From NCBI GenBank assembly GCA_014896315.1, contig JADBKP010000005.1, forward strand, positions 1 through 64,000: a stretch of 64,000 bases of DNA, read 5' to 3'. Positions 1 through 64,000 of this stretch are shown here, piece after piece. Every line of letters starts with the position of its first letter. Position 1 is the first letter of the stretch. The translations under genes were made by a program, and so were the position numbers. The notes beneath the pieces were generated by a model. The model did not search any database and was not told the origin of the DNA. It was given only the letters and a program-made list of their open reading frames with translations. Origin of the DNA: Limnochordales bacterium. Lineage in GTDB: Bacteria; Bacillota; Limnochordia; Limnochordales; DUMU01.

Positions 1-587
1 GCTTCTTCTCCGGACACGCGCTCAAATGGGCATTTCACTGTCAAACTCCCGCCCGCCTGCAGGTAAGCGAGCACGTCGCTCAAAGTCTCCTCCATGCCGC
101 GGACCCGTTCTACCAGATCCTGCACCTGATCCTTAAGGAGAGCCAGCTCACTTTGGAGTGAGGATTCTTCCGACCAGACGGGGGCGGGGGGCAAGACGGC
201 AGGGGAGGGCGGCTCGAGCTCCGGGGCAGGCAGGAGTGACTCCGGTCCGAGGTCGGTCCGCCCCGTCGTGGCCGGGGTAGTGACGGGAACGGGGGCAAGC
301 GGCAGATCTTTGGTGAGCCAGTTTCGGAGGGCTCGGAGTCTCTCTCGCACCACCGTCTCGGGTGTTCCGTCCTGCTGTAACCACTTGTCAAGGTTGGCCA
401 GGGCCTGGAGCTGCCTGTCCGTGAAAAGTGGGTCACCGCCCGGAAGGCGCAGACAACCCAGCTCATCTCTGTATCGCGCTTCGTAGTAGCGTAGCCTGGC
501 CACTGACCAGCCCAGCTTGAGGGCGGCGGTTGCCGGTGTGGAGAGCAGGCTGCAGCCACCGTCTTGGTTACCGCGGGGAAGTGGCAT
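1..587 (-). CDS. MerR-like HTH protein with coiled-coil tail, 3' end cut by window edge
   Basis: An open minus-strand frame runs from an ATG at 587 to the left edge without a stop (about 195 residues visible). Residues 14-75 resemble a MerR-type winged helix: STPATAALKLGWSVARLRYY matches the MerR recognition helix and LRYYE signature, and FTDRQLQALANLDKWLQQDG matches the second part. A Pro/Thr-rich linker follows (about 85-140), then a heptad-like helix (SLQSELALLKDQVQDLVERV). MerR-fold plus coiled coil is also the layout of RacA and other chromosome-anchoring proteins, but there is too little here to choose between that and a transcription factor. An in-frame GTG at 605 is an alternative start behind a purine-rich stretch. 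It diverges from the gene at 801; the 213 bp between them hold no convincing promoter. Confidence 0.72.
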   Translation of the reverse strand, partial: MPLPRGNQDGGCSLLSTPATAALKLGWSVARLRYYEARYRDELGCLRLPGGDPLFTDRQLQALANLDKWLQQDGTPETVVRERLRALRNWLTKDLPLAPVPVTTPATTGRTDLGPESLLPAPELEPPSPAVLPPAPVWSEESSLQSELALLKDQVQDLVERVRGMEETLSDVLAYLQAGGSLTVKCPFERVSGEE

Positions 588-800
588 GGCGCTGGTGCGG
601 CCCACCTTTCCTACCTGCCAGGACCTGGCGCTGCCCGGAGCCGGCTACTTTGTGGGGATACTCTCCTCTTGCATCAGTCTCCGCTGTTGCCTCTCGGTTT
701 CTGCTTCTGCACCAGACGGGAAATCCCTGCGACGGTTTCGTACCCGCCGGCGGCATAAGTCGCCAGGACAGGGGAAACTCTGCTTGGGTGGGGGAAGAGC

Positions 801-2039
801 GTGGGCAAAGTGATCTGGGGACTGAATGCCGCGATGGCCAGGTTGCGGACAGCCTGGGAACGGCGGATCAGGACGGGGGAATTCATTTCCCGTCTTCGTG
901 CCTTTGCTCTCACACCGGAGGATCTCGTCTGGCTTCCCAGGCTTGTCAATCTGCGCCTGCTTATCGTGAGCGACCAGGTTCTGCTCAATTCCAGGGCGCG
1001 GCAGCCGGCCTTGATCCTGCTGCCCTCAGGAGCGATCAGGGTTGCGGCGATGGATGGGCCGGCCCAGAGCTTCGCCGAGACCTTCTACAAGTTGCTCTTG
1101 CTCAGTGTGCGTGCGTTGCCTCTCGCTCCGGAAGCCTGCCTCTTGCAGCACCCCCGTCGGTGGTGGGCCGCAGGCAGACAGAAGGAGTGCGGGTGCGATC
1201 GGGGAGTGTCCATCGCGCGTACGGGTGCGGTTCTTACGCCCAGGAATGCTGGGCTTATGGTTACCGATCATGCTTTGTTGAACCGGACGGCTGCTGGTGG
1301 CCGCCGTACGGCCTTTTCGCTCCTGCGGGGGACACCCGACGTGGTCCTGGCCCAATGCCGATGGATCTGGCGGCCGGGAGAAGAGGGGGGCAGCCAGGTA
1401 CGCCTGCTCTCCGAGGAGGAAAAAGGAGAGATCCTGGCCGCCGCCGATCAGCTGATGGCCCAGAGTTATCTTCCTGTTTCGCTGGCCATCCGGTATCAGG
1501 TGGGGCAGAGTTTGGGGACGGGCTGCCCGCCCGGAGAAGACCCCGGATCGGAGGGAGAAATCCGGGCAATAGCCGGCAGGGGCGGGCGGGGTAAGGCGGC
1601 CGTCTATCTGGGCCTGATGGCATTTGACAATCCGCTGTATACGGGAGTGGAGAAGATTCTCGATTTCTTCCGTAGCCGGGGCGTGAACGTACTCTGGGAG
1701 AGCAGGTTGCCATCCCGGCTGCAACGGGCCATAGCTGCATCCGCCCTTGATAATCTGGTCATGACCGGAGAGCAGCCGTCCCGTCTTCCCGGCTCTGTCC
1801 GGCATCTTGCATACGTAGGCCGCGAGCGAACCGAGGAGGCTCTTGTCTGTCGCGAATGGGAGGTGGCGCGGGTACAGGCCTTTCCCGACGGCAGCGGGCG
1901 GTTGCAGTCGCTCGGGCATCTTCCCCGGCGGGTCGTACCCGTACCGGCGCCGGCGAGCGAAGGAAGTCTACTTGTCCGCTTGCAGGAGCTTTATCTTCTG
2001 GCTGAACAAGCCATCATAGCCGGTGTACAATCTAATTAG
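801..2039 (+). CDS. Degenerate P-type ATPase cytoplasmic-domain protein (pseudoenzyme)
   Basis: A 412-residue intact frame (GTG start behind GGGGGAAGAG) reads, from about residue 100, like the P and N domains of a P2-type cation ATPase with catalytic motifs lost. The DKTGTLT phosphorylation motif aligns with ARTGAVLT (139-146; Asp and Lys replaced); KGAPE aligns with RGTPD (176-180), followed by a VVLAQC stretch; the DPxR region aligns with YLGLMAFDNPLYTGVEKI; the TGD hinge motif is gone (WESR near 299-302); MTGE (321-324) and VARVQAFPDGSGRLQSL match the segment before GDGxNDxPAL, which is itself absent. The membrane helices of a pump are missing, so the protein is probably soluble or peripheral. 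Neither ATP hydrolysis nor transport is expected. The unbroken frame argues for a retained non-catalytic role. It lies just upstream of hpf. The family relationship is my inference from motif order. Confidence 0.6.
   Translation: MGKVIWGLNAAMARLRTAWERRIRTGEFISRLRAFALTPEDLVWLPRLVNLRLLIVSDQVLLNSRARQPALILLPSGAIRVAAMDGPAQSFAETFYKLLLLSVRALPLAPEACLLQHPRRWWAAGRQKECGCDRGVSIARTGAVLTPRNAGLMVTDHALLNRTAAGGRRTAFSLLRGTPDVVLAQCRWIWRPGEEGGSQVRLLSEEEKGEILAAADQLMAQSYLPVSLAIRYQVGQSLGTGCPPGEDPGSEGEIRAIAGRGGRGKAAVYLGLMAFDNPLYTGVEKILDFFRSRGVNVLWESRLPSRLQRAIAASALDNLVMTGEQPSRLPGSVRHLAYVGRERTEEALVCREWEVARVQAFPDGSGRLQSLGHLPRRVVPVPAPASEGSLLVRLQELYLLAEQAIIAGVQSN
2003..2031 (+). promoter_or_regulatory. Probable sigma-A promoter of hpf
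   Basis: TGAACA-17-TACAAT lies inside the last codons of the preceding gene, about 70 nt before the hpf start. Four of six -35 bases and five of six -10 bases match the vegetative consensus, with the optimal spacer. Confidence 0.5.
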
Positions 2040-2100
2040 CAAGGAGCTGACCGGCCGGCGGGGAATGCATACATAGCATGAGAGGTAAGGAGGCGGGCCT

Positions 2101-2724
2101 ATGAAAGTCACGGTAACGGGTCACAACATCGAGGTGACGGCAGCCCTTCGTTCCTACGCGGAGAAGAAGGTAGCACGGCTCGAAAAGGTGTTGCGGCCGG
2201 GCGGATCTGAGCCGGCGGCCACGGTCAGGCTCCGCACGGAACGCGGCAGGCACATCGTGGAGATAACCATCAGCAGCCAGGGACTGCTCGTGCGAGGGGA
2301 AGGACGGACCCCTGACATGTACGCCTCCATCGACGAGGCGGTGGACAACATCGAGCGGCAGGTACAAAAGGCCCGCACCCGCTGGTTGCAGCGCAAACAA
2401 GACCGACCCAAGATTGCCGTGGCGTTGTTGGCTGAGGAGCTGGGGGTCGAGGCGGAGCGCGGTCAAGAGAATGTTCGGGACGTTGCGGCGCAGGCGCAGC
2501 GCACGGTTGCCGGTGAAGTTGTGGACGAAGAACTCCCGCGGGTCGTTCGAGTTAAGCGATACGAATGGAAGCCGATGTCGCTGGAGGAGGCCATGACCCA
2601 GATGGAGCTTTTGGGGCACGACTTCTTCGTCTTCACCAACGCCGAAACCGACGAGGTCAACATCCTCTACCGGCGCCGGGATGGCAACTTCGGTCTGATC
2701 GAGCCGGAGACCACCGCCAAATAG
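2101..2724 (+). CDS. hpf: Ribosome hibernation-promoting factor, long form
   Basis: Long HPF (207 residues) dimerises 70S ribosomes into inactive 100S particles in stationary phase. The N-terminal ribosome-binding domain (MKVTVTGHNIEVTAALRSYA to about residue 100) is S30AE/RaiA-like, and the C-terminal dimerisation domain (about 148-205, VVRVKRYEWKPMSLEEAM, HDFFVFTNAETDEVNILYRR) is the part that distinguishes the long form. A strong ribosome site (AAGGAGG) precedes the ATG. Its place upstream of secA-prfB is the same as hpf (yvyD) in B. subtilis, here with several genes inserted between. It has its own promoter at 2003-2031. Confidence 0.95.
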   Translation: MKVTVTGHNIEVTAALRSYAEKKVARLEKVLRPGGSEPAATVRLRTERGRHIVEITISSQGLLVRGEGRTPDMYASIDEAVDNIERQVQKARTRWLQRKQDRPKIAVALLAEELGVEAERGQENVRDVAAQAQRTVAGEVVDEELPRVVRVKRYEWKPMSLEEAMTQMELLGHDFFVFTNAETDEVNILYRRRDGNFGLIEPETTAK

Positions 2725-2749
2725 TGGGTCAGCAGCGGAGCAGGTTAGC

Positions 2750-4027
2750 ATGGCCATAAGAAAAGAACGAGGGCGCTGGTTGCAGGAGCCGGTCGCCCTC
2801 CTGATCTTTGAGGGTGATCGTCCGGTCTCCCCGGTGGAGGAATGGATGGCGGCTGCCCGGGCAGCGATTGTCCTCGACATTCTGGAGAAGGCGGCCCGGG
2901 TGGAGACCATAGACCGACGGTTGCTGGTTACCAACCGGCGGTGGCTGGCCGATGAGGCAGCACGGCTGAACCTGGCCGAGGTCGTCTGGGAGGAACCGGA
3001 GGAGCCGCCTCACGGTTCGCGCAGGAATCCGTGGGAGTATCATCTGGGCCGGGCCCTGGCCGCCGTAATTCTGAAACTGGAATTGCCCAACGTGATTTAC
3101 TGCGGAGGTGGTGCCTGTCCGCTCGTGACCGAAGAAGAGTTGTATGAGATCGGGCGACGGTTGAAGGAAGAGAAGCACCTGGTGCTGACCAACAATCCCT
3201 TCTCGGCCGATCTCGTAGCCTTCTCGCCGGGTGACGCCATCGGGCAGATCGAGCTTCCCGAGGCGGACAATCCCCTGCCCATGCTGCTACACCACCAGGC
3301 GGGCCTCAGGCTTGTACAGCTACCTCGTACGCTTGGTATCAACTTCGATATCGACACTCCGACTGATCTGATGGTGCTGGCGGTTCACCCGGGAGCGGGG
3401 GTGCGGACGCGCGAGGCGCTTAGCCGGCTGCCTCTTGAGCTCAGCCGGTTCGAAAAGGCCAAGGAGCTGCTGCTCAATCGGGAGGCCCAGGCACTTGTCT
3501 ACGGTCGGGTTGGGGCACCGCTCTTTGGCTATCTGGATGAGAAAACCCGCTGCCGCTTGCGCCTTATCTCGGAGGAGCGGGGCATGAAATCTTCAGGGCG
3601 GGATGAGCGGGGAGAAGTCGTCTCGCTGCTCGGGCTCCTCTGGCAGAATACCAGTCCGCAGAGGTTTTTCTCCGCCCTGGCCGATCTTGCCGATGTGGCC
3701 TTCCTGGATACCCGGGTACTCTTTGCCCACCTCTTCGGGCGGGTCAAGAGGTCGGATCGCTTTTACTCCGACCTGGGGCAACCGGAGAAAATCGAGGATC
3801 CCAGGGTGCGGCTGTTTACGGAGGCAGCGCTGGAAGCTCCGATTCCGGTTATCCTGGGAGGGCATTCTCTGGTTACCGGAGGACTGTGGGCGTTGTTGGA
3901 TGCTGCTTATGCGACCCAGGCAGCCGGATCGACGGTAACAGCTGACGGAAAGGGCCGCTTCGAGAGTGGCACAGGGCGGATTCAGTTTGCTCCGGCCGTC
4001 TATCCGCTTTCCCCTTGGCAGGAGTAA
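2750..4027 (+). CDS. Uncharacterised protein, possible GT-A-fold nucleotidyltransferase
   Basis: This 425-residue protein starts 25 nt after hpf and is probably cotranscribed. I do not recognise a named family with certainty. The middle part looks like a MobA/CofC-type nucleotidyltransferase: NVIYCGGGACPLVTEEELYE places a glycine-rich loop after a strand, and LGINFDIDTPTDLMVL resembles the acidic strand-loop that ends such folds. The C-terminal third (about 280-425) is separate and contains VILGGHSLVTGGLWALLDAA. There is no signal peptide or membrane segment. A hypothetical guanylyl- or cytidylyltransferase is the best guess; a non-catalytic relative is equally possible. Confidence 0.6.
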   Translation: MAIRKERGRWLQEPVALLIFEGDRPVSPVEEWMAAARAAIVLDILEKAARVETIDRRLLVTNRRWLADEAARLNLAEVVWEEPEEPPHGSRRNPWEYHLGRALAAVILKLELPNVIYCGGGACPLVTEEELYEIGRRLKEEKHLVLTNNPFSADLVAFSPGDAIGQIELPEADNPLPMLLHHQAGLRLVQLPRTLGINFDIDTPTDLMVLAVHPGAGVRTREALSRLPLELSRFEKAKELLLNREAQALVYGRVGAPLFGYLDEKTRCRLRLISEERGMKSSGRDERGEVVSLLGLLWQNTSPQRFFSALADLADVAFLDTRVLFAHLFGRVKRSDRFYSDLGQPEKIEDPRVRLFTEAALEAPIPVILGGHSLVTGGLWALLDAAYATQAAGSTVTADGKGRFESGTGRIQFAPAVYPLSPWQE

Positions 4028-4191
4028 GCCAGAAATTCTCAACAGGGTTGGCGCGCGGCAGGAGTTTTAGTTGCCGGCCGAGAAAGTAGGCTAGGCCGGT
4101 GGCTTTCTCTATCTATGTCGACGGTTTCCAGAAACTGGCTTACCTTCCAGTACAGTCTGTAGCATCACCACTGCAACAGGGGGTAACGCGT

Positions 4192-4848
4192 GTGGGGGCC
4201 GCCACCAGGCCGGAGGTAGATTGGGAAGCACTGGAGCAATCCCTGGCGGAGCTGCGTGGAGTTCATTCGTGCAAAGTCGTAACCAGTGATACTGGCGAGC
4301 TTGCCGAGGTACACGTGGTCGCCGAGGGACGCAGCGTACAGGAACTGATCGGGGAGATCGAGGCTCTTTTTCAGGTTCAAGCAGGGTTTGTTCCGGACAG
4401 GCAAAAGATATCTATAGCGCTCCTGGGTAGTGAAAAGGGAATTGCCGAAGAACGTCGTATAGAACTTCACTCGTATTCTGTCGAGAAGACTCGGGAGGGC
4501 CTGAGGATCCGAGTTGAGCTCGCATGGCACCACAGTGTCTATGCGGGCGATGCAGAAGGTGGCCGGTCTGGTGAAACCGGCCCGGTGGTGGCGGCCGAGG
4601 CGACCGTCCGAGCCATTCAGGCCGGGTTACCGGACGGAGAACACCTTCGGGTGGAGGAAGCGACGGTCACACGCCTGGGTGATACCGAAATCGTACTGGT
4701 GGCGCTGGCACTGCAAAAAGAAGGTGGTGAAATCCCCCTTCTGGGGACAAGTGTTGTTCGAGGAGACAAGGTAGAAGCCACAATCAAAGCCTGCCTGGAC
4801 GGCCTGAATCGCTATCTTGGCTGCCAGACTGGGCGGGTCGGGCGGTGA
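4192..4848 (+). CDS. Conserved-looking protein of unknown function
   Basis: Start GTG 4192 is chosen because AGGGGGT sits 8-9 nt upstream; the frame is open further up to a GTG at 4099, which has a weaker site. About 218 residues. Two alpha/beta parts are visible: residues about 8-60 (LRGVHSCKVVTSDTGELAEV then VQELIGEIEALFQV) and about 95-210, where a beta-rich stretch alternates with helices (VVAAEATVRAIQAGLP, IVLVALALQKEGG, LLGTSVVRGDKVEATIKACL, LDGLNRYLG). The second part resembles a repeated strand-helix domain seen in unannotated Firmicutes and actinobacterial proteins, but I cannot name it. Soluble, without obvious catalytic residues. It ends about 150 nt before the leader of the small peptide and HD-GYP genes. 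Confidence 0.6.
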   Translation: MGAATRPEVDWEALEQSLAELRGVHSCKVVTSDTGELAEVHVVAEGRSVQELIGEIEALFQVQAGFVPDRQKISIALLGSEKGIAEERRIELHSYSVEKTREGLRIRVELAWHHSVYAGDAEGGRSGETGPVVAAEATVRAIQAGLPDGEHLRVEEATVTRLGDTEIVLVALALQKEGGEIPLLGTSVVRGDKVEATIKACLDGLNRYLGCQTGRVGR

Positions 4849-4899
4849 GAAATGCCGAAAGCTCGAACGGTACAGATTGGTAATAGCCTTTGAGTTTAC

Positions 4900-4995
4900 C
4901 GGAGGAAGGCAAACTGAAGTAGCGTATCCCTGGAGCGAAGCGAAAGCGCGATCCCGCGCAGGCGGGAACAGCGACCCGTACGATCGGAGGTACAC
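4900..4995 (+). promoter_or_regulatory. GC-rich structured leader upstream of the small peptide and HD-GYP gene
   Basis: The 150 nt before the 5000 start codon are rich in short complementary segments: TCCCGC (4952-4957) pairs with GCGGGA (4962-4967) around a four-base loop, a GC-GAAA-GC element sits at about 4939-4949, and CGTA (4923-4926) can close the whole with TACG (4979-4982). The ribosome site GGAGG follows directly (4986-4990). Such a fold next to a c-di-GMP gene suggests a cis-regulatory RNA. It does not match the c-di-GMP-I or -II riboswitch cores that I can recall, so no class is assigned. Confidence 0.35.
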
Positions 4996-4999
4996 TTAC

Positions 5000-5080
5000 A
5001 TGCGTAACCGGCTGCTCATAATCGCGCTGGCTCTCCTCAGCCTTGCAATGCTCGGGGCTACGTGGACTTGGGAGATCTAG
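5000..5080 (+). CDS. 26-residue hydrophobic membrane peptide
   Basis: An ATG with an excellent ribosome site (CGGAGGT, 9 nt upstream) opens a 26-codon frame with sequence beginning MRNRLLIIALALLSLAML and ending TWTWEI. It has a basic N-terminus, one membrane-spanning segment and a Trp-rich end, so the peptide should insert in the membrane. It stops 49 nt before the HD-GYP start. No family is recognised. It could be a leader peptide coupling translation to the downstream gene, or a small partner of the HD-GYP membrane domain. Confidence 0.6.
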   Translation: MRNRLLIIALALLSLAMLGATWTWEI

Positions 5081-5129
5081 CACTTTAAGCTGCCTTCCTC
5101 CGGTATTTTACACGGCAGGAGTGGACGGC

Positions 5130-6497
5130 ATGAGGTTGCTTGCAAGTTGGAGACCACGGCCCCACCCGATACCGGTCTGGGTTTACATTGCTACAGTAAC
5201 CGGGGTGGCCATCGTATTAACGCTTAATGCCCCACTTGCCGACCAATCCATCAGTGTTTTAGAGTTGCTCCTCTTTCTGATTCTGGCAGCAGTCGTCGAG
5301 ACCATGGCCGTCCGAGTCCCCAACCTGGGGGCGGTCTCCGCCACGCTGGCTGTCCAGGTTGCGACCGTAGGAGTGATTGCGGGCCGAGAAGCAGTCATCG
5401 TCATGGCTTTGGCGATGGTAGCTGCAAAGTTGTTACGGAGGCAGCCTGTTGAGATCTCGGTTCTCAATGGGGCATTTGCCGCGATAGAGCTGGGTGCGGC
5501 CCTGCAGGTAATCCGCTTGCTAAGAGTGGGTCAAGGATTTGCTTACCCAGAAGATCTGGTCGCCTTATTCCTTGCCGGTGGAGTCAAACTGGTGGTCAAC
5601 ATCTTCCTGGTGAACGGAATCATCCTCCTCGACGGCAAGACTAACTTGCGCACAGCACTGAGGAGCGGCCTGGGCTCGATTCTTGTTCCATATGTTGCTC
5701 TCATGCCGATGGCATGTCTGATGGTGGTCATCTATTACTCTCCGGCACGGATGATTGGGATCCTCCTGTTCTTAGTTCCTCTTCTCTTCGCTCGCTATTC
5801 TTTTCTGGCGTATTTAGAACTACGACAGTCACATCTTGAGACCGTTGAGGCACTGGCTGCGGCATTGGACGCCAAAGACAGCTATTCTAAGGGCCATTCC
5901 GATCGCGTTGCCAAGTTAGCTAAGGAAACCGCCGAAGTCATGGGGTTGCGGGCCGGTAAAGTGGAAGAGATTGAGTACGCAGGCCGTCTCCATGATATTG
6001 GCAAGATAGGTGTTCCGGACGCCTTGCTAAATAAACCGGGGCCCTTGACGGCGGAAGAACTAAGCCGCGTGCGTCAACATGCAACGCTGGGGGCGGATAT
6101 GATCAAACCGGTCAGCTTCCTGCGTAACGTAGCGGAGATCGTCCGCTATCATCACGAATGGTATGACGGGGGCGGATACCCGGGCGGGTTGCGAGAAGAG
6201 CAGATACCCATTGGTGCGCGGATTTTGGCGGTTTGTGACGCCTGGGATGCGATGACGACGGACCGCAGCTACCGGAGGGCGCTCGATCCGCAGGAAGCAC
6301 TGCAAAGGTTGCGGGCGGGGGCCGGTACGCAGTTCGATCCCCGGGTTGTGGAGGCATTCACTAAGGTTCTTGCGCGCCGGCAGGCGGAAGGCAGCTCGTC
6401 ATCCACGGCTGCGCTCACTGTCCCGCCGTCTTCCTCTCTCTTATCGGCCTCTCCGGCAGCGGTTGAGCAGGCGGCAGCAACCACGGAGAAAAAGTAG
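5130..6497 (+). CDS. Membrane-anchored HD-GYP domain c-di-GMP phosphodiesterase
   Basis: The start ATG 5130 is preceded by GCAGGAG at good spacing, giving 455 residues; the frame is open further upstream but without a ribosome site. The N-terminal ~220 residues hold about seven hydrophobic helices (for example VLELLLFLILAAVVETMAV), a membrane sensor module. The C-terminal HD-GYP domain has H288-D289 (LHDIGKIGVP), the YHHEWYDGGGYPGGL segment (GYP at 349-351) and VCDAWDAMTTDRSYR. These are the metal-binding and signature residues of active phosphodiesterases that linearise c-di-GMP. The tail is Ser/Ala-rich and disordered. It is followed 19 nt later by DUF5317, a common partner. Confidence 0.9.
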   Translation: MRLLASWRPRPHPIPVWVYIATVTGVAIVLTLNAPLADQSISVLELLLFLILAAVVETMAVRVPNLGAVSATLAVQVATVGVIAGREAVIVMALAMVAAKLLRRQPVEISVLNGAFAAIELGAALQVIRLLRVGQGFAYPEDLVALFLAGGVKLVVNIFLVNGIILLDGKTNLRTALRSGLGSILVPYVALMPMACLMVVIYYSPARMIGILLFLVPLLFARYSFLAYLELRQSHLETVEALAAALDAKDSYSKGHSDRVAKLAKETAEVMGLRAGKVEEIEYAGRLHDIGKIGVPDALLNKPGPLTAEELSRVRQHATLGADMIKPVSFLRNVAEIVRYHHEWYDGGGYPGGLREEQIPIGARILAVCDAWDAMTTDRSYRRALDPQEALQRLRAGAGTQFDPRVVEAFTKVLARRQAEGSSSSTAALTVPPSSSLLSASPAAVEQAAATTEKK

Positions 6498-6516
6498 ATT
6501 TGGGGTGTGAGCAGGG

Positions 6517-7116
6517 ATGGTTCTGGAAGCCCTGGTTCTGGCGGTCATCGCCGGTTACCTGTTAAGGGGAAGATTACAAAACCTGGCATATCTCACCTGG
6601 CGCTGGCCCCTTCTCTTTGTGATCGGAGTGATCTGGCAGCGCCTGCCTTTCCTCCTGGTCGACCACTGGCCGGTACTAGGGGCGGTACTGCCATGGTTAT
6701 ACATGAGTTCATACATACTTTTGCTGGCGGCCGTAGCTTTGAATTGGCGCGAACCGGCGTTTCGCCTGATCGGCATGGGACTTTTGCTCAATTTACTGGT
6801 GATTGCCGCCAACGAAGGGCGTATGCCTGTCTCCCCGGAGGCGGTAGCCCGCGCCGGCCTGCCGCCGTTGCCCGATGATCCTTCCGTTTACGTTACCAGC
6901 CCGCACACGCGGATGGACGCCGATACCAGGCTGTGGTTTCTCGGCGACGTTTTTCCCGTCTCCATTCCTTACCGGCGTCCCCGGGTAATCAGTATCGGCG
7001 ATTTGCTGCTAGCAGCCGGGATAGTCTGGCTGGTGGTGCGCGGCATGAGAGCGGGCGGAATCGGACAGGCAGTAGGCAGGGTGACCCGGCAGACACCCGG
7101 GGCCCAGACGCAATAA
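6517..7116 (+). CDS. DUF5317 family membrane protein
   Basis: 199 residues with about four to five hydrophobic helices and the family stretch NLLVIAANEGRMPVSPEA plus TRLWFLGDVFPV. DUF5317 proteins have no known activity but repeatedly occur beside HD-GYP genes in clostridial genomes, as here (19 nt spacing, same strand). The conserved polar NEGRMPVS loop after a membrane helix could be functional. The start ATG has a modest AGCAGGG site. Probably in one transcript with the HD-GYP gene. Confidence 0.8.
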   Translation: MVLEALVLAVIAGYLLRGRLQNLAYLTWRWPLLFVIGVIWQRLPFLLVDHWPVLGAVLPWLYMSSYILLLAAVALNWREPAFRLIGMGLLLNLLVIAANEGRMPVSPEAVARAGLPPLPDDPSVYVTSPHTRMDADTRLWFLGDVFPVSIPYRRPRVISIGDLLLAAGIVWLVVRGMRAGGIGQAVGRVTRQTPGAQTQ

Positions 7117-7144
7117 AGATCGTGTACGAGTGAGTTGATACGAC

Positions 7145-7903
7145 TTGGAGAAAACGCTGAGCTACCGGGTCGTGCGGCCCACAACAGAGCCGCGACCGAC
7201 AGAAAGCAACGAACAGCGCGGGCGGGTACGCTTGCTCCTGCTTCACGGGTACGGAAGTAACCGGGAGGATATGCTGCAGCTTGCGCCCTTTTTCCCTGAA
7301 TGCGAAGTGATAGCTCCCCATGCGCCTGTCGATCTGATCGCAAATAACCTTGCCGTGGAAGATGCTGGAGTCTCCGGGTGGTTCAGACCGAAGGCATATT
7401 GCTGGTATCGCTTCCGGTTTGATCCCATTCCCAAATGGTGGGAGCAACTTGGGGAGACCGCCGTGAGGGATATGGCCGACCTGTTGCAGCCGGCCGAACC
7501 CGAGGAGTTTCGCCAGGCTCTAGCTTTGCTGCAGGAACTTGCCGCAAGGCTCCGGGAGGAACCGGGGCGGCTGATTGTGGGCGGATTCAGCCAGGGTGCG
7601 GCCATGGCTTGTGCCCTCGGACTTCTCCGACCAGAGCTGGTCGACGGAGTGGTGTTGTGGAGCGGCTACTTTCCCCCTCTCAAGCTGATAGTATCCGATC
7701 CTGATCTGTTGCCCCTGCCAGGTTGGCCGGTCTTTATCAGCCACGGCACCGGTGATCCTTTGATTCCCTTCTCCCACGCTGCGCAGATGCGTGAGTACTT
7801 GACGCAGCGGGCTGCCAGGGTTACCTTCCAGGCCGAGCACTGCGGCCACGAAATAACGCCAGGCATACTTCACGCAGTGCGAGACTGGTTAAAAAGCATT
7901 TGA
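7145..7903 (+). CDS. Alpha/beta hydrolase, phospholipase/carboxylesterase type
   Basis: A 252-residue esterase of the phospholipase/carboxylesterase class of the alpha/beta hydrolase fold. The oxyanion loop LLLHGYGSNRED is near residue 40, the nucleophile elbow is GGFSQGAA (Ser about 150), the acid is in ISHGTGDPLIPF and the histidine in EHCGHEITP near the end. It starts with TTG at 7145, without a strong ribosome site. No signal peptide, so cytoplasmic. The substrate is unknown; small acyl or phospholipid esters are usual for the family. It sits 28 nt after DUF5317. Confidence 0.85.
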   Translation: MEKTLSYRVVRPTTEPRPTESNEQRGRVRLLLLHGYGSNREDMLQLAPFFPECEVIAPHAPVDLIANNLAVEDAGVSGWFRPKAYCWYRFRFDPIPKWWEQLGETAVRDMADLLQPAEPEEFRQALALLQELAARLREEPGRLIVGGFSQGAAMACALGLLRPELVDGVVLWSGYFPPLKLIVSDPDLLPLPGWPVFISHGTGDPLIPFSHAAQMREYLTQRAARVTFQAEHCGHEITPGILHAVRDWLKSI

Positions 7904-7961
7904 ATTGCGCAACACTGGTAAGGGCCGGGCGGGAACCGGGCAGAGGGCAACAGGAGCGCTG

Positions 7962-7970
7962 TGGTATAAT
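7962..7970 (+). promoter_or_regulatory. Extended -10 promoter of secA
   Basis: TGG followed by a perfect TATAAT (7965-7970) forms an extended -10 element. No good -35 hexamer lies 17 nt upstream, as is usual for extended -10 promoters. The leader to the secA start would be about 110 nt and is GC-rich. Confidence 0.6.
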
Positions 7971-8088
7971 GGGAATTGCCGCGCGGTCGGGCCGGGAGCG
8001 GCCCGGCCGTCTCGCGTGAACGGGGAAGTGTGCAGGGAAGGAATCGGATGCATGAAAGCCGGGGCTGGGCGGGAAGGCAGGTGCAGTA

Positions 8089-11022
8089 ATGTTATCGCTG
8101 CTGCGACGCTTGTTCCAGCGGGGCAACGATGCAGAGTTAGAAAGACTGCGGGCGAAGGTGGAGCAGATCAATGCCCTCGAGCCCGAGATGATGGCGAAAA
8201 GTGACGACGAGTTACGGAGCCTGACCGGTGAGTTCCGTCAGCGGCTGGCCAACGGCGCCTCTCTCGATGACATTCTCCCGGAGGCGTTTGCCGCCGTGCG
8301 GGAGGCGAGCCGGCGGGTATTGGGGCAGCGTCACTACGACGTGCAGCTGATGGGCGGTATCGTCCTGCATGAAGGGCGGATCGCCGAGATGAAGACGGGT
8401 GAAGGCAAGACGCTGGCGGCGACAGCGCCGGCTTATCTTAACGCTCTCACCGGCCACGGCGTTCACGTGGTGACCGTCAACGACTACCTGGCCAAGCGTG
8501 ACGCTGAATGGATGGGGGCGATTTACCGGTTCCTCGGCCTGTCGGTCGGGGTTATCGTTCATGAGAAGAACTATCGTGAACGGAAAGAGGCCTACCAGGC
8601 CGACATCACCTACGGGACCAACAACGAGTTCGGTTTCGACTATCTCCGGGATAACATGGCCCTTCATCCCGACCAGGTGGTACAGCGGGAGCTCAATTAT
8701 GCGATTGTGGATGAGGTTGACTCGATCCTTATCGACGAGGCCCGTACCCCGCTGATTATCAGCGGCATGGCGGAGCAGTCGACCGAACTGTACTACCGGG
8801 TAGCTCAGTTCATCAGGACCCTCGTGCCAGGAGAGGACTACACGGTAGATGAAAAGGCCCGTACTGCCGCCCTGACCGAGGCGGGCGTGGCCAAGGCCGA
8901 GCGTTACTTCGGCGTGGAGAACCTTTACGACGATGCAAACATTCGGCTTTCCCACCATATTCTGGCAGGACTTAAGGCCCATACCCTTTTTAAGCGCGAC
9001 CGGGATTACGTGGTCAAAGATGGCCAGGTGATCATAGTCGATGAATTCACGGGCCGTCTCATGTTTGGCCGCCGCTACTCCGACGGTATCCACCAGGCCA
9101 TCGAAGCTAAAGAAGGCGTCAAGATCCAGCGGGAGAGCCAGACGCTAGCCACCATTACTTTCCAAAACTACTTCCGCATGTATAAGAAACTGGCCGGCAT
9201 GACCGGTACCGCTAAGACGGAAGAGGAAGAGTTCCGCAAGATCTATGGCATGGACGTGGTTGTGATACCCACGAACAAGCCGATGATCCGCATCGATTAC
9301 CCGGATCTGGTCTTCCGTACAGAGCGGGCGAAGTGGAAGGCCGTTGTGAACGAAATTGAGGAGATGTACAAGCAGCGGCGGCCGGTGCTGGTCGGAACGA
9401 TCTCGATCGAAAAGTCCGAGCTTCTCAGCGAGATGCTGCGCCGGCGCAACATACCGCACCAGGTGTTGAACGCCAAGTACCACGAGCGGGAAGCGGAGAT
9501 CATTGCCCAGGCCGGCCGTCCGGGGATGGTGACCATCGCCACCAACATGGCCGGGCGTGGTACTGACATCCTGCTCGGCGGCAATCCGGAGTACAAGGCT
9601 AAGGAACGTCTGCGTCAGAAGGGGTATTCGCCCGAAGAGATCCGCCTGGCTTCGGAGCGGCGTGTCGATGAGAGTGAGCTCGATGCCCGGGTTCAGCAAG
9701 CCCGGCGGCTCTACCAACAGTATCTCGAGGAAGAGAAGCGGGCCATGGAGGAAGAGCACCGCGAGGTGGTGCGGCTCGGCGGGCTGCACATCATCGGGAC
9801 GGAACGTCATGAGAGCCGGCGCATTGACAACCAGTTACGCGGGCGTGCGGGCCGGCAGGGCGACCCCGGTTCATCCCGCTTTTACGTCTCCCTGGAAGAT
9901 GACCTGATGAGGCTTTTCGGTTCCGAGCGGATCGCCGCGCTCATGGATCGTCTCGGATGGGACGAGGATACGCCCATCGAGGACCGGCGGGTGACCCGGG
10001 CCATTGAGAACGCCCAGAAGAAAGTGGAGGCACGCAACTTCGAACTGCGCAAGCAGGTCCTCGAATACGACGAGGTGCTGAACCAGCAACGACAGGCGAT
10101 CTACGCGTGGCGACGCCGGATTCTTATGGGTGAGAGCCAGGAGGTGCGAGTCCAGCAGATCATCAAGGACGTTGCAGCCAGCCTGGTTGAATCGTATGCT
10201 CCCGAGAAGGTGTTGCCGGAGGAGTGGGATCTCGAGGCGCTCGTACAGCGTCTCGTAGAGCTGACGGGAAAGCCGGTCAGCTTCTGCGCATCGGATCTGC
10301 CGCGCCGCCGCCCCGAAGACCGGGCGGAGGTGCTGCGGCGGGTGGAAGAGGAGATCCTTGGCCTCTACCGCCGGCGTGAAGCCGAATTGGGTGCGGAGAC
10401 GCTGCGGGAGGTCGAACGGATCATCCTGCTGCGGGTGATTGATGCCCAGTGGATGCAGCACTTGCGGGATATGGATGACCTCCGGGAGGGTATCGGCCTG
10501 CGGGCCTACGGGCAGCAGAACCCGCTGGTCGAATATAAGATCGAGGCGTTCCAGATGTTTCGGGCCATGATGGAGCGCATCAATGAGGAGGCCCTCCGCT
10601 ACCTCTTTAGGGTACAGGTAAACTTAACACCTGCAGGTGTCGGCGGCCGGGGGACCGCTGCTGCCGGTCCGGCCGGACCGGAACCGGTCCGGCGGACGAC
10701 GGCAACTGCGCCCGCCGGCGTCGGAGCGGCTGGAGCGCCGCTGGCCCGAGCTACGTATTCCGCCGGAGGCCCGCCACCGTTTGCTCTGCCGGGCGGGGGA
10801 GCGTTGGGCAGCGGAGCTGCAGGCAACGGGGCACCACCTGCAGCGGGGGTTCGGGGTCGACCGGGTGCGGCGCAGCCGGGCCGACCTGAGCCACGCCGTG
10901 TCCAGAAGGTGGGACGCAACGATCCCTGCCCGTGCGGCAGCGGGTTGAAGTACAAGAAGTGCCACGGACGGACGACGGCTACGGGCGGCTCGGTGCGAGC
11001 CGCGGGTGACGGAGACGAGTAG
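8089..11022 (+). CDS. secA: Preprotein translocase ATPase SecA
   Basis: SecA drives post-translational export through SecYEG. The 977 residues include Walker A ([11 protein letters not shown], 101-111), the DEAD-like [14 protein letters not shown], the motif [14 protein letters not shown], helicase motifs [15 protein letters not shown] and [13 protein letters not shown], and a C-terminal zinc site [16 protein letters not shown] that contacts SecB or phospholipids. Between the core and the zinc site lies an unusually long Gly/Ala/Pro-rich linker (about residues 850-935), which makes the protein longer than the ~840-residue norm. Start ATG 8089 follows GGCAGGTG. Order hpf-...-secA-prfB matches Bacillus. 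Confidence 0.98.
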
Positions 11023-11079
11023 CGGTAAGAAAGGAAAGCGATAGCAACATAAGATGAGACCCAGGGGGGTGCTTGGGAG

Positions 11080-12271
11080 ATGGCAATGGAGCTGACACTC
11101 TCTCCGCTCAAAGATAAACTGAGCGAATTGAGGCGCCGCTTGAGTGAAATGAGGGTTTATCTTTGACATAGAACGCGGTCGCAGGCGTTTGGCAGAGCTG
11201 GAAGAGCAGATGGCGGCGCCCGACATCTGGCAGGATCGGGAGCGGGCCCAGCATGTCATTGCTGAGGTAGGCAATCTCAAAAGCCGCCTGCGCGTCTTTG
11301 ATGCGGCAATGGAGGCGGCGGAAGAGGCGCAGGTTCTCCTGGAACTGGCAGAAGAGGAGCTGGAGTCCGGGGTGACCGGCCCGGATGGCGGTGCTGCCTT
11401 TGCCGAGCTGACGGCTGCGATGGAGAAGCTCAAGAAACAGGTGGAGGACCTGGAATTCCAGTCACTGCTTGGCGGCGAATACGATCGGAACAGCGCCATT
11501 CTGGCCATCCATCCCGGCGCGGGCGGCACCGAATCGATGGATTGGGCCGAAATGTTGCTGCGCATGTATACACGCTGGGCGGAGCGCCGCGGTTTCCAGG
11601 TCCAGTTGCTCGACTTGCTCCCCGGTGAAGAAGCCGGCGTCAAGAGCGCCACACTGCAGATAAACGGCGAGTATGCGTACGGTTACCTGCGATCGGAACG
11701 GGGAGTGCATCGGCTGGTTCGCATCTCGCCCTTTGACGCGGCGGGACGGCGGCACACTTCGTTCGCGTCGGTGGACGTCTGGCCGGTGGTGGAGAACGAC
11801 ACCGATGTGGAGATCAAGCCAGAGGAACTGCGGATTGACACCTACCGGGCCAGCGGCGCGGGAGGGCAGTATGTCAACAAGACCGAATCGGCGGTACGCA
11901 TAACGCACCTGCCGACCGGGATCGTGGTGCAGTGCCAGACGGAACGCTCCCAGCACGCCAACCGGGAGACGGCCATGCGCATGCTGAAGGCGCGTCTTCT
12001 GCAGAAGCGCCTGGAGGAGCAACAGGAGAAGCTGGAGCAGATCCGTGGTGAACACGGCGAAATCGCGTGGGGCTACCAGATCCGGTCCTATGTTTTCTGT
12101 CCCTATACCTTGGTCAAGGATCACCGCACGAACGTTGAGACAAGCAACGTGGAGGCGGTCATGGATGGGGAGATTGATCCCTTCATAGAGGCCTTCCTGC
12201 GCCAGGAAGCTGCTGCTGCCGGTTCCGGGAACGCCAAAGCCAGGGCAGCTGGAAGCGGGAGCGGCAAGTGA
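11080..12271 (+). CDS. prfB: Peptide chain release factor 2, programmed +1 frameshift
   Basis: Translation starts at ATG 11080 (GGGGGG upstream), reads 28 codons to CTT (11161-11163), meets an in-frame TGA (11164-11166), and must shift +1 to GAC (11165) to give the full ~396-residue RF2. After the shift the protein shows the UGA/UAA-recognition tripeptide SPF (VRISPFDAAGRR) and the catalytic GGQ (SGAGGQYVNKTES). The C-terminus carries a short Ala/Gly tail absent from most RF2. RF2 levels autoregulate through the frameshift. The stop overlaps the GTG of the next gene, so the two are translationally coupled. Confidence 0.95.
11152..11167 (+). promoter_or_regulatory. prfB autoregulatory +1 frameshift site
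   Basis: AGGGTTTATCTTTGAC contains the classical elements: an internal Shine-Dalgarno-like AGGG, the slippery CTT, and TGA followed by C. In E. coli the SD part is AGGGGG; here GTT replaces GGG, so the anti-SD pairing is weaker, but the spacing and CTT-TGA-C are preserved. Confidence 0.93.
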
Positions 12272-13020
12272 GACGGCGACGGGACGGCTGGGGCTTCCGT
12301 GCGGGACTTGTTCTGATCGGCCTGGTCGCAGTGGTGCTGCTCTCCGCAGAGATCTGGCTGCCGGGCTGGGCTTCCACCCTGCTGGAAGAGGCGCTGCGGC
12401 AGGAGCTTGCCCCCGCCGGTTTCGTGGAGGTGAAAGCCCGCAGCTACCCTTCATTTCGCCTGCTTGCCGGTCGCATCGATCGCTTTCGGGCCGAGGGTCG
12501 GGAGTTCGCCGTCGGGGGTCTGCGGGTGGAAGCCCTGATCGTGGAGGGGCAGGGTGTGACCTACGACAGCCCCTCGCTATACCGACGGGGTGAGTTTCGC
12601 CTGCGCACCGCAGATTCTCTGCGGGTTACTCTCGTAGTTAATGAACGGGCCTTGAACGAGTTCTTCTGGCAGCAAGCAGACCCGCAGCACCGCTTCCGGC
12701 TCTCTTTCGACGGCGGGCAGGCCAAGCTGCAGGGAAGCTTCAGTGTCCTGGGGCGAGAGTTCAACATCATGGTCAGCGGAAGGCTAATCGTGAAAGGCTC
12801 GGACCGGGTCGCTTTTGAACCGGAACGCCTCTCCTTCGAGAAGTTGCAGCTGCCGGCGTTCGTGTTGAAAATGCTGGCGGAGCGCTGGGTGATCCGGCTT
12901 GATTTCTCCTCCCTGCCGTTTCCCCTCGAGTTGACGGATGTGCGGCTTACTGGGGGCCGGCTCTACGTGTACGGTCGGCAGGCTAAGATGCAGGCTACGG
13001 CGGGGGAGGAGGACGCGTGA
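12268..13020 (+). CDS. DUF2993 (LmeA-like) membrane-anchored lipid-binding protein
   Basis: 250 residues with an N-terminal signal anchor (RAGLVLIGLVAVVLLSAEIW) and a beta-rich DUF2993 domain: FVEVKARSYPSFRLLAGRID near the start, then VTLVVNERALNEFFW and repeated strand pairs ending ELTDVRLTGGRLYVYG. Family members are predicted outside-facing lipid-binding proteins; LmeA of mycobacteria binds phospholipid and helps mannan maturation. The GTG start overlaps the prfB stop by four bases and the stop is adjacent to the next ATG, so it is embedded in the prfB operon. Confidence 0.78.
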   Translation: MRRRRDGWGFRAGLVLIGLVAVVLLSAEIWLPGWASTLLEEALRQELAPAGFVEVKARSYPSFRLLAGRIDRFRAEGREFAVGGLRVEALIVEGQGVTYDSPSLYRRGEFRLRTADSLRVTLVVNERALNEFFWQQADPQHRFRLSFDGGQAKLQGSFSVLGREFNIMVSGRLIVKGSDRVAFEPERLSFEKLQLPAFVLKMLAERWVIRLDFSSLPFPLELTDVRLTGGRLYVYGRQAKMQATAGEEDA

Positions 13021-13904
13021 TGACGAAGAAAGGCGCCTTGTGGCACCTGGCCAGCCTTCCTCCCCGGACGCTGCTTCGGGATTATGCCGGTATTCTTCTG
13101 GGATCGCTGCTTACGGCTGCGGGGCTTAACTGGTTCCTCGTTCCCGCCCGCATCGCTGCCGGGGGCGTGAGCGGTCTGGCCACCGTTATCCACCACCTGG
13201 TGGGCGGGCCGGTAGGTCTACTCATGCTCATGTTCAACGTTCCCCTATTTCTGGCCGGGCTGCGTTGGCTCGGAGCCCACTTCGGTCTTAAGACGCTCTG
13301 GGGGACGGTAACCCTCTCGGTTCTCACCGACCTGCTTGCCCCCTATCTTCATCCGCTGACACACGACCCGCTCCTGGCCGCCCTCTATGGCGGGGCTCTG
13401 ACGGGAGTCGGTGTTGGTATAACGTTTCGGTTTGGCGGCTCTACCGGTGGCACCGATATCGGTGCTGCTCTCATTGGACGGTACACGCCTCTGACCACGG
13501 GCCAGGCACTGATGGGAATCGACGGAGCGGTCATCATGGTGGCGGGGCTCGCCTTCGGTCCGGAGCTGGCCCTCTATGCGCTCCTGGCGGTCTTTGTAGC
13601 TTCCCGCGCCATCGACCTGGTTCAGGAAGGACTGGGCTATGCTAAGGTAGCCTACATTATCTCCGATGTTCCTGACGAGATCGCCAACGGCATTCTCTAC
13701 GAGATGCAGCGAGGAGTCACTGCCCTTCACGGAGCTGGTAAGTTCACCGGTCAGGAACGGGATGTACTCTTCGTTATTGTCTCACGCAGCGAAGTTACCA
13801 CGTTGAAGGAGCTTGTTCACCGGCATGATCCCCGGGCGTTTGTTGTGATCCATGATGCCCGTGAGGTGCTGGGGGAGGGGTTTGACGAACGGTTTCGTCG
13901 CTAA
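13020..13904 (+). CDS. YitT family membrane protein (DUF161/DUF2179)
   Basis: Equivalent to B. subtilis yvjA by position (after prfB) and domain order: about five to six membrane helices (residues ~20-200, including NWFLVPARIAAGGVSGLAT and GGSTGGTDIGAALI) followed by a cytoplasmic DUF2179 domain (about 210-295, GVTALHGAGKFTGQERDVLF). Function is unknown for the family. ATG 13020 is chosen behind GGGAGGAGG; a GTG directly before it is also possible. Confidence 0.88.
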   Translation: MTKKGALWHLASLPPRTLLRDYAGILLGSLLTAAGLNWFLVPARIAAGGVSGLATVIHHLVGGPVGLLMLMFNVPLFLAGLRWLGAHFGLKTLWGTVTLSVLTDLLAPYLHPLTHDPLLAALYGGALTGVGVGITFRFGGSTGGTDIGAALIGRYTPLTTGQALMGIDGAVIMVAGLAFGPELALYALLAVFVASRAIDLVQEGLGYAKVAYIISDVPDEIANGILYEMQRGVTALHGAGKFTGQERDVLFVIVSRSEVTTLKELVHRHDPRAFVVIHDAREVLGEGFDERFRR

Positions 13905-13956
13905 AGCTGGCCGGGAGGTCGGGTGGGCGCCCGGTGTATACTGAAAGGAGAAAAAG

Positions 13957-15300
13957 GTGGAGAGGGCCGAGAAGCGCGTGAACATGCGGTCGAGAAGACG
14001 TCTCTATCTGCTGGCCGGAGTTGTGCTGGTCCTTCTGATCAGCTCGGGTATCGGGCTCTTCCTGCTGCCCAAGGGGGTTACCGGGGCCGGGCAAAACCTT
14101 ACCGAGCTGGCGAAGGTCTACGAGATAGTCATGCTGGTCAAGAACTACTACGTAGATAAGGTTAGCGCTACCGATCTGCTCAAGGCTTATTCCGACAAAG
14201 GCAGCATTGAGGGGATGCTGGCAACCCTGGGCGACCCATACACGCGCTATCTCGATCCGCAAGCCTGGGAGCAGGTACAGATCGACACGACCGGTACCTT
14301 TGCCGGCCTCGGGCTATATGTAGGGATGAGCGAGGAGGGGGCGGTGACTGTTACCGCACCTATCCCCGGGACGCCTGCGGAGAAGGCGGGTATCCTTCCC
14401 GGCGATCGGGTGCTCAAGATAGATGGCCGTTCCACCGAGGGCATGTCCCTGGATGAGGCGGTCAGCCTGATGCGGGGGCCTGAGGGCACGCAGGTCCGCC
14501 TGGAGCTGGCACGGGAGGGAGTGCCGGAACCTATCGTGGTGACTATCACCCGGGAGACGATCCACGTTCCGAGCGTTACCGGCACCAGCATGCTGCCGGG
14601 AGGCGTCGGTTACGTGCGCCTGCTCCAGTTCAGCCAGTCTACTGCCAGTGAGCTGGACACGGCCCTGGCCAGGCTGATATCAGAAGGGATGAAGGCGCTC
14701 ATCCTCGACCTGCGGTTCAACCCGGGAGGGCTTCTTGATGTTTCGGTCGCCGTGGCGAGCCGTTTCATCGCCGAGGGACCGATAGTCTGGGTGGTGAGCC
14801 GGGGCGAACGCTCACAGGTTTACACGGCCTGGGGGCGGTCCGCATTGATAGCCAACGGTGGCACGCCTCTATACACTGAACCTATGGCGGTACTGGTGAA
14901 CGGATACAGCGCTTCCGCGTCCGAGATCGTCTCCGGAGCGCTGCAGGATGCAGGTCGAGCGAAGCTGGTGGGCACAAAGACGTTTGGCAAGGGCCTGGTG
15001 CAGACGCTCATACCTCTGCGCAGCGGAGGCGCGCTTTCTCTGACAACGTCCCGCTACCTGACCCGGGGGAAGCGGACCATCGAAAAAGAAGGTATTCGGC
15101 CGGATATCGAGGTGGCTGACCCACCGCTGGAAGATATGGCAAGCTACCTCTCCGCTGACAAACCGGATCTGAAAGATCCCCAGCTGCGGGCTGCCCACGA
15201 GTATCTTGTGCGACAGCTAGCCGCGCAGCAAACGCCACCGGGACATGGGGCCGGAGGTGCGATCCGCGCCGCAGCGGAGCAGCGGGAAACTGCTGCCTAG
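13957..15300 (+). CDS. S41 family C-terminal processing protease (CtpA/CtpB type)
   Basis: 447 residues: N-terminal signal anchor (YLLAGVVLVLLISSGIGLFL), a PDZ domain (about 110-190, VTAPIPGTPAEKAGILPGD), and the S41 catalytic core with the Ser/Lys dyad in NGYSASASEIVSGAL and GTKTFGKGLVQ. In B. subtilis the orthologue CtpB cleaves SpoIVFA and helps activate pro-sigma-K. That is consistent with a sigK carrying a pro-sequence in this window, although they are far apart. Start GTG 13957 follows GAAAGGAG. It precedes a PDZ membrane protein, the same order as ctpB-minJ in Bacillus. Confidence 0.92.
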   Translation: MERAEKRVNMRSRRRLYLLAGVVLVLLISSGIGLFLLPKGVTGAGQNLTELAKVYEIVMLVKNYYVDKVSATDLLKAYSDKGSIEGMLATLGDPYTRYLDPQAWEQVQIDTTGTFAGLGLYVGMSEEGAVTVTAPIPGTPAEKAGILPGDRVLKIDGRSTEGMSLDEAVSLMRGPEGTQVRLELAREGVPEPIVVTITRETIHVPSVTGTSMLPGGVGYVRLLQFSQSTASELDTALARLISEGMKALILDLRFNPGGLLDVSVAVASRFIAEGPIVWVVSRGERSQVYTAWGRSALIANGGTPLYTEPMAVLVNGYSASASEIVSGALQDAGRAKLVGTKTFGKGLVQTLIPLRSGGALSLTTSRYLTRGKRTIEKEGIRPDIEVADPPLEDMASYLSADKPDLKDPQLRAAHEYLVRQLAAQQTPPGHGAGGAIRAAAEQRETAA

Positions 15301-15333
15301 CCCGGCCCGTCGGGGAGTGGCGAGGCAGGTGAC

Positions 15334-16650
15334 GTGGGTAACGTCCCTGTACGAGCAAGGGAAAGGGCGGTGCTTGGGGTGAACTGGTGGCAGGGCCTGC
15401 GCTTGTGGTTGGACTCCCTGGCCAGGGCGCTGGCCGACCCCGGCTTTCTCATGTGGCTGGGCCTGGTGTTGCTGCTCATCTACTGGCAGTACCGGCGGCA
15501 GGCTGTCTTTCAGGAGCTGCACCTGGGGTGGGCAGCAGTCTCTCCCTGGCGCGAGACTTTCGATTCCTTGCTGGCCGGGCTACTGGCCGGGGTCGGCGGC
15601 GCGCTGGTCCTTCTGGTGCTGGGGGTATCGGTACTGGATGCAGGGATTCTGTACCTGTGGCCTTTGGCTTTGGTGTTGATGTTCCTGCACCCCCGCTACC
15701 TTTGCTTTGCTTATGCTGGCGGGCTGATAGGTCTGGTTCGGCTGATCTGGGGGGTCCCGGAGGTCGTCAGCGTCGGACCGTTGACCGCCCTGGTTGCGGT
15801 GCTCCATGGAATTGAGGCTATCCTGATCTGGCTCGATGGTGCAAGCCACCCCCAGGCCCTTTACGTCCGCACTGCGACCGGCCAAACCGTCGGCGGTTAC
15901 CTGCTGCAGCGGGCATGGCCCATTCCTATGGTAGGAATGGCTATCCTTTTTGCCAGCCCGGCAGATATACAGGAACTGGCCGAGAGCATCCGCAGGATCG
16001 CCACTCCCGACTGGTGGCCGCTGGTCTCCTCCGCCCGCCAGGTTCCCGCCGGCCTGCAACCTCTCGTCATGCTTGTGCCTTTGGTGGCTGCGCTCGGCTA
16101 CAGCGATCTAACTGTCACGCGACCACCGGCGGAAAAGGCCAGGCGTTCCGCTCTGCACCTCGGTTTTTACAGCTTGATCTTGTTGGTCCTGGCAGTGCTT
16201 GCGAGCAGGATCTCCTGGATGGGTTATCTGGCAGTGGTGGCGATGCCGTTCGGCCACGAGCTGGTCATACTGGTCGGGCAGCGGGCGGAGACCCACGGGC
16301 GACCGATTTATACCACGACCGCGCACCGGGGGGTTGGGGTCCTGGAAGTGAAGCCGGGATCCCCGGCAGAGGCCATGGGGTTGCAGCGCGGAGACTTGAT
16401 CGTCGCCGCAAACGGGATCCCGGTGGGAGATCTCGAGGAGCTGAATCAGGCCCTGGCGCCATGGACGGTGGGCGTAACCCTGGAACTGGTGCGAGACGGC
16501 CGGCGCCGGGTAGCGCGGTATGCGGGCAGGGTGCCACCGCTTGGGATCCTGACCATCCCTGAGCCTGGCGCCCAGGATATTCCGGCCGTGCGCCTGCCGG
16601 AAGATACCTGGATTGATGCCATCTTGAGATTGAAACGTCGCCGGCGGTGA
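15334..16650 (+). CDS. Polytopic membrane protein with C-terminal PDZ domain, MinJ-like
   Basis: 438 residues with about eight hydrophobic helices and a PDZ domain at about 325-400 (GVGVLEVKPGSPAEAMGLQR, GDLIVAANGIPVGDLEEL). Architecture and place after ctpB match B. subtilis MinJ (YvjD), which links DivIVA to MinD at the division site; minD is not in the window, so the division role is inferred only from synteny. The start is unsure: GTG 15334 has GAGGCAGG upstream, and in-frame GTGs at 15370 and 15379 are alternatives. Confidence 0.8.
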   Translation: MGNVPVRARERAVLGVNWWQGLRLWLDSLARALADPGFLMWLGLVLLLIYWQYRRQAVFQELHLGWAAVSPWRETFDSLLAGLLAGVGGALVLLVLGVSVLDAGILYLWPLALVLMFLHPRYLCFAYAGGLIGLVRLIWGVPEVVSVGPLTALVAVLHGIEAILIWLDGASHPQALYVRTATGQTVGGYLLQRAWPIPMVGMAILFASPADIQELAESIRRIATPDWWPLVSSARQVPAGLQPLVMLVPLVAALGYSDLTVTRPPAEKARRSALHLGFYSLILLVLAVLASRISWMGYLAVVAMPFGHELVILVGQRAETHGRPIYTTTAHRGVGVLEVKPGSPAEAMGLQRGDLIVAANGIPVGDLEELNQALAPWTVGVTLELVRDGRRRVARYAGRVPPLGILTIPEPGAQDIPAVRLPEDTWIDAILRLKRRRR

Positions 16651-16698
16651 TGGCGGACACCGCACGCGACAGCAACGAGCTGAGGAGTATCTTCACCC

Positions 16699-18159
16699 AT
16701 GAACTTCCTGCAAATCCTACAGCGCTGGCACCGTGAGAAGGGGACAAACGGGGCCGAGGCTGAGCCGATCCTGCCCTGTGCCGAGCCCGGGCCGGGACCG
16801 GGTAGTCGAATGGCATGGCGGAGGTGGGTGGTGGTATTCGCCGTCGGCGCGGGAGTTCTGGTCCTGGCCGGGGCCGGAATGATGCTGCCCGGCCTCATCC
16901 AGGAGAGCCGGCGAGAGACGAGTACTCCATCAGTTCCGGTCCTCAGCACCCGGTCGCTACTGTCGGTGGAAGGAGCCGGTCCTGATCCCGGCCTGGCTGC
17001 TGGCATGGTCCCGGACACGCCGGGAGAAGCGACCACTGACGCTGCCGGAGAGCAGCAGGAATACCCGGAGATGCCTTCGGAGACGCCTGCGGCCGGCGGC
17101 GGGGAGGGGGCGGGGCGGGCGGACCGTCAGGGGGAAGATGAGGAAGAGTTACCCGAAACGGGATTTTCCCAGATCAACGGGAGCCTAAAGGCAGCCGATG
17201 GGGAAGCCGGCCTTTCAGCCGGTCCGGCAGCCGGAAAGGTCGGTGTGGCCAATCCGGCGGGACCGGCAGCTGGCAGGCCTGCCGTGCTGGCAAACCTTTC
17301 CGCACACCGTTCACCATCCTCTTCCTCGTCTCCACCGCGGCTGGCAGTAGTCATCGATGACTGGGGGTATGATCGGCCCGGTGCCCGTCAGATCCTGAGC
17401 TTGAGAGTGCCGCTGACCGCGGCAGTCCTGCCTTTTGCCCCCCTGACCCGCGAACAGGCGGAAGCGGCTCGACAGGCCGGGTTCGAGGTCATTCTGCACA
17501 TGCCGATGGAACCTTTCGATGCCAGCATTCCGCTGGCAGCTGAGGCCCTGCGCACGGGTATGAGTGAGGAGACAGTGAAGGAACTGGTTCGGCAGGCGCT
17601 GCGGGCCGTTCCCCAAGCCGTGGGGATAAGCAACCATCAGGGCTCGCGAGCGACCTCTGACGCTCGAGTGATGCGGGCGGTCCTGGAGGTTGTCAAGCAA
17701 GAGGGGCTCTTCTTCCTGGACAGCCGCACCTCGAGCCGATCGGTGGCTTTGGCAGTGGCGCGACAGTTGGGAGTCCCTGCTGCTGCTAACCGCCTCTTTA
17801 TCGACAACGACGACGATGTGGCAGCTATCGAGGCCCGCCTGTGGGAGGCGGCGGAATTGGCCCGCAGAGAGGGCCACGCCATTGTTATAGGCCATGTGTA
17901 CAGCTCGACCGCCATCGCCCTGGCCCGGACCCTGCCCGAGCTCCAGAAAGCCGGCATTGAATTGGTCACTGTCTCTTCTTTGATCAACCCGGACGGGCAG
18001 CAGTGGACGCTGACCGAGGTCACCGATCAGAGCCGGAATCAGAATGAGAATCCGGACTCTTCCGCCGAGTCCGCAGTACTATCCCCAGAGAGTGAGGCAG
18101 CGGAGGGCACGATGCCGGCACAGGAGCCGTCCGCACCCGAGCAGCACAAGTCCGAATGA
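16699..18159 (+). CDS. Divergent polysaccharide deacetylase family protein
   Basis: 486 residues. One transmembrane helix near residues 35-60 is followed by a long Gly/Ala/Pro/Glu-rich spacer (about 65-210), the deacetylase-like domain (about 214-440) and a disordered acidic tail. Domain signatures are LAVVIDDWGYDRPGARQIL, EVILHMPMEPFD, GISNHQGSRATSD and EGHAIVIGHVYSST, as in the divergent (DUF610) branch of the NodB superfamily. The domain is expected outside the membrane, acting on cell-wall glycans; activity in this branch is not established. ATG 16699 lies 49 nt after the PDZ gene. Confidence 0.88.
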   Translation: MNFLQILQRWHREKGTNGAEAEPILPCAEPGPGPGSRMAWRRWVVVFAVGAGVLVLAGAGMMLPGLIQESRRETSTPSVPVLSTRSLLSVEGAGPDPGLAAGMVPDTPGEATTDAAGEQQEYPEMPSETPAAGGGEGAGRADRQGEDEEELPETGFSQINGSLKAADGEAGLSAGPAAGKVGVANPAGPAAGRPAVLANLSAHRSPSSSSSPPRLAVVIDDWGYDRPGARQILSLRVPLTAAVLPFAPLTREQAEAARQAGFEVILHMPMEPFDASIPLAAEALRTGMSEETVKELVRQALRAVPQAVGISNHQGSRATSDARVMRAVLEVVKQEGLFFLDSRTSSRSVALAVARQLGVPAAANRLFIDNDDDVAAIEARLWEAAELARREGHAIVIGHVYSSTAIALARTLPELQKAGIELVTVSSLINPDGQQWTLTEVTDQSRNQNENPDSSAESAVLSPESEAAEGTMPAQEPSAPEQHKSE

Positions 18160-18279
18160 TGTAGCCGCTGGTGAAAACAGAGCACAGCTGAACCCCCACG
18201 CCAACCCCACTAAGCGTCAGCTGCAGCTACCGGGTTCTTGAGCGGGTATTGAAAAAGTTAAAGACCGGCATGAAAAATA

Positions 18280-18308
18280 TTGATTTCCCGTTGCCATTCA
18301 ATTAAAGT
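18280..18308 (+). promoter_or_regulatory. Probable promoter of the DUF2089-DUF4097 operon
   Basis: TTGATT-17-TAAAGT in an AT-rich patch that contrasts with the surrounding GC-rich DNA. A second TTGAAA at 18249-18254 lacks a convincing -10. The start codon at 18356 would follow a leader of about 40 nt. Confidence 0.45.
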
Positions 18309-18355
18309 TATCAAGGGCAGGGTTGATGATTCCAAGTGGCGAAGGGGGTGGATCA

Positions 18356-18787
18356 GTGGCGGCGAAGCACCCAATGATTGGGCGGTGCCCGGTATGCGGC
18401 GGGGTGCTCGAGGTTGCCCGCCTGGAGTGTCCGGAGTGCGGCTCAGCTCTGGAAGGTCGCTTCCGTCCCTGCCGGTTCTGCCAGCTCAACCAGGAACAGC
18501 AACAGTTCATCGAGGTATTTCTTACCTGTCGCGGCAACATCAAGGAAGTTGAAAGAGTGCTGGGGATCTCTTATCCGACAGTCCGCAACCGGTTGGAGCA
18601 GGTGATCGAGAGCCTTGGCTACCCGGTCGACAGGCGGGAGAGTACCGCACAGACGACCAGCCCCGGACTGCCCCTGGCTTCCGAACGCCGGCGGGAGATT
18701 CTGGAGGCGCTCGGCCGGGGTGAGATAAGTGTGGAGGAAGCGATCAGGAAGTTGAAAGGCAAGGCTCAACGGAACTCAGAGCAGTAA
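18356..18787 (+). CDS. DUF2089 family zinc-ribbon/HTH protein
   Basis: GTG 18356 is preferred over in-frame ATG/TTG codons at 18323-18326 because AAGGGGGTGG lies just upstream. About 143 residues: a zinc ribbon (CPVCGGVLEVARLECPECGS, then CRFC), a helix-turn-helix (FIEVFLTCRGNIKEVERVLG, PTVRNRLEQVIESLGY) and a short C-terminal helix pair with GEISVEEAIRKLKGK. DUF2089 proteins are presumed regulators. It heads an operon in which the next two proteins begin with the same helix motif. Confidence 0.88.
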   Translation: MAAKHPMIGRCPVCGGVLEVARLECPECGSALEGRFRPCRFCQLNQEQQQFIEVFLTCRGNIKEVERVLGISYPTVRNRLEQVIESLGYPVDRRESTAQTTSPGLPLASERRREILEALGRGEISVEEAIRKLKGKAQRNSEQ

Positions 18788-18809
18788 GTTCACCCGGGGA
18801 GGAATAAGC

Positions 18810-20144
18810 GTGGACGAGGAACGCCTCTTGATCCTGAAGATGCTGGAGCAGGGGAAGATTTCGGCCGAGGAAGCCCAGGCGCTGCTTAAGGCGCTCGAGG
18901 ATCGGGAGTCGGAGGAGATGCAAGGCCTGGGCGGCGAAAAGGCCGCGGAAGGCAACGCCGACTGGGAGGCCCGCATAGAAGAGCTGGGGCGGAAGGCCGG
19001 GGAGTGGGGGCGTGAGGTCGCAGAGAGCGTGGCCCGGCTTGCTGAACGGGTGCAGGAGGCCGTAGGGCAGAAGCTCGTACCGGGACTCGAAAACCTGGAC
19101 GAGTGGGTATCGGCCTACAAGCGTCGTCTCTATCAGAAGTTCCCGGAGCTGATCATTGATAGGCAGTATCGAGGTCGATTTGTTCCCAAGTCAGCTGCGC
19201 CCGCTGCTGCCGAATCGGACTCGGAAAAGCTTGCGGTCTTGATCCGGCTGGCAACCTGCAACGGGAGCATCAAGGTAACTTCCACGCCGGAGCGGGAGTA
19301 TATCCTGCGCATCCATGGCCGGGTTCGCTCCGAAGCGCAGCCGGGCGGGATCTCATCCGGTGACCCCACCGGAGCCTCCTCTGCAGCCGCCGATCCTGCC
19401 GCCGCTGTCGAGGCCCGGCTCGACTCGCTGGTCCGGCAAGCGTTGAGCGATGACGGCATCCAGCTCGAGCTGAATTCCCCACCGGTCGCGTCACTGCACA
19501 TCGAGTTGGCCCTTCCCCAGGAGCATCGCTACCAGCTTGAGCTAAACAGTGTGAACGGAATGATCTCCGTGGCGGGCGGCGGGCTCAGGTCCTCCACGAC
19601 TACCGTTGAGACGGTCAATGGCGCAGTGGCTGTCCAGGGACTGGTCGCCGAGTACGTGCGGGCCGTCACGACAAACGGCGGTATAAGTCTTTCCGACTTG
19701 CAGACCAAGAGGGGTGAAGCGAGCACCACCAACGGCGGTATCTCGGCTTCGCTTCTCAGTCTTAACGGCGACTGGCAGCTCGTCACCTGCAATGGGGGAA
19801 TATCTGTGAGCCTTCTGAACCAGGGATACTCTCCCGATTCCGAGCAGCGAAAATGGCGAGTCCGAGCCACAAACGGTAGCATCTCGGTGGTCTGTCCTTC
19901 CGGGGTGCTGCCTCCGATACTCTTCCGGGCGCAGACCGGTACGGGAAGGGTAAAGGTGGAAGCTCCGGCGGTGATTTTCCGGCACGTCGTGCGTGAACCT
20001 CGCCACCATTACGTTGAAGGTCTCCTCGGAGCAGCGGCCGAACGTGGCGCTGCCGAAGCAGGCCCTGTTGGAGCAGAGAGTTCGGAGAAGTTCCAGCTGG
20101 ATCTGGAGACGGTAAACGGTTCGATCGTGCTCCGGCAAGGATAG
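18810..20144 (+). CDS. DUF4097 beta-repeat protein with SHOCT-like N-terminus (YvlB-like)
   Basis: 444 residues. Residues 1-35 form a SHOCT-like helix pair (ILKMLEQGKISAEEAQALLK), followed by a helical region, then a right-handed beta repeat in which an NG turn recurs about eight times (TCNGSIKV, SVNGMISV, TVNGAVAV, TTNGGISL, TTNGGISA, TCNGGISV, ATNGSISV, TVNGSIVL). An Ala/Ser/Pro-rich insert breaks the repeat near residues 175-205. B. subtilis YvlB, near uvrAB, has the same plan; function is unknown, with envelope-stress links proposed. No signal peptide. GTG start follows GGGGAGGAAT. Confidence 0.88.
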   Translation: MDEERLLILKMLEQGKISAEEAQALLKALEDRESEEMQGLGGEKAAEGNADWEARIEELGRKAGEWGREVAESVARLAERVQEAVGQKLVPGLENLDEWVSAYKRRLYQKFPELIIDRQYRGRFVPKSAAPAAAESDSEKLAVLIRLATCNGSIKVTSTPEREYILRIHGRVRSEAQPGGISSGDPTGASSAAADPAAAVEARLDSLVRQALSDDGIQLELNSPPVASLHIELALPQEHRYQLELNSVNGMISVAGGGLRSSTTTVETVNGAVAVQGLVAEYVRAVTTNGGISLSDLQTKRGEASTTNGGISASLLSLNGDWQLVTCNGGISVSLLNQGYSPDSEQRKWRVRATNGSISVVCPSGVLPPILFRAQTGTGRVKVEAPAVIFRHVVREPRHHYVEGLLGAAAERGAAEAGPVGAESSEKFQLDLETVNGSIVLRQG

Positions 20145-20166
20145 TTGGCGACGGGAGGGTTTCAGG

Positions 20167-20544
20167 ATGAAAGAAGAACGGCTGCGGATTTTGCAGATGT
20201 TGCAGGATGGAAAGATCACGGCGGAGGAGGCGGACCGGCTGCTTGAGGCGCTGGGCGAGGGGGAGGTACGGGCCGGTACGGGAGTTCAGCCGGCGGCGCG
20301 GCCTCGTTCCCGGTTTCTGCGGATCAGGGTTGCGGGCGTGGATGGCGAAAAGTTGAACGCCAACATTCCGATACAGCTGGCCAGGTTCGCCATGCGGTTC
20401 ATCCCCGTAAATGCTCAGACCCGCATGGCAGAGCAGGGAATTGACCTCGACACCATTCTGGCGGCCATCGAAGAAGGGGCGGATGGGAAAATCATCGAAG
20501 CTACCAGTGACGACGGGGACAGAGTGGAGATCTACGTGGACTAG
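20167..20544 (+). CDS. SHOCT-like domain protein
   Basis: 125 residues beginning with the same motif as its neighbour (ILQMLQDGKITAEEADRLLE), then a compact alpha/beta domain (FLRIRVAGVDGEKLNANIPI, ending DDGDRVEIYVD) found in small proteins of YvlB-type operons. 22 nt after the DUF4097 gene. Function unknown; probably interacts with its operon partners through the helix motif. The stop codon shares its last base with the first codon of a decayed glycosidase frame. Confidence 0.8.
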   Translation: MKEERLRILQMLQDGKITAEEADRLLEALGEGEVRAGTGVQPAARPRSRFLRIRVAGVDGEKLNANIPIQLARFAMRFIPVNAQTRMAEQGIDLDTILAAIEEGADGKIIEATSDDGDRVEIYVD

Positions 20545-20995
20545 TGCGGGAATTTCTGACGCAGTTTGGCCGGATAGATATCCTGTGGCTCGACTTCAGC
20601 TATCCGGGACCTGATGGCAAAGGGCGCGACGACTGGCAGAGCGAGAAACTGGTCCGTATGATCCGGGAGCTGCAGCCGGAGATCCTCCTCAACGATCGTC
20701 TCGACCTTCCCGACGCCTGGGACTTCAAGACCCCCGAACAGTCGCAGCCGCGCGGCTGGGTGACCGTGAATGGGAAGCCGGTAGTCTGGGAGGCCTGCTG
20801 GACGTTTTCCGGCTCGTGGGGGTATCACCGGGACGAAGCGAGCTGGAAAAGTGTGGAGCAGCTGGTGCAGTTGCTGATAGACACCGTCAGCCGCAATCGG
20901 GCGGCGCCGGCATCCCGGGTCGCACGCTGGTTCTGCACGTGCCGATACGAAAACCGAATGTGACGGTTCCGGTGATCGAGTTGTTCCTGAAATGA
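20544..20995 (+). pseudogene. Remnant of a GH29 alpha-L-fucosidase, 5'-truncated with internal deletion
   Basis: The frame from 20544 encodes an internal piece of a family 29 alpha-L-fucosidase (ILWLDFSYPG with the likely nucleophile Asp, ILLNDRLDLPDAWDFKTPEQ, VVWEACWTFSGSWGYH) as far as LLIDTVSRN. It then passes abruptly into unrelated sequence. In another frame 20927-20995 encodes TLVLHVPIRKPN and ends PVIELFLK, a plausible C-terminus of the same enzyme. The N-terminal ~200 residues and the segment between the two pieces are missing. There is no ribosome site of its own. Without these parts it cannot be an active glycosidase. Confidence 0.75.
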
Positions 20996-21140
20996 TCGGG
21001 TTGGCGGGAGCCGCAGGCGACCTGCGCTTGGCGGGCCCCTGCCGCGGGAAGGTGGTCGGCTGGCTGACAGGTGAAGGGGCTGGCCTGTAGAACTGAACTG
21101 CTAGTTAGCAGCAGTACGTTCAGCGGAGGAGATGAGATCG

Positions 21141-22028
21141 GTGAAGAAAGGTATCAACCACTGGTGCTTTCCCTCCTCGTACGGAGTCGAGGAGGCGGCA
21201 CGGCTGGCGGCGCAGGCCGGCTTCCACGGGTTTGAGATGAACGTAACGTTGCCGCCCAAGCAGGAGGAGGGAAAGGCGGGCGCCGCCAAGCTGACGGAGA
21301 GCCTGGGTCTGCACGATTCTCCGAGCCTTACCACGGCCACCCAGGAGGCGGAAGCCCGGAGGTTGGCCCGGGCAGTCCGCGACCTTGGCCTGGAACTCCC
21401 GAGTCTTTCCACCGCGCTGCTCTGGCAGTTCCCGCTCTCCCATCCGGATGAAGCCGTCCGGCAGCAAGGGATAGCCATTGTGGAAAAGATGCTGCAACTG
21501 GCCGAATGGATGGGAATCGAGGCGATCCTGGTGGTGCCTGGCGTAGTGACCGCGGACTCGCCCTACCAGGCAGTATGGGACCGTTCCCTCGAAGCGCTCA
21601 AGCACCTGGCGGCGGTGGCAGCCCGGCACAGGGTTGTGATCGGAGTCGAGAACGTTTGGAACAAGTTCCTGCTCAGCCCGCTGGAGTTCCGGCGTTTCCT
21701 GGAGACCATCGACAGTCCGTGGGTGGGCGCATATTTCGATATCGGGAACGTCCTGGTCAACGGGTATCCTGACCAGTGGATCCGGATACTTGGGCCGTTC
21801 ATCCGCCGCTGCCACGTCAAGGACTTCCGGACCGATATCGGCAACATCCAGGGGTTTGTTCCGCTCCTGCAGGGCCACGTGCCGTGGAAGGCCGTGGTGG
21901 AGGCGCTCGAGGAGATCGGCTACGACGGTTACCTCACGGCAGAAATCAGCCCGTACCCGTCGGCTCCCGACAAACTGATCTTCGACACTTCGACCAGCCT
22001 CGACCGCATCCTGGCCAAGAAAGTCTAG
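21141..22028 (+). CDS. Sugar phosphate isomerase/epimerase, TIM-barrel (UlaE-like)
   Basis: 295 residues from GTG 21141, about 10 nt behind GGAGGA; an ATG at 21132 is too close to that site. AP-endonuclease-2/xylose-isomerase-like TIM barrel: GINHWCFPSSYGVEEAARLA, AILVVPGVVTADSPY, VIGVENVWNKFLLSP (metal-binding Glu), GAYFDIGNVLVNGYPDQW (Asp/His-type ligands), RCHVKDFRTDIG and DGYLTAEISPYP. This resembles L-ribulose-5-phosphate 3-epimerases and other keto-sugar epimerases; the substrate cannot be fixed. Its position next to a decayed fucosidase hints that both belonged to a lost sugar-use locus. A strong terminator follows. Confidence 0.87.
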   Translation: MKKGINHWCFPSSYGVEEAARLAAQAGFHGFEMNVTLPPKQEEGKAGAAKLTESLGLHDSPSLTTATQEAEARRLARAVRDLGLELPSLSTALLWQFPLSHPDEAVRQQGIAIVEKMLQLAEWMGIEAILVVPGVVTADSPYQAVWDRSLEALKHLAAVAARHRVVIGVENVWNKFLLSPLEFRRFLETIDSPWVGAYFDIGNVLVNGYPDQWIRILGPFIRRCHVKDFRTDIGNIQGFVPLLQGHVPWKAVVEALEEIGYDGYLTAEISPYPSAPDKLIFDTSTSLDRILAKKV

Positions 22029-22063
22029 GCCGATGCAATGAGCAAGAACTGCCGAGCAGGCAA

Positions 22064-22099
22064 GGCTTCAACCTCCCTGTGGGGTTGAAGCCTATTTTA
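22064..22099 (+). terminator. Rho-independent terminator after the TIM-barrel isomerase
   Basis: A perfect 10-bp inverted repeat (GGCTTCAACC at 22064-22073 and GGTTGAAGCC at 22083-22092) is followed by TATTTTAAT. It isolates the upstream genes from uvrB. Confidence 0.88.
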
Positions 22100-22186
22100 A
22101 TGAGTGTGATTGGCGTGGTGGGTTTGGCTGTTCGTTTTGGGCTCTGGCTTTGGTTGGTGCGGGTTCAGCCGGCCATTTGCTCGCTG

Positions 22187-22195
22187 TGGTACAAT
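22187..22195 (+). promoter_or_regulatory. Probable extended -10 promoter of uvrB
   Basis: TGG plus TACAAT (22190-22195), one mismatch to consensus. No clear -35. The leader to uvrB is about 110 nt. I see no SOS/LexA box (GAAC-N4-GTTC type) between here and the start codon. Confidence 0.5.
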
Positions 22196-22314
22196 AAATA
22201 GTCCGGTATATTTCGAAACAGTCGTCGGGCCCTGCGGCTCATACGGCTCTGGGTTTCGGCACTCCGGTTTGGCCATCGGCTTCGGCTCTCTCATTGGTAA
22301 TGGGGGGCGAGAGC

Positions 22315-24435
22315 GTGGAGGAACGGCGCTTTCGGGTGGTATCTGACTTTGAACCCCGGGGCGACCAGCCGCAGGCCATCGCGGCACTGGTCGACGGCAT
22401 CCGCCGGGGACTGACCTTTCAGACCCTGCTCGGGGTGACGGGCAGCGGCAAGACGTATACAATGGCCAAAGTGATTGAGGCGGTCCAGAAACCGACTCTG
22501 GTCATCGCCCATAACAAGACGCTGGCGGCGCAGCTTGCCTCTGAGTTTCGCCAGTTCTTCCCGGAGAATGCTGTTCACTATTTCGTGAGCTACTACGATT
22601 ACTACCAGCCGGAAGCATACGTGCCGCAGACCGATACCTATATCGAAAAGGACGCTTCCATCAACGACGAGATCGACCGGCTGCGCCACGCGGCTACTTC
22701 TGCCCTGTTTGAACGGCGGGATGTCATCATTGTGGCCAGCGTTTCGTGCATTTACGGACTCGGTTCACCGGCAGATTACGTCGCCATGACGCTCTCCCTC
22801 AAGCATGGCGATTTCCGCGACCGGCAAAGCCTTCTGCGCCAGCTGGTGGGGTTGCATTATGAGCGGAACGACACCGGTTTCCGCCGCGGTACATTCCGCG
22901 TCCGGGGCGATGTCATCGAGATCATCCCCGCCTACAGCGAAAACGTGATCCGCATCGAGCTCTTCGGAGACGAAGTGGAGCGGATCCTGGAGCTCGACCC
23001 GGTCACCGGCGAGGTGCTGGGTGAGACGGAGACGATCCGTATCTACCCGGCCACCCACTACATCACGCCCGAGGAGAAGCTGCGCCGGGCCATCCGGTCG
23101 ATCGAGGCCGAGCTGGAAGAGCGCTTGCGTGAACTGCGGGCGGCGGGAAAGCTCCTGGAAGCGCAGCGGCTTGAGCAGCGTACCCGCTACGACCTGGAGA
23201 TGCTGCAGCAGGTCGGCTACTGCCAGGGGATCGAAAACTACTCCCGCCACCTCGACGGACGTGCCCCCGGTGAACCGCCGGCATGCCTCATCGACTACTT
23301 CCCCAAGGATTTCCTGCTCTTCATCGATGAGTCGCACCAGACGGTGCCGCAGCTGGGGGCGATGTATGAAGGAGACCGTTCCCGCAAGCAGACACTTGTG
23401 GAGTATGGCTTCCGGCTGCCGTCGGCGCTGGATAACCGGCCGCTCAAGTTTGACGAGTTTGAACGGCTGCTCAACCAGGTGATCTTTGTCTCGGCCACGC
23501 CGGGGCCGTATGAGCGGGCGCGCTCGCAGCAGATCGTGGAGCAGATCATCCGCCCCACCGGGCTGGTAGACCCGGAGGTGGTGGTCCGGCCGGTGAAGGG
23601 GCAGATCGACGACCTGTTGGCGGAGATCCGGCAGGTGGTCGCCCGGGGCGAGCGGGTGCTGGTGACGACGCTGACGAAGAAGATGGCGGAGGATTTAACA
23701 GATTATCTGGCCGATGCGGGCATCCGGGTCCGCTACCTGCACTCAGAGATCGAGACGCTGGAGCGAGTGGAGATTCTGCGGGGATTGCGGCTGGGAGAGT
23801 TTGACGTGCTGGTGGGGATTAACCTCTTGCGGGAAGGGCTGGACCTGCCGGAAGTTTCGCTGGTAGCGATTCTGGACGCAGATCAGGAAGGTTTTCTGCG
23901 CTCGGAGACTTCGCTGATCCAGATAATCGGGCGGGCGGCCCGCAACGTCAATGGCAAGGTGATCATGTACGCGGACCGGATAACCGATTCGATGCAAAGA
24001 GCGATCAGCGAGACCAACCGCCGCCGTGAGATCCAGATGCGCTATAACCGGGAACATGGCATTACGCCGGCAACGGTTCGGAAAGCGGTGCACGATATCG
24101 TAGAGGCAGTGGAGACGGAGGCCCGGGAGGAAGTCGAGTTGCTGGCCTCCGCCCGGGCCAGCGGACGGGGGCAAGCGGTGCACTCCCGCAGGGCCGGTGC
24201 CGGTGCGGGCGCTGGCACAGGTGCAGGGACGGGGATGGGCCGCCGTGCCGTACGGGATGGCCGGTCGTCCGTAGCGGGGGATGTTGCGCCGCTATCGGCT
24301 AAAGAACTGGCCGCCCGCATCAAGCGGCTCGAGAAGGAGATGTTTGCTGCTGCCGACAGGCTGGAGTTTGAAGAGGCTGCCCGTCTGCGGGATGAGATCG
24401 CTCGCCTGCGACAGCTGCTGGCAGTAGCGCAGTAG
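22315..24435 (+). CDS. uvrB: Excinuclease ABC subunit B
   Basis: UvrB is the damage-verifying helicase of nucleotide excision repair. GTG 22315 is favoured by GGGGGG upstream; ATG 22300 is also in frame. About 706 residues with Walker A ([10 protein letters not shown]), the beta-hairpin [12 protein letters not shown], helicase motifs ([39 protein letters not shown]) and a C-terminal UVR domain ([19 protein letters not shown]) that binds UvrC. Before the UVR domain is a Gly/Ala linker with an AGAGAGTGAGTG run. It leads a uvrB-GNAT-uvrA group. Confidence 0.97.
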
Positions 24436-24501
24436 CTCCCCCTGAAGCGGTGGGCGGTACGCTCGGTGTTCGCTAAAGGGTTGGGGACAGGGAGGTGGCA
24501 C

Positions 24502-25014
24502 ATGATGGTGGAGACAGCAGAGACGCCCGCAAACTCGGTCAAGGGGAGAGTCAATGTCAGGCGTGCCACCTGGCGTGATAAGGAACAGGTGCTCAACCTG
24601 TTGCAGCAGTTGCAGGAGGTCACGCCGGGGGTAAGTATGCCGCCTCGCTACCAGGTAGGACGTATATTCGACCAGCACATCAATAGCCCGCTCTATGCGC
24701 TGCTGGTGGCCGAGGTCAACCCGGGGGATGGGCGCAAACCGCAGCTGGTGGGAGTTTGCAGCATGGCCCTGCGCAGCACGCTTTCGCACGCCGGCGTGAG
24801 TGCGCTCATCGACGAGGTGGTGGTAGCCGAAGAGTTCCGACAGCAAGGGGTTGCTTCGGCGCTGCTGGAGCAGGCCGTGCGGGTGGCTGAAGCGGCCGGC
24901 TGCCGGGAAGTGGAGGTCAGCACCACCTGGGACAACGAACCCGCCCGTAACCTCTACAAGAAACTGGGTTTTGCTGAAACCGGCATCTGGCTGGAACGCC
25001 ATTTCGAGCGGTAA
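24502..25014 (+). CDS. GNAT family N-acetyltransferase
   Basis: 170 residues from ATG 24502 (GGGAGGTGG upstream). GNAT fold: [20 protein letters not shown] at the start, the acetyl-CoA loop [20 protein letters not shown], and the terminal [14 protein letters not shown]. The acceptor is unknown. Placed between uvrB and uvrA with 11 nt to uvrA, so cotranscribed with repair genes; a link to repair is not otherwise supported. Confidence 0.9.
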
Positions 25015-25025
25015 GGGGGAGAGTT

Positions 25026-27941
25026 GTGGCGCAGGACAGAATCATTATCCGGGGGGCACGGCAGCATAACCTCAAAAACATCGATCTGGAGATTCCCCGG
25101 GACAGGCTGGTGGTATTCACCGGACTCAGCGGATCGGGGAAGTCGTCGCTGGCTTTCGACACTATCTACGCCGAGGGGCAGCGGCGCTATGTGGAGTCGC
25201 TCTCGGCTTACGCCCGGCAGTTTCTCGGCCAGCTGAACAAGCCGGACGTGGACTCCATAGAGGGGTTGTCGCCCGCGATCTCGATCGATCAGAAGACGAC
25301 CAGCCACAACCCCCGTTCAACGGTGGGGACCGTCACGGAGATCTACGACTATTTCCGCCTCCTCTGGGCCCGAGTAGGACACCCGCACTGCCCCCAGTGT
25401 GGCCGTCCGGTGGAGCAGCAGTCGGCCCAGCAGATCGTCGATCGGCTGCTGCAGCTTCCCGAAGGTACACGTTTCCTGCTCCTGGCACCGGTCGCAAGGG
25501 GGCGCAAGGGTGAGTTTAAAAAGGAGCTCGAGGAGATCCGCCGGCAGGGGTTTGCCCGTGTCCGGATTGACGGAACGGTCTACGAGCTCACTGAAGTGCC
25601 GGAACTCGACAAGAACAAGAAGCACACGGTCGAGATCGTCGTCGACCGCCTTATCGTTCGTCCGGGAATTGAGTCCCGCCTTGCCGACTCCCTTGAGACC
25701 GCGCTGCGTTACGGCGAGGGCGTGGTGACGGTGCTGCTCGTGGGAGACCGGAACGCGGGGGAGAGCACCGGTGACCAGGAGCTGATTTTTAGCGAGAAAC
25801 TCGCCTGTCCCGTCTGCGGTATCAGTCTGGAGGAGCTTTCGCCGCGCCTTTTCTCCTTCAACAGCCCGTACGGGGCTTGTCCCGCCTGTGACGGCCTGGG
25901 AATGAAGATGGAGTTTGACCCCGACCTGGTTCTGGATATGGACCGGCCGCTGCTGGGCGGCGGCATTCGTCCCTGGTCTACCAGCCAGAGTCATTGGCTT
26001 CTGGGGCTGCTCACTGGCCTGTGCCAGCGCTACAACATTGACTCCACCATACCGCTGCGCCGGCTGGACAAGAGGTCGATCGAGCTGGTCCTGTATGGTT
26101 CGGGCGACGAAAAAGTGAGGTTCCCCTACGTCAATCAGGCAGGGCAGCGGAAGATGTTCGAGGTGCCGTTTCCTGGAGTCATCCCCTGGTTGAAAGAGAA
26201 GTTGCGCCAGACCACCTCGGACTGGGCCCGGCAAGAGCTCGAACAGTACATGTCGGCCCGTCCCTGCCCGGCCTGCCAGGGGCGGCGTCTGCGCCCGGAA
26301 GCGCTGGCGGTGACGGTGGGCGGCCGTTCCATCGCCGAAGTGACGGCGATGACCGTACGGGAGGCTCTGGACTTCTTCAGCCGGTTGGAGTTGACGGAAC
26401 GGGAGATGGCCATCGCCCGGTTGGTGCTGCGGGAGATCCGCGCCCGCCTCGGCTTTCTTGTTGACGTCGGGCTGGACTACCTCACCCTGGACAGAGCGGC
26501 CAGCACACTGTCAGGCGGCGAGGCGCAGCGCATCCGGTTGGCGACGCAGATCGGATCAGGTTTGACCGGAGTTCTCTACATCCTGGACGAACCCAGCATT
26601 GGCCTGCACCAGCGGGATAACCGCCGCTTGCTCAACACCCTCAAGCGGTTGCGGGACCAGGGGAATACCCTGATTGTGGTGGAGCACGACGAGGAGACCA
26701 TCCGCGAGGCGGACTGGGTGGTGGATATCGGGCCGGGAGCGGGTAGCCAGGGGGGGCGTGTGGTGGCCCAGGGTCCGGTGGAAGCTATCATGGCCGCGCC
26801 GGAATCCATCACCGGCCAGTACCTGAGCGGCAAGCGGCAGATTCCCGTGCCCGAGAAGCGGCGGCAGCCAGGGCAGGAGTGGCTTGAGATCAAGGGCGCC
26901 CGGGAGCATAACCTGAAGAATATCGATGTCCGGATTCCGCTGAGGCTCTTTGTTTGTGTGACCGGCGTCTCCGGGTCGGGGAAGAGTACGCTGGTAAACG
27001 AGATCTTGTATCGGCAGCTCGCTCATGATCTGAACGGAGCGGCGACGCGTGGTGGCGACCACGATGCCATCATCGGCAAAGAGAACCTCGACAAGGTCAT
27101 CAACATTGATCAGTCGCCGATCGGGCGGACGCCCCGTTCCAACCCGGCCACCTACACGGGGCTTTTCGATCTGATCCGCCAGGCGTTTGCCGAGACGCCC
27201 GAGGCTAAGCTGCGGGGGTACAAGCCCGGGCGCTTCAGTTTCAACGTCAAAGGCGGGCGGTGTGAGGCTTGCCAGGGTGACGGTATCATCCGCATCGAGA
27301 TGCACTTCCTGCCTGATGTCTACGTGCCCTGTGAGGTTTGCAAAGGGACCCGCTACAACCGGGAGACGCTGGAGGTCAAGTACAAAGGCAAGAGTATCGC
27401 GGATGTGCTGGCGATGCGCGTGGACGAGGCCCTGGCTTTCTTCGAAAACATACCGCAGATAGCCCGCAAGCTGCAGACATTGTACGATGTCGGCCTGGGC
27501 TATATTCAGCTGGGGCAGCCGGCAACCACGCTCTCGGGCGGAGAGGCACAGCGGGTGAAGCTGGCCGCGGAACTGTCGCGGCGAGATACCGGGCGTACGC
27601 TCTACATTCTGGATGAACCCACCACCGGCCTGCACATGGCGGACGTGGAGAAGCTGCTCGGAGTGCTGCACCGGCTGGTAGATGCCGGCAACACCGTAGT
27701 GGTGATCGAGCACAACCTGGATGTGATCAAGACCGCCGACTATATCATTGACCTCGGGCCGGAGGGTGGTGATCGGGGCGGCCGGGTGATCGCTACGGGT
27801 ACACCCGAAGAGGTGGCTGCCATACCCTGGTCGTATACGGGGCAATTCCTCAAGCCGTTACTGGAAGCGGCCGCACGGCGGCGGGAGGTGGAGAAGCAGG
27901 TTCATCCACTGTCAGCAGCAGCCGGTTCACGGGGGGCGTGA
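25026..27941 (+). CDS. uvrA: Excinuclease ABC subunit A
   Basis: UvrA is the dimeric ABC ATPase that finds lesions and loads UvrB. 971 residues, with two ABC modules: Walker [15 protein letters not shown] (N) and [13 protein letters not shown] (C), signature [12 protein letters not shown] and [12 protein letters not shown], and Walker [15 protein letters not shown] and [14 protein letters not shown]. Zinc-finger cysteines occur at CPVCG/CPACDG, CPACQG and CEACQG/CEVCKG. GTG start behind GGGGGAGAG. In many Firmicutes uvrC follows directly; here 2 kb of other sequence intervenes. Confidence 0.98.
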
Positions 27942-28251
27942 CGTCGAATGCCTGCCTTGGGCTCTACGATCGACCACAGCGGTTCGTGCCGGCAACTGCT
28001 CGACTGGCTGCGGGAGGGCGGTTTCCGCAGTGCTTACACTGGAGGGTGTGGACGCTTACCTCAGGCCCTTGGGCGAGGTTGTCGTCGGCTTGGAGGCCCC
28101 TGCAGATCCCGCCCGGGGCGAAACCGTCATTCATCAGGCCGGTCTGCTCGTGCCCATCGAGCAAGGGGGGGCCTGCGGCCCCCCAACCGTGGGTGCATGC
28201 CGGGTCCGCCCTGCTTGCAGAAAGGGAGCCGGGGGTTATGCCCATGTGCTC
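27942..28251. other. 310-bp stretch without an assignable gene; GC-rich perfect hairpin
   Basis: No frame here has a ribosome site or a recognisable domain. A plus-strand stretch (about 28030-28170) reads VDAYLRPLGEVVVGLEAP with GC-rich third positions and could be a coding remnant, but has no start signal and runs into unrelated sequence. A strong hairpin, GGGGGGCC (28166-28173) with GGCCCCCC (28177-28184) around TGC, has no T-run. It may end transcription of uvrA or of the minus-strand peptide. Confidence 0.4.
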
Positions 28252-28338
28252 CTAGTCGTCACCGAGGATGAGGAGAATCAGGATCAGGAAGATCACGAAT
28301 ACCCAGCGGCCGCGGAAGAATCGGCCGAAGCCTCCCAT
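28252..28338 (-). CDS. 28-residue YjcZ-like spore-type membrane peptide
   Basis: On the minus strand an ATG (28338) sits behind a near-perfect ribosome site AAAGGAGGTGCAAAC. The 28-residue product starts MGGFGRFFRGRW and continues with one hydrophobic helix (VFVIFLILILLILG) ending in DD. The MGGFG start, length and hydrophobic tail resemble YjcZ-family sporulation peptides, though the glycine-rich part is short. CATACTCT on the same strand at 28413-28406 resembles a sigma-E/K -10 box 68 nt upstream. It is too short for standard gene calling and is opposite to its neighbours. Confidence 0.65.
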   Translation of the reverse strand: MGGFGRFFRGRWVFVIFLILILLILGDD

Positions 28339-28642
28339 GTTTGCACCTCCTTTATCTGGCAGGTGATCCACCATAGTGGGGAAGCCGTTTACCGCTTCCG
28401 CGACCAGAGTATGTTTGGAGCCGAGGGCGGGCTTAGGAACGGAGGGGAGAAGCGTCGAAAAAGGGGAATGGAAGCCGGGCTCTTGACAGCTATGAGACGG
28501 TCCCGCTGCTGCAGTGGCGATTTCCGTAGTAGAGGTATCGTTATAACCTTATTAACTTTAGAAGGAGTTGGGACGGCTACGGCGAAGAACCAGGCGCGGG
28601 GTGAACGGATCGCGACTCCGTACTCTAAAGGGAGGGAGAAGT

Positions 28643-29917
28643 ATGCGCAGGTATGCCGTGCTGGTGGTCTTCGTCCTCGGGCTTGTGGTGTTTGCCGGCG
28701 CAATACCGGGCCTGGCTGCGCAGCAGCAGGTGACCACTGTCGAGTTCTGGACGTGGGCGCAAGGGGATGAACTGAAGCAACTGACCGAACGCATCAAGCA
28801 GTTTGAGAGAGCTAACCCGGACATCAAGATCAACCTGGTCACTGTTGGTTGGACCGAGATCGGTACGAAACTACCGGTGGCCGTGGCCGGTGGGACTGCT
28901 CCGGATCTGGTTACAATCAGTTCTTATTGGGGTTACGACCTGGCAGTGAACAAGCTCTATGTCGACCTCCGTCCCTATCTGGAAAGAGAGCGGAAGCAGG
29001 ATCCGGCCTGGGACGTGGACGATATCTTCCCGGGCGCCCTTACCATGTGGCAGACAACCGAAGGCGAGCAGTTCGCCTTCCCGGACAGCCTTGACATCCA
29101 GGGCATCTTCTACAACAAGGACCGGTACGATGAAACCGGTCTGCGTTATCCCGACGACAAGACGTGGGATTGGAATGACATGCTTACCGAATCCATCAAG
29201 ATGACAGCCGATCTCAACGGTGACGGTCAGATGGACCGGTGGGGTATCAGCGACTACTATTTCAACTGGTATCAACTGGTTCTGGCCAACGGCGGGCAGA
29301 TTCTCACTAAGGATTTCAAAAATGCCATGAATACGCCGGCGGCCCGGCAGGCCTGGGAGTACTGGAAGAAGTTCCACGACGCCAAAGCAATTCGGGGCTG
29401 GATCAGCAGCACCGTTCACGGTGATGCTTCCTTCCGGGTCGGCCATGTGGGTCTGCAGCCGGCCGGTTACTGGTTGGCCCTACAGCTCAACGGTATGCAG
29501 CAGAAACTAAATTACGACGTGACCGGCATGCCCCTCAGCCCGGCGGGCAAGCGGGCGGCCGTTGCCGACGGCTCGGGCGTGATGATTCCGGCCGGAGCAA
29601 AGCATCCCGATGCCGCCTGGCGGTTTATAAAGTTCATGCATTCCAAGGAGATCCTGGCGGAGGCAGCCAAACAGCCGGGGGCAATGCCCCTGCGCCGCTC
29701 TTCGGCCGCCGTTGCCTTCCGGATCCCAGATCCTCCGAAAAACAAGGCCATCTTTGCCCAGATCCTCGAATACACGGTGGGCAATCCGCGGACTCCCAAG
29801 TGGAGCCAGGTGCGGACGCAGCTCTTCCGGGCCGGCTCGCAATTCTTCACGGGGGCCAAATCATACGAGCAGGCCATGGAGTATTTCTCCGACCAGCTGG
29901 CGGCCATTTTAAAGTGA
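28643..29917 (+). CDS. ABC transporter sugar-binding protein (extracellular solute-binding family 1)
   Basis: ATG 28643 follows GGAGGGAGAA; 424 residues. N-terminal Sec signal (RYAVLVVFVLGLVVFAGA, likely cleaved after GLAA), no lipobox Cys, so it may be released or tethered otherwise. Family-1 solute-binding features: VEFWTWAQGDELKQLTERIK, AGGTAPDLVTISSYWGYDLA, FPDSLDIQGIFYNKDRYDE, GVMIPAGAKHPDAAWRFIKF. It should bind an oligosaccharide or sugar alcohol. No permease or ATPase genes adjoin it in the window. Flanked by uvrA and uvrC; followed by a terminator. Confidence 0.92.
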   Translation: MRRYAVLVVFVLGLVVFAGAIPGLAAQQQVTTVEFWTWAQGDELKQLTERIKQFERANPDIKINLVTVGWTEIGTKLPVAVAGGTAPDLVTISSYWGYDLAVNKLYVDLRPYLERERKQDPAWDVDDIFPGALTMWQTTEGEQFAFPDSLDIQGIFYNKDRYDETGLRYPDDKTWDWNDMLTESIKMTADLNGDGQMDRWGISDYYFNWYQLVLANGGQILTKDFKNAMNTPAARQAWEYWKKFHDAKAIRGWISSTVHGDASFRVGHVGLQPAGYWLALQLNGMQQKLNYDVTGMPLSPAGKRAAVADGSGVMIPAGAKHPDAAWRFIKFMHSKEILAEAAKQPGAMPLRRSSAAVAFRIPDPPKNKAIFAQILEYTVGNPRTPKWSQVRTQLFRAGSQFFTGAKSYEQAMEYFSDQLAAILK

Positions 29918-29959
29918 CGACATCCTGTCCGTCCTGAGCCACACAATCTCTTGCTGCTT

Positions 29960-29984
29960 GCCCGGGGGATCACCCCGGGCTTTT
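29960..29984 (+). terminator. Rho-independent terminator after the solute-binding protein gene
   Basis: GCCCGGGG (29960-29967) and CCCCGGGC (29973-29980) form a perfect 8-bp GC stem with loop GATCA, followed by TTTT. It separates the inserted transporter gene from uvrC. Confidence 0.85.
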
Positions 29985-30025
29985 CGCGTCCCTGTTATAC
30001 TGGGCTTGAGGGGGCGAACCGTGGC

Positions 30026-32212
30026 GTGGGTATACAAGAGAAACTGGCGCTCGTGCCGGACCGCCCAGGCGTGTACCTGATGAAAGATGGCGAGGGCAAG
30101 GTGATCTACGTCGGCAAGGCGGTCTCCCTGCGCCGGAGGGTCCGTTCTTATTTCCAGCGCGGCCGCCAGGTGGGTACCAAGGTCGAGCACATGGTACGCC
30201 AGGTGGCCGACGTCGAATGGATTGTCACCGACTCCGAGGCCGAGGCGCTGATCTTGGAGTCCAACCTGATCAAGCTCCATCGTCCCTGGTACAACGTTAA
30301 GCTCCGGGACGACAAGGCCTATCCCTACCTCAAGGTCACGGTAAACGAGACCTACCCTCGCATCGTGGTTGTCCGCCGCCCCCGTTCCGATGGCGCCCGG
30401 TACTTCGGGCCGTACACCAACTCGACGGCGGTGCGGGAGACGCTCCAATTCCTGCGTAAGCTCTTTCCCATCCGTACCTGCCAGCTGGAGATCGACAAGG
30501 GCCAGAGGCGGCAACGCCCGTGTCTTCTCTACCACATTGGCCGCTGCCTCGGGCCGTGCGTGGACGGCCTGACCACCCCGGACGAGTACCGCCAGGTCAT
30601 TACCCAGATTTGCCTCTTTCTGGAGGGACGGCAGGAGAAGCTGCTGGCGGAGTTGCGTCAGCGCATGCGGGAAGCTTCGTCCCGCCTCGATTTTGAACAG
30701 GCGGCGCGCCTGCGTGATGTGTTGCAGGCGATCGAGCGCGTGGTCGAGCGCCAGAAGGTCCTCTCGCACCGCCTGGGCGATGTAGATGTGATCGGGCTGG
30801 CCCACGACCGGCAGCAGGCTCTCGCCTGTATCGCCATCCTCTTTGTCCGTGATGGCAAACTGGTCGGTCGGGAGACGTTTCTCCTTGATACGGCCGGCGA
30901 CCGGGCAGAGATGGAGGAGGGCGCGCCGGACGCCGGGACGCAAAAAGCCGATCAGAATGGGGATCGGGGTGTTGAGCAGGAAATCCTGGAGGCCTTCCTC
31001 AGCAGCTATTACGCAGAGGCCGGCTTTGTTCCCGCCGAGATCTGGCTGCCCCGGCCGCTGCGCCATGACCAGGAGCAAATGCTGGTCGGCTGGCTGACCG
31101 GCCGGCGGCGCGAACTCCTGGAGCTGGCCTATGCGACAGGTGGGGAAAAGGAGTACGTGCCCACCGTCGCCCGTTCCAGCCCGGATTATACACCTGAAGA
31201 GGAGAATGAGCGGCACAGATCCCGGCGCGGGGCCGGCCAGAAGACGGAGCAGGTGCGGCTGAGTGTCCCCCGGCGTGGCGAGCGGGCAGGCCTGGTGCGT
31301 CTGGCGCAGGAGAACGCTTGGGAAGCGCTGCAGGAACAGTTGCAGGCAGCCAGCCGTCGCGAGGCGGCCAATCAGGCTGCTATGGAAGAGCTGGCCCGAG
31401 TCCTGGGGCTGCCAGGGCTGCCCTGGCGGATCGAATGCTACGATATCTCCAACTTCCACGAGCGTGAACCGGTGGCTGCCATGGTGGTGGCGGAAGGCGG
31501 TGAGCCGGCCAGCAAGGAGTACCGCCGATTCAAGATGCGCACGTCCGGCCCCAACGACTTCGCCATGATCGCGGAGGTTATTGAACGGCGCTTCCGCCAC
31601 GGGCTGGCCGAGCGGGCCGAGCTCGAGGCGGCAGGTCTTTTGCATACCGTGGAGAAGCGGCCGCCCGCCTGGTTGCAGGCCAGCACCGCCGGCGCGGCCG
31701 GGTCGGGGGCAGGCAACCAGGGGACTGACAAGGTCGGGGGGAAGAGCGGGGGCAAGGCGCCTTCCGCCCGGTTTGCTCGCCTGCCCGACCTGGTGGTGAT
31801 TGACGGTGGCCCAGGTCAGCTGGGGGCGGCGGTCCAGGTCCTGCGCAACCTGGGACTGGGCGACCTACCGGTGATCGGCCTGGCTAAGGAGAACGAGTGG
31901 ATTTACCTTCCAGATTCTTCCGAGCCGCTCGTGCTGCCCCGCCACTCCCCCGCTTTGCACCTGCTTCAGAGGGTGCGGGACGAGGCCCATCGCTTCGGCA
32001 TCACCTTCCACCGCAAGCTGCGGGGAGAACGCGTTCTGGCCTCAGCTCTGGACGATGTGCCCGGCGTCGGCCCGGCCCGTAAGAAGGCCTTACTTCAGGC
32101 GTTTGGCTCGGTTGCAGGCGTTCGCCGGGCTTCGGTGGAGGAGCTGGCCGCCGTCCCGGGCATATCCCGTTCACTGGCGGAGAAGATCCACGAATACCTG
32201 GGCAGAAACTAG
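30026..32212 (+). CDS. uvrC: Excinuclease ABC subunit C
   Basis: UvrC makes both incisions in nucleotide excision repair. GTG 30026 (GAGGGGG upstream) gives about 728 residues. GIY-YIG nuclease domain at 1-100 (GVYLMKDGEGKVIYVGKAVS), UVR domain (RLDFEQAARLRDVLQAIERV), the RNase H-like second nuclease (ECYDISNFHEREPVAAMVV, VVIDGGPGQLGAAVQV, DEAHRFGITFHRKLR) and a helix-hairpin-helix end (VPGVGPARKKALLQAFG). It is longer than the ~600-residue norm because of two low-complexity inserts, one near 31180-31260 and a Gly/Ser/Ala one near 31680-31770. A -10-like TATACT at 29996 would leave almost no leader. Confidence 0.96.
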   Translation: MGIQEKLALVPDRPGVYLMKDGEGKVIYVGKAVSLRRRVRSYFQRGRQVGTKVEHMVRQVADVEWIVTDSEAEALILESNLIKLHRPWYNVKLRDDKAYPYLKVTVNETYPRIVVVRRPRSDGARYFGPYTNSTAVRETLQFLRKLFPIRTCQLEIDKGQRRQRPCLLYHIGRCLGPCVDGLTTPDEYRQVITQICLFLEGRQEKLLAELRQRMREASSRLDFEQAARLRDVLQAIERVVERQKVLSHRLGDVDVIGLAHDRQQALACIAILFVRDGKLVGRETFLLDTAGDRAEMEEGAPDAGTQKADQNGDRGVEQEILEAFLSSYYAEAGFVPAEIWLPRPLRHDQEQMLVGWLTGRRRELLELAYATGGEKEYVPTVARSSPDYTPEEENERHRSRRGAGQKTEQVRLSVPRRGERAGLVRLAQENAWEALQEQLQAASRREAANQAAMEELARVLGLPGLPWRIECYDISNFHEREPVAAMVVAEGGEPASKEYRRFKMRTSGPNDFAMIAEVIERRFRHGLAERAELEAAGLLHTVEKRPPAWLQASTAGAAGSGAGNQGTDKVGGKSGGKAPSARFARLPDLVVIDGGPGQLGAAVQVLRNLGLGDLPVIGLAKENEWIYLPDSSEPLVLPRHSPALHLLQRVRDEAHRFGITFHRKLRGERVLASALDDVPGVGPARKKALLQAFGSVAGVRRASVEELAAVPGISRSLAEKIHEYLGRN

Positions 32213-32235
32213 CCTGTGCATGCCGGGTGCAGGCT
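32211..32235. terminator. Possible bidirectional hairpin between convergent uvrC and cydB
   Basis: AGCCTG (32211-32216) and CAGGCT (32230-32235) can pair in the 21-bp gap between the converging genes. There is no clear T-run on either strand, so termination is only suggested. Confidence 0.3.
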
Positions 32236-33274
32236 AAGGTGCTTGCCCGGACACGTCTCTTGCGGGGTGAAAGAGGAAGACCCGGTAGAGCCAGACGAGC
32301 ATGGGCAGGATCAGGGCCAGCCCAACCACTAGAGAGATCAGCAGCGCCCGCAACATGGTGCTGTTGACCAGTGCCTGCTCGACCGTGATCGATTGTTCGG
32401 CAGTACCCGCCTCCACCAGGTAGGGAAGATGGGTGGCAGCGCCGGTGATGAAGAGCAGGGTAAAGGAAAGTAGCGCCAGAGCGAGGGATAGGCCGTGGTG
32501 CTCACCCCTCCATTGCCAGCGGGCTGCCGCGACCAGCATCAGTATGGCTGTCGCCATCACGAGGTTGGCCGGGAAAGTGCGGAGCGCCTCTCCCTGGCGT
32601 GGGGCCTGTTGGTTGAGAAAGACCAGGAAAAGGCCGAAAAGCACCAGGATGATGGGGGTGATGGCGGCGGCCGCCCGGGCAAACCAGTTTGCCAGTGGCA
32701 GATCCCGATCCTCTCGTGCCACGTAGTAGGCGAGGAAAGAGCCGCCCAGCTCAAGGGTGTAACAGACGGTCAGAAGCGGGGTCACCCAGGCCAGCCCGGA
32801 GCGGGCCAGCGATTGCCCGGATGCCGGCCCAGCCCCGGCCAGAAGAGGGATGAAAAGGGAGAAGCAGGCGGGCGCGAGCAACCCCGAAAGGCCGAAAACA
32901 AGGGCGGCCAGCGGTCCGGTCTGCTGGCGGTTCAAATAGAGGTAGGTAAAGAAAAGACCTCGCAGCACCAAGAAAAGCAGCCCCGCCGCTCCAGCCACGA
33001 AGAAGGCGCGCGTGAGATAGGACAGGCTCCCCGGGAAGAAGGCGACCATACTGACCATGTAGGCGATCAGGAAGACATTGGTCGTTTCCCAGAGAGGGCT
33101 CATAAAGCGCATAACGGCCGCTCTGGCCTTCTGGTTGCCATCGGCCAGGTGCGTCCAGGCATAAAAGGCTCCCGCCCCGAACTCGATGCTACCGCCCACG
33201 GCATAAGGAAGCAGCAGCGCGGCACTCACCCAGAAGGCGACAGTGGCCAATGACGATACTGATACTGCCTCCAA
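32234..33274 (-). CDS. cydB: Cytochrome bd ubiquinol oxidase subunit II
   Basis: 346 residues with eight or so membrane helices. CydB signatures: AALLLPYAVGGSIEFGAGAF, MRFMSPLWETTNVFLI, and LLTVCYTLELGGSFLAYYV. CydB supports CydA in the high-affinity quinol oxidase that reduces oxygen to water in low-oxygen conditions. TTG start behind AAGGGGAGAGA; it lies 45 nt after cydA and is cotranscribed with it. No cydX-like small gene or cydCD follows in the window. Confidence 0.9.
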   Translation of the reverse strand: MEAVSVSSLATVAFWVSAALLLPYAVGGSIEFGAGAFYAWTHLADGNQKARAAVMRFMSPLWETTNVFLIAYMVSMVAFFPGSLSYLTRAFFVAGAAGLLFLVLRGLFFTYLYLNRQQTGPLAALVFGLSGLLAPACFSLFIPLLAGAGPASGQSLARSGLAWVTPLLTVCYTLELGGSFLAYYVAREDRDLPLANWFARAAAAITPIILVLFGLFLVFLNQQAPRQGEALRTFPANLVMATAILMLVAAARWQWRGEHHGLSLALALLSFTLLFITGAATHLPYLVEAGTAEQSITVEQALVNSTMLRALLISLVVGLALILPMLVWLYRVFLFHPARDVSGQAP

Positions 33275-33319
33275 TCTCTCTCTCCCCTTTCCATCTCTCC
33301 TGGACGAAGCGCCGGTCTC

Positions 33320-34834
33320 TCATGGCTGTGTTGGCACCGCCGGCTGTCCTGGCTGTCGCGCTCCCGAGCCGGTCGTTGCTTCCACGACCCGAACAAGTGT
33401 GCGACCGGCCCTTTCCAGTTCGGCGGCGAGATCGTGCCGGGCAAGAACCCTTCGTAACAAGAGCACGGCTACTCCCACGATGATGGCATATCCTACCATC
33501 ATGGCCCAGAAGAGGGCCGGGACGTAATCGGCAGTGGTGAAGGCGGCGGCGACCGTCAACTTCTCATACAGCATCCACGGCTGGCGGCCGAGCTCGGTAG
33601 TGAGCCAGCCGCTTTGCATGGCAACGAAGGCCAGCGGTCCGCTGGCGGCCAGCAGCCACTGGAACCATCCTTTCTCCAGCATGGGTGGGAGGTGGTCAGA
33701 GCTTGACATGCTGGCGACGCCCAGATTGGCGTCAGGGGAAGTGGCGGCAGAAGTGGCAGTGCGAGGAGCTTGTGCCGTCTGCCTGCGCCGCGTCAGCCAG
33801 TTGCCGGCCCAGTAAAGGAGGGGGATGACCAGCAAGAGTATCCCGATTCCTACCATCAGATCGAAGGTGAGGTGGACGATGAGAGGCGGCCAGAGCTCCC
33901 GGGGAAAGTCTCGCAAGCCTTTGATCACGCCGTCTGCTCCTCCCGGTCCGTAGACCATGATGCTGAGCAGCGAGGGAATCTCAATGCCACCTATGACACG
34001 GCCGGTTTCCGGATCGGGCCAGCCGCCTATGGTAAGGGGGGCGTTGCCTTCCGTGTCAAACAGGGCCTCAATGGCGGCCAGCTTGAGCGGCTGCCGAACC
34101 GCGAGGCTTTGGGCCGAAAGGTGTCCCGTGCCGGCCGCCCCCGCGGCAGAGATGAAGCCAACCACCAGGGCCAGAGCTACGCCCTTGCGCAAGACAGGTC
34201 GGGGGACACGGTTGGGATGGCGCAGGCTTTGCCAGGCGAGCCAGCCGGCGATGAAGAAGGCGACGGTCAAGTAGGTGGTTACCAGTACATGGCCGGTTTC
34301 CACCCAGGTGCTGGGGTTGAACATGGCCGCCATGGGATCGGCGGCGGAGACCTTTCCATCCTCGAGGTGGAAGCCGGTCGGCGTCTGCATCCAGGCGTTC
34401 ACGGTCGTGATCAGGAAGGCGGAGGCGGCTGAACCGAGTACCAGCGGCAATGAGGTAGCCCAGTGAACCCATGGGTGCAGCTTCTCGCGCCCGTAAAGGT
34501 AAAGGCCGAGGAAGATCGCTTCGATGAAGAAAGCAAACCCTTCCACGAACATCGGGAGCACGCCGACCTCTCCGACGATCTGCATGAAGACCGGCCAGAG
34601 TACCACCAGCAGAACGGGCAAGAGCGTGCCGGTAACGGCTCCTATAGGAAACAGGATGGCAAAGAGCCGTGTCCACTGGTCGGCCAGAGCCATCCAATGC
34701 GGGTCACGGCGGCGCAAACCCACGAAGTGGGCGATAGCGATAAAGAGCGGTAAACCGATTCCGGGAACGGCCAGCGTGATGTGGACGGCCAGAGCAATCC
34801 CGGTTAACGCACGGCCGTAGGTCAAAGGATCCAT
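33320..34834 (-). CDS. cydA: Cytochrome bd ubiquinol oxidase subunit I
   Basis: 504 residues, nine-helix topology. Heme and quinol features: LTGIALAVHITLAVPGIGL (axial His), FFIEAIFLGLYLYGREKLHP, VETGHVLVTTYLTVAFFIAG, QSGWLTTELGRQPWMLYEKL (GRQPW motif). The Q-loop is short, as in Gram-positive enzymes, and the segment near 33690-33780 is Ala/Thr/Ser-rich. Start ATG 34834 behind GGAGGTGG. Menaquinol is the expected donor. The 208-bp gap to the divergent gene at 35043 is relatively AT-rich; I find no clear Rex or Fnr site there. Confidence 0.93.
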   Translation of the reverse strand: MDPLTYGRALTGIALAVHITLAVPGIGLPLFIAIAHFVGLRRRDPHWMALADQWTRLFAILFPIGAVTGTLLPVLLVVLWPVFMQIVGEVGVLPMFVEGFAFFIEAIFLGLYLYGREKLHPWVHWATSLPLVLGSAASAFLITTVNAWMQTPTGFHLEDGKVSAADPMAAMFNPSTWVETGHVLVTTYLTVAFFIAGWLAWQSLRHPNRVPRPVLRKGVALALVVGFISAAGAAGTGHLSAQSLAVRQPLKLAAIEALFDTEGNAPLTIGGWPDPETGRVIGGIEIPSLLSIMVYGPGGADGVIKGLRDFPRELWPPLIVHLTFDLMVGIGILLLVIPLLYWAGNWLTRRRQTAQAPRTATSAATSPDANLGVASMSSSDHLPPMLEKGWFQWLLAASGPLAFVAMQSGWLTTELGRQPWMLYEKLTVAAAFTTADYVPALFWAMMVGYAIIVGVAVLLLRRVLARHDLAAELERAGRTLVRVVEATTGSGARQPGQPAVPTQP

Positions 34835-35042
34835 TCAGCCACCTCCACTCGTGAGCACGTCCAGCTTTCGAGGTCGTGGAGTTTAAACAGAAATCGTAGG
34901 CATTAGCAGTCGCGGGCCGATGCCATTCTACTCCATCTTTTGTTGTTACGTCCATATGTATGATTCAGGTATGCTTCCGGCAGGAGATGGGCCTGTCGTG
35001 CCAAATCGATTTACTACATCAACATGAAAGGAGAACACGGCT

Positions 35043-35924
35043 TTGGCATCTTTCGGTGTGGTCGGTCTCAGCCTGAGTTTTCTGCCCTTCTCCGATTTCC
35101 TCGCTTTCTTGCAGGAACTGCAGGTGGACGGCTTTGAACTGGCCACGCTCCCTCAGGCCTTCCGGGGCGAGCTGGATCTAACCTCCGAAGCAGGCCGCGA
35201 ATGGGTCAGAGAAAAGGTGCGGGCGTCGGGGCTTCGCATTCTCTCCCTGGGAGGCTACAACAGCTTCACCGTCCCCAAAGATCAGCTGCCACAGGAAGTG
35301 GAGCGGTTGGCCGGCTATATGCGGATAGCAGCGGACCTCGGCATCCCGGTGGTGAGGGCTATGGGCGGTGAGCTGCCCGCAGGCTGGAGCAAGGAGGAGG
35401 CCATGACAGCACTGGTCGAGGGCTTCCGCCGGGCGGTGGCCGTCGCCGCCGACCTTGGTCTCGTCCTGGCCCTGGAAAACCACGGCCATTTCCTGCAAGA
35501 TGCGTCTATCCTGCGGGAGCTGGTCGAGAAGGTCGACGCTCCGCAGCTTCGGCTCACCCTTGATACGGGCAATTTCTGCTGGGCGGGTCGCAGCATCGCC
35601 CAGGCCGCGTCGTACTATCGTGAACTGCTTCCGTACGTCGCCAGCGTCCACCTGAAAGACGGCAGGCCGTATCCCAAGGAAGGACAGCCGCACGAGACGG
35701 CATTCAAGTTCACGCCTGTTGGCAGTGGCGACCTTGCTCCTTACCTGGCCGAACTCTTGCAGGAACTGGCACGCCGGGACTATGCTGGGCCTGTGCAGAT
35801 TGAGTTCGAGGGAGCAGGTGACCCGCGCACCCTCTTCGACAAAGCCGACCCTGAAGTGGTAGAGTTTGTCAAGGAGGGCACGAGGGCGGGAGTCGCATGG
35901 GTGCGGCAGAGCTGGCCGGCTTAA
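35043..35924 (+). CDS. Sugar phosphate isomerase/epimerase, TIM-barrel
   Basis: 293 residues starting at TTG 35043 behind AAAGGAG. Xylose-isomerase-like TIM barrel: GLSLSFLPFSDFLAFLQELQ, LRILSLGGYNSFTVPK, GLVLALENHGHFLQDASILR (Glu ligand), LRLTLDTGNFCWAGRS (Asp) and YVASVHLKDGRPYPKE (His/Lys). It resembles IolE/hydroxypyruvate isomerase-like proteins. It begins a plus-strand catabolic group with a peptidase, an oxidoreductase and a sugar kinase. The substrate is unknown. It is only distantly like the isomerase at 21141. Confidence 0.87.
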   Translation: MASFGVVGLSLSFLPFSDFLAFLQELQVDGFELATLPQAFRGELDLTSEAGREWVREKVRASGLRILSLGGYNSFTVPKDQLPQEVERLAGYMRIAADLGIPVVRAMGGELPAGWSKEEAMTALVEGFRRAVAVAADLGLVLALENHGHFLQDASILRELVEKVDAPQLRLTLDTGNFCWAGRSIAQAASYYRELLPYVASVHLKDGRPYPKEGQPHETAFKFTPVGSGDLAPYLAELLQELARRDYAGPVQIEFEGAGDPRTLFDKADPEVVEFVKEGTRAGVAWVRQSWPA

Positions 35925-36031
35925 GTCGGGGCGCGGTCGGCTGACAAGTTATGACAGTCTCTTCCGGTCCAGTTCAGCCTGGGTGAATCGGCTCTCTCCA
36001 TTTGTGATCGGGAGAAGGAGGCGTACCGGGC

Positions 36032-36832
36032 GTGCAGGTATACATCATGGCGGATATGGAGGGCATCGGTGGCATCGTCCTCAGGGAGCAGGTAACCAAA
36101 GGGACGCCGGAGTATGCCGAGGCACGAGAGCTCTTTATTGCAGAGGTGAACGCCGCGGTTGCCGGCGCTTTCGAAGGAGGGGCAACGCGGGTGATAGTGC
36201 GGGACGCCCATGGCTCGGGCTGGAACTTTCCACCCGAGAAGATGGATCCGCGCGCTGAATGGGTGCAGGGGAGCGTCCCGGCCGGCCAGCGGTTTCCGGG
36301 CATGGGAGAGGAGACCGATCTTCTCCTTCTGGTCGGCTACCATGCCATGGCGGGTACGGCCGGGGCGGTACGGGATCACACCATGAGCAGTCTTACCTGG
36401 CAGCGGTTTGAGCTGAACGGTCGAGAGATGGGAGAGGTCGGCATCGACGCCGCTTTCGCCGGTTATCTGGGCGTGCCGGTGGGGCTGGTGACCGGCGATG
36501 ACAAAGTCTGTCGGGAAGCGCGGGAGCTTCTGGGCGATGTTGAAACCGCCCAGGTAAAGGAGGCTCTCGGCCGGCATGGGGCGCTGATGCTTGCGCCGGC
36601 CGCCAGCCGCAAGCTGGTGCGGGAGGCGGCGGCACGGGCTGTGGCGCGAGCCCACTCCTTCACGCCATTTGTCGTCGAACCGCCGGTGGTGGTGCGGATA
36701 CGGTACACGGGAACCGAAATAGTGGACGCTATCCGCACTGACGGCCGGCAGAAGATCCGCCTTGACGGCCAGACCGTCGAGTACCGCGGCGATGACCTGT
36801 GGGAGGTACTTTCCATGGCCTTGTGGGGTTGA
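36032..36832 (+). CDS. M55 family D-aminopeptidase (DppA-like)
   Basis: 266 residues; GTG start behind AAGGAGG. Zinc ligands of DppA line up by position: Asp8 and Glu10 (MADMEGIGG), His60 (RDAHGSGWN), His104 (VGYHAMAG), with the catalytic-region His at 116 (RDHTMSS) and a Glu near 135. DppA of B. subtilis is a decameric D-aminopeptidase releasing D-Ala from peptidoglycan-derived peptides. Cytoplasmic. Here it sits with sugar-metabolism genes and no dpp transporter, so it may act on wall-derived muropeptide or amino-sugar products. Confidence 0.92.
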   Translation: MQVYIMADMEGIGGIVLREQVTKGTPEYAEARELFIAEVNAAVAGAFEGGATRVIVRDAHGSGWNFPPEKMDPRAEWVQGSVPAGQRFPGMGEETDLLLLVGYHAMAGTAGAVRDHTMSSLTWQRFELNGREMGEVGIDAAFAGYLGVPVGLVTGDDKVCREARELLGDVETAQVKEALGRHGALMLAPAASRKLVREAAARAVARAHSFTPFVVEPPVVVRIRYTGTEIVDAIRTDGRQKIRLDGQTVEYRGDDLWEVLSMALWG

Positions 36833-36897
36833 AGGCGCACCGTAAGGTTTGGCCCGGCCCTGCAAATAGAGCAATATCCGAAAGAAGGGGAAGTGGA

Positions 36898-38004
36898 GTG
36901 GCAAACGGTGAGTTCGTAATCGATCTGGCAACAGAGATTCTCAAGCATCCGCCTCTCGACCGGCCGGTGGGCTGGGGCGTGGTCGGCTGTGGCGTCATCG
37001 GTCCTGTGCACGCTGCCTCCGCCGCGAAAGGTCCGTTTACTCGCCTGGTTGCTTGCTGCGACATCATTCCCGAGCGGGCGGAGAATCTGGCAAGAAAGTA
37101 CGGCGCTAAGGCCTATACCAGCCTGGACCGGCTGCTTGAGGATCCCGAGGTAGAGGCTGTTTCGATCTGCACCCCCTCTGGAATGCACCCCGAGATGTCG
37201 ATCCGGGCGCTACGGGCGGGGAAGCACGTTCTCAGCGAAAAGCCGATGGCGATCCACCTGGAAGATGCCGATGCCATGATCGCCGCGGCCGAGGAGACCG
37301 GCAACCGGCTGGGGGTCATCTTCCAGCGCCGGATGATGCCACTTTTCCGGACCGTGAAGAAGGCGATGGACGAGGGCGTTCTGGGCAAACCCGTCCTGGC
37401 AGACGCGTATCTGAAGTACTACCGTTCACCGGAATACTACCGGAGTGCTGGATGGCGCGGAACCTGGCAGTGGGATGGTGGCGGCGCGCTGATGAACCAG
37501 GGTATCCACGGTATCGACCTGCTGCAATGGCTGATGGGACCGGTCGAATCTGTCTTTGCCCATACCGCCGCGCTGGTCAGGGAGATTGAGGTGGAGGACA
37601 CGGCAGTAGCGGTCCTCAAGTTCCGCAACGGGGCGTTTGGGGTGATAGAAGGTGCCACTTCGGTCTACCCGGGCATGGATCACCGCATCGAGCTGCACGG
37701 TGAGATCGGCACGATCCGCATCGATGGTGAACGGGTAGTCGAATGGAAGGTACAGGGACCGGACGGCAAACCGGTTTCGCGGGACGTGGGCGAGATGGCC
37801 GGTGGCGGTTCGGGTGCCTCCGACCCGCGGGCGATCTCGGCGGATGGGCACTGGATCGAGATTCAAGATCTGGCACTGGCGATTCGGGATGGGCGTCAGC
37901 CACTGCTGCCGGGAACGGAAGGGCGGCACGCTCTGGAGATCATCCTCGCCATCTACGAGTCGAGCCGAACCGGCCGGGAGGTACGGCTCGGCGGCGGCCG
38001 GTGA
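36898..38004 (+). CDS. Gfo/Idh/MocA family oxidoreductase
   Basis: 368 residues from GTG 36898 (GGGGAAGTGGA upstream); the frame is open further up but without a site. NAD(P)-binding Rossmann motif GWGVVGCGVIGPVHAASAAK, the family EKP motif (VLSEKPMAIHLEDADAMI) with catalytic Lys, and the C-terminal alpha/beta domain (DGGGALMNQGIHGIDLLQWL, with the usual His and Asp). Such enzymes oxidise sugars, inositols or sugar acids. Overlaps the next gene by its stop codon, implying an operon. Confidence 0.92.
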   Translation: MANGEFVIDLATEILKHPPLDRPVGWGVVGCGVIGPVHAASAAKGPFTRLVACCDIIPERAENLARKYGAKAYTSLDRLLEDPEVEAVSICTPSGMHPEMSIRALRAGKHVLSEKPMAIHLEDADAMIAAAEETGNRLGVIFQRRMMPLFRTVKKAMDEGVLGKPVLADAYLKYYRSPEYYRSAGWRGTWQWDGGGALMNQGIHGIDLLQWLMGPVESVFAHTAALVREIEVEDTAVAVLKFRNGAFGVIEGATSVYPGMDHRIELHGEIGTIRIDGERVVEWKVQGPDGKPVSRDVGEMAGGGSGASDPRAISADGHWIEIQDLALAIRDGRQPLLPGTEGRHALEIILAIYESSRTGREVRLGGGR

Positions 38005-38006
38005 CC

Positions 38007-38768
38007 ATGACGACGGTCTCAACACCAGCGCCGAAGGCGGGGGAGACGGGGGCGCGGTATGGCGCGGATCGCCTGCGGGAGTGCCTGGCGGGGGTGCGGG
38101 CGGCGCTCCCCATCGTCCTCGGTTACATTCCGATCGGATTGGCTTTTGGCGTCGGTGCGGCTGAGAAGGGTCTCGGAGCGCTCGAAGTCGGCGTCATGTC
38201 GCTCTTTGTCTTTGCTGGGGCGTCACAATTCATCGCGGTGAATATGCTAGCGGCAGGGGCGGCTGCGTGGGCGATCATATCGACCACCTTCCTGGTGAAC
38301 TTGCGCCACCTGCTGATGAGCGCCGCCCTCGGGCCGCACGTGCGCAGCTGGCCGGCTCGCCTGTTGATTCCGGCAGCCTTCTGGCTGACCGACGAATGCT
38401 TTGCGGTGCTCAGTACCGGCCTGGCCACCGCTCGGCTGGCCAGCCCGCTTAAGCCTGCATATGTCCTCAGTCTGGAGGCGACGGCCTATCTATCCTGGGC
38501 GGCCAGTACGGTCCTGGGGACCGCCCTGCGTCATCTCGTGGCTGATGGCCGCGCCTGGGGGATTGATCTGACCCTGCCGGCCATGTTCGCCGGGCTGTTG
38601 GCGTTGCAGCTGCGCCAGGTACCGGCCCGGCGGGCGGCAGTGGTGGCGGCAGTTACCACACTCTTTCTGGTGAGGTTGGGATTCGGCCGCTGGGCGACGC
38701 TGCTGGCAGCTCTGGCAGGGGCGGTCTGGGTGGGGATGCGTTTGGGAGACGGTGACCGGAGTGCCTGA
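38007..38768 (+). CDS. azlC: AzlC family branched-chain amino acid exporter subunit
   Basis: Starts at ATG 38007 (or GTG 38001, overlapping the previous stop). About 253 residues, with multiple membrane helices and AzlC stretches YIPIGLAFGVGAAEKGL, SLFVFAGASQFIAVNML and TTFLVNLRHLLMSAAL. With AzlD it forms an exporter for branched-chain amino acids and analogues. It overlaps azlD by 17 bases. The link to the flanking sugar genes is unclear; it may export an amino acid released by the neighbouring peptidase. Confidence 0.88.
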   Translation: MTTVSTPAPKAGETGARYGADRLRECLAGVRAALPIVLGYIPIGLAFGVGAAEKGLGALEVGVMSLFVFAGASQFIAVNMLAAGAAAWAIISTTFLVNLRHLLMSAALGPHVRSWPARLLIPAAFWLTDECFAVLSTGLATARLASPLKPAYVLSLEATAYLSWAASTVLGTALRHLVADGRAWGIDLTLPAMFAGLLALQLRQVPARRAAVVAAVTTLFLVRLGFGRWATLLAALAGAVWVGMRLGDGDRSA

Positions 38769-39075
38769 CGCGCTAACCTATGGACTCATCATTGCTGGCA
38801 TGATGATCGTCACCTTCCTGCCGCGGCTTCTGCCCTTGCTGGGAGTGAGCCGGTTGCGCCTGTCGCCCCGTCTTGAGCTGACGCTTTCCGCCCTCGGGCC
38901 GGCGCTGCTCTCGGCTCTTCTCGTCCAGGAGCTCGCGGGTACAGGTCAGCCCAGTGCCCGGGGGGTATTGGCGGTGGTAGTCGCCCTTAGTGCGGGGGTG
39001 GTCAGCCGCAACCTGGCCTTAGCCGTGGCGGCCGGGTTGTTTGCCGGGGCGTTGTTCTACCGGCTATGGAGTTAG
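38752..39075 (+). CDS. azlD: AzlD family small membrane subunit
   Basis: 107 residues with about three to four membrane helices (YGLIIAGMMIVTFLPRLLPL, SALGPALLSALLVQELAG, LALAVAAGLFAGALFYRL). The TFLPRLLPL stretch is typical of AzlD. It overlaps the end of azlC, so the pair is translationally coupled. Confidence 0.87.
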   Translation: MTGVPDALTYGLIIAGMMIVTFLPRLLPLLGVSRLRLSPRLELTLSALGPALLSALLVQELAGTGQPSARGVLAVVVALSAGVVSRNLALAVAAGLFAGALFYRLWS

Positions 39076-39140
39076 GCGGGTGTTGGCACGGTGGCCGGCT
39101 GCGGCCAGCCGCCGGTTTGATGGCAGAGGAAGTGATACAG

Positions 39141-39482
39141 ATGCCGGAGTTTTTGTGGCGATGGCTTCTCAACGGGATCGGCTTGTTGATCACCGTCCGC
39201 CTGGTGGGTGGTCTGCATGTAGATAGCATCTGGACCGGCCTTCTGGCCGGAGCAGTTCTTGGTATCGTCAATGCCGTCATTCGACCGGTGTTGGTCTTCT
39301 TGTCCTTTCCGTTCACATTGATAACGTTGGGACTATTCACCCTGGTTATCAATGGTCTCATGCTCTGGTTGACGGCGGCCCTGGTGCCAGGTTTTCGGAT
39401 CGTTAGTTTTGGGGCCGCGATCGTGGGTGCGCTGGTTCTTTCCCTCGTCAGCTGGGTGCTGAGCTGGTTTCTGCCCGGCTGA
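39141..39482 (+). CDS. Phage-holin-family / YvlD-like four-helix membrane protein
   Basis: ATG 39141 has GAGGAAGTG upstream; 113 residues. Four membrane helices with the family pattern: FLWRWLLNGIGLLITVRLVG, LAGAVLGIVNAVIRPVLVFL, SFPFTLITLGLFTLVINGLM, LVLSLVSWVLSWFLPG. The NAxxRPxL and FPxTxxTLGLF motifs mark the YvlD / mycobacterial four-TM family, which is annotated as holin-like but is chromosomal and of unknown function. In B. subtilis yvlD is in the yvlABCD operon; here it is far from the YvlB-like gene at 18810. Confidence 0.85.
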   Translation: MPEFLWRWLLNGIGLLITVRLVGGLHVDSIWTGLLAGAVLGIVNAVIRPVLVFLSFPFTLITLGLFTLVINGLMLWLTAALVPGFRIVSFGAAIVGALVLSLVSWVLSWFLPG

Positions 39483-39554
39483 GCCAGTTCCCGTCCCCCT
39501 AAACTGGCGCCGCCCGGCCGAAACTGCGGATGTCCAACTGTGGGAGTGGCCGTC

Positions 39555-40556
39555 GTGAGTCTGATTACGACAGTGACCTGCAACGTTGCTATCGATAAGA
39601 TCTATCACCTCGAGCGTGTACAGGTGGGCAAGCTGATGCGGGTGGAGAAGGCCACAGCGCTGCCGGGTGGCAAGGGGATCAACGTGGCTCGGGTCCTGCG
39701 GCGGCTGGGACAACCGGTGCTGGCCACAGGCTTTATTGCCGGCTTCAACGGCGCCTGGGTCCGCCATCGCCTGGACGAAGAAGGTATAGCTCACGATTTC
39801 ATCGAGGTAGAAGGGGAGACCCGGCTCTCCATCACCATCCCCGATCCTAGGGGGCGGGGGCAGACGGAAATCCTCGAACCAGGCCCGCCGATCACCGGCC
39901 AGGACGAGGCAACGTTGCTCGGAGTGGTCAGGCAGTGGGCGCGGGAGAGCCGGGCCGTCGCTTTGTGCGGGAGCCTCCCGCCCGGGGCGTCCCCAGACCT
40001 TTATGCTCGTCTTGTGGAGGCAGTGCAAGCCGAAGGAGTGCCGGTGGCTCTGGACACCAGCGGGGAGCCGTTGCGGCTGGGCCTGGCGGCCCGCCCCTTT
40101 CTGGTTAAGCCGAACCGGGACGAATTCCAGGTTCTCGCCGGCCCGTTGTGGGGACGGCGGGCGCTCTGGCAGGCGGCTCTCGAGTGGTCGGAGAGGTCGG
40201 GCACCGAGTGGTTTATCGTCACCCTGGGTGACGAAGGGGCGCTGGCCGTCCACCGGGCAAAACAGCCCGGGACGCCGGGCCGGTGGTCCGGACTGGCGGC
40301 CGGGAACAGCGGCGATGAACCGGAGATCTTCTGGGTGGCACCTCTCCGAGTGAGGCCGGTAAATACCTTGGGCAGCGGTGACTCGTTTCTGGGCGGCTTT
40401 CTGGCGGGATGGGCCGCCGGGCGGGATCCGGAGGGGTGCTTGCGGCTGGCAGCCGCCTGTGCGGCGGCCAATGTGATGGTCATGGGTCCGGGGGCAGTTG
40501 AGAAGGAAGCGGTGCAGAATCTGGAGCAGAAAGTAGAGATCGAACGATGGACCTAG
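39555..40556 (+). CDS. PfkB-type hexose kinase, 1-phosphofructokinase/tagatose-6-P kinase class
   Basis: GTG 39555 is chosen (GGGAG 8 nt upstream); GTG 39540 is also in frame. About 333 residues. Ribokinase-fold features: TVTCNVAIDKIYHLERVQVG (sugar lid), ALPGGKGINVARVLRRLG, VALCGSLPPGASPDLY, FLVKPNRDEF, and the nucleotide/catalytic site NTLGSGDSFLGGFLAGW with Asp base. Likely phosphorylates fructose-1-P or tagatose-6-P-type sugars. No PTS genes adjoin it. Ends 10 bases inside the next gene. Confidence 0.9.
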   Translation: MSLITTVTCNVAIDKIYHLERVQVGKLMRVEKATALPGGKGINVARVLRRLGQPVLATGFIAGFNGAWVRHRLDEEGIAHDFIEVEGETRLSITIPDPRGRGQTEILEPGPPITGQDEATLLGVVRQWARESRAVALCGSLPPGASPDLYARLVEAVQAEGVPVALDTSGEPLRLGLAARPFLVKPNRDEFQVLAGPLWGRRALWQAALEWSERSGTEWFIVTLGDEGALAVHRAKQPGTPGRWSGLAAGNSGDEPEIFWVAPLRVRPVNTLGSGDSFLGGFLAGWAAGRDPEGCLRLAAACAAANVMVMGPGAVEKEAVQNLEQKVEIERWT

Positions 40557-40909
40557 ACAGGGCGGGGGGGGGAACGCGGGCATTTGCGGATATGGATCTG
40601 ATGCGGGTCTTGCAGCAGGGACGCTGGACGCGGCCCAGTGACAAAGAGGCTGTCTATGTTGAAATCCCTCCCGGCTGTCGCTGGGGGGTGCGGGTCACGC
40701 TATACGTGGATACCGTCTGGGTGGAAGCGGTGGACGGCCCGCACTGCGCCCGTCATCGGGCCGAGCGCGAGCTGGCCTGCCGCGTGCCGCCGCCCTCCTT
40801 CTGGGAACGCTGGCGGGGAATCACCTGGGAGCAGAAGATCCTGCGCGAAGTGGAGCGCAAGCGGGAAGTGGCCCGTAGGAAGGAAGCCGAGGCACGTGGG
40901 AGAGGCTAG
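40547..40909 (+). CDS. Hypothetical protein, 120 residues
   Basis: I do not recognise this family. It overlaps the kinase stop by 10 bases, so it is probably translated with it. Visible features: a beta-rich centre (EAVYVEIPPGCRWGVRVTLY, VDTVWVEAVDGPHCARHRAE) and a highly charged helical tail (LREVERKREVARRKEAEARG). Soluble, Trp- and Arg-rich. Its 3' end overlaps the convergent gntR gene by four bases. Confidence 0.6.
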   Translation: MDLDRAGGGTRAFADMDLMRVLQQGRWTRPSDKEAVYVEIPPGCRWGVRVTLYVDTVWVEAVDGPHCARHRAERELACRVPPPSFWERWRGITWEQKILREVERKREVARRKEAEARGRG

Positions 40910-41643
40910 ATGGCCTCGAGCTCTACTTGGAGCGTGTAGCGGTCTGCCCGCAGAAACGACTCGACGAACTCAATGGGCCGGTCATCAGGCAGATACGATA
41001 CCCTTTCCACGGCAAAAGCAGGTGAGCCCGGCCTTACCTCCAGCAAACTGGCTACGGAACCGTCCAGGACCACTACCGAGTATTCCTCAGTAGCCCGGAC
41101 CGGGCGCAGGCCAAGACGGCCCAGAGCCTCGTAGAGCGAGCCGGAGGCGATGCGGTCCCGTTCCTCAAGCAGTGGCTGGGCAAGGCGAAAAGGCAGGTAG
41201 GCCGTCTGCAGCCCCATCGGTTCGCCATCTCCCAGGCGTAGCCGCCGCAGAACCACCACTGCCTCGCCCTCGTCTATCTGCAGCGCCCGGGCAACCTTGG
41301 CGGAGGGAAGTTGCACCTCCAGGAGCAGCAGCCGCGTTTCCGGCACGATGTTACGTTGCCGCAGCTCCTCAGTGAAACTCAGAATGGTCTTGAGTTTGCG
41401 GGGAAGTCGGGGCCGGGCGACGAATGTGCCCTTGCCCTGGATGCGGTAGAGCCGTCCTTCCAGAACCAGCTTCTGGATGGCTTGCTTTACCGTGATCCGG
41501 CTCACCCCGTGACGGCGGGCCAGTTCCAGCTCGGTTGGGATCTGTTCACCCGGCGCATATACGCCCTTTTCGAGATCAGCCCGGAGCAAGTCGTACATCT
41601 GCTGGTAGAGGGGGAGCGGATCTTCCCGGTTTAGTGGCATCAT
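40906..41643 (-). CDS. GntR/HutC family transcriptional regulator (UTRA effector domain)
   Basis: 245 residues. N-terminal winged helix (PLYQQMYDLLRADLEKGVYA, ELARRHGVSRITVKQAIQKL, LYRIQGKGTFVA) and a C-terminal UTRA ligand-binding domain (LQTAYLPFRLAQPLLEERDR, IEFVESFLRADRYTLQVELE). Such repressors respond to phosphosugars or amino-sugar phosphates (NagR/YvoA type). It faces the sugar kinase group and is the likely regulator of those genes. Start ATG at 41643 behind GGAGGCGAG. Own promoter at 41712-41740. Confidence 0.92.
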   Translation of the reverse strand: MMPLNREDPLPLYQQMYDLLRADLEKGVYAPGEQIPTELELARRHGVSRITVKQAIQKLVLEGRLYRIQGKGTFVARPRLPRKLKTILSFTEELRQRNIVPETRLLLLEVQLPSAKVARALQIDEGEAVVVLRRLRLGDGEPMGLQTAYLPFRLAQPLLEERDRIASGSLYEALGRLGLRPVRATEEYSVVVLDGSVASLLEVRPGSPAFAVERVSYLPDDRPIEFVESFLRADRYTLQVELEAI

Positions 41644-41711
41644 CTCGCCTCCTGGTCGGATGGTGTATGCTGCCGGCGAAGCCGGTCACGGCCGAAAAGG
41701 AGGATATATCA

Positions 41712-41740
41712 TTCTTATCAATACGGCTCGTACCTGTCAA
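41712..41740 (-). promoter_or_regulatory. Sigma-A promoter of the gntR gene, with possible operator
   Basis: On the minus strand: perfect TTGACA (41740-41735), 17-bp spacer, TAAGAA (41717-41712). A GATATATC palindrome (41703-41710) lies just past the -10, where an autoregulatory operator would be expected. Confidence 0.7.
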
Positions 41741-41817
41741 TCTCTTGCGTTTTCCGGTCCTGGCCCAGCTTGTCGACGGGTGGCGCGAGTGGGCCAATGA
41801 GTCTTGGGGGATTCATG

Positions 41818-42168
41818 TCATGGGTTCAGCCGGCGAACGACCGCTTGAAAGAGGCGGCTGATCTCCTGGCGGTGGGGCTCGAGCCAGACCTCCCGTATCT
41901 CGCGGGGTTGGGGACACCAAAGTAGAGAGCCGGTCTCGGAGTCGACGATCTCGCGGCAGGCGACGTGGTAGTCAAGACGAAGATAGGGGCCGCGACTGCC
42001 TGATTGCTTGCGCAGTACCGCTCCAAGGCAGCGGAGGCCGTGCAGCAACCCGAGGACGGAGGGGGCTTCCGTCCGTGCCGTGGCCAGGACCTGTGCCCAC
42101 AAGGCGTGGTCGACGGCGAGATCGGGACGTGGATCGACAGCGAGGCGGTCTGAACCCTTTTCGTTCAT
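41818..42168 (-). CDS. Hypothetical protein, 116 residues
   Basis: ATG at 42168 with GAGGGGGG seven bases upstream supports a real gene. No family recognised. Composition is mixed: a helical N-terminal half (DHALWAQVLATARTEAPSVL) and a strand-rich middle (GPYLRLDYHVACREIVDSET) followed by EVWLEPHRQEISRLFQAVVR. Soluble. It lies upstream of gntR on the same strand, 174 bp away, with the gntR promoter between, so it is probably a separate transcript. Confidence 0.6.
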   Translation of the reverse strand: MNEKGSDRLAVDPRPDLAVDHALWAQVLATARTEAPSVLGLLHGLRCLGAVLRKQSGSRGPYLRLDYHVACREIVDSETGSLLWCPQPREIREVWLEPHRQEISRLFQAVVRRLNP

Positions 42169-42377
42169 GGCAGGCCCCCCTCGTCACTACCCGCTTTCCG
42201 GGCTCTCCTGTGCTCTCTAATTCGTACCCTCCCGATGCTTTTTTACTCCATCACTACGACCAGGTTATCATTTTTTGCCTGGCAGCGCCAGCTTCCTGGC
42301 AGGGGTAACCACGATATCCGCAGGTACTGGGTACAGGCCACCGGTCCGCCCTTCCGGGCAAGGGATAATAAACGATG

Positions 42378-42383
42378 TATAAT
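42378..42383 (+). promoter_or_regulatory. Probable -10 element upstream of the phasin-like gene
   Basis: A perfect TATAAT at 42378-42383 lies 65 nt before the start codon in an AT-rich patch. The -35 region is poor (CGGGCA at 17 bp). Confidence 0.4.
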
Positions 42384-42447
42384 TGGTATGAGGGTACAGC
42401 GTCAAGGGCTGGACATTCCTGACACGGGATGGAAAGGGGATTCACGC

Positions 42448-42768
42448 ATGAACGACGGAACCAGCATGATCGGACGCTGGCTGCTGGCCGGATTGGGGCT
42501 GGCAGCTTTGACCCGTGAAAAGGCCGAAGAGATCATCCAGGATCTCGTCAGGCGGGGCAAAATCAGCCGTGAAGAAGCCAGGGATTTGGGACGCCAGATT
42601 CAAGAACGGGGTGAGAGCCAGTGGGCCGAATGGAGGCAGTGGCTGGCCGACAACAGTCAAAGGCTGTTTGCGACGGCAGGCCTGGTTACTCGCGAGGAGC
42701 TGGCTCGCCTGGAACGGAAAGTGGCTGTCCTTGAAGAACGTGTCGACCGGTTGGGTACCGTGCAATAG
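42448..42768 (+). CDS. Phasin-family / coiled-coil protein, small
   Basis: ATG 42448 follows AAAGGGGAT; 106 residues. Helical protein: GRWLLAGLGLAALTREKAEE, then IIQDLVRRGKISREEARDLG, and a coiled coil at the end (ARLERKVAVLEERVDRL). The pattern 'TREKAEE...LVRRGKISREEA' is that of the small phasin-like (poly-hydroxyalkanoate-granule-associated) proteins common in Firmicutes with no PHA pathway, usually of unknown role. The GKISREEA turn resembles the SHOCT-like helix motif in the 18-20 kb genes. Confidence 0.78.
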   Translation: MNDGTSMIGRWLLAGLGLAALTREKAEEIIQDLVRRGKISREEARDLGRQIQERGESQWAEWRQWLADNSQRLFATAGLVTREELARLERKVAVLEERVDRLGTVQ

Positions 42769-42878
42769 TTGAGTGGCAGGGTTCGGGCACCTGTCTGAGG
42801 AAGTCATATCGTATTTGCAGCATGCACAGAACACGCCGGTGATAAAGGGCGAAGAGATGGTTAGCAGAAAGGGGCAGC

Positions 42879-43409
42879 TTGGTGGAAGTCGGACAGCTTA
42901 AGGCCAAGATTCGTGAGGTCGCTGATTTTCCCACGCCTGGCGTAAGCTTCAAGGATATTACTACTCTGTTGAAGGACGCGGAGGCATTCCGATTCACGGT
43001 CAAGACCCTGGCTGATCGCTACCGGGCCGACCGTCCCGACCTTGTAGTCGGCATCGAAAGCCGCGGGTTTTTGCTCGGTGCTCCCATAGCCTACGAATTG
43101 GGATGCGGTATCGTAGTAGTACGTAAGCCCGGTAAGTTGCCGGCCGAACGCGTCCGGGTCGAATACGAACTGGAATACGGCAAGGATGCGCTGGAAGTTC
43201 ACCGGGATGCCATCCAGCCTGGGCAACGGGTGCTCCTGGTGGACGATCTGTTGGCGACTGGCGGTACGAGCTGGGCCGCGGCCGAGCTTGTAAAGAGATT
43301 GGGAGGCGAGATAGTTGGCTTTGCCTTCCTGATCGAGCTGGCCTATCTGAGAGGCCGCCAGCGCCTTACAGGTTATCGGGTGGAGGCGTTGGTCACGTAT
43401 GAGTCTTAA
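42879..43409 (+). CDS. apt: Adenine phosphoribosyltransferase
   Basis: Converts adenine and PRPP to AMP. 176 residues from TTG 42879 (or GTG 42882) behind AAAGGGG. Family features: [60 protein letters not shown] and the PRPP loop [20 protein letters not shown]. Order apt-rel is conserved in Firmicutes; recJ, often just upstream, is absent here. It overlaps rel by 11 bases. Confidence 0.96.
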
Positions 43410-45849
43410 CGATACGGAAAACGAAACCAGGCCGGTGGGGGCGAGTGCCTTGACCGTGCCGGGGTCGGGAGGAGAGAATTCCTCTCCTTCCCCGCCCGCC
43501 GAACCGGACGAGGGACAGGGGTCCTCCATCCCCACCGAGGAGGAGATCACCTCGGCGCTGCTGCGCTACAACGCGCAGGCTCCGGTCGAGCTCGTCTCCC
43601 GTGCCTATCGTTTTGCCTATCGTGCGCATGCCGGACAACGCCGCGACAGCGGCGAGCTTTACTTCCAACACCCGGCGGCGGTAGCCAAGATTCTGACCAG
43701 TCTGGAACTGGATGCCTCCACGGTGGCCGCCGGGTTGCTGCATGATGTATTGGAAGATACGCAAGTTACCCGCGAGGAGCTGCAGCAGGAGTTTGGCGAG
43801 GAGATAACCCGCCTCGTCGACGGCGTCACCAAACTCTCGAAGATTCCTTTCCAGAGCCGGGAAGAGCACCAGGCCGAGTCATTGCGCAAGATGTTTCTGG
43901 CGATGGCCGAGGATGTGCGGGTTATCCTCATCAAGCTGGCAGACCGGTTGCACAACATGCGAACGCTGGATTCTCTCCCTCCGGAGCGCCAGAAGAAGGT
44001 TGCCCGTGAGACTCTGGAGATCTACGCACCCATCGCCCACCGGCTTGGTATGTTCGGGCTGAAGTGGGAGATGGAAGACCTCGCCTTTCGTTATCTCGAG
44101 CCCGAAGCTTACTACGAGCTGGTGCAGATGGTCGCCAAGAAGCGCCGCGAACGAGAGGGTGAAGTGGCTGAGGCAATGGCCGTGTTGCGCCAGCGGCTGC
44201 AGGAGATGAATATCCGGGCCGAGGTGCAGGGCCGCCCCAAGCACTTCTTCTCCATCTACCAGAAGATGAAGCAGGGTAAGCAGTTCAGCGAAATCTATGA
44301 TCTGCTTGCCGTGCGGGTGATTGTTGATACCGTACGCGATTGCTACGCCGTATTAGGAATGGTTCATTCGTTGTGGAAGCCGATCCCGGGCCGATTTAAG
44401 GATTATATCTCGATTCCGAAATCGAATATGTATCAATCCCTGCACACAACGGTAGTCGGACCACGGGGAGAGCCGCTAGAGATTCAGATTCGCACATGGG
44501 AGATGCACCGCATAGCGGAACGGGGGATTGCCGCTCACTGGCTGTACAAGGAGGGATATAAGTCTTCCCGTGAGTTTGAGGAAAAGGTGGCGTGGCTCCG
44601 GCAGGTCATGGAATGGCTGCGGGAGATGAAAGATCCGCAGGAGTTTATGGAAACTCTTAAAATCGATCTGTTCGAGGACGAGGTATTCGTTTTCACCCCC
44701 AAAGGAGATGTAAAGAGCCTGCCTGCCGGAGCCACACCCGTCGATTTCGCTTTTGCCGTGCATACCGATATCGGCCTTCATTGCACGGGAGCGAAAGTCA
44801 ACGGGCGTATTGTACCGCTCGACTACCGACTGCAAAACGGTGAGTTCGTCGAGATACTCACGTCGAAAAATGCCACGCCGAGCCAGGACTGGCTGACTTT
44901 TGTTAAGACCTCCAAAGCCCGGAGTAAGATCCGGGCCTGGTTCAAGGAGACCCGCCGCGAGGAGGCGGCTGCCGAGGGGCGCGAGAAGCTGGAGCAGGAA
45001 GCGCGGCGGCTCGGTTTCGAACCTCGGGAGGTGCTGGTCAGCGAGAAACTGGCGGAGGTGGCAAAGCGTTACGGATTCGGGGACACCACCGATCTCCTGG
45101 CAGCCATCAGTTTTGGGAAGGTGACGATCTCCCAGGTACTTGGGCGGATCGTGGGCCCGGAGGAGCTGGAAGCGCGCCGCAAAGCGGCAAACCAGGCGGG
45201 GCGCCGGCGCCGGGACGCAGAGCGAGATCCCCTGGTGGGTACCGGTATCGGCCCGGGGGCAGCTGCGGCGGGGGTGGCCGCCGGTCAGGCACAAGGGCAA
45301 CCGGGGGAGGCAGAACTCGGCGGGCAGATTGTCAGGATGCCCGACCGGACGCGACCGGAGGAGGCAGCCAGCCGTTCGGTGCTGGTGGCCGGGACGGACA
45401 ACCTGCTGGTACGTTTTGCTCACTGCTGCAATCCCGTTCCCGGTGACCCCATCGTCGGTTACGTGACGCGGGGCCGCGGGGTTTCGATCCACAGGGCCGA
45501 CTGCTCGATCCTCAAGGAGATCTCCGACAGCAACGTGCGCCGGATTCCTGTGGAGTGGCGCAGCGGGGTGCTGCCCGCCTCTTTCCCTGTGGAGGTGGAG
45601 ATTGAGGCCATCGACCGGGTGAACCTGCTAGCCAACGTGTTGAACGCGGTGGCCGAAGGCGAAACCAACATTGAGGCGGTCCAGGCGTACAGCACCAGAA
45701 GTAACTACGCCTACATCAATCTGGTGGTGGATATCCGCGACATTGCGCATCTGCAGAATGTACTGGAACGGATTCGCCGGGTGAGTGGCGTGATTTCGGT
45801 AAACCGCGCCGCCCATCGACGGACTGCACGGCTGCGGGCGAGGGGGTAG
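43399..45849 (+). CDS. rel: Bifunctional (p)ppGpp synthetase/hydrolase, RelA/SpoT type
   Basis: Master enzyme of the stringent response. 816 residues: HD hydrolase ([35 protein letters not shown] intact), synthetase ([40 protein letters not shown]), TGS domain ([20 protein letters not shown]), helical/zinc-finger region ([18 protein letters not shown]) and C-terminal ACT domain ([20 protein letters not shown]). A Gly/Ala/Gln-rich insert near 45230-45310 lies between the TGS/helical part and the Cys motif, and a disordered N-terminus adds length over the ~730-residue norm. Starts within apt, so coupled to it. Confidence 0.97.
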
Positions 45850-45907
45850 GCGGGTGCTGGTGTTCGGCCCCCGGGCCTCCCGGACGGCGGCCTCCCACTG
45901 GCTTTGG

Positions 45908-45937
45908 TTGACACTCTTTGCAGGCCTTCGGTAGAAT
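45908..45937 (+). promoter_or_regulatory. Sigma-A promoter of the foldase gene
   Basis: Perfect TTGACA (45908-45913), 18-bp spacer and TAGAAT (45932-45937). The leader to the gene at 46090 is about 145 nt. Confidence 0.75.
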
Positions 45938-46089
45938 TGAGCAGAATGTAGCCGGGCTGTTGCACGGATTTCTTGTGTGCTCCCTTGTTTATCTGCGGCA
46001 AGGACAAGCGCTACTGGGAGAAGGATGAAGGCAGGGAAGGGGCTGGCGGCCTGCACGATCCGGACAGATGCCGGGACGGGGGGAATTGA

Positions 46090-47562
46090 ATGCTTTTTAA
46101 TCGGCTGCGTAAGCAGATGAAGTGGATTTTTGCGGTCATTGCGGGTGCCTTGGCCCTTGGGATGGCAATTGGCGGTGCGTACTGGCATTGGGGTGGGGCC
46201 GGCGCAAATCGCGGGCCGATAGCTGTGGTAAACGGGATGGAGATTACCGCGACCGACCTTGCGGCCGCCTTTGCCGATCAGTACCGGTATGCGCAACTGT
46301 TTTACCAGAGGATACCGCCCAGCATGCGCCCGGAGCTGGAGTACTATGCTTACCTGACCCTGCGCGACTTCGACTTGCTGTTGCACGAGGCACGTCGCCA
46401 GAAGATCAAGGTTTCAGATAAAGAGGTCGACGAAGCCTTCAAGAAAGAACGGGAGCGGTATGCGTCGCGGGAGGAGTTCCTCGCCGCGATCCAGGAGCAG
46501 GGTATCAGGAATGAAAAAGAGTTCCGGGAGCGGCTGCGTGAGAGCTTGATGGTGCAAAAACTCTGGGAGTCCATCGGCTCGGATATCAAGATCTCCGATG
46601 AGGAAGTTGCCCGGGCTTACGAGAAGATCACGGCGTCGCTTATTATGATCAAGCCAAAAGGGGAAGGGGAAGCGGCCTGGAAGGTAGCCGAGAGGCTGGC
46701 CAATGACGTGGTAGCCAAGGCCAGGTCCGGCCAGAGCTTTGCCACGCTGGCCAAAACCTATTCCGACGATCCCAGCAAGTTAAACGGTGGTGACCTGGGC
46801 GAGATCGGGCACGGGCAGCTGCCGGATCAGGTGGACGAGGTCGCGTTCAAGCTGGCAGTGGGCCAGATAAGTGATGCAATCAAAGGACCGGATGGGTACT
46901 ATATCGTGAAGGTGACGGCGCGGAAAAGTGCCTCCGGGCCCGACTTTGAGAAGCAGAAGGAGACACTAAGGCAGCAGCTGCTTGAGCAGAAACAGCAGGA
47001 AGCCCGGGCCAGCTGGTTTGCCAATCTCCAGTCGCAGGCCAAGATTGAGATAAAGGACCCGGTTATCAAGGCCCGCGACCTGGTCAGCCTGGGCAAGCTT
47101 GACGAGGCTATTGCCGAGTACAACCGGGCCCTGGGTGAACAGGATGATCCGTACGTTCGCCTGCAGCTTGCTCGGGTTTACGAGATGAAAAATGATACGG
47201 CTCAGATGATTGCCGAGCTCGAGCGGGCGGCACAGGCAGCTCCCGAGGACTACGACATCCAGCTGGCGCTGGCGGTGGCATACAAGGAGAATAAACAGAA
47301 CGAAAAAGCCCTCGCGACGCTGAAGAAAGTCCAGCAGCTGGCTCCGGAGTACGACCTCAACATACACAGCCAGCTTGCCAGCCACTTCCGGGAGCTTGGT
47401 GAAGAGGAGCTGGCCAAGCAGGAAGAGAAGCGGGTCGAGGAGATCTGGGCGCTCTATCAGAAACAGCAGGAAGAGGCCCAGAAGGCCGCCGAAGAGGCAG
47501 AGCAGGGCAAGCAGGGCGAAGCGGGGGATTCGCAGAGCGCAAGTGACAAGAGCGGGCAGTAG
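46090..47562 (+). CDS. Membrane-anchored peptidyl-prolyl isomerase foldase (PrsA/SurA-like) with TPR domain
   Basis: 490 residues; ATG behind GGGGGGAATTG. N-terminal membrane anchor (MKWIFAVIAGALALGMAIGG), SurA-type chaperone domain (VVNGMEITATDLAAAFADQY, about 45-190), a parvulin PPIase domain (SGQSFATLAKTYSDDPSKLN, GGDLGEIGHGQLPDQVDEVA) and a C-terminal TPR region (DLVSLGKLDEAIAEYNRALG, AAPEDYDIQLALAVAYKENK) not found in classical PrsA. No lipobox Cys. Helps fold exported proteins; the TPRs may recruit partners. Charged disordered tail. Confidence 0.88.
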   Translation: MLFNRLRKQMKWIFAVIAGALALGMAIGGAYWHWGGAGANRGPIAVVNGMEITATDLAAAFADQYRYAQLFYQRIPPSMRPELEYYAYLTLRDFDLLLHEARRQKIKVSDKEVDEAFKKERERYASREEFLAAIQEQGIRNEKEFRERLRESLMVQKLWESIGSDIKISDEEVARAYEKITASLIMIKPKGEGEAAWKVAERLANDVVAKARSGQSFATLAKTYSDDPSKLNGGDLGEIGHGQLPDQVDEVAFKLAVGQISDAIKGPDGYYIVKVTARKSASGPDFEKQKETLRQQLLEQKQQEARASWFANLQSQAKIEIKDPVIKARDLVSLGKLDEAIAEYNRALGEQDDPYVRLQLARVYEMKNDTAQMIAELERAAQAAPEDYDIQLALAVAYKENKQNEKALATLKKVQQLAPEYDLNIHSQLASHFRELGEEELAKQEEKRVEEIWALYQKQQEEAQKAAEEAEQGKQGEAGDSQSASDKSGQ

Positions 47563-47605
47563 GTAACCGTTGCCACCAGGAGATCTGCTTGCGGAATGGG
47601 AGGGG

Positions 47606-47639
47606 ATGGCGGTCACCGACGGCCGCCATCTCTTTCTAG
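47606..47639 (+). terminator. Hairpin with T-rich tail before hisS
   Basis: ATGGCGG (47606-47612) and CCGCCAT (47623-47629) pair perfectly and are followed by CTCTTTCT. It could be a weak terminator for the foldase gene or an attenuator in the hisS leader. No T-box core is present next to it. Confidence 0.4.
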
Positions 47640-47653
47640 AGGGGGGTGCCGGC

Positions 47654-48946
47654 GTGGAGATCGCCGCCGTGCGCGGAACGCGGGATATACTGCCGGGGGA
47701 AAGCCGGTTGTGGGCCTGGGTTGAGGAGGCCGCCCGGCGCACCTGTGCCCGGTACCATTACGAGGAGATACGCACGCCCATCTTTGAGCTGGCGGCACTC
47801 TTTGCTCGCGGAATCGGCGAAGTTACCGACATAGTGGAGAAAGAGATGTATACCTTCGTGGACCGGGGCGGGCGAGAGCTTGCCTTGCGTCCGGAGGGAA
47901 CTGCGGGGGTGGTGCGGGCCGTGCTGGAGCACAAGCTGTATGCCGGCCCGCTACCGGTAAAGCTCTTCTATGTGGGGCCGATGTTCCGCTACGAGCGGCC
48001 GCAGGCGGGGCGCTACCGGCAGTTTACCCAGTTTGGCGTGGAAGCCTTCGGAAGCGCTGATGCGGCGTTGGACGCGGAGATCATCTCCCTCGGCATCTCT
48101 TTCCTCACCGAGGTTGGTCTCAAAGAGTGGGAGCTGCGGCTGAACAGCATTGGCTGCCCGGTTTGTCGCGGTCCGTACCGGGAGCTTCTGCGCTCCCGCC
48201 TTGAGCCCTTGCGGCACGAGTTGTGTGTCAGCTGCCAGCAGCGGTTGGACCGCAACCCGCTGCGGGTCCTGGACTGCAAGGAGGAGGGTTGCCGCCGGTT
48301 GACGGAAGGGATTCCTCCCATAGACGAATACCTCTGCCCGGAGTGCCGCCGTCACTGGGAGAGCGTTCAAGAGCATCTGAACGCACTTGGTATTCCCTTC
48401 CGCCGTTACCCGCGCCTGGTCCGCGGGCTTGACTACTACACCCGCACCGTTTTCGAACTGGTTACGATCGGACTTGGTTCTCAAGACGCGGTGTTGGGTG
48501 GCGGGCGCTACGACGGGCTGGCGGAGATGATGGGCGGACCGAGTGTGCCGGCTATAGGTTTTGCTGCCGGACTGGACCGGCTGCTGCTTGGTTTGGAGGC
48601 GGCGGGTACCCTGCCGGAGCCGGGGCCGGAAGTAGATCTGTATGTGGCGCGGGTAGGGGACGTTCCGCAGGCTCAGGTGCTGAGGCTGGTAACAGAGCTG
48701 CGCCGGCAAGGGCTGCGGGTCGACATGGACTTCCTCGGACGCAGCTTGAAGACTCAGATGAAGACGGCTGATCGTCTGGGAGCGGTCTTTACCCTGGTAG
48801 TCGGGGAGGGCGAGTGGGAGCGGGGCGAAGTCTTGCTCCGACGCATGAGCGACGGCAGCCAGGAAGTTCTGCCGCGGGAAGGCCTGGCTGAGAAGGTGGC
48901 GGAGCGGCTGGCGGCAGCCCAGGCCATCGCCAGAGGGGAAGTGTGA
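47654..48946 (+). CDS. hisS: Histidyl-tRNA synthetase
   Basis: Class II synthetase charging tRNA-His. GTG 47654 is chosen (GAGGGGGG eight bases upstream, and the product then begins VEIAAVRGTRDILPGES as in relatives); a TTG at 47570 is in frame but would read through the hairpin. About 430 residues. Motif 2 (FRYERPQAGRYRQFTQFGVE), the His-specific RGLDYYTRTVFE and GGGRYDGLAEMMGG, and anticodon-binding domain (GLRVDMDFLGRSLKTQMKTA). Three CxxC pairs in the insertion domain (CPVC, CVSC, CPEC) suggest a zinc site. Confidence 0.96.
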   Translation: MEIAAVRGTRDILPGESRLWAWVEEAARRTCARYHYEEIRTPIFELAALFARGIGEVTDIVEKEMYTFVDRGGRELALRPEGTAGVVRAVLEHKLYAGPLPVKLFYVGPMFRYERPQAGRYRQFTQFGVEAFGSADAALDAEIISLGISFLTEVGLKEWELRLNSIGCPVCRGPYRELLRSRLEPLRHELCVSCQQRLDRNPLRVLDCKEEGCRRLTEGIPPIDEYLCPECRRHWESVQEHLNALGIPFRRYPRLVRGLDYYTRTVFELVTIGLGSQDAVLGGGRYDGLAEMMGGPSVPAIGFAAGLDRLLLGLEAAGTLPEPGPEVDLYVARVGDVPQAQVLRLVTELRRQGLRVDMDFLGRSLKTQMKTADRLGAVFTLVVGEGEWERGEVLLRRMSDGSQEVLPREGLAEKVAERLAAAQAIARGEV

Positions 48947-49017
48947 GGGCTCTGGCCGGGGAGAACGATGATCAGCAGGTACGCCGGCAGTTGTGAGTAG
49001 AAGTGAGGGACGGTTGG

Positions 49018-50874
49018 ATGCGGCAACAAGAGGCGCAAGCGGCACAAGCAGTGCAAGGAGAGCATGTAACAGCACAGGTTCGGGAGACGGGCGAGATCCC
49101 GCTGTCAAGGTCGGCCAGCTGGCAAAGGACCGTTTGGTGCGGTGACCTGCGCGCGGAGCACGCCGGGCAGCAGGTGGTCCTGAACGGATGGGTGGCGCAC
49201 CGCCGCGATCACGGTGGCCTGATCTTCGTTGATCTCAGGGACCGTAGCGGTATCGTACAGGTCGTCTTCGACCCCCAGATCGATGCGGAAGCTTTTCGAG
49301 TGGCAGAGAGCCTGCGAGCTGAGTACGTGGTGGCGGTGACCGGGTTGGTCCGTCGGCGTGCCCCGGGGATGGCCAATCCGAAGCTGGCCACCGGAGAGAT
49401 CGAAGTCGAGGGGCACAAGCTGGAGGTGCTGAGTAAGGCCAAGACGCCGCCCTTCCCGCTCGATCGGCCCCTGCAGGTGGACGAGAACCTTCGCTTGCGC
49501 TACCGCTACCTCGACCTGCGGCGGCCCGAGATGCAAGCCGGGCTGATCTTACGCCATCGGCTGGCTCAGCGCGCCCGTCAGTATTTGAATGCCCGGGGAT
49601 TCCTCGAAATTGAGACGCCCATGTTGACGCGGAGCACTCCGGAAGGGGCCCGCGACTTCCTTGTGCCGAGCCGTCTTAATCCCGGCACTTTCTATGCTCT
49701 TCCCCAGTCGCCCCAGCTCTTCAAGCAATTGCTGGTGATGGGCGGCCTGGAGCGCTACTACCAGATCGTCCGTTGTTTCCGTGACGAGGACCTGCGCGCC
49801 GACCGCCAGCCCGAGTTCACTCAGATCGATATCGAGATGTCCTTCCCCACCCGGGAGGATGTGTTGCAGCTGGCAGAAGGGTTGATGGCCGAGTTGCTGG
49901 ACGAGGCGGGTATCGAGGTGAAGCGGCCGTTCCCGCGCCTTTCTTACAAAGAGGCGATGCTGCGCTACGGTTCGGATAAGCCCGATCTGCGTTTCGGCCT
50001 TGAGATCCAGGACGTGTCGGATCTTTTTGAACAGAGCAGTGTGCAGGTCTTTGCCCGCGCGGTCGCTACCGGGGGCGTGGTGAGGGCGCTGGTGTTGCCG
50101 GGCGGCAAAGAGCTCAGCCGGAGGGAGCTGGACGAGTTAGTAGAGCTTGCCCCCCGTTGGGGAGTCCCGGGATTGATCTGGATCATCGTCGAGGAATCCG
50201 GCCTGCGTTCACCGGTGGTCAAGTACATGTCCGAAGGCGAGCAGATCGCCCTGCGGGAGCGGCTGCGTGCCAAAACGGGTGATCTGATCTGCATGATGGC
50301 GGGGGCGGAAGGGAAGGTGGCGCCTGCCATGGGACGCCTCCGTCTGCACCTGGCAGAAAAGCGTAATCTGATCCCGGCGAGTCGGTGGGAGTTCCTGTGG
50401 GTGCTCGATTTCCCCTTGCTGGAGTGGAACGAAGAGGAGCGGCGACTGCAAGCGGTCCATCACCCCTTCACCTCGCCCGTGGAAGAGGATTTGGAACTGC
50501 TGGAGAGCGAGCCCCTCAAAGTGCGGGCCAATGCTTATGATATGGTACTCAACGGTGTGGAACTGGGTGGCGGCAGTATCCGCAACCACCGGCGCGATGT
50601 CCAGGAACGGCTCTTTGCACTGCTGGGGATCGGCCCCGAAGAGGCGCAGGAGAAGTTTGGCTTTCTGCTGGAAGCCCTGGAGTACGGGGCTCCGCCGCAT
50701 GGTGGCATCGCCTTTGGCTTTGACCGCGTCGTCATGCTTCTCGCAGGAAAAGAGACAATCCGCGACGTGATCGCTTTCCCCAAGACCCAGAGCGGGACCG
50801 ATCCGCTGACCGGTGCGCCGGCGGCGGTAGACCCGCGGCAGTTGGCGGAATTACACATTATCTGCCACGGATAA
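49018..50874 (+). CDS. aspS: Aspartyl-tRNA synthetase, bacterial type
   Basis: Class II synthetase. ATG 49018 behind GAGGGACGG; about 618 residues. Anticodon-binding OB fold with VLNGWVAHRRDHGGLIFVDL, motif 2 (VRCFRDEDLRADRQPEFTQI), the bacterial GAD insertion (about 310-430) and motif 3 (HGGIAFGFDRVVMLLAG). Whether it is discriminating or also charges tRNA-Asn cannot be told; gatCAB is not in the window. The N-terminal ~30 residues are Gln/Ala-rich and dispensable-looking. hisS-aspS order is conserved in Firmicutes. Confidence 0.96.
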   Translation: MRQQEAQAAQAVQGEHVTAQVRETGEIPLSRSASWQRTVWCGDLRAEHAGQQVVLNGWVAHRRDHGGLIFVDLRDRSGIVQVVFDPQIDAEAFRVAESLRAEYVVAVTGLVRRRAPGMANPKLATGEIEVEGHKLEVLSKAKTPPFPLDRPLQVDENLRLRYRYLDLRRPEMQAGLILRHRLAQRARQYLNARGFLEIETPMLTRSTPEGARDFLVPSRLNPGTFYALPQSPQLFKQLLVMGGLERYYQIVRCFRDEDLRADRQPEFTQIDIEMSFPTREDVLQLAEGLMAELLDEAGIEVKRPFPRLSYKEAMLRYGSDKPDLRFGLEIQDVSDLFEQSSVQVFARAVATGGVVRALVLPGGKELSRRELDELVELAPRWGVPGLIWIIVEESGLRSPVVKYMSEGEQIALRERLRAKTGDLICMMAGAEGKVAPAMGRLRLHLAEKRNLIPASRWEFLWVLDFPLLEWNEEERRLQAVHHPFTSPVEEDLELLESEPLKVRANAYDMVLNGVELGGGSIRNHRRDVQERLFALLGIGPEEAQEKFGFLLEALEYGAPPHGGIAFGFDRVVMLLAGKETIRDVIAFPKTQSGTDPLTGAPAAVDPRQLAELHIICHG

Positions 50875-50877
50875 CCC

Positions 50878-50907
50878 TTGCAGGGCGCAATCGGGGTGTG
50901 CTATGAT
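50878..50907 (+). promoter_or_regulatory. Promoter of the 6S RNA candidate
   Basis: TTGCAG-18-TATGAT with TGC before the -10 (extended -10). Transcription would start near 50914, at the 5' end of the closing stem of the RNA. Confidence 0.7.
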
Positions 50908-50913
50908 GACCGC

Positions 50914-51139
50914 GGCAAGCAGTTCCTGCTGTGTCCGTGATCAAGCCGTTGATGGTATGCGCCAACACCATCACATCGGGATCCGGACTCTGAATGCCAA
51001 GGGCAGGCCCCCCCTGCCTGGGGAAGCCCGCACGGTTTTCAGGAGGAGCCCACCTGCCGAGCGCAGGTGCAAACCGAACGGCACCTAACGGCACGGCGGG
51101 GCTGCAGCACCAACCGGGGAGTTTCCTCCTCGGTTTTTT
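50914..51139 (+). ncRNA. ssrS: 6S RNA candidate (ssrS / bsrA-type)
   Basis: No open gene fits between aspS and the rrf2 gene; instead a promoter and terminator bracket about 225 nt that fold as a long rod. GCAG (50919-50922), CCGT (50935-50938) and GCCGTT (50945-50950) pair in order with CTGC (51102-51105), ACGG (51093-51096) and AACGGC (51087-51092). A side hairpin GATGGT/ACCATC (50951-50972) opens the 5' side of a central bubble, an apical hairpin GGCAGG/CCTGCC lies at 51002-51018, and CACCTGC/GCAGGTG (51051-51069) on the 3' side. This is the 6S RNA plan, which mimics an open promoter to sequester RNA polymerase. In B. subtilis 6S-1 lies between aspS (yrvM) and cymR. Confidence 0.7.
51113..51139 (+). 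terminator. Terminator of the 6S RNA candidate
   Basis: ACCGGGGAG (51113-51121) pairs with CTCCTCGGT (51126-51134) in a 9-bp stem (one G-T pair) with loop TTTC, followed by TTTTT. Confidence 0.9.
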
Positions 51140-51210
51140 GTTTCCGTTACTGTTAGTTCAGAAGATGGAAATAGTGCCAGGTGCTTACGGCCAGGAGATG
51201 GTAATAGAAG

Positions 51211-51239
51211 TTGACTCGTGCTTGCGCGGGGCGTATTAT
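51211..51239 (+). promoter_or_regulatory. Sigma-A promoter of the rrf2-iscS-mnmA operon
   Basis: TTGACT-17-TATTAT, close to consensus, ending 56 nt before the rrf2 start. Confidence 0.8.
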
Positions 51240-51245
51240 TTAAGG

Positions 51246-51272
51246 TAAAAGCCGACTAAAATAATCGGAATT
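51246..51272 (+). promoter_or_regulatory. Likely Rrf2/CymR-type operator downstream of the -10
   Basis: The AT-rich stretch beginning TAAAAGCC and ending AATCGGAATT contains the ATnGGAATT half that marks CymR sites in Bacillus and Staphylococcus, and a CCGA/TCGG dyad. It overlaps the expected transcription start, as expected for autorepression. Confidence 0.55.
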
Positions 51273-51295
51273 CCAGCGGACCGCAGGAGGATCGT

Positions 51296-51748
51296 ATGAG
51301 GATATCGACGCGCGGTGAATACGGCCTGCGGGCCATGGTTGAGCTGGCCCTGCATCACGGACAGGGGCCGCTACCGCTCAAGACGGTAGCTGAGCGCCAG
51401 GGGATATCCGAGCCGTACCTGGAACAGCTCATGGGTACGTTGCGCAAGGCCGGGTTGGTGAATAGCGTGCGGGGGGCGCAGGGAGGTTATGAGTTAGCAG
51501 TGCCGCCGGAGCGCCTCAAGGTGGGGGATATCTTGCGGGCGCTGGAGGGGCCGATCGTCCCCTGGGAGTGTCTTGACCAGCAGAGTGGGGCGGTCTGTCT
51601 TTTCACCGACGGCTGCGCCACCCGGGTGCTGTGGAAGCGGTTGCAGGAAGCTGTTGACCGGGTGATTGACTCCGTGATGTTGTCTGATCTGGTCGAGGAG
51701 CAGAAGCAGTTACAGGTGGAGGGCGGTGCCCTGCTTTTCGACATCTAG
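51296..51748 (+). CDS. Rrf2 family regulator (CymR/IscR-like) with three clustered cysteines
   Basis: 150 residues; ATG behind AGGAGG. Winged helix: MRISTRGEYGLRAMVELALH, AERQGISEPYLEQLMGTLRK, VNSVRGAQGGYELA. Positions ~100-116 carry C-x8-C-x5-C (ECLDQQSGAVCLFTDGC), close to the [2Fe-2S] cysteines of IscR/RirA-type proteins, and absent from CymR proper. It heads an operon with iscS and mnmA, the same order as cymR-iscS-mnmA in B. subtilis. It probably senses Fe-S or cysteine status and represses its own operon through the site at 51246. Confidence 0.92.
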   Translation: MRISTRGEYGLRAMVELALHHGQGPLPLKTVAERQGISEPYLEQLMGTLRKAGLVNSVRGAQGGYELAVPPERLKVGDILRALEGPIVPWECLDQQSGAVCLFTDGCATRVLWKRLQEAVDRVIDSVMLSDLVEEQKQLQVEGGALLFDI

Positions 51749-51804
51749 ATCCGGGGGCGCGGGCAGAGGAGCAATGCTGTCGTAGTGCGGGAGCAGTGTA
51801 GTGC

Positions 51805-52974
51805 ATGGAACGGATTTACCTTGATCATGCCGCCACCACGCCCGTGCGGCCGGAAGTGGCGGAGGCGATGCGGCCTTTCGAGGAGGAGGTTTTCGGCAAC
51901 CCCTCCTCTTTGCATGCCCGGGGACGAGCGGCCCGGGAAAAACTGGACGAGGCCCGTGACCGCCTAGCGGCCGTCCTGGGCTGCCGGCCGGGTGAGCTGG
52001 TCTTCACCAGCGGCGGCAGCGAGTCGGATACTCTGGCCATTGTCGGTGTCGTAGAGGCTGCGATCCATCGCGGCGACCGCCGCCGGAAGCTCTTGGTCTC
52101 GGCGGTCGAGCACCGGGCGGTGCTAGACACCGCCCGTTTTCTTGCCCGGCGGGGTGTGCCGGTGGAATACCTGCCTGTCAACAGGTTTGGCCAGGTCGAT
52201 CCGGATTTCGTCCTGGAACGGGCTACGCCCGATACCCTGCTGGTCTCGGTTATGTATGCCAACAACGAGGTGGGCACAATCCAGCCGGTGCAGCAGATCG
52301 GCCGCCGACTCCGGGAGCGGGGAATTCTCTTTCACATAGATGCGGTACAGGCCCCGGGTTATCTCCCCTTGAGCGTGGACGAACTCCACTGTGACCTGCT
52401 AACCCTCTCCGCCCACAAGTTCTACGGGCCGAAAGGAGCAGGCCTCCTCTATGTACGCCGCGGGGTGGAGATCGCTCCTCTGATTCACGGCGGAGCGCAG
52501 GAGCGGGGGCGGCGGGCCGGGACGGAGAATGTGGCGGGGGTGGTGGGGATGGCCGTCGCCCTGGAGCTGGCCGAGCGGGAAAGGCCCAAGGAAGCGCTTC
52601 GGCAACAGAGTTTGCGGGAGCGTCTGTTAGCGTATATACGGCGGGAACTGCCGGACACCCGCTTGCACGGACATCCTACGGAGCGGCTGGCCAACAACCT
52701 CAACCTCTCCTGGCCGGGGGTGGCAGCCGACATACTGCTCTTCTCCCTCGATCTTGCCGGTATCGATGCCTCGAGCGGCGCAGCCTGCAGTGCCGGGGCG
52801 CTCAGCGAGTCGCACGTTCTAGTCAGCATGGGGATCAGGGAGAGGGAGGCGGGCGGGCCGCTTCGCCTGACACTGGGCCGGGGAAATACCGAAAGCGAGA
52901 TTGACGAGGCGGGTCGCCGGATAGTAGCGGTGGTTCGAGAGTTGCGGGAAAGGCTGGCAAGATCGCGGGGGTGA
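51805..52974 (+). CDS. iscS: Cysteine desulfurase
   Basis: PLP enzyme moving sulfur from cysteine to Fe-S assembly and tRNA thiolation. 389 residues. Start region MERIYLDHAATTPVRPEV, PLP-phosphate/aldimine region FTSGGSESDTLAI, VEHRAVLDT, the PLP lysine in TLSAHKFYGPKGAGLL, and the catalytic Cys loop SSGAACSAGALSESHVL. The following mnmA is its acceptor for 2-thiouridine synthesis; 9 nt separate them. It could equally be called NifS; no iscU lies alongside. Confidence 0.95.
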   Translation: MERIYLDHAATTPVRPEVAEAMRPFEEEVFGNPSSLHARGRAAREKLDEARDRLAAVLGCRPGELVFTSGGSESDTLAIVGVVEAAIHRGDRRRKLLVSAVEHRAVLDTARFLARRGVPVEYLPVNRFGQVDPDFVLERATPDTLLVSVMYANNEVGTIQPVQQIGRRLRERGILFHIDAVQAPGYLPLSVDELHCDLLTLSAHKFYGPKGAGLLYVRRGVEIAPLIHGGAQERGRRAGTENVAGVVGMAVALELAERERPKEALRQQSLRERLLAYIRRELPDTRLHGHPTERLANNLNLSWPGVAADILLFSLDLAGIDASSGAACSAGALSESHVLVSMGIREREAGGPLRLTLGRGNTESEIDEAGRRIVAVVRELRERLARSRG

Positions 52975-52983
52975 AGCGCGGGT

Positions 52984-54297
52984 ATGCCGCTGCAGGAGGT
53001 GCATACAAGCCGGGGCGCGGGAGTGCACGACTGGAGGCGGGAGGAGGAGTTCGCGGCGGCCTGGAAGGCCGTGGAGGCGGAGCTCGACCGTATTTTCCAT
53101 CGGGGAGCGCTGGCTCCCGCAGGAAACCGTGTCGTGGTAGCCATGAGCGGCGGTGTCGATTCATCGGTTGCGGCTGCCTTGCTGGTAGCGGCAGGCTTCG
53201 ATGTGATCGGCGTCACGTTGCAGCTCTGGCCGGACTGGTTGCCGCCCGACCACGAAGGAGGATGCTGTTCACTGGGGGCAGTTGAGGATGCGCGGCGGGT
53301 GGCCACCCGTCTCGGCATTCCCTACTACGTGCTGAATATGGGCGAAGCTTTCGAAAAGGCAGTTATCCGTCCCTTCGTCAGTGAGTACCTGTCCGGCAGG
53401 ACGCCCAATCCCTGCCTCGTCTGCAATCGGGACATAAAGTTTGGTGCCCTGCTGGAGAAGGCCCGCCAGCTGGGAGCTGACTATGTCGCCTCAGGGCACT
53501 ACGCCCGCGTGGTCTATGACCCGGTCCGCGGGCGCTACCTGCTGCGCCGGGGACTCGACCAGCGCAAAGACCAGAGCTATGCGCTGTACCAGCTTACCCA
53601 GGAACAGCTGGCACACACCCTGATGCCGCTCGGAGTGCTGGACAAGCAGATGACGCGGGCTATTGCCGCCCGTCTGGGGCTGGTCACGGCCCGCAAGCCC
53701 GAGAGCCAGGAGATCTGCTTTGTCCCGGATAACGACTACCGCCGCTTCTTGCGGGAGTATGCGGGTCTGCAAGAAAATCCCGGCCCTATTGTCGATCGGG
53801 AGGGGCGAGTGCTCGGCACGCACAAGGGAGTCGCTTTTTACACCGTCGGCCAGCGACACGGCCTGGGGTTGACGGGTCCGGTGCCCTACTATGTGCTGGA
53901 GATTGATGCAGAAGCCAACCGTCTGGTGGTGGGGCGGCGGGAAGAATGCCTCAGAGCGTCGTTGCTAGCCACCGAGGTAAACCTGATTTCCCGGCCGGCC
54001 TTGCCCGCTGGTGGGCTGGAGGTCGAGGCTAAAATCCGTTACCGGGTGCCCGAGGCACGGGCCGAAATTGCGGCGGACGAGACCAATCCTACCCGGGTAT
54101 GGACCCGGTTTGCCACTCCCCAATGGGCGATTACTCCCGGGCAGTCGGTAGTCTGGTACGAGAAGGACGAAAATGGTGAAGATGGGGAGCGGTATGACAT
54201 TGTGGTGGGCGGGGGTGTGATTGCCGCCGTACCGGAGAAGGCCGCTTCTGGAAAACCGTCGGCTAGATCTGAGGGCAGCAAACCCGGGGCATACTAG
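52984..54297 (+). CDS. mnmA: tRNA-specific 2-thiouridylase
   Basis: Thiolates U34 of Lys, Glu and Gln tRNAs. The PP-loop is [20 protein letters not shown] and catalytic cysteines are in [16 protein letters not shown] and [36 protein letters not shown] marks the central domain. 437 residues, longer than the ~365 norm because of a ~40-residue N-terminal extension before the PP-loop ([20 protein letters not shown]) and a disordered tail. If the extension is not translated, an internal start near 53130 is possible, but ATG 52984 has GC-rich purines upstream. Confidence 0.95.
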
Positions 54298-54317
54298 CTG
54301 GCGGGAGGGTTGTGGCA

Positions 54318-54509
54318 ATGTTAAACCGTTTCTGGCAGGGAGTATTGCTGGGAGTAGTGTTGGGCATGGGGTTGGCCTTCCGGTATTCGCGGTCCGGAGC
54401 GGCAAAGGTCAGGGTAGAGACAGGCGAGAATGCTCGCCACATCTCGGCAGCCGTGCAGGTACCCCGCCGGGTTCGGGCGCGGCTGGCCGCGCCTGTTCGT
54501 CGCGGGTGA
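54318..54509 (+). CDS. Small single-helix membrane protein
   Basis: ATG 54318 behind GGGAGGG (nine bases); 63 residues. One N-terminal membrane helix (RFWQGVLLGVVLGMGLAFRY) then a basic soluble tail (VQVPRRVRARLAAPVRRG). It resembles YtxH-type small membrane proteins in size and layout, but the sequence is not diagnostic. It lies between mnmA and the AI-2E permease, 27 nt before the latter. Confidence 0.65.
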   Translation: MLNRFWQGVLLGVVLGMGLAFRYSRSGAAKVRVETGENARHISAAVQVPRRVRARLAAPVRRG

Positions 54510-54536
54510 GAGGATCAGTAACTTGAGGGAAACTCC

Positions 54537-55688
54537 ATGACCCGGCATCTCCTGCCGCGTTGGGGTGCGGTCGCAGCTTTGTATCTGCTCGGCCTCGCCC
54601 TCCTTTTTTACCTGCGGGCGCTGCTCCTGCCCTTCCTCGTTGCGCTGCTCCTCAGCTACCTTGTGCAACCCCTGGTGGAACAGCTGCAAAAGGGCGGCCT
54701 CAAGCGGTCGGTAGCGGCGGCCGTAGTTCTGCTGGCATTGATGGCCGGCGCGGTGCTGGCGGGGATACTGGTGATTCCGGCCGCCGGTCGCGAGCTGGGG
54801 CGGGCCGTTCAGCAGGTACCACTGACCGGCACTCCGGCAGGATTGTTGATGGGCTGGACGGACAGAGTGCTGCCCGGCCGGTGGTGGGGATTGACCGGAA
54901 TGCTGCACGCGGAGATACAACGTTGGTCCCGGGAGATGGTTCACCGGGCGGTAGATGCCAGCGGTAACCTTGTATCCGTTGCCTACACCCTGCTTCTTGC
55001 CCCATTTATCGCCTACTACTTCCTGCTGGATGCGGAAAGATTGCGGGAGGGGGTGCTGCGCCGGTTGCCGCCGGGATGGCGGGGGCAGGTCCGGATGCTC
55101 TCGCAAGAGGTCGGCAGGATGCTGGCGGGTTTTGTCCGAGGGCAACTGGTCGTCTCCGTGGTGGTGGGCGCGGTTACCGCAGCCGCCATGTACTTGCTCC
55201 GAATACCATACCCGCTGGTCATCGGCCTGCTGGCCGGCTTACTCGATGTCATCCCCTACTTCGGGCCAGTACTGGCCGCGATCCCGGCAGTGGTGACCGG
55301 CTTTCTTGTCTCCACCTGGACACCTGTCTGGGTCGTGCTGGCGTTTCTCATTATTCATCAGCTAGAAAGCATCCTGCTTGTTCCGCGTGTCATGGGGAAT
55401 CTAACCGGGTTGCATCCCCTGGCCGTCCTGGGAGCGATTCTGGTCGGAGAGAGGGTTCTTGGTCTGACCGGCATGCTGCTGGCGGTACCTGTGACGGCCA
55501 TCGGTCGCATACTGCTCGACCACCTGGTAGCGCCGCCGGTACAAACGGCAGCGTCCACCCGCCAGCTCCCCTTGCCGTTGGTGCTGGAGGGGCAGCCCGG
55601 AGGGCCAGCTGATCCCCCTGCTCGCGTTGACAAGCTGGATCGCCTTGGATATGATGGGGAAGATTCAGACAGCGACAGGAAGAATTAG
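54537..55688 (+). CDS. AI-2E family transporter (UPF0118, YrrI-like)
   Basis: 383 residues with about eight membrane helices. Family signatures: LLPFLVALLLSYLVQPLVEQ, VGAVTAAAMYLLRIPYPLVI, GLLAGLLDVIPYFGPVLAAI and VPRVMGNLTGLHPLAVLGAI. Members export autoinducer-2, or cations and organic substrates. In B. subtilis yrrI precedes alaS, as here. ATG 54537 overlaps no gene; ends 68 nt before alaS in a region with a GGGGG-AGACT-CCCCC hairpin (55703-55718). Confidence 0.9.
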   Translation: MTRHLLPRWGAVAALYLLGLALLFYLRALLLPFLVALLLSYLVQPLVEQLQKGGLKRSVAAAVVLLALMAGAVLAGILVIPAAGRELGRAVQQVPLTGTPAGLLMGWTDRVLPGRWWGLTGMLHAEIQRWSREMVHRAVDASGNLVSVAYTLLLAPFIAYYFLLDAERLREGVLRRLPPGWRGQVRMLSQEVGRMLAGFVRGQLVVSVVVGAVTAAAMYLLRIPYPLVIGLLAGLLDVIPYFGPVLAAIPAVVTGFLVSTWTPVWVVLAFLIIHQLESILLVPRVMGNLTGLHPLAVLGAILVGERVLGLTGMLLAVPVTAIGRILLDHLVAPPVQTAASTRQLPLPLVLEGQPGGPADPPARVDKLDRLGYDGEDSDSDRKN

Positions 55689-55756
55689 TTCTGGCGTGCA
55701 GGGGGGAGACTCCCCCAGGCTGTTTCGCAGAAGAGCACGCTGCGGTGGGAGAAAGA

Positions 55757-58423
55757 ATGCCGACTCTGAGCGGAAACGAATTAAGGGAAAAGTATCTGCG
55801 ATTCTTCCAGGGAAAGGATCACCTGCGTCTGCCCAGTGCTCCCCTGATTCCGGAGAACGATCCGACCCTGCTCTTTGTTGGCGCCGGTATGGTGCCTTTC
55901 AAGCCCTATTTCCTGGGTAAGGCCAGGCCGCCCCATACCCGTCTGACCACCTGCCAGCGCTGCCTGCGTACGGCTGATATCGACCAGGTGGGCCACACCG
56001 CCCGGCATGCCACCTTCTTTGAGATGCTGGGCAACTTCTCCTTTGGCGACTACTTCAAAGAGGAAGCGATAACCTGGGCGTGGGAGTTCGTGACAGAAAT
56101 CCTCTCCTTGCCAAAGGACAGGTTATGGGTGACCGTATACCAGGATGACGATGAGGCGGCAGCATACTGGCAGAGAATAGCTGGTCTACCCAACGAACGG
56201 ATAGTCCGCCTGGGCAAGGAAGACAACTTCTGGGAGATCGGTGTTGGCCCGTGCGGCCCCTGCTCCGAGATCTACCTGGACAGAGGACCGGGCAAAGGTT
56301 GTGGTCGGCCTGACTGCAAGCCCGGATGCGGCTGTGACCGTTTTCTCGAATTCTGGAACCTTGTCTTCATCCAGTTCTTCAAGAACGAGGCCGGTGAATA
56401 CCTTCCCCTCGAGCGCAAGGGAATTGATACCGGGATGGGACTGGAGCGGATGTCCGCCCTGTTGCAGGGGGTGGAGAGCATCTTCGACGTAGACCTGGTA
56501 CGACCCATCCTGGACCAGGTGGCAAAGATCGCCGGCGTTCGATACGGAGAGGACAAAAACAAGGATGTTTCGCTGCGAGTGGTCACCGACCACCTCCGCG
56601 GCGCCACCTTCCTTGCTGCCGACGGCGTGTTGCCGGGCAACGAAGGCAGGGGTTACGTCCTGCGCCGGCTGATCCGCCGGGCCATCCGGCATGGAAGGCG
56701 GCTTGGCATTGACAAGCCTTTTCTTGACACCGTTGCCGCAACGATAATCAGCGTCATGGCAGGAGCATATCCGGAGTTGAACGCCAATTCGGCGCGGATC
56801 AAAGAGGTATTGCGCGCGGAGGAAGCCCGGTTCCGTGCTACGCTCGACCAGGGTACCCAGCTTCTGGAGCAGGTTCTCCATCGTCTCAAGAGCCAGGGCC
56901 GTACGGTGCTACCGGGTGAAGACGCCTTCCGGCTTTACGACACTTACGGATTCCCCTTCGAGCTGACGTTGGAGATGGCGACAGAAGCCGGCTTTACCGT
57001 TGACAGAGCAGGTTTCGAAGCTGCCATGGAGAGACAGCGGGAGCGGGCAAGAGCGACCCGTGGCGAGACCAGCTATCTGGGAGGCGAAGAGGATGCCTGG
57101 GCCCACCTGGCCGGCCGCTATTCCTCCCGGTTTGTCGGCTACGAGATGCTTTCGGCTGCCGGTCGCGTCGCGGCGCTCGCCCGGAACGGGGAACTGGTTG
57201 ACCAGCTCCAGGCAGGCGAGGAAGGGCAGGTAGTGCTAGACGTTACGCCCTTCTACGCTGAGGCAGGCGGGCAGGTAGCTGATACGGGGACGATAACAGG
57301 TGCCCGGGGGCAGTTCGTCGTCTCGCAGGTGTACAGACCCGCGGGCGGCCTGATCGTGCACTCGGGAAAGATGGTTTCGGGCCGGCTTGCCGTCGGCGAC
57401 GAGGTGCTCGCTTCCGTAGATAGCCAGGAACGCGGCGATACCGCCCGCAACCATACCGCCACCCACCTGCTCCACAAGGCGCTGCGGGTAGTGTTGGGCG
57501 ACCACGTCCGGCAGGCAGGCTCGCTCGTTGCTCCCGACCGGCTTCGGTTTGACTTCTCCCACAACCGTCCGCTCACCCGGGAAGAGCTGGAGGCGATTGA
57601 AGATCTGGTGAATATCCAGGTTATGGCTGATATTCCCGTAACCACGGAAGTATTGCCTCTGGAAGAAGCGCTGAAGACGGGTGCCATGGCGTTGTTTGGC
57701 GAGAAGTATGGCGAAGAGGTGCGGGTAGTTTCCGTTGGCGACTTTTCCAGAGAGCTGTGCGGCGGAACCCACGTGCAGCGGACCGGGGAGATAGGGCTCT
57801 TTAAGATCGTCGGCGAAGAGAGCACCGGCGCGGGAGTACGTCGTGTCGAGGCAGTCACGGGCAGGGCGGCCCTGCGCCTGGTTGCACAACGGTTTGCCAT
57901 CCTTGACCGCCTGGCCGGTCTGCTGGAGACCAGGGTAGACGAAGTGGCAGGTCGGGTCGAAAGACTCCTGGAGCAGTGGCGCGAGCTCAGCCGGGAGCGG
58001 CAGGTACTCCTGGACAAGCTGGCGGAGAAGACGGCGGATGAGCTTGCGATGAAAGCTCGGGAGTTTGATGGTCTGAAGCTTTTGGCCACCACGGTACGGG
58101 GATTCGATGCCGATGCCCTGCTGGCGCTGACGGACAGGTTGCAGAACCGGCTCGGTGAGGCAGTACTGCTGCTGGCATCAGTCGACGGGCAACAGGCGCA
58201 TCTGGTGGCCAGGGTTAGCCGGGCACTGGCGGCGGCCGGGTTGGATGCCGGGCGTTTGGTGCGCGAAATCGCTGAGGCAGCCGGTGGCCGCGGCGGTGGG
58301 CGGCGGGAGCTTGGCCGCGGAGCGGCGCGGGATATCCACGCTCTTCCTGGCGTGCTGACGCGGGTGGCAGAGAAAGTGGCGGCCCAGTTGAGTTCCCTGA
58401 ATGCGTCTCGGCCTAGCCGGTAA
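55757..58423 (+). CDS. alaS: Alanyl-tRNA synthetase
   Basis: Class II synthetase, 888 residues from ATG 55757 (GGTGGGAGAAAG upstream; GTG 55745 is also in frame). Start LSGNELREKYLRFFQGKDHL; motif region ARHATFFEMLGNFSFGDYFK; MGLERMSALLQG; editing domain with ARNHTATHLLHKALRV (HxxxH) and SRELCGGTHVQRTGEIGLFK; C-Ala domain with DHHA1-like end GGRGGGRRELGRGA. No T-box leader is seen upstream. Followed by ireB-ruvX as in B. subtilis alaS-yrzL-yrrK. Confidence 0.97.
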   Translation: MPTLSGNELREKYLRFFQGKDHLRLPSAPLIPENDPTLLFVGAGMVPFKPYFLGKARPPHTRLTTCQRCLRTADIDQVGHTARHATFFEMLGNFSFGDYFKEEAITWAWEFVTEILSLPKDRLWVTVYQDDDEAAAYWQRIAGLPNERIVRLGKEDNFWEIGVGPCGPCSEIYLDRGPGKGCGRPDCKPGCGCDRFLEFWNLVFIQFFKNEAGEYLPLERKGIDTGMGLERMSALLQGVESIFDVDLVRPILDQVAKIAGVRYGEDKNKDVSLRVVTDHLRGATFLAADGVLPGNEGRGYVLRRLIRRAIRHGRRLGIDKPFLDTVAATIISVMAGAYPELNANSARIKEVLRAEEARFRATLDQGTQLLEQVLHRLKSQGRTVLPGEDAFRLYDTYGFPFELTLEMATEAGFTVDRAGFEAAMERQRERARATRGETSYLGGEEDAWAHLAGRYSSRFVGYEMLSAAGRVAALARNGELVDQLQAGEEGQVVLDVTPFYAEAGGQVADTGTITGARGQFVVSQVYRPAGGLIVHSGKMVSGRLAVGDEVLASVDSQERGDTARNHTATHLLHKALRVVLGDHVRQAGSLVAPDRLRFDFSHNRPLTREELEAIEDLVNIQVMADIPVTTEVLPLEEALKTGAMALFGEKYGEEVRVVSVGDFSRELCGGTHVQRTGEIGLFKIVGEESTGAGVRRVEAVTGRAALRLVAQRFAILDRLAGLLETRVDEVAGRVERLLEQWRELSRERQVLLDKLAEKTADELAMKAREFDGLKLLATTVRGFDADALLALTDRLQNRLGEAVLLLASVDGQQAHLVARVSRALAAAGLDAGRLVREIAEAAGGRGGGRRELGRGAARDIHALPGVLTRVAEKVAAQLSSLNASRPSR

Positions 58424-58507
58424 TTCTCTGGTTCAGAGAGTAGACGATGCGGGCGCGGCCAGGGTCGCTGGGCACCAACAGGCTGTGTGGAATCGGGGGG
58501 GAGAGAG

Positions 58508-58804
58508 ATGACGGCGAAAGAGGCCAACGAGCCCCAGCGCAACTGGCAGGAGGAGACCGTCGTTTTCCACGTCGGCCCCGAGGAAGAGTCGCGCCGGGCC
58601 CGCCAGGTGTTGTGCGAGGTATTCCGGGCTTTGCAGGAGAAAGGATATGATCCCATCAGCCAGCTGGTCGGGTATCTCCTATCCGGCGATCCCACCTACA
58701 TAACCAGCCATGCGGGGGCCCGGCAGTTGATTCGGACCGTGGAGCGGGATGAACTACTGGAGGAGCTGCTCCGTGCGTTTATCAAGCGGGAACAGCTCGG
58801 ATGA
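58508..58804 (+). CDS. ireB: IreB family regulatory phosphoprotein (DUF965)
   Basis: 98 residues from ATG 58508 behind GGGGGGAGAGAG. Matches the DUF965 core: [60 protein letters not shown]. In Enterococcus IreB is phosphorylated by the PASTA kinase IreK and lowers cephalosporin resistance. The usual threonines are in the disordered N-terminus; here the start [17 protein letters not shown] keeps a single Thr near each end. Overlaps ruvX. Confidence 0.93.
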
Positions 58805-59285
58805 CGGACCATGCCTCCGGGGCCGCCGCCTGGCCCTGGATGTAGGCGCACGGCGCATCGGGATGGCTGTATCTGACCCACTGGGGTTGATCAGCTCTCC
58901 CGGGACGGAGCATATCGAAAGGACCGGCGACGAAGATCGGGATCTGGAGCTTATCGGTCGTTGGATCAGGCGGTACGATCCGGTGGAGGTGGTAGTGGGT
59001 TTGCCACTACGCACGGATGGAAGTGCGGGGGAGGCGGCCCGGCGGGTGATGGCTTTTGCGGAGAGGGTACGGGAGCGTTTTGCCGTTCCGGTAGTGCTCT
59101 GGGATGAGCGATTCTCCACAGTGATTGCGGAGAACGCTCTGATTGAGAGTGGTGTTCGCCGCCGGACGCGACGGCAGGTGCGGGACAGCGTGGCGGCTTC
59201 GCTTATACTCCAATCTTACCTGGACCATCTACGGCGGCAGGCGGACAGGAGCGATTGCGACGAAAACGGGGAAAGCGGAAGTTGA
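58773..59285 (+). CDS. ruvX: Holliday junction resolvase RuvX / YqgF
   Basis: RNase H-fold nuclease-like protein; [60 protein letters not shown] and [18 protein letters not shown] give the family pattern. No ATG lies near the conserved start; GTG 58773 with GGAG seven bases upstream is chosen (170 residues), which overlaps ireB by 32 bases. ATG 58749 is an alternative. The YqgF group is linked to 16S rRNA processing and recombination. Confidence 0.9.
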
Positions 59286-59337
59286 GTCATGCATAGGAAT
59301 TTGGGGGCTGGCAGGCCTGGGAAGGAAGGATAGACAA

Positions 59338-59907
59338 ATGCCGCATACGCAGGGACACGACAGTGATCACCACAATCATGATCACGATCTTGGCTGGGAT
59401 GGGGACGAGATCGAGGTCGTCACGCTGGTCGACGAGGACGGGAACGAGCACGACTTCCAGGTGCTCGAGGCGATCGAGGTGGATAACAAAGAGTATCGTG
59501 TTCTGGTCCCGCAGGACGCGGAGGATCAGGACGACGGCGAGACGGAGGAGGCCTACATCTTCCGCGTTGACACCGATGAGAATGGCGACGAGATCCTCGT
59601 AACCATTGATGATGAGGATGAGTTTAATCGAGTCGTAGCCGCCTTGCAGGAGTTTGAGGGTGATGCTGACGACGATGAGGACGGTGACGATTGGGACGAG
59701 GACGATGAGGCCGAGGAAGACGAAGAAGCGGAGGACGATGACATAGGCTGGGACGAAGACGGAGAGGACGAAGAGTACGACGAAGACGAGGAAGAGTGGG
59801 ACGAGGAAGAGGACGAAAACGAGGAGTGGGACGAGGACGAGGAAGAATATGACGAGGAGAACGACCTGGACGAGGATCAGGATCGGGGCCGTAGAGGGCG
59901 GCGTTAG
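59338..59907 (+). CDS. DUF1292 protein with histidine-rich start and very acidic tail
   Basis: 189 residues from ATG 59338 (GGAAGGAAGG upstream). Residues ~20-105 are a DUF1292 domain (VVTLVDEDGNEHDFQVLEAI, YRVLVPQDAEDQ, AYIFRVDTDENGDEILVTID, DEFNRVVAALQEF), equivalent to YrzB after yrrK. Preceded by a His/Asp run (HDSDHHNHDHD) and followed by a ~75-residue tail (107-182) made almost wholly of Asp/Glu with Trp at 119, 138, 154 and 164 and Tyr at 147 and 171, ending RGRRGRR. The tail is far longer than in YrzB. Function unknown. Confidence 0.85.
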   Translation: MPHTQGHDSDHHNHDHDLGWDGDEIEVVTLVDEDGNEHDFQVLEAIEVDNKEYRVLVPQDAEDQDDGETEEAYIFRVDTDENGDEILVTIDDEDEFNRVVAALQEFEGDADDDEDGDDWDEDDEAEEDEEAEDDDIGWDEDGEDEEYDEDEEEWDEEEDENEEWDEDEEEYDEENDLDEDQDRGRRGRR

Positions 59908-60049
59908 GACCTGACCTCGGGAAGTCCGGCAGCCCGCACAACTGATTCATAACCGGTGGGGAGGCCAGGCACACCGGCAGCACTTGGCCCATAGACTACT
60001 CGGGAGTTCCTTCCCCAAGAGCAAGGGATGGAGCCCGGAGGTGGGGCAG

Positions 60050-60739
60050 GTGCTACCGTTTTTTGCAGACCTTGCCTGGTTGCGACAACTTGCGGCGCTG
60101 GTGGGTTATGTAGGCGGTCAGGGGGCGTTCCCACCGCCACTTACACCCCAGGAGGAGGCTGAATTGCTCGCCCGCTGGCAGCAGGGGGACAGGCAGGCCG
60201 CACATGCGCTGGCAGAAAGAAACCTGAGGCTGGTGGCGCATATCGCTCGCAAGTTCGAAACTGCCGGGGAGGATCAGGGAGATTTGATCTCCATCGGGAC
60301 GCTGGGGCTGGTGAAGGCGATCGACACCTACAGTCCGCACCACAATACTCGCCTCGCCACTTACGCGGCCCGCTGTATCGAGAATGAGATTCTGATGTAC
60401 CTGCGGTCCCGGCGCAACAGCCGCCAGGAAGTCGTTCTCTCCGAACCGATCGGAGCCGATCGCGAGGGCAATGAGGTAACCCTCATGGACGTGCTGGGAA
60501 CCGATGGTACCGAGGTTTACGACCAGGTAGAAAACCGGGTTGAGCGGCAGCAGTTGCGGGAGAAGCTCGAAACGCTAACCCGGCGAGAGCGGTTGGTGCT
60601 CGAACTCCGTTACGGGCTGAAGGATGGGATCGAACGGACACAACGGGAGATCGCCCGCTTCCTGGGAGTCTCCCGTTCCTACGTCTCCCGTATTGAAAAG
60701 CGGGCGTTGCACAAGCTGGGACAGGCTATGGGAGCCTGA
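60050..60739 (+). CDS. sigK: Sporulation sigma factor SigK, uninterrupted
   Basis: Late mother-cell sigma factor of endospore formation. GTG 60050 sits eight bases after GGAGG and gives 229 residues with the expected membrane-associated pro-sequence (MLPFFADLAWLRQLAALVGY) that SpoIVFB would remove. Region 2: HALAERNLRLVAHIARKFET, EDQGDLISIGTLGLVKAIDT, TYAARCIENEILMYLRSRRN; region 4: TQREIARFLGVSRSYVSRIE. Unlike B. subtilis there is no skin element inside the gene. Located after DUF1292, where mltG often lies. Confidence 0.93.
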   Translation: MLPFFADLAWLRQLAALVGYVGGQGAFPPPLTPQEEAELLARWQQGDRQAAHALAERNLRLVAHIARKFETAGEDQGDLISIGTLGLVKAIDTYSPHHNTRLATYAARCIENEILMYLRSRRNSRQEVVLSEPIGADREGNEVTLMDVLGTDGTEVYDQVENRVERQQLREKLETLTRRERLVLELRYGLKDGIERTQREIARFLGVSRSYVSRIEKRALHKLGQAMGA

Positions 60740-60814
60740 TCAGACCTAGAATGGCAAAGAATGGTGGACCGTCGGGCGGTCTTCGAGGATAACAACCTAC
60801 GGGAAGGGTAGAAG

Positions 60815-61369
60815 TTGCGCTGGCTGACTCCGGATCTCACGGTGGCCGCCGTTCCGCAGATCGACCCGAAGAAGCTCTGGCAGGAAGGACGGCGCGGGAT
60901 TATCCTCGATATCGACAACACCATCACTCCCTGGCAGGCAGATGAGCCGTTGCCTGAGGTGGTGGAGTGGGTCGCCCGGGCGAAGCAGTTGGGGTTTCGG
61001 ATCTGCCTGGTCTCCAATGCCCCTGCCCGCCGGGTCCGCCATTTTGCCCGGCGGCTTGGAGTCGACCATGTCCTGGGCGGGCGCAAGCCGGGACGCCGCC
61101 CGTTTGTGGCAGCGGGAAAGCTTTTGGGGCTCTCTTCCGAGCAAGTGGTAGTGGTGGGCGACCAGCTCTTCACCGATGTTGTCGGCGGCAAGCGGATGGG
61201 CTTTTACACGATCCTCGTCGATCCGATTTCCTCCCGCGAGTTCTGCGCAACCCGCCTTTCCCGGCGTCTTGAGGCGGTAATCCTGAAGCAGATGGCCCAC
61301 CGCGGGCTGCTACCTCAGGAGGAAGTGGACAGGCGTCTCCTGGCCCTTTTCCGGCCCAGAGCGGGCTGA
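60815..61369 (+). CDS. YqeG family HAD IIIA-type phosphatase
   Basis: 184 residues; TTG start behind GGGAAGGGTAGAAG. HAD motifs: DIDNTITPWQADEPLPEVVE (I), ICLVSNAPARRV (II), GGRKPGRRPF (III) and VVVGDQLFTDVVGGKRMG (IV). YqeG-type enzymes include the phosphatidylglycerophosphate phosphatase group of plants and bacteria, but the bacterial substrate is not settled. In Firmicutes it often lies next to shikimate pathway genes, as here before aroC. Confidence 0.93.
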   Translation: MRWLTPDLTVAAVPQIDPKKLWQEGRRGIILDIDNTITPWQADEPLPEVVEWVARAKQLGFRICLVSNAPARRVRHFARRLGVDHVLGGRKPGRRPFVAAGKLLGLSSEQVVVVGDQLFTDVVGGKRMGFYTILVDPISSREFCATRLSRRLEAVILKQMAHRGLLPQEEVDRRLLALFRPRAG

Positions 61370-61464
61370 GTACTGTCAGCATCTGTCGCTGAGCCGAGCT
61401 GGGCAGAGTCCGGGGTGCCAGAGTCGGTCCGGATAGCCGGGGAGCAGAGAGGAGAAACGGATCG

Positions 61465-62703
61465 GTGCTGCGCTTTCTCACAGCAGGCGAATCCCACGGA
61501 CCGGAGTTGGTGGCCATCATCGAAGGACTGCCCGCCGGTCTGCGTATCTCTACGGAGTTGGTCGAAAGGGAGCTGGCTCGCCGGCAAAAGGGGTATGGCC
61601 GGGGCCGCCGCATGCAAATCGAGCAGGATCGAATTCGCTGGCTGAGCGGCATCCGCCACGGTTATACCCTGGGCAGTCCGGTCGCCTTTTCCATTACCAA
61701 CCGGGATTGGCCTCATTGGGAAGCGATCATGAGTGCCAGCCCACCCGAGCCGGCCGATCTCGAGGCAGCGGGTAAGCGCAGGCTTGCCTGTCCCCGTCCC
61801 GGCCATGCGGATCTAGCGGGCGGCATGAAATACGGGCATCGAGATCTGCGCAACGTGCTGGAACGGGCGAGTGCCCGCGAGACCGCCGCCCGGGTGGCAG
61901 TGGGCGCCATCGTCCGGCAGCTGCTGGCCCACTTTGGCGTACGGATAGCATCGCTGGTCGTAGCTTTGGGAGACGTGGTGGCCGCCCCAGAGACGTACAG
62001 CCAGGTAGACAGCAGCTCCGGGGGTACGGTCGGCCCGCTCCCAATAAGCAGTTGGTGGCAGCAAGTGGAGGAGTCCCCGGTCCGTTGCCCGGATCCGGAT
62101 GCAAGCCAGCGGATGATGGCGGCTATTGACCGGGCCCGGGAGGCAGGGGATACCCTGGGCGGTGTTTTCCAGGTGGTGGTCGAGGGTCTGCCACCCGGAC
62201 TGGGTAGCCATGTTCAGTGGGATCGCCGCCTGGATGCACGTCTGGCCGCGGCTGTTATGAGCATTCCTGCGATAAAGGGCGTAGAGGTCGGGATTGGCTT
62301 TGCTGCCGGTTCGCGCCCCGGTTCGCAGGTCCATGATGCCATAGCCTTTGACCCGCAGCGGGGAGTGTACCGGCTGACCAATCGGGCTGGCGGCCTTGAG
62401 GGTGGCATGACCAACGGCGAGCCTCTGTGGTTGCGGGCCGTGATGAAGCCCATCGCCACGCTGATGCGGCCGCTGCCGTCGGTTCACATTGACACGGGGG
62501 AGAGTGCAGCGGCAGCGGTGGAACGGTCAGATGTTTGTGCCCTGCCGGCGGCTGCCGTGGTGGGGGAGGCGATGGTGGGCTGGGAGCTGGCCCGTGCCTG
62601 GGTGGAGAAATTCGGGGGCGACTCGCTGGCGGAGATGGAACAGAATGTCCGAAATTACAAGGAAGCCTTGCGGCGGTACATCGGCGTTGAGTGGGCCGAC
62701 TGA
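61465..62703 (+). CDS. aroC: Chorismate synthase
   Basis: Final enzyme of the shikimate pathway, converting EPSP to chorismate with reduced FMN. 412 residues; GTG behind GAGGAGAAACGG. Conserved blocks: [93 protein letters not shown] and [21 protein letters not shown]-terminus has [12 protein letters not shown]. Ends just inside the aroKB frame. Confidence 0.97.
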
Positions 62704-64000
62704 TTCCCTCCTGACCCGGCAGGACCGCGTCCGGGTCCTGGGAGCGCGGCCGCAGCGCGGGCCGGGAATAGTGCTGATCGGATTGATGGGGGCGGGCAAG
62801 AGCACCGTCGGGAGGCTGTTGGCGGAGGAGACAGGACTTCCTTTTGTCGACCTGGATGCCTGGATTGAAGAGCGGGCTGGCCTGACCGTCGAACGCATCT
62901 TTGCTGAGCTCGGCGAGGAGAGCTTTCGCCGGATGGAGCTGGAAGCCCTGCAAGCACTGGCCGCCGGAGGGGGAGCGACTGCTTCGGATCGCGGGCTGGT
63001 GGTCGCCACCGGTGGCGGTACTCCCTGCCGGGAAGCGGCCTGGCCGCTCCTGCACCAGCTGGGAATGGTCGTCTGGCTCAAGGTCGATCCGGCCCTGGCA
63101 GCAGAGAGGCTGGTGCAAAAGGAGGGGGAGGTGGCGGCACGACCGCTCCTGAAAGCGGTACTGCCCGGGCAACAATCGGCCGGCGAGGGGGCGGCCAGAT
63201 TCCAGGCGATTCTGGTCCGGCGGCTGGCAGAGCTGCTGGCGGAGCGTGCCGGCTGGTACTCCCGGGCGGATCTCCATCTCTCAACGGCGCAGGCATCACC
63301 TGCCGAGTTAGCCCGGACGATTGCACAGAGTTGGAGGTGCCGGCTTGCGGTGCGCACCATCTCGGTTTCTCTTGCTTCCCGTTCATACGAAGTAAAGATC
63401 GGCCGCGGCCTGCTTCAGAGCGTCGGACCACTCCTGCGTCAGCTTTCTGCGGCCGGATCCGCCCTGCTTGTCACCAACCCGACAGTAGCCCGTCTTTACG
63501 GTGATAAGGTTTGCCGTTCGTTGGCGGAAGCCGGTTTTACCGTTTACCAGTTGCTGATGGAGGATGGTGAAGAGCACAAGAACCTGGCAACCGTCAATCT
63601 GCTCTACGAGAGGGCGGCGGCCGTAAGGGCCGAACGGGAGTGGCCGGTAGTGGCGCTGGGGGGCGGGGTCGTTGGTGACACGGCCGGGTTCTTTGCAGCC
63701 ACCTATCTGAGGGGGCTTCCGTTTATCCAGGTCCCCACCACCCTGCTGGCACAGGTGGATGCCAGTGTGGGGGGGAAGGTGGGGGTGGATCTGCCATCGG
63801 GCAAGAACCTTGTAGGAGCATTCTACCAACCCCGGGCGGTTATTGTAGACCCCCAAACGCTCGCCTCGCTGCCGGCACGTCAACTCCGCTCCGGGATGGC
63901 GGAAGTGATCAAGACTGCCGCGCTTGATGGAGGGGAGTTGCTGGACCTGCTGAAAACTGCTACTCCCTCCCTTCTCAGTGGGGTGGCGGGGAAGGAGGAG
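62687..64000 (+). CDS. aroKB: Shikimate kinase / 3-dehydroquinate synthase fusion, 3' end cut by window edge
   Basis: One frame without stops runs through two enzymes. The shikimate kinase part (to about 63320) has Walker [51 protein letters not shown] and the lid AARPLL. The 3-dehydroquinate synthase part follows without a break: [80 protein letters not shown] and [10 protein letters not shown], then the window ends. The start is uncertain: TTG 62687 (17 bases inside aroC) or GTG 62771. An in-frame GTG at 63350 behind GGAGGTG could also start AroB alone. Thermotoga has a similar AroKB fusion. Confidence 0.9.

Follow-up and report, generated by a model that had tools for sequence, protein, structure and literature searches.

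The window, by which we mean the whole stretch of 64,000 nucleotides that was analysed, lies at the beginning of contig C16 in a draft genome of 2.6 Mb. Its first genes and features are given below.

3 to 605, minus strand: divergent MerR-like gene with weak MerR_1 and CarH matches, an upstream neighbour kept in all three genomes that carry the pseudoenzyme gene
801 to 2039, plus strand: pseudo-P-type ATPase ORF of 412 aa, with a GTG start at 801 and ending at 2039, TAG stop included
2003 to 2031, plus strand: sigma-70-like promoter match (9/12), a consensus match only, inside the end of the ORF and upstream of hpf
2101 to 2724, plus strand: hpf, long-form ribosome hibernation promoting factor (PF02482, PF16321, TIGR00741), a conserved downstream neighbour

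The ORF at 801–2039 is referred to as the pseudoenzyme gene below. The hpf gene starts 61 bases past its stop codon and is followed by genes for a 425-aa protein (2750–4027), a 249-aa protein and an HD-domain protein, and then by secA from 8089. A sequence-only reading of this DNA had located the pseudoenzyme gene just upstream of hpf-secA. This is right for hpf, the next gene at 2101, but not for secA, which lies about 6 kb further on. The 425-aa protein, encoded on the plus strand directly 3' of hpf, matches nothing in Pfam, NCBIfam, PADLOC or PHROGs, and its ORF cluster (c3) is conserved, being found in seven of the compared loci. It contains an INFDIDTPTDL-like stretch that presumably recalls MobA/CofC-type nucleotidyltransferases. 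The 249-aa protein (4099–4848, plus strand) has a sub-threshold match to the LeuA dimerisation domain (E 0.003), and its ORF cluster occurs in four compared loci.

Taken by itself, the open frame at 801–2039 is weak evidence at the G+C of this DNA, since it is overlapped by further ORFs (297 and 354 aa). It had been argued from the 412 intact codons that the gene is not freshly decayed. The frame is indeed intact, but its openness does not serve as proof beside such overlapping ORFs; it is the orthologues described below that exclude fresh decay. The membrane helices of a pump are absent from the 412-aa protein, as the sequence-only reading had stated. Its maximum 19-residue hydropathy is 1.42, with no segment at transmembrane level, and the corresponding values of the three orthologues range from 1.17 to 1.50, compared with 2.6–2.85 in three real pumps; the six or more helices of a pump are missing from all three orthologues. 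In addition, none of them matched the actuator domain (PF00122), with its TGES motif, in Pfam, even with E allowed up to 10. Judged from its sequence, the product of 801–2039 is a soluble pseudoenzyme that goes back to the cytosolic loop, with its N and P domains, of a type II (Ca2+-type) P-ATPase.

Only two of 60 relatives carry the pseudoenzyme gene. The orthologue in G001, which belongs to the same genus, has 438 aa and 45–46% identity (L005:395-1711, minus strand), and the one in G002, of the same family, has 461 aa and about 33% identity (L006:4891-6276, plus strand). A search of genome contigs with the single protein gave no match, and the three-sequence alignment as query recovered both orthologues. 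In 73 class genomes, the three-sequence profile turned up no additional short member. Across 398 phylum genomes, the matches listed (at most four candidates per genome) held only full-length pumps and no soluble members, although short ones behind intact pumps could escape such a search. The gene is confined to one Limnochordales family and three genomes, all of them drafts, and the G001 and G002 records are metagenome-assembled; three sequences are thus the total. About 70 residues are invariant across them, many of which are not pump consensus, for example W44, W188, W190, W299, W353 and the PDG at 362–364. Their lengths vary strongly near residues 120–135 and 326–340.

In all three genomes the pseudoenzyme gene lies between the divergent MerR-like gene and hpf. 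The order in G001 is fliD, MerR-like gene (minus strand), pseudoenzyme gene, hpf. In G002 it is the same, except that genes for an amino-acid transporter binding protein and a permease intervene before hpf. The MerR-like ORFs form one cluster (c10), with members in the window, G001, G002 and G015, and the pseudoenzyme gene is absent from family f2 and from G015, where the MerR-like gene and hpf are both present. Since two transporter genes intervene in G002 and a promoter-like site precedes hpf, a functional link to hpf is weakened, and hpf transcription may be independent of read-through from the pseudoenzyme gene. In several families of the same taxonomic order, amino-acid ABC transporter genes closely precede hpf (L006:6419-8112, L082, L083, L085 and L086).

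The pseudoenzyme gene escapes the family databases. Searches with the single 412-aa protein against Pfam, NCBIfam, PADLOC, PHROGs and the PDB gave no match, and only the three orthologues together reveal its origin. Their profile matched P-type ATPases in 15 class genomes other than the three that carry the gene, with E per genome from 1e-7 to 4.5e-4, and in about 35 of the 398 phylum genomes (best E 1.4e-9). All the frames that it matched, 548–1788 residues long, are pumps or open fragments of pumps. Its match in the PDB was the plant Ca2+ pump ACA8 (8qmp, E 6.8e-6). The reverse search with a pump profile recovered all three orthologues (E 1.5e-6, 1.8e-6 and 5.7e-6; the best of 900 shuffles reached 1.5). 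The best profile matches are type II pumps, and heavy-metal-type pumps score low. The profile-profile comparison proposed along with the sequence-only reading also led to P-type ATPases, as hhalign against an alignment of 24 pumps gave a probability of 97.1% over residues 169–326. Descent of the pseudoenzyme from a P-ATPase is as good as certain.

The region of secure homology is the C-terminal half of the N domain and the second part of the P domain. The first 168 residues gave no significant alignment to pump loops by hhalign or by anchored profile alignment, and as a query over 73 class genomes they matched only the three orthologues. They are placed tentatively, by spacing and the predicted model only, and their assignment is not secure. 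The statement that the C-terminal 300 residues follow the P/N-domain landmarks of a Ca2+-type pump therefore stands for residues 169–326, where the profiles bear it out, and not for the first 168 residues, which are not significant alone.

The predicted fold agrees with this origin. From the three orthologues, with no pump sequence in the alignment, AlphaFold gave a poor model (pLDDT 41.6), but the best 50 PDB matches of this model in Foldseek were all P-type ATPases (best E 2.4e-6). With 34 pump loops included in the alignment, the pLDDT rose to 75 and the pTM was 0.76. This pump-guided model (381 residues) is biased by design and was used for topology only. Its best 50 matches span 291–366 alignment columns (best E 2.3e-12) and include PMCA, Na,K-ATPase and SERCA, with TM-scores by query length of 0.33–0.47, which a different rotation of the two domains might explain. 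The resemblance to the P/N domains that a structure prediction had been expected to reveal was thus found, even without pump sequences.

The positions in the pseudoenzyme that can be compared with pump motifs are as follows, all on the plus strand.

894 to 971: residues 32–57, putative start of the P domain (LRAFALTPEDLVWLPRLVNLRLLIVS), with strand 51–57 as the probable counterpart of the pump VICS strand before DKTGT
972 to 974: Asp58 codon, putative former phospho-acceptor site, invariant in the three orthologues; the Lys and Thr of DKT are lost and the register is uncertain by one
1215 to 1226: ARTG (139–142), proposed earlier as the DKTG equivalent, 37 residues before R176 and inside a predicted beta-strand in both models
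1305 to 1778: residues 169–326, secure homology by hhalign (97.1) and by forward and reverse profiles
1326 to 1340: RGTPD (176–180) replacing KGAPE/D, with the ATP-binding Lys (SERCA K515) changed to Arg176 in all three
1629 to 1640: NPLY (277–280) replacing DPPR (SERCA D601–R604); N277 and P278 are invariant, NPxx in all three
1701 to 1709: SRL (301–303) replacing TGD (SERCA T625–D627); S301 and L303 are invariant, S-[RQ]-L in all three
1857 to 1904: WxxxRxQxxPDGxxxL (353–368), a lineage-specific conserved stretch where pumps have FARVSPEHKLRI and then GDGxND

The SERCA residue numbers (K515, R560, D601–R604, T625–D627) are those that we take to belong to the aligned sites. In addition to the changes listed, the equivalent of Arg560 is Pro225 in all three orthologues. 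The loss of the TGD hinge and of GDGxND, noticed in the sequence-only reading, is confirmed by the alignments: TGD is changed in every orthologue, and GDGxND is without counterpart, the pump stretch of FARVSPEHK and GDGxND being supplanted by WxxxRxQxxPDGxxxL. Moreover, the search for orthologues with the same losses at the same locus in related genomes succeeded in two genera (G001 and G002). By alignment, the mappable nucleotide-binding and catalytic residues are lost since before these genera split.

DKTGT is found in none of the three orthologues. The sequence-only reading had taken ARTG as its altered form, which is probably wrong. The distance from DKTGT to KGA in the intact pumps of these genomes is 94–192 residues (a few larger spacings, in f4, come from KGS pumps and are spurious), and ARTG is probably not equivalent because its 37 residues are too few and because a predicted strand runs through it. 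The matter was not decided by ungapped motif scoring, which taken alone rather favours ARTG, ranked first in some scoring windows, while D58 came third or fourth in others. D58 precedes R176 by 118 residues, within the pump range. In residues 32–57 a strand is predicted, with a block pLDDT of about 90 in the pump-guided model, and MAFFT aligns the pump strand there, although profiles by themselves give this region no significance. Residues 53–58 read LLIVSD in the window's protein, with a confident strand just before D58, and the likely equivalent of DKTGT in the orthologues is D58-Q/S/G. The aligners differ by one residue in register, placing the phospho-Asp at S57 or D58. The former phospho-acceptor is likely to lie at residues 57–58, and its aspartate is perhaps retained as the invariant Asp58. 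A head without the ATP site, the phosphorylation motif and the membrane part cannot transport, and we are very confident that the protein is catalytically dead as a pump.

The best explanation of these observations, and in our view a probable one, is a cytosolic pseudoenzyme from the N/P head of a P-ATPase that acts as a binding module. Its job is probably new and non-enzymatic. The protein would no longer hydrolyse ATP or form a phospho-enzyme, and most likely it would bind a partner instead. Such a binding role is pointed to by the new conserved residues and the ancient, shared losses. Most likely it would dock to a partner that once met the N and P domains of the pump. The partner could be either of two intact type II pumps that all three genomes keep, with which the pseudoenzyme might compete or which it might hold in one state. 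Action on a P-ATPase in particular is nevertheless a doubtful proposition, suggested by co-presence only. Alternatively, the partner could be a cytosolic stress protein made from the MerR/hpf locus; a part in the hpf or stationary-phase response, suggested only by the position of the gene, is just as doubtful. The pseudoenzyme may, as had been proposed, represent a regulator or sensor of a new kind, its link to hpf being positional.

The origin of the gene might lie at the same locus. Intact type II pumps of two clades are kept in all three genomes, and in three other families an intact type II pump is encoded upstream of hpf.

About 1.7–7 kb upstream of hpf, same strand as hpf: hpf-linked pumps, loci L133, L142, L134, L095, L094 and L091, in G005, G008, G010, G014, G018 and G019

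The linkage of pump and hpf may be ancestral. A pump upstream of hpf could then have degenerated in place to become the pseudoenzyme, whose job may still concern the regulation of that pump, an origin compatible with a binding module. The hpf-linked pumps of these six genomes form one group on the tree, together with the clade L103/L116/L123 that is kept elsewhere in the window's family, and joining the pseudoenzyme to this group is not rejected (AU p 0.57), although its branch is very long and allows other placements. Against this, its best scores are not with the hpf-linked group, no pump stands between the MerR-like gene and hpf in family f2 and G015, and the adjacent genes differ among the families. 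Degeneration in place is a reasonable hypothesis and no more, and we hold it to be possible rather than probable.

Two other pump genes of the window's genome appear damaged. At G000:C2:122542-123146 (L129), an E1-E2 ATPase domain runs over two frames, apparently a broken type II pump, whose intact relatives are present in G001 (L124) and G002 (L127). At G000:C1:277374-277913 (L132), a P-type ATPase has an in-frame TGA within its first domain match, which indicates a broken gene or an assembly error.

A different outcome of pump degeneration would be a slowly decaying remnant, in which the membrane half of a pump gene was lost in the family ancestor and the rest drifts under weak constraint with no useful role. 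The pseudoenzyme does evolve fast, with 46% identity within the genus versus 75–77% for the loops of active pumps, so that its constraint is relaxed. Its dN/dS between the window and G001 is 0.34 (NG86), an approximate value only as dS is about 1.7 and saturated, compared with 0.09–0.18 for intact pump loops of the same genomes and 0.12 for hpf. The variation in length near residues 120–135 and 326–340 is large, and the apparently broken type II pump in the same genome suggests that such genes may decay here. However, a frame of 412–461 codons has stayed open at the same place in two genera, and the window's gene has identities of 0.57, 0.64 and 0.37 with its G001 orthologue at the first, second and third codon positions. 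The third position is far more diverged than the second, by a difference of 0.26 (99% interval 0.17–0.35). The invariant residues, many of them foreign to the pump consensus, also argue against drift. The gene is under purifying selection in frame, about two to three times looser than that on active pumps, and the comparison of nonsynonymous and synonymous rates suggested beforehand gave, together with the codon-position pattern, a non-neutral result. Decay is therefore an improbable reading, and there is a strong likelihood that this is a retained functional protein and not debris.

Somewhat less probable still is a remodelled HAD-type enzyme whose metal site would have been rebuilt and which might act as a phosphatase or as a slow ATPase, with Asp58 as the possible nucleophile and Ser301 as motif II. 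HAD motif II usually has Ser or Thr; S301 is invariant and aligned with the Thr of TGD. D58, the candidate for motif I, is likewise invariant and follows the correct strand in the model, but its register is uncertain by one residue, and the lysine of motif III and the acidic residues of motif IV have no counterpart in the aligned region. Sequence leaves the loss of activity uncertain, since ATP is hydrolysed by the isolated N/P head of PfATP4 even when the phospho-acceptor aspartate is missing (PMC12152296). The same work found the lysines of the nucleotide-binding site important (PMC12152296), while in all three pseudoenzymes the equivalents of K515 and R560 are R and P.

That the protein is an orphan unrelated to P-ATPases is hardly credible: the empty Pfam, NCBIfam and single-sequence PDB searches and the non-significant N-terminal third would suit a chance resemblance, but the forward and reverse profiles, hhalign and the fold search with the pump-free model all name P-ATPases, which refutes chance for residues 169–326.

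A binding module made from a pump head remains our preferred reading. The core of the sequence-only reading, a soluble, retained and catalytically dead N/P-domain protein, holds, and no refuting outcome named beforehand appeared. Its reach is narrow for now, covering one little-known bacterial family and three genomes. In the open-access literature searched, we found no soluble natural pseudoenzyme of P-type ATPase origin. It is conceivable, if somewhat speculative, that this is the first such family, kept to regulate either the type II pumps of the same cell or the stress response of the adjacent hpf.

Compared with type II P-ATPases (ACA8 8qmp, PMCA 9gsi, PfATP4 9n10; pumps L103, L116, L123, L117, L118 and L125), the pseudoenzyme aligns in the second half of the N domain and the P-domain core, and most of its pump-guided model shares their fold. 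Unlike them, it lacks the membrane helices, the actuator domain, DKTGT, TGD and GDGxND, and its nucleotide-binding Lys and Arg are replaced. The recombinant N/P head of PfATP4 is a stable soluble protein alone (PMC12152296). That head, however, is engineered, keeps the ATP-binding and Mg2+ residues and hydrolyses ATP (PMC12152296), whereas the pseudoenzyme is natural and has lost those residues. Human TMEM94 (ERMA) is similar in having P-ATPase-like cytosolic domains and no agreed phosphorylation cycle. A cryo-EM study argues against its being a P-type ATPase (PMC12134183), and another report claims the opposite (PMC13322241). TMEM94 differs in being a eukaryotic full-length membrane protein with ten helices, an A-like domain and disputed activity. 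Among kinases and phosphatases, pseudoenzymes are a familiar phenomenon. In bacterial pseudokinases and other pseudoenzymes, which have been reviewed (PMC12599244, PMC10211241), catalytic residues are likewise lost while the fold and the gene are kept, although the fold is a different one. Should the protein described here regulate either a pump or a stress response, it would show that the mobile cytosolic head of such pumps can be put to new use as a binding module.
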